Below are positions 1-24,459 of a stretch of 24,459 bases of DNA, piece after piece. Location of the stretch: IMG/VR virus record IMGVR_UViG_3300027971_000213, positions 1 to 24,459 of that record. One strand, 5' to 3'. Source of the stretch: a virus. The notes beneath the pieces are model-generated. The model was not told the DNA's origin. It searched no databases and was given only the letters and a program-made list of their open reading frames with translations. Both the position numbers and the translations under genes were made by a program. The number at the start of each line of letters is the position of its first letter. Within the stretch, counting starts at the first letter, position 1.

Positions 1-1
1 T

Positions 2-1339
2 AGTGGCACATTAACATTATTTGTCAATGGTGCAAATACAGTAGCTCACACATTTACATCTTCAAGTGCCAATGGTACATACACAAGTGGTGGTCACTCA
101 TTAGTTATTTCTGATAGTGTTGATTATGGTTCTAAGATTGTAGGTACTGCACAAGGCTTCTGGAGAAGTTTTGATTGTAGTGCCAACGGTACTGTATCAA
201 ATGGTTGGAATGAATTATTCATTACTCATAGTGGCGCTTCCTCTACCAACACTCCATTCTGGTATTATGATGATAGTGCGCCAGGTACTGTTGTAGTTAA
301 TAACGGAAGTTTAACAGTTAACTCAGCTGCATACTCCAACTCATCTACAATTCCACACTACACAAACGCCACATTATTTAATTTAGGATTTAATATCTCT
401 AAGTTAAGTGGCGATATGTATCCAACAAGTGATACCTTTGTTGCCTCTGCGGCTGGTGGTGCATTTGGTGCCAACGCTGGCGTAACGTATGCACAAGCAG
501 GCATCACAACACCACTTGTAAGAAATCTTTATGTTTCAAGTGGTCAAGCAACAGTCAACTTAACATCAGCAATTGTTTCAGGTTTTAGTAATAGTGCCAC
601 AGGCGTTGTTGTAACTGGTCAAAACAGTTATACCGCAGGCACATTATCAGTAACTCCAGGTGTTACTATTCAATACAAAACAGGCAATACAAGTTCCAAT
701 ACTGTAATTGGCGGTGAAGATAATCTATTCTTTGGCTCAACAGTTGGTACCGGATCAACAGCGGCGTTTCGTATCGTCAATCCTGGTTCAACGGATAATC
801 CTGCATATGCGAATGGTGCATCAGCATTTAACTCGACCTCTGGTACATTGGAAGCATATGATGCCACAGTAGTTGCCGCTACATTAAAACATGATATAAC
901 AAATTACTCCACAGGTTACTTGCCTGTTGGTCCAAATTTAAGTTCAGGCCGCTCAGGTCCACAATATTTTACATTCAAATTTGTTAGAACATCTTTGTCC
1001 AAATTTGATATTCAATTTACAGGTAATACTGCTGGTGTTTGGGTAGCCGCACCAGGAACTGTAATTGATTCCACTTCTTCGTTGAATGGCTGGTTGTCCA
1101 TGACTACTGCATATGCAGGCTCTGGAATTCCAGGTGCTAATGCTCCAGGTAATGGTAGCAATGGTTGTGCTTTGGGTGGAACAATTACTGCAAATACAGC
1201 AGTTACAACACACAGAAAGACTTGCACATTCGGTACAGTATCAACATCTAATTCCACAGGTAATGAAGTTTATGTAAGAATTAAATTGTTGGCTGGTCAG
1301 ACTATTACTGCACTTTCATTACAAACAGCGAATAATTAA
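2..1339 (+). CDS. Beta-rich virion structural protein, 5' truncated
   Basis: The reading frame is open from base 2 to the TAA at 1337-1339, giving 445 codons with the true start outside the window. An ATG at 416 is internal and should not be taken as the start, because the same composition continues upstream of it. The protein is rich in Ser, Thr, Gly, Asn and Val, with alternating hydrophobic/polar stretches typical of beta-sandwich or fibre proteins; I see no membrane segment or enzyme motif. Three Cys occur in a Gly/Asn-rich stretch near the C-terminus (around CALGG and KTCTFG). The next gene starts directly after the stop codon, so the two are probably co-translated. Position before the fibre genes and neck genes suggests a baseplate, fibre or decoration component. 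The family is not recognised with certainty and the function is inferred from composition and context only. Confidence 0.75.
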   Translation, partial: SGTLTLFVNGANTVAHTFTSSSANGTYTSGGHSLVISDSVDYGSKIVGTAQGFWRSFDCSANGTVSNGWNELFITHSGASSTNTPFWYYDDSAPGTVVVNNGSLTVNSAAYSNSSTIPHYTNATLFNLGFNISKLSGDMYPTSDTFVASAAGGAFGANAGVTYAQAGITTPLVRNLYVSSGQATVNLTSAIVSGFSNSATGVVVTGQNSYTAGTLSVTPGVTIQYKTGNTSSNTVIGGEDNLFFGSTVGTGSTAAFRIVNPGSTDNPAYANGASAFNSTSGTLEAYDATVVAATLKHDITNYSTGYLPVGPNLSSGRSGPQYFTFKFVRTSLSKFDIQFTGNTAGVWVAAPGTVIDSTSSLNGWLSMTTAYAGSGIPGANAPGNGSNGCALGGTITANTAVTTHRKTCTFGTVSTSNSTGNEVYVRIKLLAGQTITALSLQTANN

Positions 1340-1900
1340 ATGGCAATTTTAGATTCCGCAAAAGTCGACCTACTATACAAAAAGCTCTTTGGTGTTGCTA
1401 AGACAGACACACCTGTTAATAAGGGTGCAAGTAATGAATCTATTGCTAGTCCTGCAATTAATCGTGGTGACAAAATTTGGACACAGGCATCAAGCATACC
1501 TGGAACTGCTGCGGCCGTTACTGGTATTGTTGAAGCATACCAAACAACTTCGGCTGTTCAATGTACCGCAGACACAACATCAACTGCTATCAGTAGCGTT
1601 TTTCCAACTTGGAAAACTAATCTAACCGATTGGATTCCACCAGAGTTTGGTTCAACATACTTTGTGGCAGTCTATGCTGACACTTCAGGAGCAGCAAATC
1701 CTGTATCAACTGGAACACAAATGTTTGATTCTGGTATTGGTGGTGTAGGTGAGTGGTTCTTTGATTATCAATCAGGTGTATTAAATTTCATTGGTGGCAC
1801 AATTCCAGCCACACTAACATCCGCTAAAGTTGTCTATGTTACAGGCTACAGATATGTTGGAGAAATAGGAATACAAACAATTAAAGGTGGTAGTTTCTAA
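1340..1900 (+). CDS. Putative virion structural protein (186 aa) ending GGSF
   Basis: The ATG follows the stop of the preceding gene with no gap, so translation is probably coupled; I see no clear Shine-Dalgarno. The N-terminus (MAILDSAKVDLLYKKLFGVAKTD) is followed by a segment around NESIASPAINRGDKIW and a WIPPEFGSTY motif near residues 98-107. From memory this pattern resembles a structural protein found beside fibre genes in marine T4-like phages, but I cannot verify this here. The C-terminal half is beta-like (EWFFDYQSGVLNFIGG). The protein ends in GGSF, a tag shared with the two genes at 1959 and 3700. A short hairpin overlaps its stop codon. A role in attaching or organising fibres is an inference from neighbours. 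Confidence 0.75.
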   Translation: MAILDSAKVDLLYKKLFGVAKTDTPVNKGASNESIASPAINRGDKIWTQASSIPGTAAAVTGIVEAYQTTSAVQCTADTTSTAISSVFPTWKTNLTDWIPPEFGSTYFVAVYADTSGAANPVSTGTQMFDSGIGGVGEWFFDYQSGVLNFIGGTIPATLTSAKVVYVTGYRYVGEIGIQTIKGGSF

Positions 1901-1905
1901 CTACC
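1889..1905 (+). other. Stop-codon hairpin between structural genes
   Basis: A perfect 7-bp inverted repeat (GGTAGTT / AACTACC) with a 3-base loop spans the TAA stop of the 186-aa gene. No T-run follows, so it is not a standard intrinsic terminator. It lies 6 bases before a late promoter box and may mark a processed or protected 3' end. Confidence 0.35.
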
Positions 1906-1911
1906 GCAAAA

Positions 1912-1919
1912 CATAAATA
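1912..1919 (+). promoter_or_regulatory. T4-type late promoter box (CATAAATA)
   Basis: CATAAATA differs from the T4 late consensus TATAAATA only at the first base and lies in a 58-base gap before the 571-aa fibre gene. Using the T4 spacing (box at about -13 to -6), transcription would start near 1925. That gives a leader of about 34 bases carrying a GAGGA ribosome-binding site at 1944-1948. Confidence 0.65.
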
Positions 1920-1958
1920 GCGAATAAAGAGCCTTACCCAATAGAGGATAACTAAAAA

Positions 1959-3674
1959 ATGGCAAATACAGTAATTCAACTAAAATTTTCTGACGTAACG
2001 TCAGCACCAGTATCACTTAATGTTGGTGAGGCGGCGTATTCAAATACATCACAAAAATTATTCATTGGTGACACAGCAAATAATGTCCTCACCATTGGTG
2101 GTAAATTTTTCACAGACCAACAAGGTCTAATATTCACAAAAACTAACGTAGCGTTTGATACTGCCAATAGTGCGGCTTCTTATGCTAATTCGGCTTTTGC
2201 ATCTTCTAATAATAACGCTGGTGCAGCTACCGCAGGTTCATATGCTAACTCAGCATTTGCTACTGCAAATTCGGCAGGTGCTTATGCAAACTCTGGCTTT
2301 ACTGCGGCTAATACGGCAGATGCTAAAGCCGTTTCAGCTGGATCTTATGGTAACTCGGCATTTACAACTGCTAATACTGCTGATGCTAAAGCCGTTTCAG
2401 CTGGTGTATATGGTAATTCTGCATTTGCAACTGCTAATACTGCTGATGCTAAAGCCGTTTCTGCTGGTTCGTATGCCAACTCAGCATTTCTAACTGCTAA
2501 TACTCCAACTCATGTTGCAAATTCAGCTGCTAGTTATGCTAATGCAGCTTTCACATCGGCTAACTCTGCATTTACTCGTGCTAATAACAGTATCAATGCA
2601 AACACAGGCGGTACGATTACCGCTGACTTGGTTATTACTGGTAACTTAACAGTTCAAGGTAATACAACTTATGTTAATACACAAACAATCACCACACAAG
2701 ATTCATTAATTCGTCTTGCTAATAACAATACTGCTGGTGATACAGTTGATATTGGTATTTACGGTGCATATAATCCTGGTAGTGGTGTAAAGTATACTGG
2801 TCTTGTTAGACAAGCTGGTGCAAATTATTTCTTATTTCAAAATTTATCTACTGACCCAACTTCAAACGTATTAGCTCCAGGATCATTAACTGCTGCTAAC
2901 ACGGGCACATTGACTGCCAATTTAACTTCATATGCAGTTTCAATTAACGGCATTGATGTTGAAACAAATCAAACAAGAATCTTCACACAAGCAAATTCAG
3001 CATTTACAACTGCCAACTCAGCAGGTGTCTATGGTAACTCTGCATTTGCAGCTGCTAATACCGCTAGTTCAACTGGCACATCTGCTGGTGTTTATGCCAA
3101 TTCAGCATTCCTTGCAGCTAACACAGCAGACACTAAGGCCACTTCAGCTGGTGTATACGGCAACTCCGCTTTTGCAGCTGCCAATACAGCTGACGCTAAA
3201 GCAACATCGGCTGGTTCATATGCCAACTCTGCCTTCACATCTGCAAATAGTTCTGGTGTATATGCTAACTCCGCTTTCTCATCTGCTAATACTGCTGATG
3301 TTAAAGCAACATCGGCTGGTGTGTATGCTAACTCAGCATTTGCAGCTGCTAATACCGATTTCACCAACTTAACAATTACTGCTGCTCACCACGGTACTGC
3401 ATCGGCAGTTGCTTCGTTTAAAGTTGAAGCAAATGGTCGTATTAGTTCTGCAAACAATACTGCAATTGCAATTGATACCGCTGCGATTACTTCAGGTACA
3501 CTAGGTGTTGCACGAGGCGGTACTGGTGCTGGTACATTCACAAACAATGGTGTTTTGTTAGGTCAAGGTACTTCTGCATTTAGCACGGCATCATCGGCAA
3601 CAGAAGGCCATGTGTTGACAATTAATGCTTCTGGTGTTCCAACCTTCTCTCATTTACAAGGCGGAACATTCTAA
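1959..3674 (+). CDS. Repetitive fibre-like structural protein (571 aa) ending GGTF
   Basis: ATG 1959 follows GAGGA at 1944-1948 and a late box at 1912. The N-terminal domain (MANTVIQLK...NVGEAAYSNTSQKLFIGD) resembles heads of T4-like fibre proteins and is shared with the 356-aa gene at 4227. Residues about 65-205 and 345-465 are rods of 7-residue repeats of the form ANSAxxY/ANSAFxx, including 21-residue units with ADAKA. Between them lies a beta domain beginning at the junction AFTRANNSINANTGG, with GNLTVQGNTTYVNTQ and DSLIRLANNN motifs. The C-terminal domain (SGTLGVARGGTGAGTFTNNGVLLGQG) is a known type of phage fibre tail, and the protein ends GGTF. It is probably a tail fibre or other adhesion appendage; which T4 fibre it replaces cannot be told from sequence. 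Confidence 0.82.
   Translation: MANTVIQLKFSDVTSAPVSLNVGEAAYSNTSQKLFIGDTANNVLTIGGKFFTDQQGLIFTKTNVAFDTANSAASYANSAFASSNNNAGAATAGSYANSAFATANSAGAYANSGFTAANTADAKAVSAGSYGNSAFTTANTADAKAVSAGVYGNSAFATANTADAKAVSAGSYANSAFLTANTPTHVANSAASYANAAFTSANSAFTRANNSINANTGGTITADLVITGNLTVQGNTTYVNTQTITTQDSLIRLANNNTAGDTVDIGIYGAYNPGSGVKYTGLVRQAGANYFLFQNLSTDPTSNVLAPGSLTAANTGTLTANLTSYAVSINGIDVETNQTRIFTQANSAFTTANSAGVYGNSAFAAANTASSTGTSAGVYANSAFLAANTADTKATSAGVYGNSAFAAANTADAKATSAGSYANSAFTSANSSGVYANSAFSSANTADVKATSAGVYANSAFAAANTDFTNLTITAAHHGTASAVASFKVEANGRISSANNTAIAIDTAAITSGTLGVARGGTGAGTFTNNGVLLGQGTSAFSTASSATEGHVLTINASGVPTFSHLQGGTF
2316..2504 (+). repeat. Three tandem 63-bp coding repeats (21 aa each)
   Basis: Units start at 2316, 2379 and 2442 and each encodes ADAKAVSAG(S/V)Y(G/A)NSAFxTANT, i.e. 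three heptads. The DNA copies are close but not identical, with differences mainly at third positions. More diverged units of the same kind recur at about 3121-3355. Confidence 0.9.
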
Positions 3675-3699
3675 ATTATTATCGTGAAAAGGAGTTATT

Positions 3700-4227
3700 A
3701 TGAATGTGGAGTTTTCAAATGCGTATCAAGAGGTTCTGCTTGAGAATTTAGATGTAATACTTAAGCAGAACTTTATGATGCAAGCAAGATTAAAATTGCT
3801 TGAAAAAGAAGCAAATGTTCGTGCAGAAATGCAGGCAAAAATTGATGAGCTTACAGTAAAACACCAAGAAGCTTTGGAAAAAATTGGTCAAACGCAACAT
3901 TATAAAATCCAAGCGGAAAATAATGATGCGATTGTTCAAGAAAAAACCAGAATTCAATCTGCTTTAAATGATACCATGCGAGAACTTGGTACAACAAAAA
4001 GTAGTTTAGAAGTAAAAGATAGAGAGCTTGGTGAAATAAAAAACACCTTAGAAGCAAAAGAAAAAGAGATACAAGAAATGAAATCTCGTGTTCTTGAATT
4101 AGAAAAATTAGTTCCTATTGCCTCTAAAGTTGTTAAAAAACCTACTGTAAAAACTGAAGAAAAGCCTGTTGAAATTTCTGCTACTGAAACCAATAAAGTA
4201 AGGGTTGAGGCTGGCGGTACATTTTAA
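3700..4227 (+). CDS. Coiled-coil structural or assembly protein (175 aa) ending GGTF
   Basis: ATG 3700 is preceded by a strong AAAAGGAG at 3687-3694. Residues about 1-30 (MNVEFSNAYQEVLLENLDVILKQNF) form an amphipathic start; residues about 30-140 are almost pure coiled coil, rich in Glu, Lys, Gln and Leu with no Pro or Cys. A short Lys/Thr/Glu/Pro tail (KKPTVKTEEKPVE) follows, and the protein ends VEAGGTF. That C-terminus matches the ends of the two structural proteins at 1340 and 1959, although the rest of the sequence is unrelated to them. The stop overlaps the start of the next fibre gene by one base. A fibre-associated oligomerisation or chaperone role is inferred from the coiled coil and from its place between two fibre genes. 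The family is not named with confidence. Confidence 0.75.
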   Translation: MNVEFSNAYQEVLLENLDVILKQNFMMQARLKLLEKEANVRAEMQAKIDELTVKHQEALEKIGQTQHYKIQAENNDAIVQEKTRIQSALNDTMRELGTTKSSLEVKDRELGEIKNTLEAKEKEIQEMKSRVLELEKLVPIASKVVKKPTVKTEEKPVEISATETNKVRVEAGGTF

Positions 4228-5297
4228 TGGCAAATACAGTAATACAACTTAAACACTCGACATTAACTGGCAATGTTCCATCATCGCTAGCTAATGGTGA
4301 AATTTCCATCAACAGTCGTGATGGAAAGTTTTTCTATTCCACTCCCGCTGGTGTAGTCACCACTCATTATCCTTATTTGGGACCAGCAGGTCTTAATAAG
4401 GAAATTCAATTCAATGATAGTGGCACTCTTGGTGCAAATGCTGGTCTTTCATTTGACAAAACTTCCGGTTCATTAAATGTATCTACTACTCTTAATGTTA
4501 GTGGTAGAGATTTAGGTGCATATGCTAATGCGGCTTTCTTAGTTGCTAATACTCCAACTCATGTAGCGAATAGTGCCGCTAGTTATGCCAATTCATCATT
4601 TCTTGCAGCTAACACTCCAAGTAATGTGGCTAATAGTGCGGCCTCATATGCTAATGGTGCTTTCACTCGAGCAAATAACAGTATTAATGCAAATACTGGT
4701 GGAACAATAACAGGCAATTTAACAATTAGTGGCAACCTGACTATGACAGGTGCCGGAAATATATCTGTTGCAAATATTTCCATTACAAACAATTTAAGTG
4801 CAATTACAGCGGCTCTAACTGTTAACAGTATCACAACTGGTACTGGAACTGGCGGCACAATTGCAGGCGCAAATACAATATATGCAAACACCTTTGTAGC
4901 TAATACTGGTGGTTTTATTCAGTTTGCAGATGGTTCAAAACAATTTACCGCTAATGCTGGCAGTGCTGGAACAACTGATACTTTTGCAAGAGGCCAAGCT
5001 AATGCTGCCTTTATTCATGCAAATGCGGCTTTCAATCAAGCAAATACTGGCGGTGGTGGCACGACAGACTTTGGTTTTGGTATTATATACACCGCAAATA
5101 ACAATACGTTTGCTAACGCCACAACGGCCAATGCTCAAGTTAATTTTGTGGGTGAAAACGGTACTGTTGTTTATGCAAACGCTACAACTAAAACAATCAC
5201 TTTTGCTGGTACTCCAGGCCTTCAAGGATTAACCGTGGATTATGGATTTGTTAATGATCCAACTTACTATTCAATTGATTACGGATCTTTAGCTTAA
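4227..5297 (+). CDS. Fibre-like structural protein (356 aa), paralogue of the 571-aa gene
   Basis: It starts in a TAATG overlap with the coiled-coil gene. The N-terminus MANTVIQLKHS copies that of the 571-aa protein, and the first 17 bases of the two genes are identical. An N-terminal head (LANGEISINSRDGKFFYSTPAG) is followed by a short heptad rod (YANAAFLVANTPTHVANS), then the junction module GAFTRANNSINANTGG and a beta domain with repeated GNLTISGNLTM-type strands. The segment FIQFADGSKQFTANAG is typical of phage fibre proteins. The C-terminus carries a doubled DYG motif (VDYGFVND...IDYGSLA) rather than the GGTF tag. A 76-base stretch at 4519-4594 is identical to part of the 746-aa gene. 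It is probably an adhesion appendage subunit; exact location in the virion is unknown. Confidence 0.8.
   Translation: MANTVIQLKHSTLTGNVPSSLANGEISINSRDGKFFYSTPAGVVTTHYPYLGPAGLNKEIQFNDSGTLGANAGLSFDKTSGSLNVSTTLNVSGRDLGAYANAAFLVANTPTHVANSAASYANSSFLAANTPSNVANSAASYANGAFTRANNSINANTGGTITGNLTISGNLTMTGAGNISVANISITNNLSAITAALTVNSITTGTGTGGTIAGANTIYANTFVANTGGFIQFADGSKQFTANAGSAGTTDTFARGQANAAFIHANAAFNQANTGGGGTTDFGFGIIYTANNNTFANATTANAQVNFVGENGTVVYANATTKTITFAGTPGLQGLTVDYGFVNDPTYYSIDYGSLA
4519..4594 (+). repeat. 76-bp exact direct repeat, copy 1
   Basis: This stretch is identical base for base to 6872-6947 in the 746-aa fibre gene. It encodes part of the heptad rod around YANAAFLVANTPTHVANSAA. Identity at synonymous third positions points to recent copying or gene conversion. 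Confidence 0.9.
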
Positions 5298-5308
5298 TTT
5301 GGAACAAC

Positions 5309-5316
5309 TATAAATA
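5309..5316 (+). promoter_or_regulatory. T4-type late promoter box (TATAAATA)
   Basis: An exact TATAAATA sits in the 25-base gap between two fibre genes, with 6 bases between box and ATG 5323. With T4 spacing the first transcribed base would be about 5322, leaving no room for a ribosome-binding site. Confidence 0.75.
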
Positions 5317-5322
5317 ACTATT

Positions 5323-7563
5323 ATGTCAACACAAGTTCAATTTAGACGAGGTAATACAGCACAGACCAGCACATTTACAGGTGCTACTGCTGAGATTACC
5401 GTAGATACCGATAAGAAAACAATAGTTGTCCATGATGGATCGACTGCTGGTGGCTTTGCTTTAGCTAGAGAAAATTCAAGTAATACTGCTGGTTCTTATG
5501 CCAACTCTGCATATGCCACCGCTAACTCGGCACAGTCATATGCTAACTCTGCTTTTGCAACTGCTAACACTTCTGCAGCTGCTGGTTCTTATAGTAACTC
5601 TGCATTTGGTGTTGCCAATTCAGCAGCCAGTTATGCAAATAGTGGATTTGCCGTTGCTAACTCAGCATCTTTATATGCCAATTCAGCATTTTTAGCTGCA
5701 AACAATTCTGCTGGTGTAAATCTAACTCAAAACACCAACATAACAAATGCTGGTACTTACGCTAACTCCGCTTTCTTAGTTGCTAATACTCCAAGTCATG
5801 TAGCAAATTCAGCTGCATCATACGCTAATGGTGCTTTCACTAGAGCCAATAATAGTATCAATGCAAATACTGGCGGAACAATTTCTGGTAATCTTGTAAT
5901 TGCTGGTGCAAACCTTGTTGTTTCTAATGGTGCAACAGAAGTTTTTAATGTAAGAAGTTCAAGCACTTCAGGTTTACCTGCTACATCCAACTCAACTGGT
6001 ACTGTAACAATTACCGGTGGTGTTGGTGTAAAAGGTAGTATCTACGCTGATGCTGTTTATGATGGTGATATTGAAATTATAGCATATGCTAATACTGCTT
6101 TCTTAGCTGCCAATACCCCAAGTCATGTTGCCAATTCAGCGGCCAGTTATGCTAATTCTGGTTTTGCCGTATCTAACTCGGCTGCATCTTATGCTAACTC
6201 TGCATTTGCTGTAGCTAATAACGGTGTGGGTATTGATGCTACACAAAACACTAATATAACAAATGCTGGTACATATGCCAACTCAGCGTTTACAACTGCC
6301 AATACTCCAACTCATGTAGCAAATAGTGCTGCTAGTTACGCTAATTCAGGATTTGCAGTAGCTAATTCTAGCGCAAGTTACGCTAATAGTGCTTTTATAG
6401 CTGCTAACAACAGCCTTGGTATTGATTTAACACAGAATACGAATATTACAAATGCTGGTACATATGCCAATTCTGCTTACACAAGAGCAAACAATTCATT
6501 AAATGCAAATACTGGCGGTTCAATTACTGGTGATATTTCAATAACTGGTAATTTAACTGTAACTGGTAATACAACTTACACCAATACAAGAACAGTTTTA
6601 ATTGCAGATAATATTATTACAGTTAATGCCGCAATCGACCAAGCAGCACAACCAGCAGTTAATGCTGGTATTGAAGTTGACCGTGGCGCTCAACCAAATT
6701 CTTCGTTTTTATGGATTGAAACCTCTGGTAAATGGGCAGCAAATAATGGTAATGGTGCAATATTCATTGCAGCTGATTCAGCAGAATCTTATGCTAATGC
6801 AGCTTTTGCTTCTGCAAATTTAATTAATGGTGTTGATTTAACACAAAACACCAACATTACAAATGCTGGAACATATGCTAATGCGGCTTTCTTAGTTGCT
6901 AATACTCCAACTCATGTAGCGAATAGTGCCGCTAGTTATGCCAATTCTGCTTTTATAGTTGCTAACAATAGTTTAGGTATTGATACAACTCAAAATACCA
7001 ATATTACAAATGCTGGCACTTATGCTAATAGTGCTTTTGCAGCTGCCAATGCAGCTACAGCAACTGATACTACACAAAATGCTAGCATTACAGCTGCATT
7101 TACCGCAGCTAATGCTGCTTTCTTACAAGCAAATACACCAAGTAATGTAGCAAATTCTGCTGCTAGTTACGCTAACTCAGCATTTGTTTCTGCCAATTCC
7201 GCTGGTGTTTATGCAAACTCATCATTTATAACTGCCAATACGCCAAGTAATGTAGCAAACTCAGCCGCTTCTTATGCTAATTCAGGATTTACAACCGCTA
7301 ATTCTGCCGCTGCGTATGCTAACTCTGCATTTTCAGCTGCTAATTCAGCTTCAGGTGCTGCAGCTGCCGGTTCTTATGCCAATTCAGCATTTGCAACTGC
7401 TAATAATTCTGCTGGTGTAAATCTAACACAAAACACTTCTATAACATCTGCATTTGCTGCCGCTAACTCAGCAGGCATATATGCTAATAGTGCTTTTGCT
7501 CAAGCAAATAGTGGTGGAGTTACAATTGGTGATGTGTTGGCTCTCTCAATCGCACTAGGATAA
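5323..7563 (+). CDS. Large heptad-repeat fibre-like protein (746 aa)
   Basis: The N-terminus MSTQVQFRRGNTAQTSTF...VDTDKKTIVVHDGSTAGGFAL is a well-known phage fibre head domain (Mtd N-terminal-like). Most of the remainder is a rod built from heptads such as ANSAASY, ANSAFAV and ANTPTHV. Five copies of QNTNITNAGTYAN are present, plus degenerate ones. Beta islands interrupt the rod twice, each introduced by the (F/Y)TRANNS(I/L)NANTGG junction: one around VFNVRSSSTSGLPATSNSTG, the other around GNLTVTGNTTYTNTRTV, which resembles the island in the 571-aa protein. The C-terminus is short (GDVLALSIALG). A TATAAATA box lies 6 bases before the ATG and there is no usable Shine-Dalgarno, so a leaderless mRNA is possible. 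It is likely a long, thin tail fibre or similar appendage. Receptor binding is inferred, not shown. Confidence 0.82.
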   Translation: MSTQVQFRRGNTAQTSTFTGATAEITVDTDKKTIVVHDGSTAGGFALARENSSNTAGSYANSAYATANSAQSYANSAFATANTSAAAGSYSNSAFGVANSAASYANSGFAVANSASLYANSAFLAANNSAGVNLTQNTNITNAGTYANSAFLVANTPSHVANSAASYANGAFTRANNSINANTGGTISGNLVIAGANLVVSNGATEVFNVRSSSTSGLPATSNSTGTVTITGGVGVKGSIYADAVYDGDIEIIAYANTAFLAANTPSHVANSAASYANSGFAVSNSAASYANSAFAVANNGVGIDATQNTNITNAGTYANSAFTTANTPTHVANSAASYANSGFAVANSSASYANSAFIAANNSLGIDLTQNTNITNAGTYANSAYTRANNSLNANTGGSITGDISITGNLTVTGNTTYTNTRTVLIADNIITVNAAIDQAAQPAVNAGIEVDRGAQPNSSFLWIETSGKWAANNGNGAIFIAADSAESYANAAFASANLINGVDLTQNTNITNAGTYANAAFLVANTPTHVANSAASYANSAFIVANNSLGIDTTQNTNITNAGTYANSAFAAANAATATDTTQNASITAAFTAANAAFLQANTPSNVANSAASYANSAFVSANSAGVYANSSFITANTPSNVANSAASYANSGFTTANSAAAYANSAFSAANSASGAAAAGSYANSAFATANNSAGVNLTQNTSITSAFAAANSAGIYANSAFAQANSGGVTIGDVLALSIALG
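6872..6947 (+). repeat. 76-bp exact direct repeat, copy 2
   Basis: This stretch is identical to 4519-4594 in the neighbouring 356-aa fibre gene and is in the same codon phase. See copy 1. Confidence 0.9.
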
Positions 7564-7566
7564 ATA
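7559..7566 (+). promoter_or_regulatory. T4-type late promoter box (GATAAATA)
   Basis: GATAAATA overlaps the stop codon of the 746-aa gene and ends 7 bases before the gp13 start at 7574. The predicted transcription start is about 7572, again nearly at the ATG. Confidence 0.6.
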
Positions 7567-7573
7567 AAACACC

Positions 7574-8527
7574 ATGTCTAAACCATCAACTCGTGCTGAA
7601 CTAAAAGAATACTGTTTAAGAAAACTTGGTAAACCTGTCATTGAAATTAACGTGGATGATGACCAAGTAGATGACCGTATTGATGAGGCCTTTAGCTTCT
7701 TTGAAGATTATCATTTTGATGGTACTGAAAAAATCTTTATGAAGCACCAACTTACGGCTGAAGATATTAATCGCCGTTGGATTTATGCACCAGATGCGGT
7801 TACATTTGTAACAGGTGTGTTTCCGTTTGATGATTCTAATGCTTCTATTAATATGTTTGATTTGCGTTATCAGTTACGCTTAAATGACCTCTATGACTTT
7901 ACCTCAGTAAGTTATGTGTCTTATGAAATTACAATGCAACACATAAGAACTTTACAACTGCTATTTTCCGGCACACCACAATTTAGATTTAATCGCAAAC
8001 AAAACAAAGTATTCCTTGATATAGATTGGACAAGAGATGTTCAACCTGGCCAATATGTTGTTATTGAATGTTATCGCACATTAAACCCACAAACAATTAC
8101 TTTAACTGGCACTTGTGCAACAACAGCTAATGCAAATACAGTAGTTGGAACAGGTACAATATTTGACCAACAATTGTTAGAAAATGATTTTGTTACCTTT
8201 GGTACAGAAACATTACAGATTGATAAAATTAATTCACCAACATCTATCACAGTTCGTGGCCCATTTACAACAACACAAGCTGGTGCAACAATGACTGCTG
8301 CTGGATATTCAGATGTTTGGAATGATAGATTCTTAAAGAAATATACTACTGCATTGATTAAACTTCAATGGGGTAATAATCTTAGTAAATTCGCTGGTAT
8401 ACAAATGCCTGGTGGTGTAACACTTGATGGTGTTCGCATTATGACTGAAGCTCGTGAAGAAATTGAAAAACTTGAAGAAGAAATGCAAATTATCAATGTA
8501 TTGCCTGGCGAGATAATGATGGGTTGA
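7574..8527 (+). CDS. gp13: Neck protein, T4 gp13 family (head completion)
   Basis: In T4, gp13 binds the portal vertex after packaging and, with gp14, closes the head and accepts the tail. The N-terminal segment SKPSTRAELKEYCLRKLGKP followed by VIEINVDDDQVDDRIDEA is typical of gp13 in cyanophage-like T4 relatives. The C-terminal segment (FLKKYTTALIKLQWGNNLSK, then QMPGGVTLDG) is also characteristic. Residues about 175-245 (from TITLTGTCATT to AGATMTAAGY) look like an inserted beta module where I expect only a short loop in relatives. The start ATG has no good Shine-Dalgarno, and GATAAATA ends 7 bases upstream. gp14 follows 6 bases downstream, matching T4 order. Confidence 0.9.
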   Translation: MSKPSTRAELKEYCLRKLGKPVIEINVDDDQVDDRIDEAFSFFEDYHFDGTEKIFMKHQLTAEDINRRWIYAPDAVTFVTGVFPFDDSNASINMFDLRYQLRLNDLYDFTSVSYVSYEITMQHIRTLQLLFSGTPQFRFNRKQNKVFLDIDWTRDVQPGQYVVIECYRTLNPQTITLTGTCATTANANTVVGTGTIFDQQLLENDFVTFGTETLQIDKINSPTSITVRGPFTTTQAGATMTAAGYSDVWNDRFLKKYTTALIKLQWGNNLSKFAGIQMPGGVTLDGVRIMTEAREEIEKLEEEMQIINVLPGEIMMG

Positions 8528-8533
8528 TAATGA

Positions 8534-9427
8534 ATGCCTACCAACTTTTACTTTAATCCATTTCCATTAAATCAAATTACCAGCGAGCAATTGCTGGTGG
8601 AAGACCTTGTCATTGAGGCCATGCAAATCTATGGCATGGACATTTACTATATGCCAAGAAGTTCTCGTGATTCAGTAGATTTATTGTATGGTGAAGATAC
8701 ATTAAAAACATATACTTCGGCTTTTGCACTTGAAATGTACCTTGAAGATGTTACTGGTATGGAAGGTGAAGGTGATTTTATGTCCAAATTTGGGCTTGAA
8801 ATCCGAGACGATTTAACACTTTTAGTTTCTCGCCGTAGGTTTGCATTTACTGTAAATCAACTTCGACCAAATGAAGGCGATTTGATTTATATTCCTATGT
8901 TACAAAACTTTTTTGAAATTACCTTTGTAGAGCATGAAAATGGTCAGGCCATGTATTACACATTAGGTCGTGGTCGTGGCGGTAATGTTTATGTGTATGC
9001 ATTGAAATTAAAACAGTTTGTATTTTCTAATGAAGTTGTTGAAACAGGCAATGCTGAAATTGATGGTCAAATCAGAGATGCATACCCACGCACACGCCTC
9101 ACACTAAACGCTGGTGGTTCAGGTGCATTTGTTAATGATGAGATTGTATTTGTAAGTCCTGATGCCACATATGCTAATGCAACAGCACAAGCTATTGTTC
9201 ACAACTATGTAACTGGTAGTTCCGTTGATGTTTATAGAGTTAGAGGAACATTTACTACTGGCACATTAAGAGGTAAAACTAGTAGTGCGGCTTGGGGATT
9301 AAATACTGTTTCTGACACCTCAACAATGGATAATGCCTTTGAAGATATTGTAGATAATAATCGCATTGAAACCGAATCAGATGCTATTATTGATTTTACA
9401 GAACACAATCCATTTGGTGAAGCTTAA
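8534..9427 (+). CDS. gp14: Neck protein, T4 gp14 family (head completion)
   Basis: gp14 forms the neck hexamer with gp13 in T4. Here residues 1-110 show the family pattern: LVEDLVIEAMQIYGMDIYYMPR, LYGEDTLKTYTSAFALEMYL and GEGDFMSKFGLEIRDDLTLLVSRRRF. A second conserved part (PNEGDLIYIPMLQNFFEI) follows. Residues about 188-260 form a Gly/Ala/Val-rich beta module (GSGAFVNDEIVFV...) resembling one in gp15. The end, IDFTEHNPFGEA, is typical of gp14 in marine T4-like phages. Another ATG 4 bases upstream (8530) is out of frame and soon stops, so 8534 is chosen. The stop overlaps the gp15 start by one base (TAATG), suggesting coupled translation. Confidence 0.9.
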   Translation: MPTNFYFNPFPLNQITSEQLLVEDLVIEAMQIYGMDIYYMPRSSRDSVDLLYGEDTLKTYTSAFALEMYLEDVTGMEGEGDFMSKFGLEIRDDLTLLVSRRRFAFTVNQLRPNEGDLIYIPMLQNFFEITFVEHENGQAMYYTLGRGRGGNVYVYALKLKQFVFSNEVVETGNAEIDGQIRDAYPRTRLTLNAGGSGAFVNDEIVFVSPDATYANATAQAIVHNYVTGSSVDVYRVRGTFTTGTLRGKTSSAAWGLNTVSDTSTMDNAFEDIVDNNRIETESDAIIDFTEHNPFGEA

Positions 9428-10431
9428 TGTTAGGTAATGCACACTTTTATAACCGAACGATTCGCAAAATTGTTGTTGCGTTTGGTTCTATGTTTAATGA
9501 TATTCTTTTGACTCGTTATTCAAAAGATGGGTCAACAGCATATGAAATTACTAAAGTACCTTTATCATATGGTGCAAAAGAAAAATACTTAGTTCGTTTA
9601 CAGTCTGACCCAAATCTTACAAAGTCTATTGCAACAACTGTACCTCGCATGAGTTTTGATTTGGTTGGAATGACATATGACACCACAAGAAAACAACAAT
9701 CTACACTACAAAACTTTGGGTTTAGTTCTGGTTCTTTTAGAAGCCAGTATGCACCTGTTCCATATAATTTTGATTTTAACTTATCAATCTATGTTCGTAA
9801 CACAGAAGATGGTACACAGATACTAGAACAAATACTGCCATTTTTTACACCAGATTTTACAGTAACAATTGATTTCATTAGCCAAATGGATCAAAAGTAT
9901 GATATGCCTGTTATTCTCAATTCAGTAAGCCCTGAAGTTGATTATGAAGGCGACTTTATGAACACTCGTTTAATTATTTGGAATCTTACATTTACTGCAA
10001 AGGCATATATCTGGCCTCCAGTATCCGCTAATAATTCAAGTAAACTTATTACTAAAGCCAATACAAATATATTTACTGATTCTACTAATTTAGATGCACA
10101 AAAAGTATATGTTAATATGGCAACAGGTTTTGGAGTATATACAACAGGTGAAGATATTATAGTTGAAAAGCGAGGTGTAACAGGTAAAGTATTATACTTT
10201 AGTAATACCGCAGACGGTACATTGGTGTTAACAAACTTGAATAAAAAAGTTCAAGCAAATGATAAAGTAACTGGAGTTTATTCCAATTCAACTTTTACCA
10301 TTTCAACTGTATCTCAATCACAAACAAAAGCGGTAGCAATTGTAATAACACCTAATCCAGCAAATGCAAATGGAAATGGCGTATATGGATTTGAAGAAAC
10401 ATTTACTGAATGGCCTGATACTTTAATATGA
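9427..10431 (+). CDS. gp15: Tail completion / sheath stabiliser, T4 gp15 family
   Basis: gp15 caps the finished tail and joins it to the neck in T4. Family features here are the opening FYNRTIRKIVVAFGSMFNDI, the PLSYGAKEKYLVRLQSDP segment, the VPRMSFDLVGMTYD segment and VPYNFDFNLSIYVRNTEDG near residues 111-129. The core ends near residue 200 (TFTAKAYIWPP). Residues about 230-298 form a beta module (GFGVYTTGEDIIVEKRGVTG...) similar in pattern to the one in gp14. A short tail with YGFEETFTEWPD follows. The stop overlaps gp16 in an ATGA junction, so the two are probably coupled. Confidence 0.9.
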   Translation: MLGNAHFYNRTIRKIVVAFGSMFNDILLTRYSKDGSTAYEITKVPLSYGAKEKYLVRLQSDPNLTKSIATTVPRMSFDLVGMTYDTTRKQQSTLQNFGFSSGSFRSQYAPVPYNFDFNLSIYVRNTEDGTQILEQILPFFTPDFTVTIDFISQMDQKYDMPVILNSVSPEVDYEGDFMNTRLIIWNLTFTAKAYIWPPVSANNSSKLITKANTNIFTDSTNLDAQKVYVNMATGFGVYTTGEDIIVEKRGVTGKVLYFSNTADGTLVLTNLNKKVQANDKVTGVYSNSTFTISTVSQSQTKAVAIVITPNPANANGNGVYGFEETFTEWPDTLI

Positions 10432-10835
10432 AAAAATTGAACGACAACTTATCTGAAATCTTTGACATTGAACCAATGGAACAACCAGAAGTTTTGCCTG
10501 CGGTCAAACCAACCACAGAGGTAATTGCCTCCGATGAAGTGGAAACTGACGCAGCTTTAGCAAGAAAAAACATTAAAGGTTTACTAGATAAAGGTGGTGC
10601 AGCCATAGATAATCTATTGTTAGTTGCACAAGAATCTGAGCACCCACGAGCATATGAAGTTGCCGCTAATTTTATTAAAACATTAGGTGACTTGAACAAA
10701 GACTTGTTAGAGATTCAAAAACAAAAACAAAGCTTACGACCAGTTGAGATAAACAATCAATCTATTAATGTTGAAAAAGCAGTATTTGTTGGATCTACCG
10801 CAGAATTACTTAAACAAATTAGAGAGAATAAATAA
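10428..10835 (+). CDS. gp16: Small terminase subunit, T4 gp16 family
   Basis: At 135 aa it is shorter than T4 gp16 (164 aa) but fits marine relatives. An acidic N-terminal tail (about residues 1-45) leads into a helical core, ARKNIKGLLDKGGAAIDNLL, then the hallmark AQESEHPRAYEV and NKDLLEIQKQKQ. gp16 forms a ring that recognises phage DNA and regulates gp17. The ATG overlaps the gp15 stop. Unusually, the large terminase does not follow directly: a Dps-like gene lies between. The last codons overlap an AATAAATA late box that serves the downstream gene. Confidence 0.9.
   Translation: MKKLNDNLSEIFDIEPMEQPEVLPAVKPTTEVIASDEVETDAALARKNIKGLLDKGGAAIDNLLLVAQESEHPRAYEVAANFIKTLGDLNKDLLEIQKQKQSLRPVEINNQSINVEKAVFVGSTAELLKQIRENK
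10827..10834 (+). promoter_or_regulatory. T4-type late promoter box (AATAAATA)
   Basis: AATAAATA overlaps the end of gp16 and ends 5 bases before ATG 10840. The T4 spacing rule puts the first transcribed base on the A of that ATG, the same geometry as at 22131-22144. Confidence 0.6.
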
Positions 10836-10839
10836 TACC

Positions 10840-11274
10840 ATGGAACAATTAATTGAACAAATGAAAACAATTTTAGGTACAACCTTTGGGTTGTATTTTA
10901 AGGCACACTCATACCATTGGAACATTGAGGGTCCTGATTTTGCACAATACCATGATTTTTTAGGTAATTTTTACACTGGCGTTTTTGCCAATGTTGACCC
11001 AATCGCAGAACATATTCGTGCCTTAAATTCATATGCACCAGTATCATTAAGTAGAATGTTAGAACTATCTGATATTGAAGAAACAGATACCGTTCCATCA
11101 GCATTAACAATGTTGTCAAATCTAAAAAATGATAACGAAAGATATATGATGCATTTGCGTGCTGGTATTGCCGCAGCTGAAGGTGCAAATGAGCCAGCCG
11201 TTGGTAATTTTCTACAAGACATTTTAGACCAACATCAAAAACAAGGTTGGATGTTAAGAAGTTTTACAAAATAA
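10840..11274 (+). CDS. Dps-type ferritin-like protein (144 aa)
   Basis: The protein shows the full Dps ferroxidase signature: H26-W-N-x-x-G, H38, D53 and E57, with spacings 12, 15 and 4 identical to E. coli Dps H51/H63/D78/E82. The phrase HWNIEGPDFAQYHDFL is Dps-like, and the C-terminal QHQKQGWMLRSF matches the family's final helix. Dps proteins form 12-subunit shells that oxidise Fe(II) with peroxide and store iron; some bind DNA. The basic N-terminal extension used by E. coli Dps for DNA binding is absent (H26 versus H51), so iron and peroxide handling is the likelier activity. The start is ATG 10840; upstream codons in this frame lie inside gp16. It sits between small and large terminase genes with its own late box. 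Whether it acts in the infected cell or enters the virion is unknown. Confidence 0.88.
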   Translation: MEQLIEQMKTILGTTFGLYFKAHSYHWNIEGPDFAQYHDFLGNFYTGVFANVDPIAEHIRALNSYAPVSLSRMLELSDIEETDTVPSALTMLSNLKNDNERYMMHLRAGIAAAEGANEPAVGNFLQDILDQHQKQGWMLRSFTK

Positions 11275-11278
11275 TTGA

Positions 11279-12964
<1,686 letters not shown>

Positions 12965-12967
12965 AAA

Positions 12968-12975
12968 ACTAAATA
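12968..12975 (+). promoter_or_regulatory. Degenerate late box before gp18 (ACTAAATA)
   Basis: ACTAAATA lies in the 53-base gap before gp18 and differs from TATAAATA at two positions; a TATAAAGA follows at 12979-12986. Either could be a weak late promoter. The gp18 ribosome-binding site AAGGAG is at 13006-13011. Confidence 0.3.
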
Positions 12976-13017
12976 GTCTATAAAGAAAAAATTGACCCGT
13001 AAACTAAGGAGAAATCC

Positions 13018-14922
13018 ATGGCATTTCAGCTATCACCTGGAATAAATGTATCAGAAATTGACCTGACCACAATTGTTCCTTCCGTTGCCACCTCAATCGG
13101 TGGTATTGCTGGAAATTTTAATTGGGGTCCAGTAAATGAAGTGGTTACCGTGTCTGACGAGGTTACTCTTGTTGACCGTTTTGGTAAGCCAGACAGCACA
13201 AATTATGAATACTGGTTCTCAACTGCAAATTTTCTTGCATATTCAAATAATCTAAAAATTGTTCGTGCCGCTAACACGACATCTACTCTTAATGCCACTG
13301 CTAACGCATCTGGTATTTTGATTGAAAATGAAAGTGATTATGAAAATAACCACGAAAACGCATCAAACGCAACTTATGGACCGTTTGCAGCTCGTTGCGC
13401 TGGCGATTTAGGCAATTCGTTGCGTGTTTCTATTTGCCCTTCTTCACAGGCTTTTTCTGCTAACTTATCAGTTACAGATTCATTAAGAACTAATGCTGTT
13501 ACATCTGGTACTACCGTAATTAATGTTCAAGGTAATGCAAATGCAGCTGCAAATATTGCTGCCGGCGATTTAATTTCTGTTACTGGTGGAACATCATACA
13601 TTCGTGTTGCTTCTGTTAACACAACCGCAATTATTGTTGCAACAGCAATTACTGCTAACGTAGCCAATTCTACACCAATTTTAAAGAAATGGCAATATGC
13701 TGACGAATTTGGTGTTGCTCCAAGCACATCATCGTATGTAACAGATAAAGGTGGTAGTGGTGATGAAATGCACATTATCATTATTGACGAAGATGGTAAA
13801 TTTAGTGGTACTGCAAACACAGTATTAGAAAAATATGCTTTTGTTTCTAAAGCATCTGATGCAATTTCTAATGATGGATCTTCAAATTTTTATAAAACGG
13901 TTTTAAATGAACAATCACAATACGTTTGGTGGATGGCACATCAGCCTGGTTCATCTAATTGGGGAACTGCAGCTTCAGGAATAACATATACAAACCTAAA
14001 CAACGCATGGTATTCATCATTGAGTGCTGGTGCAAATGGTACAATTGGTAATTCTGAAATTATTACTGCATACGGATTCTTTGCTAATCCAGATGTTGTT
14101 GATGTATCGTTACTTATTTCTGGACCAGGAAATGCAACAGTAGCGGCAAGTTTAATATCTACTGTTGAATCTCGTAAAGATTGTTTAGTATTTTTGTCTC
14201 CAACCAGAGCTTCTGTTGTTAACAATGCAGGTTCAGAATCGACAAGTATTCTTTCTTTCCGTGCAGGATTAACAAGTTCATCCTATGCTGTATTGGATTC
14301 TGGTTACAAATATCAATATGACAAATACAATGATGTTTATCGTTATGTGCCATTAAATGGTGACATAGCTGGTGTTTGTGCTCGCACAGACCTTGAGCGT
14401 GACCCATGGTTCTCACCTGGCGGTTTAAATCGTGGTATCATTAAGAATGTTATTAAGTTGGCTTATAATCCAACTAAAGCTGAGCGTGATAACCTGTATG
14501 TTCAAGGTATCAATCCAGTTGTAACATTCCAAGGTGAAGGTACAATTCTGTTTGGCGATAAGACAATGTTAAATCGTCCTTCCGTATTTGACCGTATTAA
14601 TGTTCGCCGTCTTTTTGTTGTGCTTGAGAAGTCAATTGCTCGTGCAGCTCGTTCAACCTTATTTGAATTTAACGACCAATTTACTCGTGCTCAGTTTGTA
14701 AACTTAGTAGAACCATACCTGCGTGATGTTCAAGGTCGCCGTGGTATTACTGATTTCCGTGTTGTTTGCGATACTACAAACAATACACCAGAAGTCATTG
14801 ACAGCAATCGTTTTGTAGGCGATATCTACATCAAACCAGCTCGTTCAGTCAACTTCATTCAACTTAACTTTGTGGCTGTTCGCACAGGTGTTTCGTTTGA
14901 AGAAATCGTTGGCCGGTTCTAA
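13018..14922 (+). CDS. gp18: Tail sheath protein, T4 gp18 family
   Basis: The N-terminus FQLSPGINVSEIDLTTIVPS, then GGIAGNFNWGPVNEVV, is the standard gp18 opening. The C-terminal part contains RDPWFSPGGLNRGII, YNPTKAERDNLY, INPVVTFQGEGTILFGDKTM and FDRINVRRLFVVLEKSIARA, all hallmarks of contractile sheaths. gp18 polymerises around the gp19 tube and contracts at infection. Length 634 aa is close to T4 (659). Residues about 158-222 (around AGDLISVTGGTSYIRV) form an extra beta module like that in gp13. ATG 13018 has AAGGAG six bases upstream. gp19 follows behind a late box that overlaps the gp18 stop. Confidence 0.96.
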   Translation: MAFQLSPGINVSEIDLTTIVPSVATSIGGIAGNFNWGPVNEVVTVSDEVTLVDRFGKPDSTNYEYWFSTANFLAYSNNLKIVRAANTTSTLNATANASGILIENESDYENNHENASNATYGPFAARCAGDLGNSLRVSICPSSQAFSANLSVTDSLRTNAVTSGTTVINVQGNANAAANIAAGDLISVTGGTSYIRVASVNTTAIIVATAITANVANSTPILKKWQYADEFGVAPSTSSYVTDKGGSGDEMHIIIIDEDGKFSGTANTVLEKYAFVSKASDAISNDGSSNFYKTVLNEQSQYVWWMAHQPGSSNWGTAASGITYTNLNNAWYSSLSAGANGTIGNSEIITAYGFFANPDVVDVSLLISGPGNATVAASLISTVESRKDCLVFLSPTRASVVNNAGSESTSILSFRAGLTSSSYAVLDSGYKYQYDKYNDVYRYVPLNGDIAGVCARTDLERDPWFSPGGLNRGIIKNVIKLAYNPTKAERDNLYVQGINPVVTFQGEGTILFGDKTMLNRPSVFDRINVRRLFVVLEKSIARAARSTLFEFNDQFTRAQFVNLVEPYLRDVQGRRGITDFRVVCDTTNNTPEVIDSNRFVGDIYIKPARSVNFIQLNFVAVRTGVSFEEIVGRF

Positions 14923-14928
14923 TAAATA
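14921..14928 (+). promoter_or_regulatory. T4-type late promoter box (AATAAATA)
   Basis: AATAAATA begins within the gp18 stop codon, 20 bases before the gp19 ATG. The predicted start near 14934 gives a short leader; a CAGGAG ribosome-binding site lies at 14935-14940. Confidence 0.65.
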
Positions 14929-14948
14929 GAAAAACAGGAGATATTTAA

Positions 14949-15494
14949 ATGGCATTTTCAGTAAACGAATTTAGAAGCCAAATGGTGGGCGATGGTGCTC
15001 GTCCAAATTTATTTGAAGTTTCTATGCCGTTTCCTGGTTTTTCTTCACCAGGAAATGCACAAACAAAACTTACTTTTATGTGTAAAACAGCACAATTACC
15101 AGGATCAACAGTTGGTGTAGTTCCTGTTCAATACTTTGGTCGTGAACTAAAGTTTGCAGGCAATCGCACATTCCAGGATTGGGTAATTACGGTCATTAAC
15201 GATGAAGATTTTGTTGTTCGCAATGCTTTTGAGCGTTGGTTGAATGGCATTAACAGTCATAGTTTGAATGTTCGCAACCCTTTAGCACAAACACCTGGTA
15301 GTTATACAGTTGATTCTGATGTAACACAGTTTTCTAAAGCTGGTGAACCACTTAAAAAATATAGATTTTTAGGTACATTCCCAACAGACCTTTCACCAAT
15401 TGATGTTGATTGGGGTTCAAACGATACTATTGAAGAATTTACCGTAACTCTGTCCTACCAATGGTGGGAATCAGTAGAAACCGGTGTCGTGTAA
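14949..15494 (+). CDS. gp19: Tail tube protein, T4 gp19 family
   Basis: The 181-aa protein is close to T4 gp19 (163 aa) and follows the sheath gene as in T4. Residues 49-90 show QLPGSTVGVVPVQYFGRELK and NRTFQDWVITVINDEDF, the conserved strand pattern of myovirus tube proteins; RNAFERWLNGINSH follows at 91-104. The end (TVTLSYQWWESVETG) is also typical. It forms stacked rings through which DNA passes. ATG 14949 has CAGGAG upstream and a late box 20 bases before it, and a strong terminator begins 2 bases after its stop, so it can be made from a short, abundant transcript, which suits a major structural protein. Confidence 0.95.
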   Translation: MAFSVNEFRSQMVGDGARPNLFEVSMPFPGFSSPGNAQTKLTFMCKTAQLPGSTVGVVPVQYFGRELKFAGNRTFQDWVITVINDEDFVVRNAFERWLNGINSHSLNVRNPLAQTPGSYTVDSDVTQFSKAGEPLKKYRFLGTFPTDLSPIDVDWGSNDTIEEFTVTLSYQWWESVETGVV

Positions 15495-15495
15495 G

Positions 15496-15525
15496 AAGAA
15501 GGACTTCGGTCCTTCTTTACTTTTT
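15496..15525 (+). terminator. Intrinsic terminator after gp19
   Basis: A 9-bp perfect stem (15496-15504 with 15509-15517) closes a TTCG tetraloop with a C-G closing pair, and a T-rich run reaches 15525. It begins right after the gp19 stop. Confidence 0.93.
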
Positions 15526-15538
15526 AGGATGATATAAT

Positions 15539-17197
15539 ATGGCTGTAACTCTTTTTGGCTTTACACTAGGTAAAAAGGATATTGTTCAGGTTGAGAAACC
15601 TGAGCAAGCTTCTTTTTCGCTTCCAACCGAGACCATTGATGATGGTGCGGTTACTATTACTCAAAATGCTCACTATGGTACATATGTTGACCTAGAGGGT
15701 TCTATTCGTAATGAGTTAGAGTTAATTACTCGTTATCGTGAAATGTCTAACCATCCAGAATGTGATATGGCAATTGATGAGATTGTCAATGAAGCTATTA
15801 CACATGATACAGATGGCAAGGTTATGGATATCAATTTAGATAATCTAAAACAACCTGAATCAATTAAGAAAAAGATTATTGAAGAATTTAATAACATTCA
15901 AAAAATGTTAAACTTCAGTAATCTTGCCGATGACCTGTTCAAACGTTGGTATATTGATGGTCGTATTTACTATCATGTAATTGTAAATGATACCGCACCA
16001 AAAGAAGGTATTCAAGAGCTTCGTTATATTGACCCACGCAAGATTCGTAAGGTGCGTGAGATTCAAAAAGACCGTGATTCAAAAACTGGTGCTCAGATTA
16101 TTAAATCAATTGCTGAGTATTATATTTACAATGACCGTGGTGCGGCAACACAATCATTTACAGCATCTACAAACCAAGGTCTAAGAATTGCGCCTGAGTC
16201 CATTATTAATGTAAACTCTGGTTTGATGGATGCAAAGAATACATTTGTAATTTCATATTTACATAAAGCAATTAAAGCTCTCAATCAATTACGCATGATT
16301 GAAGATGCTGTTGTAATCTATCGTTTGTCACGAGCACCTGAGCGCCGTATATTTTATATTGATGTTGGTAATTTACCAAAAGGTAAAGCCGAACAATATA
16401 TGCGTTCTATTATGACACAGTATCGCAACAAGTTAGTATATGATGCTAACACAGGTGAAATTCGTGATGAGCGTAAACATTTATCTATGTTAGAAGATTT
16501 TTGGTTACCACGCCGTGAAGGCGGTAAAGGTACTGAGATTACTACACTTCCTGCTGGTCAAAACCTTGGCCAAATGGAAGATGTTCAGTATTTTCAAAAG
16601 AAGTTATTGCAATCGTTGAATGTTCCAATTTCTCGCCTTGACCCACAACAAGGTGCAGGCATTATGGGTATTGGTAAAACAACTGAAGTAACTCGTGATG
16701 AAGTTAAATTTAATAAATTTATTAATCGTTTGCGTAATAAATTTTCTCGTATTTTTGATGATGCTTTGCGTGTTCAATTAGCACTCAAAGGAATTTGTAC
16801 CACAGAAGAATGGGACGAATTTAAAGAAGCCATCTATTACGACTATAAGAAAGATAATAACTTTGTTGAAATGCGTGAAGCAGAATTGATTCGTGAGCGT
16901 GTATTAACAGCAACACAGTTAGACCCATTTATTGGTAAGTATTACTCTAGTAAGTGGGTTAAGAAAAATGTGCTTCGTATGACAGATGAAGATATTGAAG
17001 AAATGGAGAAAGAAATTGAAGAAGAAAGCAGCCAACCCGTTCTTGCTGATGGCGAAGAAACCTCAGCCCAAGCAACCAACGCAGACGCAACAAGTCAAGC
17101 CGAGGACAACACTCAGGAAAGCAGCGGCACGGAGTCGTTAACTCCTCAGTTGGATGATGCGGTAAATAAGTATGCTTTTAATATAAATAGGAAATAA
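15539..17197 (+). CDS. gp20: Portal vertex protein, T4 gp20 family
   Basis: gp20 forms the 12-subunit portal that starts prohead assembly and serves as the DNA channel. Family signatures include YREMSNHPECDMAIDEIVNE, FKRWYIDGRIYYHVIVND, LRYIDPRKIRKVREI, then RLSRAPERRIFYIDVGNLPK, DFWLPRREGGKGTEI and SRLDPQQGAGIMGIGKTTEV. The C-terminal about 60 residues are acidic and Ser/Thr/Gln-rich, as in marine relatives. The start ATG has AGGA at 15526-15529. No late box lies between the terminator at 15496 and this gene, so expression seems to depend on read-through. The stop overlaps an out-of-use ATG at 17197; the next gene's late box lies inside the last codons of gp20. Confidence 0.96.
   Translation: MAVTLFGFTLGKKDIVQVEKPEQASFSLPTETIDDGAVTITQNAHYGTYVDLEGSIRNELELITRYREMSNHPECDMAIDEIVNEAITHDTDGKVMDINLDNLKQPESIKKKIIEEFNNIQKMLNFSNLADDLFKRWYIDGRIYYHVIVNDTAPKEGIQELRYIDPRKIRKVREIQKDRDSKTGAQIIKSIAEYYIYNDRGAATQSFTASTNQGLRIAPESIINVNSGLMDAKNTFVISYLHKAIKALNQLRMIEDAVVIYRLSRAPERRIFYIDVGNLPKGKAEQYMRSIMTQYRNKLVYDANTGEIRDERKHLSMLEDFWLPRREGGKGTEITTLPAGQNLGQMEDVQYFQKKLLQSLNVPISRLDPQQGAGIMGIGKTTEVTRDEVKFNKFINRLRNKFSRIFDDALRVQLALKGICTTEEWDEFKEAIYYDYKKDNNFVEMREAELIRERVLTATQLDPFIGKYYSSKWVKKNVLRMTDEDIEEMEKEIEEESSQPVLADGEETSAQATNADATSQAEDNTQESSGTESLTPQLDDAVNKYAFNINRK
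17182..17189 (+). promoter_or_regulatory. T4-type late promoter box (TATAAATA)
   Basis: An exact TATAAATA lies inside the last codons of gp20. The predicted transcription start is near 17195, about 14 bases before the preferred ATG of the gp67-like gene at 17209; GGAG at 17199-17202 lies in that leader. Confidence 0.75.
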
Positions 17198-17208
17198 TGG
17201 AGAATACT

Positions 17209-17406
17209 ATGACAACAGAAACATTTATTAATCAGTTAGCTTCTGGACAAGCTGCTGATGCAAAAGAAACATTAGCAGATTTATTGTCTGCTCGTGCCTT
17301 TGAAGCATTAGATGCCCGTAAGCAAGAAATCTCAACAGCATTATTTGGTGGTCAACAAGAAGTTGAAGTGCAAGATACTGCGGACACACCAATAGAACAA
17401 GAATGA
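17209..17406 (+). CDS. gp67: Prohead core protein, T4 gp67-like (65 aa)
   Basis: The position directly after gp20 and the short helical pattern match T4 gp67, a core protein needed for correct head shape and degraded by gp21. Residues about 6-42 (FINQLASGQAADAKETLADL, then ARAFEALDARKQEIS) align without gaps to the central part of T4 gp67; the tail is acidic (EVEVQDTADTPIEQE), as in T4. I chose ATG 17209 because GGAG sits 6 bases upstream. An in-frame ATG at 17197 would add four residues (MENT) and has no ribosome-binding site; however it lies only 7 bases behind the late box and cannot be excluded as a leaderless start. The gene ends in an ATGA overlap with the next gene. Confidence 0.8.
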   Translation: MTTETFINQLASGQAADAKETLADLLSARAFEALDARKQEISTALFGGQQEVEVQDTADTPIEQE

Positions 17407-18194
17407 AGTCATTAGAAGATTTTAAAAACATTCTATTAGAAGAAGAAAAATCAGACTATTCAAAGTTTGATATGTTGGTTCGTGCTGGTCTTGCCAATAA
17501 GGCACAGATACAGCGTATTCACAAAATCTTAGATAAGATGGGTGAAGAAAAACCAAACTTTAGTCCTGCTGATAGAATGATTGTTCAAAATCTATTCAAT
17601 AAAATGGTAGATTTGATTAGCAATAATAAACAAATTTTTCAACAAACTCGCCGAGCAGTAAGAGAAGATATTGTTGATACTTCTGATTATAAGATTGATA
17701 AAACTGGTCGAAAGTATAAAGCTCACCGAATTAAACTTGGTGATACTACACCAGCAGTAGCAGACGGAACAGTTGAATTAGCAAAAGAAGAAGTGGTGCA
17801 GTTAACAGAAGCACAAGACCCTCCTTTTGTATTGGTATTAAAACGTAAAGCAATTCGTTTATATCCTGATGGTACTAAAATTGCTTTGTATCATAATGAC
17901 CGATTGGATAAAGATTTTGCTGTACCTTATTCAACATCTTCTCAACCTGTTATTCAGGCTGAAGCAGCTGATGCAATGGGTCAACTACAAAAGATTAAAG
18001 ATAGTCATAGTCATGGCACAGTAAACCATAAAGATGGTTCTGCCAGTAAGGTTGATGTTCAAACTGCTCATGCCGTATTAATGGTACATAAGAGTTTGAA
18101 TGATGAAAATAAAACCAAGTTTGCTGACATGGTAGCAAGGTCATCACACCATATGCAAAAAGCAGCCAACTTTGCTATTAGTAAAATGAAATGA
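17403..18194 (+). CDS. Uncharacterised head-cluster protein (263 aa)
   Basis: I do not recognise a named T4 homologue. The N-terminal half is helical and charged (MKSLEDFKNILLEEEKSDYS; MLVRAGLANKAQIQRIHKIL; FSPADRMIVQNLFNKMVDLI). A linker with VVQLTE then AQDPP follows; LTE|A at residues 134-137 fits the gp21 cleavage rule and would release a C-terminal piece of 127 residues. That piece starts with a beta stretch (FVLVLKRKAIRLYPDGTKIA) and ends with a helical domain (KVDVQTAHAVLMVHKSLNDE) of a type I associate with T4-like head-region proteins from memory. It overlaps the genes on both sides by 4 bases (ATGA), so the cluster is translationally coupled. A prohead core or minor capsid role is inferred from location only. 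Confidence 0.65.
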   Translation: MKSLEDFKNILLEEEKSDYSKFDMLVRAGLANKAQIQRIHKILDKMGEEKPNFSPADRMIVQNLFNKMVDLISNNKQIFQQTRRAVREDIVDTSDYKIDKTGRKYKAHRIKLGDTTPAVADGTVELAKEEVVQLTEAQDPPFVLVLKRKAIRLYPDGTKIALYHNDRLDKDFAVPYSTSSQPVIQAEAADAMGQLQKIKDSHSHGTVNHKDGSASKVDVQTAHAVLMVHKSLNDENKTKFADMVARSSHHMQKAANFAISKMK

Positions 18195-18631
18195 GCTTTG
18201 TTGACCTTATTGGAAAAAACAAACTTATTGAGGCCAAAGAATTTTTATTCAATCGCCTTGATGAGATAGCTGCTAATTATTTGGCAGAAGAAAGAGAAAT
18301 TATAGGTAGAAATACTTATGTTGAAGTAGAAGAACAATTAGATGAAGCTTCAACGAATGTAATTAAAATGGGTCGAGTCAAAAAGATTCGCCGCCGTATT
18401 CGTAGAAATGCACAAGGCAGAATTATTGTTCAAAAGAACATAAGAAAATCTGCAATAAAAGGATTTAGAATATCAGGTAATACAGTTAAAAGAATACCTG
18501 CTATTGAAAGAATACAAAAAGCAAGAAAACTAAAAAGGTACTGGAAGACAAAAGGTAAAGCAAAATTGCGTAGAACATTACTTAAAAGAAAAATGTCTAT
18601 CAGACGCCGCACATCCATGGGAATAAAATAA
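18191..18631 (+). CDS. Core protein with gp67-like N-domain and protamine-like tail (146 aa)
   Basis: Residues 3-38 (FVDLIGKNKLIEAKEFLFNR...) align without gaps to the gp67-like protein of this window, sharing F, AKE, several Leu and Ala positions. A predicted gp21 site LDE|A lies at residues 50-53. The remainder is extremely basic: from residue 56 on, 36 of 91 residues are Lys or Arg and only one is acidic (segments KKIRRRIRR, KARKLKRYWK, LRRTLLKRKMSIRRR). This suggests an N-terminal part that targets the scaffold core and a C-terminal part that stays inside the head and binds DNA after cleavage. It takes the position of T4 gp68. It starts in an ATGA overlap with the previous gene. The DNA-binding role is inference from charge. 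Confidence 0.75.
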   Translation: MSFVDLIGKNKLIEAKEFLFNRLDEIAANYLAEEREIIGRNTYVEVEEQLDEASTNVIKMGRVKKIRRRIRRNAQGRIIVQKNIRKSAIKGFRISGNTVKRIPAIERIQKARKLKRYWKTKGKAKLRRTLLKRKMSIRRRTSMGIK

Positions 18632-18632
18632 A

Positions 18633-18983
18633 ATGCCAATAGAAATTTCAAATACATTAAGGTCAGATTCGATTGTTCGTGTTGAGGGCACTGGTACTTA
18701 CTATGCTAATCTTATTTCTTTAGCAGCTAATAGTAATGAAGTTGTTAGTGCTGCTGACATCAAACGGATTAACTGGTCAACAAACGGTAACATTACTATT
18801 GTTCGCAATGGCAATGTAATTGGTACATTCCACAATGCAGGTGAAATTAGATTTGATGAGTGGGCATATTCAATTGCCAATAACAACACATCTAACGTAG
18901 TCATTACAGTTACAACTGGCGGAACATTATTTTTAGAATTAAATAAAACTGCTGCTTACACAACACCATTAACAGGAATGTAA
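18633..18983 (+). CDS. Small beta-rich head-region protein (116 aa)
   Basis: It starts one base after the previous stop and ends one base before gp21, so it belongs to the same operon. The sequence alternates hydrophobic and polar residues with many Asn, Thr, Gly and Val (NGNITIVRNGNVIGTFHNAG; NVVITVTTGGTLFLELN), which suggests a small all-beta sandwich. No Cys and no (L/I)xE site followed by A/G near the N-terminus, so it may not be cleaved in maturation. Possible roles are head decoration or a minor capsid component. I do not recognise the family with certainty. Confidence 0.6.
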   Translation: MPIEISNTLRSDSIVRVEGTGTYYANLISLAANSNEVVSAADIKRINWSTNGNITIVRNGNVIGTFHNAGEIRFDEWAYSIANNNTSNVVITVTTGGTLFLELNKTAAYTTPLTGM

Positions 18984-18984
18984 T

Positions 18985-19635
18985 ATGAAGCTTATTACAG
19001 AAAGAATAGAACAAGTTCAGTATATTACTGAAGCTAGTGAAAATGGCAAAAAGAATCTGTATATTACCGGTCCTTTTTTAGTTTACGACAAACCAAATAA
19101 AAACAACCGACTTTATACCAAAGATACATTGTCTAAAGAAGTTGGTCGTTACAATGAGGAGTTTGTCAAAACGAATCGTGCCTTAGGTGAATTAGGTCAT
19201 CCTGATACCCCATCTATTAACTTAGAGCGTGTATCACATAAGATTGTTTCACTTGAGGACAATGGTGAGGCATTCATTGGTAAAGCGATGATTTTAGAAA
19301 CACCCTACGGTCAGATTGTTAAAAACTTTATTGATTCCGGTGTTAACCTTGGAGTATCTTCTCGTGGCATGGGTTCACTCACGCAAACAAAAGAGGGTTA
19401 CAACTTGGTTCAAGATGATTTCAAATTGGCAACGGCAGCTGATATCGTAGCAGATCCATCTGCTCCAGGTGCATTTGTTAATGGAATTATGGAAAACAAA
19501 GAGTGGTTATTTGTTGATGGTCGTTTCGTAGAGGCCGACATTGATTCAGCAAAAAGACAGATTAGACAAGCATCACGCAAAGACATAGAACAGGTTGCCT
19601 TAACCTTGTTTGAAAACTTTATCCGAAAACTTTAA
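18985..19635 (+). CDS. gp21: Prohead maturation protease, T4 gp21 family
   Basis: gp21 is the serine protease that cleaves the prohead core, scaffold and capsid protein at (L/I)xE sites. The 216-aa protein (T4: 212) has the catalytic His in ALGELGHPD (H72) and the catalytic Ser in GVNLGVSSRGMGS (S125 or S126). LYTKDTLSKEV and FVNGIMENKEWLFVDGRF are family features. An ITE|A site at residues 14-17 may be the autocleavage point for activation. AGGA lies 7 bases before the start. The gene is followed by a late box for gp22. Confidence 0.93.
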   Translation: MKLITERIEQVQYITEASENGKKNLYITGPFLVYDKPNKNNRLYTKDTLSKEVGRYNEEFVKTNRALGELGHPDTPSINLERVSHKIVSLEDNGEAFIGKAMILETPYGQIVKNFIDSGVNLGVSSRGMGSLTQTKEGYNLVQDDFKLATAADIVADPSAPGAFVNGIMENKEWLFVDGRFVEADIDSAKRQIRQASRKDIEQVALTLFENFIRKL

Positions 19636-19638
19636 TTT

Positions 19639-19646
19639 TATAAATA
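19639..19646 (+). promoter_or_regulatory. T4-type late promoter box (TATAAATA)
   Basis: An exact TATAAATA lies 3 bases after the gp21 stop, with the predicted start near 19652. The leader contains AAGGAG at 19656-19661 before ATG 19669. It would drive gp22 and gp23 together, since no further box was found before gp23. Confidence 0.8.
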
Positions 19647-19668
19647 GAAAATCATAAGGAGATTCCTA

Positions 19669-20700
19669 ATGGCATCAAACAAATTATTTGAGGCAGCCGC
19701 AGAAATTCTTGCACAAAGCAAGGGTGCTGCACCAGCTATGCCTACACAAAAACTAGATGGTGAAACTGTCGATTTAGGTGGCCCAACACCTCAAGACAGC
19801 AAGCCAACTGACGATTCTAATAAAATCGACACAACAAAAAGCGCTAAGTCTGCAACTGCTCCAACAACGAAGCCATCTGCAGCTTCTGCCAAAATGGAAG
19901 AAACAGAGTCCGAAGAAGAAATCATTGCTGAAAAAATGCATGATGACGAAAAGAAAGAAATGATGAAGAAGAAAATGAAAGAGGACATTGATGCCCTTTT
20001 TGCTGACGATTCTACCATTTCTGAAGAATTCAAATCTAAAGTTTCTACAATTTTTGAAGCTCGTGTCCAAGACCGTGTTGCACAAATTGAAGAAGAAACT
20101 GAAGAGCGTTATGCTGGTATGCTTGAAGAGGCAGTTGAATCTATCAAGCAAGATTTGACAGAGAAAGTTGATGACTATCTATCTTACATTGTTGAGCAAT
20201 GGATGGAAGAAAATCAAATCGCTATTGAATCTGGTCTCCGTTCCGAAATGACCGAAGATTTTATTGCCGGTTTACGCAACCTATTTGCTGAGCACTATAT
20301 TGATGTGCCTGCAGAAAAAGTCGACCTCGTTGATGAGTTGGCTGGTAAAGTTGAAGAACTTGAAACCAAACTCAATGAAGAAATCGAGCGTGGAGTTAGC
20401 TTTGCTAAAGCATTAGTTGAATCCCGCAAAAAAGAAATTGCTGGTGAAGTATGTGAAGGTCTCATTGCAACTCAAGTTGAAAAAATTAAATCACTCGCAG
20501 AGAGTGTTGAATTCTCCACAGAGGACGAATACAAAGAGAAACTTGAAACCATTCGTGAGAACTATTTTCCATCTGGCATTAAAAAAGCTAGTGAATCACA
20601 ACTTCAAGAAGAAGTAACTGATGGCTCAGAGAAGCAAGTCGTTTCTAACGACCCTTATGTTGCCGCAGTTGCAAACGCAATTTCTAAAACTAAAATTTAA
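19669..20700 (+). CDS. gp22: Prohead scaffold core protein, T4 gp22 family
   Basis: gp22 is the main internal scaffold around which the capsid forms; it is destroyed by gp21. The 343-aa protein (T4: 269) lies between gp21 and gp23 as expected. An N-terminal LFE|A (residues 6-9) is a likely cleavage site. Residues about 20-75 are low-complexity (Thr, Ser, Ala, Pro), and about 75-105 are alternating Glu and Lys. The remainder is long helical and acidic (FEARVQDRVAQIEEETEERY; YLSYIVEQWMEENQIAIESG; RNLFAEHYIDVPAEK), typical of the family. A C-terminal peptide (SNDPYVAAVANAISKTKI) resembles the conserved gp22 end that contacts the shell. Confidence 0.9.
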   Translation: MASNKLFEAAAEILAQSKGAAPAMPTQKLDGETVDLGGPTPQDSKPTDDSNKIDTTKSAKSATAPTTKPSAASAKMEETESEEEIIAEKMHDDEKKEMMKKKMKEDIDALFADDSTISEEFKSKVSTIFEARVQDRVAQIEEETEERYAGMLEEAVESIKQDLTEKVDDYLSYIVEQWMEENQIAIESGLRSEMTEDFIAGLRNLFAEHYIDVPAEKVDLVDELAGKVEELETKLNEEIERGVSFAKALVESRKKEIAGEVCEGLIATQVEKIKSLAESVEFSTEDEYKEKLETIRENYFPSGIKKASESQLQEEVTDGSEKQVVSNDPYVAAVANAISKTKI

Positions 20701-20722
20701 TTAAACTCTAAGGAGAAACTCA

Positions 20723-22069
20723 ATGTATTTGTCCGAACAATTACAAAAGAAATGGGAAGGCGTTCTGGATCATCCAGATATGCCAGCTATTAAAGACCCA
20801 TATCGTAAAGCAGTAACAGCCGTTGTTCTTGAAAATCAAGTTCAAGAAATGGCTAAATCTGGTAGCATCCTTCAAGAAGCTGGTCCCCCAACAAACTTTG
20901 CTGGTACAGGCGGTTTCGGTGGTAGTGCAGCTGCTGGCGGCCCTGTTGCCGGTTTTGATCCAATCTTAATCAGTTTGGTTCGCCGTTCGTTGCCTAACCT
21001 CATCGCTTATGATATTTGCGGTGTTCAACCAATGACTGGTCCTACTGGCTTAATTTTTGCTATGCGTACCAAGTATGCATCACAAGGTGGTACAGAGGCA
21101 TTCTTCAACGAAGCCAACACAGGTTTCGCTGGTGCAAACGGTGGTGGCGCTCAAATCGCCCTTACTGTTCCTACTGATACTGCTGCTAACAACACATTTG
21201 CTGGTAACGCTGCTGCAATCGCTGCTATGACCACAGGTAGTGCTGAAGCTTTAGGTGATGGCGCATCTGGTAATACATTCCAAGAAATGGCATTCTCTAT
21301 TGAGAAAGTTACTGTAACTGCAAAGACTCGTGCTTTGAAGGCAGAATACTCATTAGAACTTGCTCAAGACTTGAAAGCAGTTCATGGTTTAGATGCAGAA
21401 ACAGAATTAGCAAACATTCTCTCAACAGAGATTCTTGCTGAAATCAATCGTGAAGTTATCCGCACAATCTATGGTGTTGCTAAGTTAGGTGCTCAAGTAG
21501 GTACAACTACTCCTGGTACATTTAACCTTGACACAGATTCCAACGGTCGCTGGATGGTTGAGAAGATTAAAGGTTTGGCATTCCAAATCGAGCGTGAAGC
21601 TAATACAATTGCCAAGACAACTCGCCGTGGCAAAGGTAATGTTTTAATCTGCTCTTCTGACGTTGCATCTGCATTTGCAATGGCAGGTTTGTTAGATTAT
21701 AACTCTGCTTTACAATCGCAAGTTAACCTCACAGTTGACGATACAGGTAACACATTTGCTGGTACAATGTTTGGTCGTATCAAGGTTTACATCGACCCAT
21801 ATTTTGCCACAAGTTCTACCAATGAGTTTGCTGTTGTTGGTTACAAAGGTACAAACGCCTATGACGCTGGTATTTTCTACTGCCCATACGTTCCATTGCA
21901 AATGGTTCGTGCAGTTGATACTGGCACCTTCCAGCCAAAGATTGGTTTCAAGACCCGTTACGGTCTCGTTGCCAACCCATTTGCAGAAGGTACATCACAA
22001 GGCCTTGGCGCATTGACTGTTCAATCCAACAACTACTACCGTGGTTTCAGGATTTCCAACTTGATGTAA
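20723..22069 (+). CDS. gp23: Major capsid protein, T4 gp23 family
   Basis: The 448-aa HK97-fold capsid protein is shorter than T4 gp23 (521) and close to marine relatives. A predicted gp21 site LQE|A at residues 50-53 would remove a 52-residue propeptide. The mature start AGPPTNFAGTGGF, then DPILISLVRRSLPNLIAYD and CGVQPMTGPTGLIFAMR, is a strong gp23 signature. Later motifs include EMAFSIEKVTVTAKTRALKA, YSLELAQDLKAVHGLDAE, then RGKGNVLICSSDVASA and KTRYGLVANPFAEG. ATG 20723 has AAGGAG at 20710-20715. No gp24 vertex gene follows, as in many cyanophage-like T4 relatives. A strong terminator closes the unit. Confidence 0.97.
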   Translation: MYLSEQLQKKWEGVLDHPDMPAIKDPYRKAVTAVVLENQVQEMAKSGSILQEAGPPTNFAGTGGFGGSAAAGGPVAGFDPILISLVRRSLPNLIAYDICGVQPMTGPTGLIFAMRTKYASQGGTEAFFNEANTGFAGANGGGAQIALTVPTDTAANNTFAGNAAAIAAMTTGSAEALGDGASGNTFQEMAFSIEKVTVTAKTRALKAEYSLELAQDLKAVHGLDAETELANILSTEILAEINREVIRTIYGVAKLGAQVGTTTPGTFNLDTDSNGRWMVEKIKGLAFQIEREANTIAKTTRRGKGNVLICSSDVASAFAMAGLLDYNSALQSQVNLTVDDTGNTFAGTMFGRIKVYIDPYFATSSTNEFAVVGYKGTNAYDAGIFYCPYVPLQMVRAVDTGTFQPKIGFKTRYGLVANPFAEGTSQGLGALTVQSNNYYRGFRISNLM

Positions 22070-22097
22070 TTAAAAACTCCAACAAGAGAGTTCTTAG

Positions 22098-22126
22098 AGA
22101 GACCACTTCGGTGGTCTCTTTTTTTT
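22098..22126 (+). terminator. Intrinsic terminator after gp23
   Basis: A 9-bp perfect stem (22098-22106 with 22111-22119) closes a TTCG tetraloop, with eight Ts at 22119-22126. It is built like the terminator after gp19. The next late box starts only 5 bases later. Confidence 0.95.
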
Positions 22127-22130
22127 GGCG

Positions 22131-22138
22131 TATAAATA
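22131..22138 (+). promoter_or_regulatory. T4-type late promoter box (TATAAATA)
   Basis: An exact TATAAATA lies between the gp23 terminator and ATG 22144, with 5 bases between box and ATG. By T4 spacing the transcript starts on the A of the start codon. Confidence 0.8.
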
Positions 22139-22143
22139 GTAGT

Positions 22144-22695
22144 ATGACAGCAATTACAAGAAACCCAGCCAATCCAAATTATCTACACCCTAATAAGTTT
22201 CAATTAAACTTTGGTAGGGCATCTAATGTTCAATACTTTTGCCAGTCTGTAAGTGTGCCTGGCATCTCCATGTCTGAAGTTCTACAAACTACTCCATTTG
22301 TTGACTTGTATAGACCTGGTGAAAAAGCCATTTACGATTTATTAAATGTTACCTTTATTGTTGATGAACAATTAAAAGCATGGTTAGAAATACACGATTG
22401 GATCCGTGCTATGACTTTTCCAACCAATTTCAAAGAATACCAAAATTTAGGCCTATTAAGTAAACAAGCTGGTATAAGGCAAGAATTAGGAATTGGTCCC
22501 CAATATTCTGACGCTACATTAACCGTGTTATCAACGGCAAATAATCCAACTCACCGATTTAAATTTTATGAAGTATTCCCTACAACACTATCCACATTTG
22601 TAATGTCGGCATCTGATACACCAGACAGTATCATTACTGCCGATGCCACATTCAGATATTCCTATTATGATGTTGACATAGTATCACAAAACTGA
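22144..22695 (+). CDS. Second tail-tube-fold protein (183 aa)
   Basis: It shares the tail-tube pattern: PNKFQLNFGRASNVQYFCQS, then VSVPGISMSEVLQTTPFVDL, YRPGEKAIYDLLNVTFIVDE and LKAWLEIHDWIRAMTFPTNF. Overall identity to the gp19 of this window is low, so it is a diverged relative and not a recent copy. Candidate roles are tube initiation on the baseplate (compare T4 gp48/gp54), a tube-end protein or an alternative tube subunit. I chose ATG 22144; in-frame codons upstream back to GTG 22111 lie inside the terminator. The start has no Shine-Dalgarno and sits 5 bases behind TATAAATA, implying a leaderless mRNA. It is separated from the gp19 gene by the whole head cluster. Confidence 0.8.
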   Translation: MTAITRNPANPNYLHPNKFQLNFGRASNVQYFCQSVSVPGISMSEVLQTTPFVDLYRPGEKAIYDLLNVTFIVDEQLKAWLEIHDWIRAMTFPTNFKEYQNLGLLSKQAGIRQELGIGPQYSDATLTVLSTANNPTHRFKFYEVFPTTLSTFVMSASDTPDSIITADATFRYSYYDVDIVSQN

Positions 22696-22720
22696 TATAC
22701 TCCTATAAGGAGGCTTTATT

Positions 22721-23155
22721 ATGAACAAACTTGACGAGGTATTAGAATTGTGGGCAAAAGATTCTGTTATTGATAGAACAGAACCAGGCAAAGAACTCAC
22801 AAACATTCCACAATTACATAGTAAGTATTTGAATATACTTTCACGGCATCGCCTATTGGCAAAAGAAGCCGAGTTTAAGTATAACAGATTGAAACGAATT
22901 AAATGGGAATATTATACAGGTAAACTAGATGATGATACTCTTAGACAATATGGATGGGAGCCATTTCCATTTGTATTGAAATCTGAAATCAATACCTACT
23001 TTGAAAGTGATGATGACTTAAACAAATTAGTGGCATCAAAAATGATACATGATGAGATTGTAGATGCCTGTCAAAGTATTCTTAAAGAATTGAATAGTAG
23101 AACCTATCAGTTGAGAGATTTTATAGCATGGGAACGGTTCATACAAGGAATTTAA
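22721..23155 (+). CDS. uvsY: Recombination mediator UvsY
   Basis: UvsY loads the UvsX recombinase onto single-stranded DNA coated with gp32. The 144-aa protein is close to T4 UvsY (137 aa). The conserved N-terminal block WAKDSVIDRTEPGKELTNIP then LHSKYLNILSRHR lies at residues 11-44. A helical basic segment KYNRLKRIKWEYYTGKL lies at 53-69, where T4 UvsY has its DNA-binding region, and an amphipathic C-terminal helix follows (QSILKELNSRTYQLRDFIAW). A very strong AAGGAGG at 22707-22713 precedes ATG 22721, in contrast to the previous gene. I see no late box here. uvsW follows without a gap. Confidence 0.92.
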   Translation: MNKLDEVLELWAKDSVIDRTEPGKELTNIPQLHSKYLNILSRHRLLAKEAEFKYNRLKRIKWEYYTGKLDDDTLRQYGWEPFPFVLKSEINTYFESDDDLNKLVASKMIHDEIVDACQSILKELNSRTYQLRDFIAWERFIQGI

Positions 23156-24459
23156 TTGGATATTAGACTAGAGAAAGTCAATGAAGCTTTTATTCGTGTT
23201 CACTCAGAAAGAAACATAGCTCAAGAACTTTCAGATTACTTTACTTTTTTTGTACCAGGTTACCAATTTACACCTGCATACAAAGCACGATATTGGGATG
23301 GAAAGATACGCCTATTGGACTTACGAACAATGGGTTTGTATCATGGCCTTGTTCCTTATATTCAAAAGTTTGCTGAAGAAAGGCAATATCAAGTAGAGAT
23401 TGATTCAGAGGTAACTGCTACTGAAAATTTCTCAATCAAAGAAGCCAAAGATTTTATTGAAACACTTAATCTTCCACATGAAGTGCGAGATTACCAATTA
23501 AATTCTTTTGTTCATGCAATACGAAACAAACGAATACTTCTATTATCTCCTACGGCATCAGGTAAATCTCTTATTCTTTATTTGATACTCCGTCAAATAC
23601 AAGATGCTAACCATAAAAAAGGTCTATTAATTGTTCCAACTACATCATTGGTTGAACAAATGTATAAAGACTTTCAAGATTATGGATACGATTCAGATAA
23701 ACATTGTCACCGACAGTATGCAGGTAAAGACAAGGTCACAGATAAGTTTTTAACCATTACTACATGGCAATCTATCTACAAAAACCCACCAGAGTATTTT
23801 GAACAATATGATTTTGTTCTTGGTGATGAAGCACATCAATTCAAAGCTAAATCACTTACAACAATTATGTCTGGCACAATTAATGCCAAGTATCGTATTG
23901 GTTGCACAGGTACATTAGATGGTACTCAGACACATCGCCTTGTATTAGAAGGTCTATTTGGTCCTGTTTATAGAGCCACTTCTACCGCAGAGTTAATTCA
24001 AAATAAACAATTAGCAGATTTCAAAATCAAATGCCTTATATTAAAGTATCCTGATTCTGTTTGTAAAATGGCTCGTGATTGGGACTACAATACAGAAGTT
24101 GAATATATAGTTATGAGCGCTGCTAGAAATGAATTCATTAAAAATCTAGCACTATCTTTAGAAGGTAATTCTCTTATTCTTTTCCAGTTTGTAGAAAAAC
24201 ATGGCAGAGATTTACATTCAATTATCAAAGAACAAGCAAAGAATCGCCAGGTATTCTTTGTTTACGGAGGAACAGATGTTGAAGTCCGTGAATCAATTCG
24301 TGCTATTACTGAAAAAGAAAAAGACGCTATTATTGTGGCATCTTATGGCACTTTCTCTACTGGTATTAACATTCGCAATCTACACAATATCATCTTTGCA
24401 AGTCCTTCTAAATCAAGGATTCGTAATTTGCAATCTATCGGTAGAGGTTTACGGATAGG
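23156..24459 (+). CDS. uvsW: Helicase UvsW, 3' truncated, TTG start
   Basis: The frame is open from TTG 23156, directly after the uvsY stop, to the window end: 434 codons of a protein of about 500. No ATG occurs in frame until codon 59, inside the conserved domain. Reading TTG as Met gives MDIRLEKV, which lines up with the T4 UvsW start MDIKV; AAGGAA at 23145-23150 supports it. The N-terminal domain shows DYFTFFVPGYQFTPAYKA then RYWDGKIRLLD (residues 28-55). Superfamily 2 motifs follow: SPTASGKS (131-138), PTTSLVEQM, GDEAH (223-227), TGTL (251-254), then VASYGTFSTGINI and QSIGRGLR at the window edge. In T4, UvsW unwinds R-loops and branched DNA and helps switch replication mode. Confidence 0.93.
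   Translation, partial: MDIRLEKVNEAFIRVHSERNIAQELSDYFTFFVPGYQFTPAYKARYWDGKIRLLDLRTMGLYHGLVPYIQKFAEERQYQVEIDSEVTATENFSIKEAKDFIETLNLPHEVRDYQLNSFVHAIRNKRILLLSPTASGKSLILYLILRQIQDANHKKGLLIVPTTSLVEQMYKDFQDYGYDSDKHCHRQYAGKDKVTDKFLTITTWQSIYKNPPEYFEQYDFVLGDEAHQFKAKSLTTIMSGTINAKYRIGCTGTLDGTQTHRLVLEGLFGPVYRATSTAELIQNKQLADFKIKCLILKYPDSVCKMARDWDYNTEVEYIVMSAARNEFIKNLALSLEGNSLILFQFVEKHGRDLHSIIKEQAKNRQVFFVYGGTDVEVRESIRAITEKEKDAIIVASYGTFSTGINIRNLHNIIFASPSKSRIRNLQSIGRGLRI

Follow-up and report, generated by a model that had tools for sequence, protein, structure and literature searches.

The closest described counterparts of the protein analysed here are the prohead core proteins gp67 and gp68 of bacteriophage T4. 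The T4 prohead core contains about 240 copies of gp68 (PMC9958956; PMC9026906, Table 1), and the review passages available to us conflict over its cleavage and over what is left of it. In Table 1 of PMC9026906, gp68 has 0 copies in mature heads and the entry “cleaved: no”, two other review texts have gp68 cut into small peptides or short fragments, and the running text of PMC9026906 has several fragments arising by cleavage of gp67 and of “gp6” (perhaps a slip for gp68). The need for gp68 is also reported differently, as essential in Table 1 of PMC9026906 and as not essential in the passage from PMC9958956. For gp67, the same table records 139 copies of a 3.9-kDa fragment in mature T4 heads. 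Mutations in T4 gp67/68 turn the prolate head isometric, according to a passage in PMC2984593. Mass spectrometry of virions has detected a prohead core protein, which gene order suggests to be gp68, in Kuttervirus (two retrieved) and in Morganella phage MP1 (one peptide); in the available parts of these reports, scaffold was seen in the same samples, so neither sample shows retention of gp68.

A second precedent is provided by the T4 internal proteins (IPs), which carry an N-terminal targeting sequence for prohead entry that is removed by the head protease (excerpt of PMC7697877). According to the sections of PMC9026906 at hand, the internal proteins of T4 are basic and bound DNA at low salt, the prohead protease gp21 follows the cleavage rule L/I-X-E, and T4 gp22 is cut at a Glu-Ala bond.

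Here, we analysed a window of 24,459 nucleotides (IMG/VR record IMGVR_UViG_3300027971_000213), in which a 146-aa protein encoded in the head gene block very likely joins a gp67-type front to a basic back, probably that of gp68. An earlier note on this DNA had read the protein as a delivery device, whose gp67-like domain would bring a protamine-like tail into the scaffold core before gp21 cuts the tail free. The clade to which the window belongs separates the question on which the T4 reviews disagree, as its protein combines a scaffold module that can be recognised as such, a cut site of canonical appearance and just one conserved basic domain.

Gene layout and distribution of the 146-aa protein

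The window contains the head block of a T4-superfamily myovirus, with the tail tube and gp20 through gp23. On the + strand, the gp20 portal protein (15539–17197), which served as synteny anchor, is followed by a 69-aa gp67-like protein with an acidic disordered C-tail (P0002, 17197–17406), a 263-aa protein of unassigned function (17403–18194), the 146-aa ORF (P0001, 18191–18631), a 116-aa gene, the gp21 prohead protease (Peptidase_S77, 18985–19635), the gp22 scaffold (19669–20700) and the gp23 major capsid protein (20723–22069). The 263-aa gene overlaps both of its neighbours by 4 bases, the overlap with the 146-aa ORF reading ATGA. Like gp68, the 146-aa ORF lies between gp67 and gp21, here with one extra gene on each side, and its translation, its relatives and a composite HMM mark it as a putative gp68-type prohead core protein with a gp67-like N-domain. 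Among the matches listed, the nearest isolates were cyanophages by gp20 (about 48–53%) and cyanophages, Pelagibacter phage HTVC008M and Methylophilales phages by gp23 (59–68%).

Several other genes of the window deserve mention. Counterparts of the 263-aa gene, of roughly 220–316 aa, lie between gp67 and gp68 in relatives; its product includes VQLTE|AQ, a sequence of the gp21-site type, and the C-terminal third shows a weak likeness to a protein encoded elsewhere in Methylophilales phage Melnitz (E 0.1). The 116-aa ORF in the gap between gp68 and gp21 (18633–18983) has a relative in 76 of the 80 listed loci, and family searches with it gave no convincing match. Directly before the terminase, a ferritin-like protein (10768–11274; PF00210, E 2.5e-19; PHROG “DNA binding protein”) is possibly Dps-like, and the large ORFs at 1959–7563, rich in ANSAASYANSAF-type repeats, perhaps encode fibre-like low-complexity proteins.

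Homologues of the 146-aa protein were identified in 252 of 266 loci, which comprise the best 80 loci of each scan and include repeats of one contig and loci cut by contig ends; these gave 135 unique proteins, hereafter the listed relatives. The sequences in all counts reported here are related, and the counts do not represent independent events. Across IMG/VR contigs, at least 528 confirmed relatives were found in one scan and at least 541 in another. This version of gp68 is common in IMG/VR contigs of uncultivated T4-like phages. Two BLAST queries against 50,697 phage records, run with a low-complexity filter that may mask part of the basic tail, returned no isolate relative.

The N-terminal domain is homologous to gp67

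Residues 1–46 (18191–18328, +) form a net acidic domain with helices predicted at residues 3–8 and 12–42. The earlier note had aligned this region without gaps to the gp67-like protein encoded upstream, and residues 2–38 do align ungapped, with 9 of 37 positions identical. At the pairwise level, this likeness is near chance, as 73 of 2000 shuffles reached its score, and BLASTP between the two proteins returned nothing at E 100. T4 gp67 aligned with the 146-aa protein better than the neighbouring gp67 did (14 of 49 identical; 0/2000 shuffles reached the score). When unique relatives were scored one by one against an HMM of the sister gp67 domain, 18 of 57 exceeded the top score among 1140 shuffles; the 146-aa protein encoded in the window did not. 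The shuffle result for the neighbouring gp67 and the failure of the window's own protein on the sister-domain HMM are what would be expected if the ORF were misread, or if both the N-domain match and the protease-type site described below were coincidences in a helical acidic stretch.

Profile comparisons refuted such a coincidence. When the N-domain was compared with the sister gp67 family, hhalign gave 93.8% and E 1.8e-7 over 45 ungapped columns. With larger alignments, the comparison with the sister domain rose to 95.2% (E 2.8e-8), and that with seven T4-type gp67 proteins gave 93.9% (E 1.6e-7); none of 200 column-shuffled controls matched either. As a single sequence, residues 3–53 matched the T4 gp67 PHROG (PHROG 1064) at E 0.0017, compared with 0.071 for the 69-aa neighbour, and this PHROG matched 15 of the 30 family members scanned. 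In a six-frame scan of six relatives (64–162 kb), run at a loose limit of E 10 at which three of fourteen control genomes also matched, the same PHROG had seven matches, spread over five of the records; four of them fell in gp67 genes and the other three in gp68 genes, with no match in any other place, and the gp68 gene was unmatched in three of the six relatives. Together with the 135 unique listed homologues, these results make a chance likeness or a misread ORF highly improbable. The homology of the N-domain to gp67 is thus settled by the profile comparisons, despite the weak pairwise score.

The predicted structures agree with this assignment. In the AlphaFold model of the 69-aa gp67, helices span residues 7–16 and 19–50, and their positions relative to those of the 146-aa protein are consistent with an alignment offset of seven. 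A spread of the gp67 domain over many genes per genome was considered and rejected, as matches in the six relatives, some of them partial records, fell in gp67 and gp68 genes only; a further query, A2, found one place in each of the six.

The basic tail is a conserved module probably shared with gp68

Downstream of the candidate cut, residues 53–146 (18347–18628, +) contain 36 Lys/Arg among 94 residues, with a net charge of +35, a pI of 12.0 and a mass of about 11 kDa. The figure of 36 Lys/Arg in 91 residues given earlier is correct for residues 56–146, and the single acidic residue it allowed for is E106. Among the 135 listed relatives, the tail has no acidic residue in 120 and contains [LI]xE in one.

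Protamines are unstructured chains in which charge, not sequence, is conserved. The tail of the 146-aa protein differs on both counts, and its description as protamine-like was not borne out. Among 81 relatives, 28 columns were invariant in residues 59–146 versus 2 in residues 1–58, the mean pairwise identity was 0.78 in the tail compared with 0.48 in the N-domain, and fixation as Lys or as Arg at 95% was seen in 22 of 29 basic tail columns. The tail is the most conserved part of the protein. AlphaFold predicted strands within a beta region at residues 62–101 (block pLDDT 65–78) and a helix at residues 104–143 (block pLDDT 92–97), in a model with a pTM of just 0.42. On the basis of conservation and predicted fold, we rejected a protamine-like, disordered tail. 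Conservation this strict at individual residues would fit a specific protein partner no less than DNA.

Several comparisons connect the tail to gp68 with moderate strength. In the family HMM of the 146-aa protein, columns 2–54 matched isolate gp67 proteins, columns 85–145 matched gp68 of phages Kuja and pf16, and columns 24–146 matched gp68 of Stenotrophomonas phage YB07. None of 50 shuffles of each gp68 sequence reached its score, and the pf16 match, at 8.6 bits, was just below the best of all 2200 shuffled decoys (9.0); T4 gp68 itself was unmatched by this HMM. Compared by hhalign with 14 aligned gp68 tails, the tail gave 60.9% and E 8.2e-5, with 0/200 controls; against eight T4-type tails and six others separately, it gave 33.9% and 29.9%, each above all 100 shuffles. 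Furthermore, phrog_33445 matched 10 of the 30 family members (best E 0.0011) and also T4 gp68 (0.0015), and phrog_3503 weakly matched four of the 30 (best E 0.73).

By fold, the 609 viral proteins that Foldseek listed at E up to 10 were headed by a prohead core protein from Vibrio phage Kuja (A0A6B9JC36; probability 0.96, E 0.044, TM-score 0.28 by query). In Kuja, the gene lies near that of the portal and bears the annotation of a head scaffolding protein; a search with gp68 of a Kuttervirus also retrieved it, at E 0.05. No viral structure model matched the 146-aa model at E 0.001, and solved structures gave no match by sequence at E 1 or by fold at E 0.001 or better. Taken together, the profile and model comparisons make homology between the tail and the basic module at the C-terminus of gp68 probable. 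The earlier note had placed the protein in the position of T4 gp68; the position within the gp20–gp23 block agrees with this, and what changes is that the tail itself would be the gp68 module.

The module is joined to quite different front parts in isolates. With cut points between front and module chosen by eye, the gp68 front comprises 62–85 residues in eight T4-type phages, about 160 in Stenotrophomonas and Variovorax phages, 16–20 in three Ackermannviridae and 8 in pf16. These sequences suggest that gp68 generally consists of a variable front joined to a constant basic back. In the Stenotrophomonas (L138, 772–1503) and Variovorax (L141, about 682–1437) phages, a single ORF of about 243–250 aa lies between portal and protease and fuses a long acidic front to the gp68 basic module.

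A candidate gp21 site lies in a predicted disordered linker

Residues 47–58 (18329–18364, +) are the only stretch of the model with pLDDT <50 and are predicted to form a disordered linker. This linker contains L50-D51-E52|A53 (18338–18349, +; scissile bond after base 18346), exactly as noted earlier, and thereby the L/I-x-E that precedes the cut in gp21 substrates. In the listed relatives, with P1 defined as the final Glu ahead of the tail, P3 was Leu or Ile in 130/135 and P1′ was Ala in 125/135; of the five proteins with another residue at P3, two have LDE shifted by one residue towards the N-terminus and the remaining three have Phe. At E52 itself, counted in 81 relatives, the values were 80/81 and 76/81. 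Among 728 other Glu residues in the N-parts of these 81 proteins, 254 had Leu or Ile at P3 and 97 had Leu or Ile together with Ala. As Leu/Ile at P3 is this common, the motif alone proves little. The N-domain carries further conserved [LI]xE sites, for example LIEA at residues 12–15, and the abundance of [LI]xE in this domain led us to abandon a simple argument from chance for LDE|A.

Sites of the same form are found in the head proteins encoded nearby. The window encodes ITE|A in the N-terminal part of gp21, LFE|A near the N-terminus of gp22 and a propeptide-type LQE|A in gp23, and among unique proteins of these phages, [LI]xE[AGS] occurred in the expected stretches of gp21 in 35/50, gp22 in 45/45 and gp23 in 21/30. 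For isolate gp68 proteins, [LI]xE directly precedes the module, again cut by eye, in 12/14, and just 2 of the 14 have Ala following the candidate Glu, so the site may be unused in those isolates.

If the protein were not cut at all, LDEA would be a conserved structural feature of the linker in a bifunctional core protein. The abundance of [LI]xE elsewhere in the N-domain and the tabulated absence of T4 gp68 cleavage would both accommodate this. It is harder to reconcile with residues at P3 and P1′ that are held nearly constant in a predicted disordered linker of variable length, and with the [LI]xE motifs at 22 of 24 junctions in the listed gp67 cargo fusions described below. We consider an uncut protein quite unlikely. 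Cleavage by gp21 at E52 is, on the strength of motif, model and conservation, the likely course of events.

The sister gp67 gene carries variable cargos in some relatives

In relatives, the gp67 gene is usually short and ends in an acidic tail. The C-tail of such short proteins comprises about 18 residues, and that of the 69-aa protein has a net charge of −6 over residues 51–69. Extended versions were counted by length (13/74) and then by the residues after the domain (17/94, later 24/134) in successive sets of unique listed proteins. Within 45 residues after the gp67 domain, [LI]xE was present in 22/24 extended proteins versus 2/110 short ones. When the junctions of the first 13 extended proteins were shuffled, a mean of 8.2 retained a site, and all 13 never did so.

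The extensions of the listed proteins fall into 11 sequence clusters, the largest containing 8 of 22, and are net basic in 21/22. The clusters are mutually unrelated by BLASTP at E 1e-3, which indicates that the junction motif accompanies several different cargos. Examples of extended gp67-like genes with mostly basic, unrelated cargos are found at L023 768–1253, L044 2668–3048, L048 2885–3274, L052 1263–1670, L112 2743–3291, L128 1608–2048, L171 2501–3157 and L212 2501–3085. In L171 and L212, the extension seems to consist of two consecutive cargos with a second junction, which reads ELDE. A search of eight relatives for further copies of the cargo motif LSKxT gave no match and, lacking a positive control, was uninformative. 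In the titles and abstracts searched, with most subscription papers out of reach, we found no description of a gp67–gp68 chimera or of gp67 cargo fusions.

Among isolates, gp67-like ORFs follow the portal gene in two cyanophages, in HTVC008M and in Melnitz (L083 7623–7940; L229 3134–3388; L226 1964–2170; L227 2757–2942), all four matching the clade gp67 HMM, and the gp67-like ORF of P-RSM1 matches phrog_683. The two cyanophage ORFs contrast with a passage in a 2010 review, according to which gp67 is missing from all cyanophage genomes (PMC2984593).

Discussion

We propose the following route for the 146-aa protein. The gp67-like helical domain, whose homology is established, would dock the protein in the scaffold core as gp67 does. 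gp21 would then cut after E52 in the disordered linker, as motif, linker and conservation suggest, and might also cut the N-domain at its own [LI]xE sites. The basic module, poor in Glu and free of [LI]xE, would survive digestion and be freed in the prohead. In the last and least certain step, it would meet the incoming genome and stay bound to DNA as a folded domain, not as a protamine. In some relatives, the neighbouring gp67 gene would use the same layout for other, swappable cargos.

Delivery is favoured by a tail without gp21 sites or acidic residues, by the Ala after the site and by the cargo-bearing gp67 genes. What has become of the delivery-device model is that the gp67-like domain and the protease-type site stand, and that a modular carrier gains from the basic gp67 cargos found behind such sites; the protamine-like character of the tail does not stand.

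The T4 fate table and the strict conservation of the tail instead favour a structural partner. The basic module (+35) could pair with the acidic gp67 tail (−6) and with gp22, shape the core and then be cut off and expelled, and the gp67-like domain would help the protein to co-assemble with gp67, giving matched acidic and basic tails. This would accord with the fall of T4 gp68 from 240 copies in the prohead to 0 in the mature head in that table and with the isometric heads of T4 gp67/68 mutants, and the conservation of the tail fits a fixed protein partner. Nevertheless, a tail free of [LI]xE in 134/135 listed relatives would have to exit as an intact module of about 11 kDa, the short gp67 C-tail offers about 18 residues only, and the cargo-bearing gp67 genes resemble delivery more than scaffolding. 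We therefore regard this core-assembly role as rather unlikely, though the most serious competitor among those weighed here.

Retention of the tail on DNA has, in our estimation, about an even chance. As a whole, the best explanation is a gp68-type core protein with a gp67-type front that is cleaved and leaves its basic module on DNA, a composite to which we likewise give roughly equal chances of being right or wrong. More tentatively, the gp67 domain may be a general capsid-targeting carrier in this clade, bearing a fixed basic domain that organises DNA on gp68 and swappable, unrelated and mostly basic cargos, at times two in tandem, on gp67, each freed by gp21 at [LI]xE junctions; we lean slightly against this extension. 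If true, it would represent protease-processed delivery of internal, possibly ejected, head proteins that is independent of the T4 capsid targeting sequence (CTS). The differing gp67 cargos suggest that a range of proteins is delivered to the head in a common phage group that has no isolate in the records searched.

Comparison with described systems locates the protein between several of them. With T4 IPI–IPIII, as described in the passages available, it would share an N-terminal targeting piece of the kind that gp21 removes and a basic passenger brought into the head. It differs in its carrier, a gp67 domain of about 46 residues rather than a CTS of about 10, and in its passenger, which is conserved whereas that of the IPs is variable. 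With T4 gp67 (PHROG 1064), which is annotated as a precursor to internal peptides, it shares the domain at residues 2–46; the acidic C-terminal tail of gp67 is absent, and a conserved basic domain takes its place. The Kuja prohead core protein is only 90 aa long, and a Kuja gene product of equal length is matched by the tail part of the family HMM; it has no gp67 domain, which is encoded instead by the gene just upstream.

The nearest counterpart is T4 gp68 (PHROG 1049; also 14114 and 3503). Its gene likewise precedes gp21, its length is similar (141 aa versus 146 aa) and its basic C-terminal module ends in a similar KRR/RRR...G-[IL] motif; [LI]xE just ahead of the module is a feature that the 146-aa protein shares with most of the isolate gp68 proteins examined. 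Unlike the 146-aa protein, T4 gp68 has another N-terminal module, of 67 aa, in the place of the gp67-like domain. In the window phage, an extra gene separates gp67 from gp68, unlike in T4, and Ala after the site is the rule in the listed relatives of its protein (125/135) but the exception in the isolates (2/14). “gp67–gp68 chimera”, with a front from the one and a back probably from the other, describes the 146-aa protein better than “gp67 with a protamine tail”.
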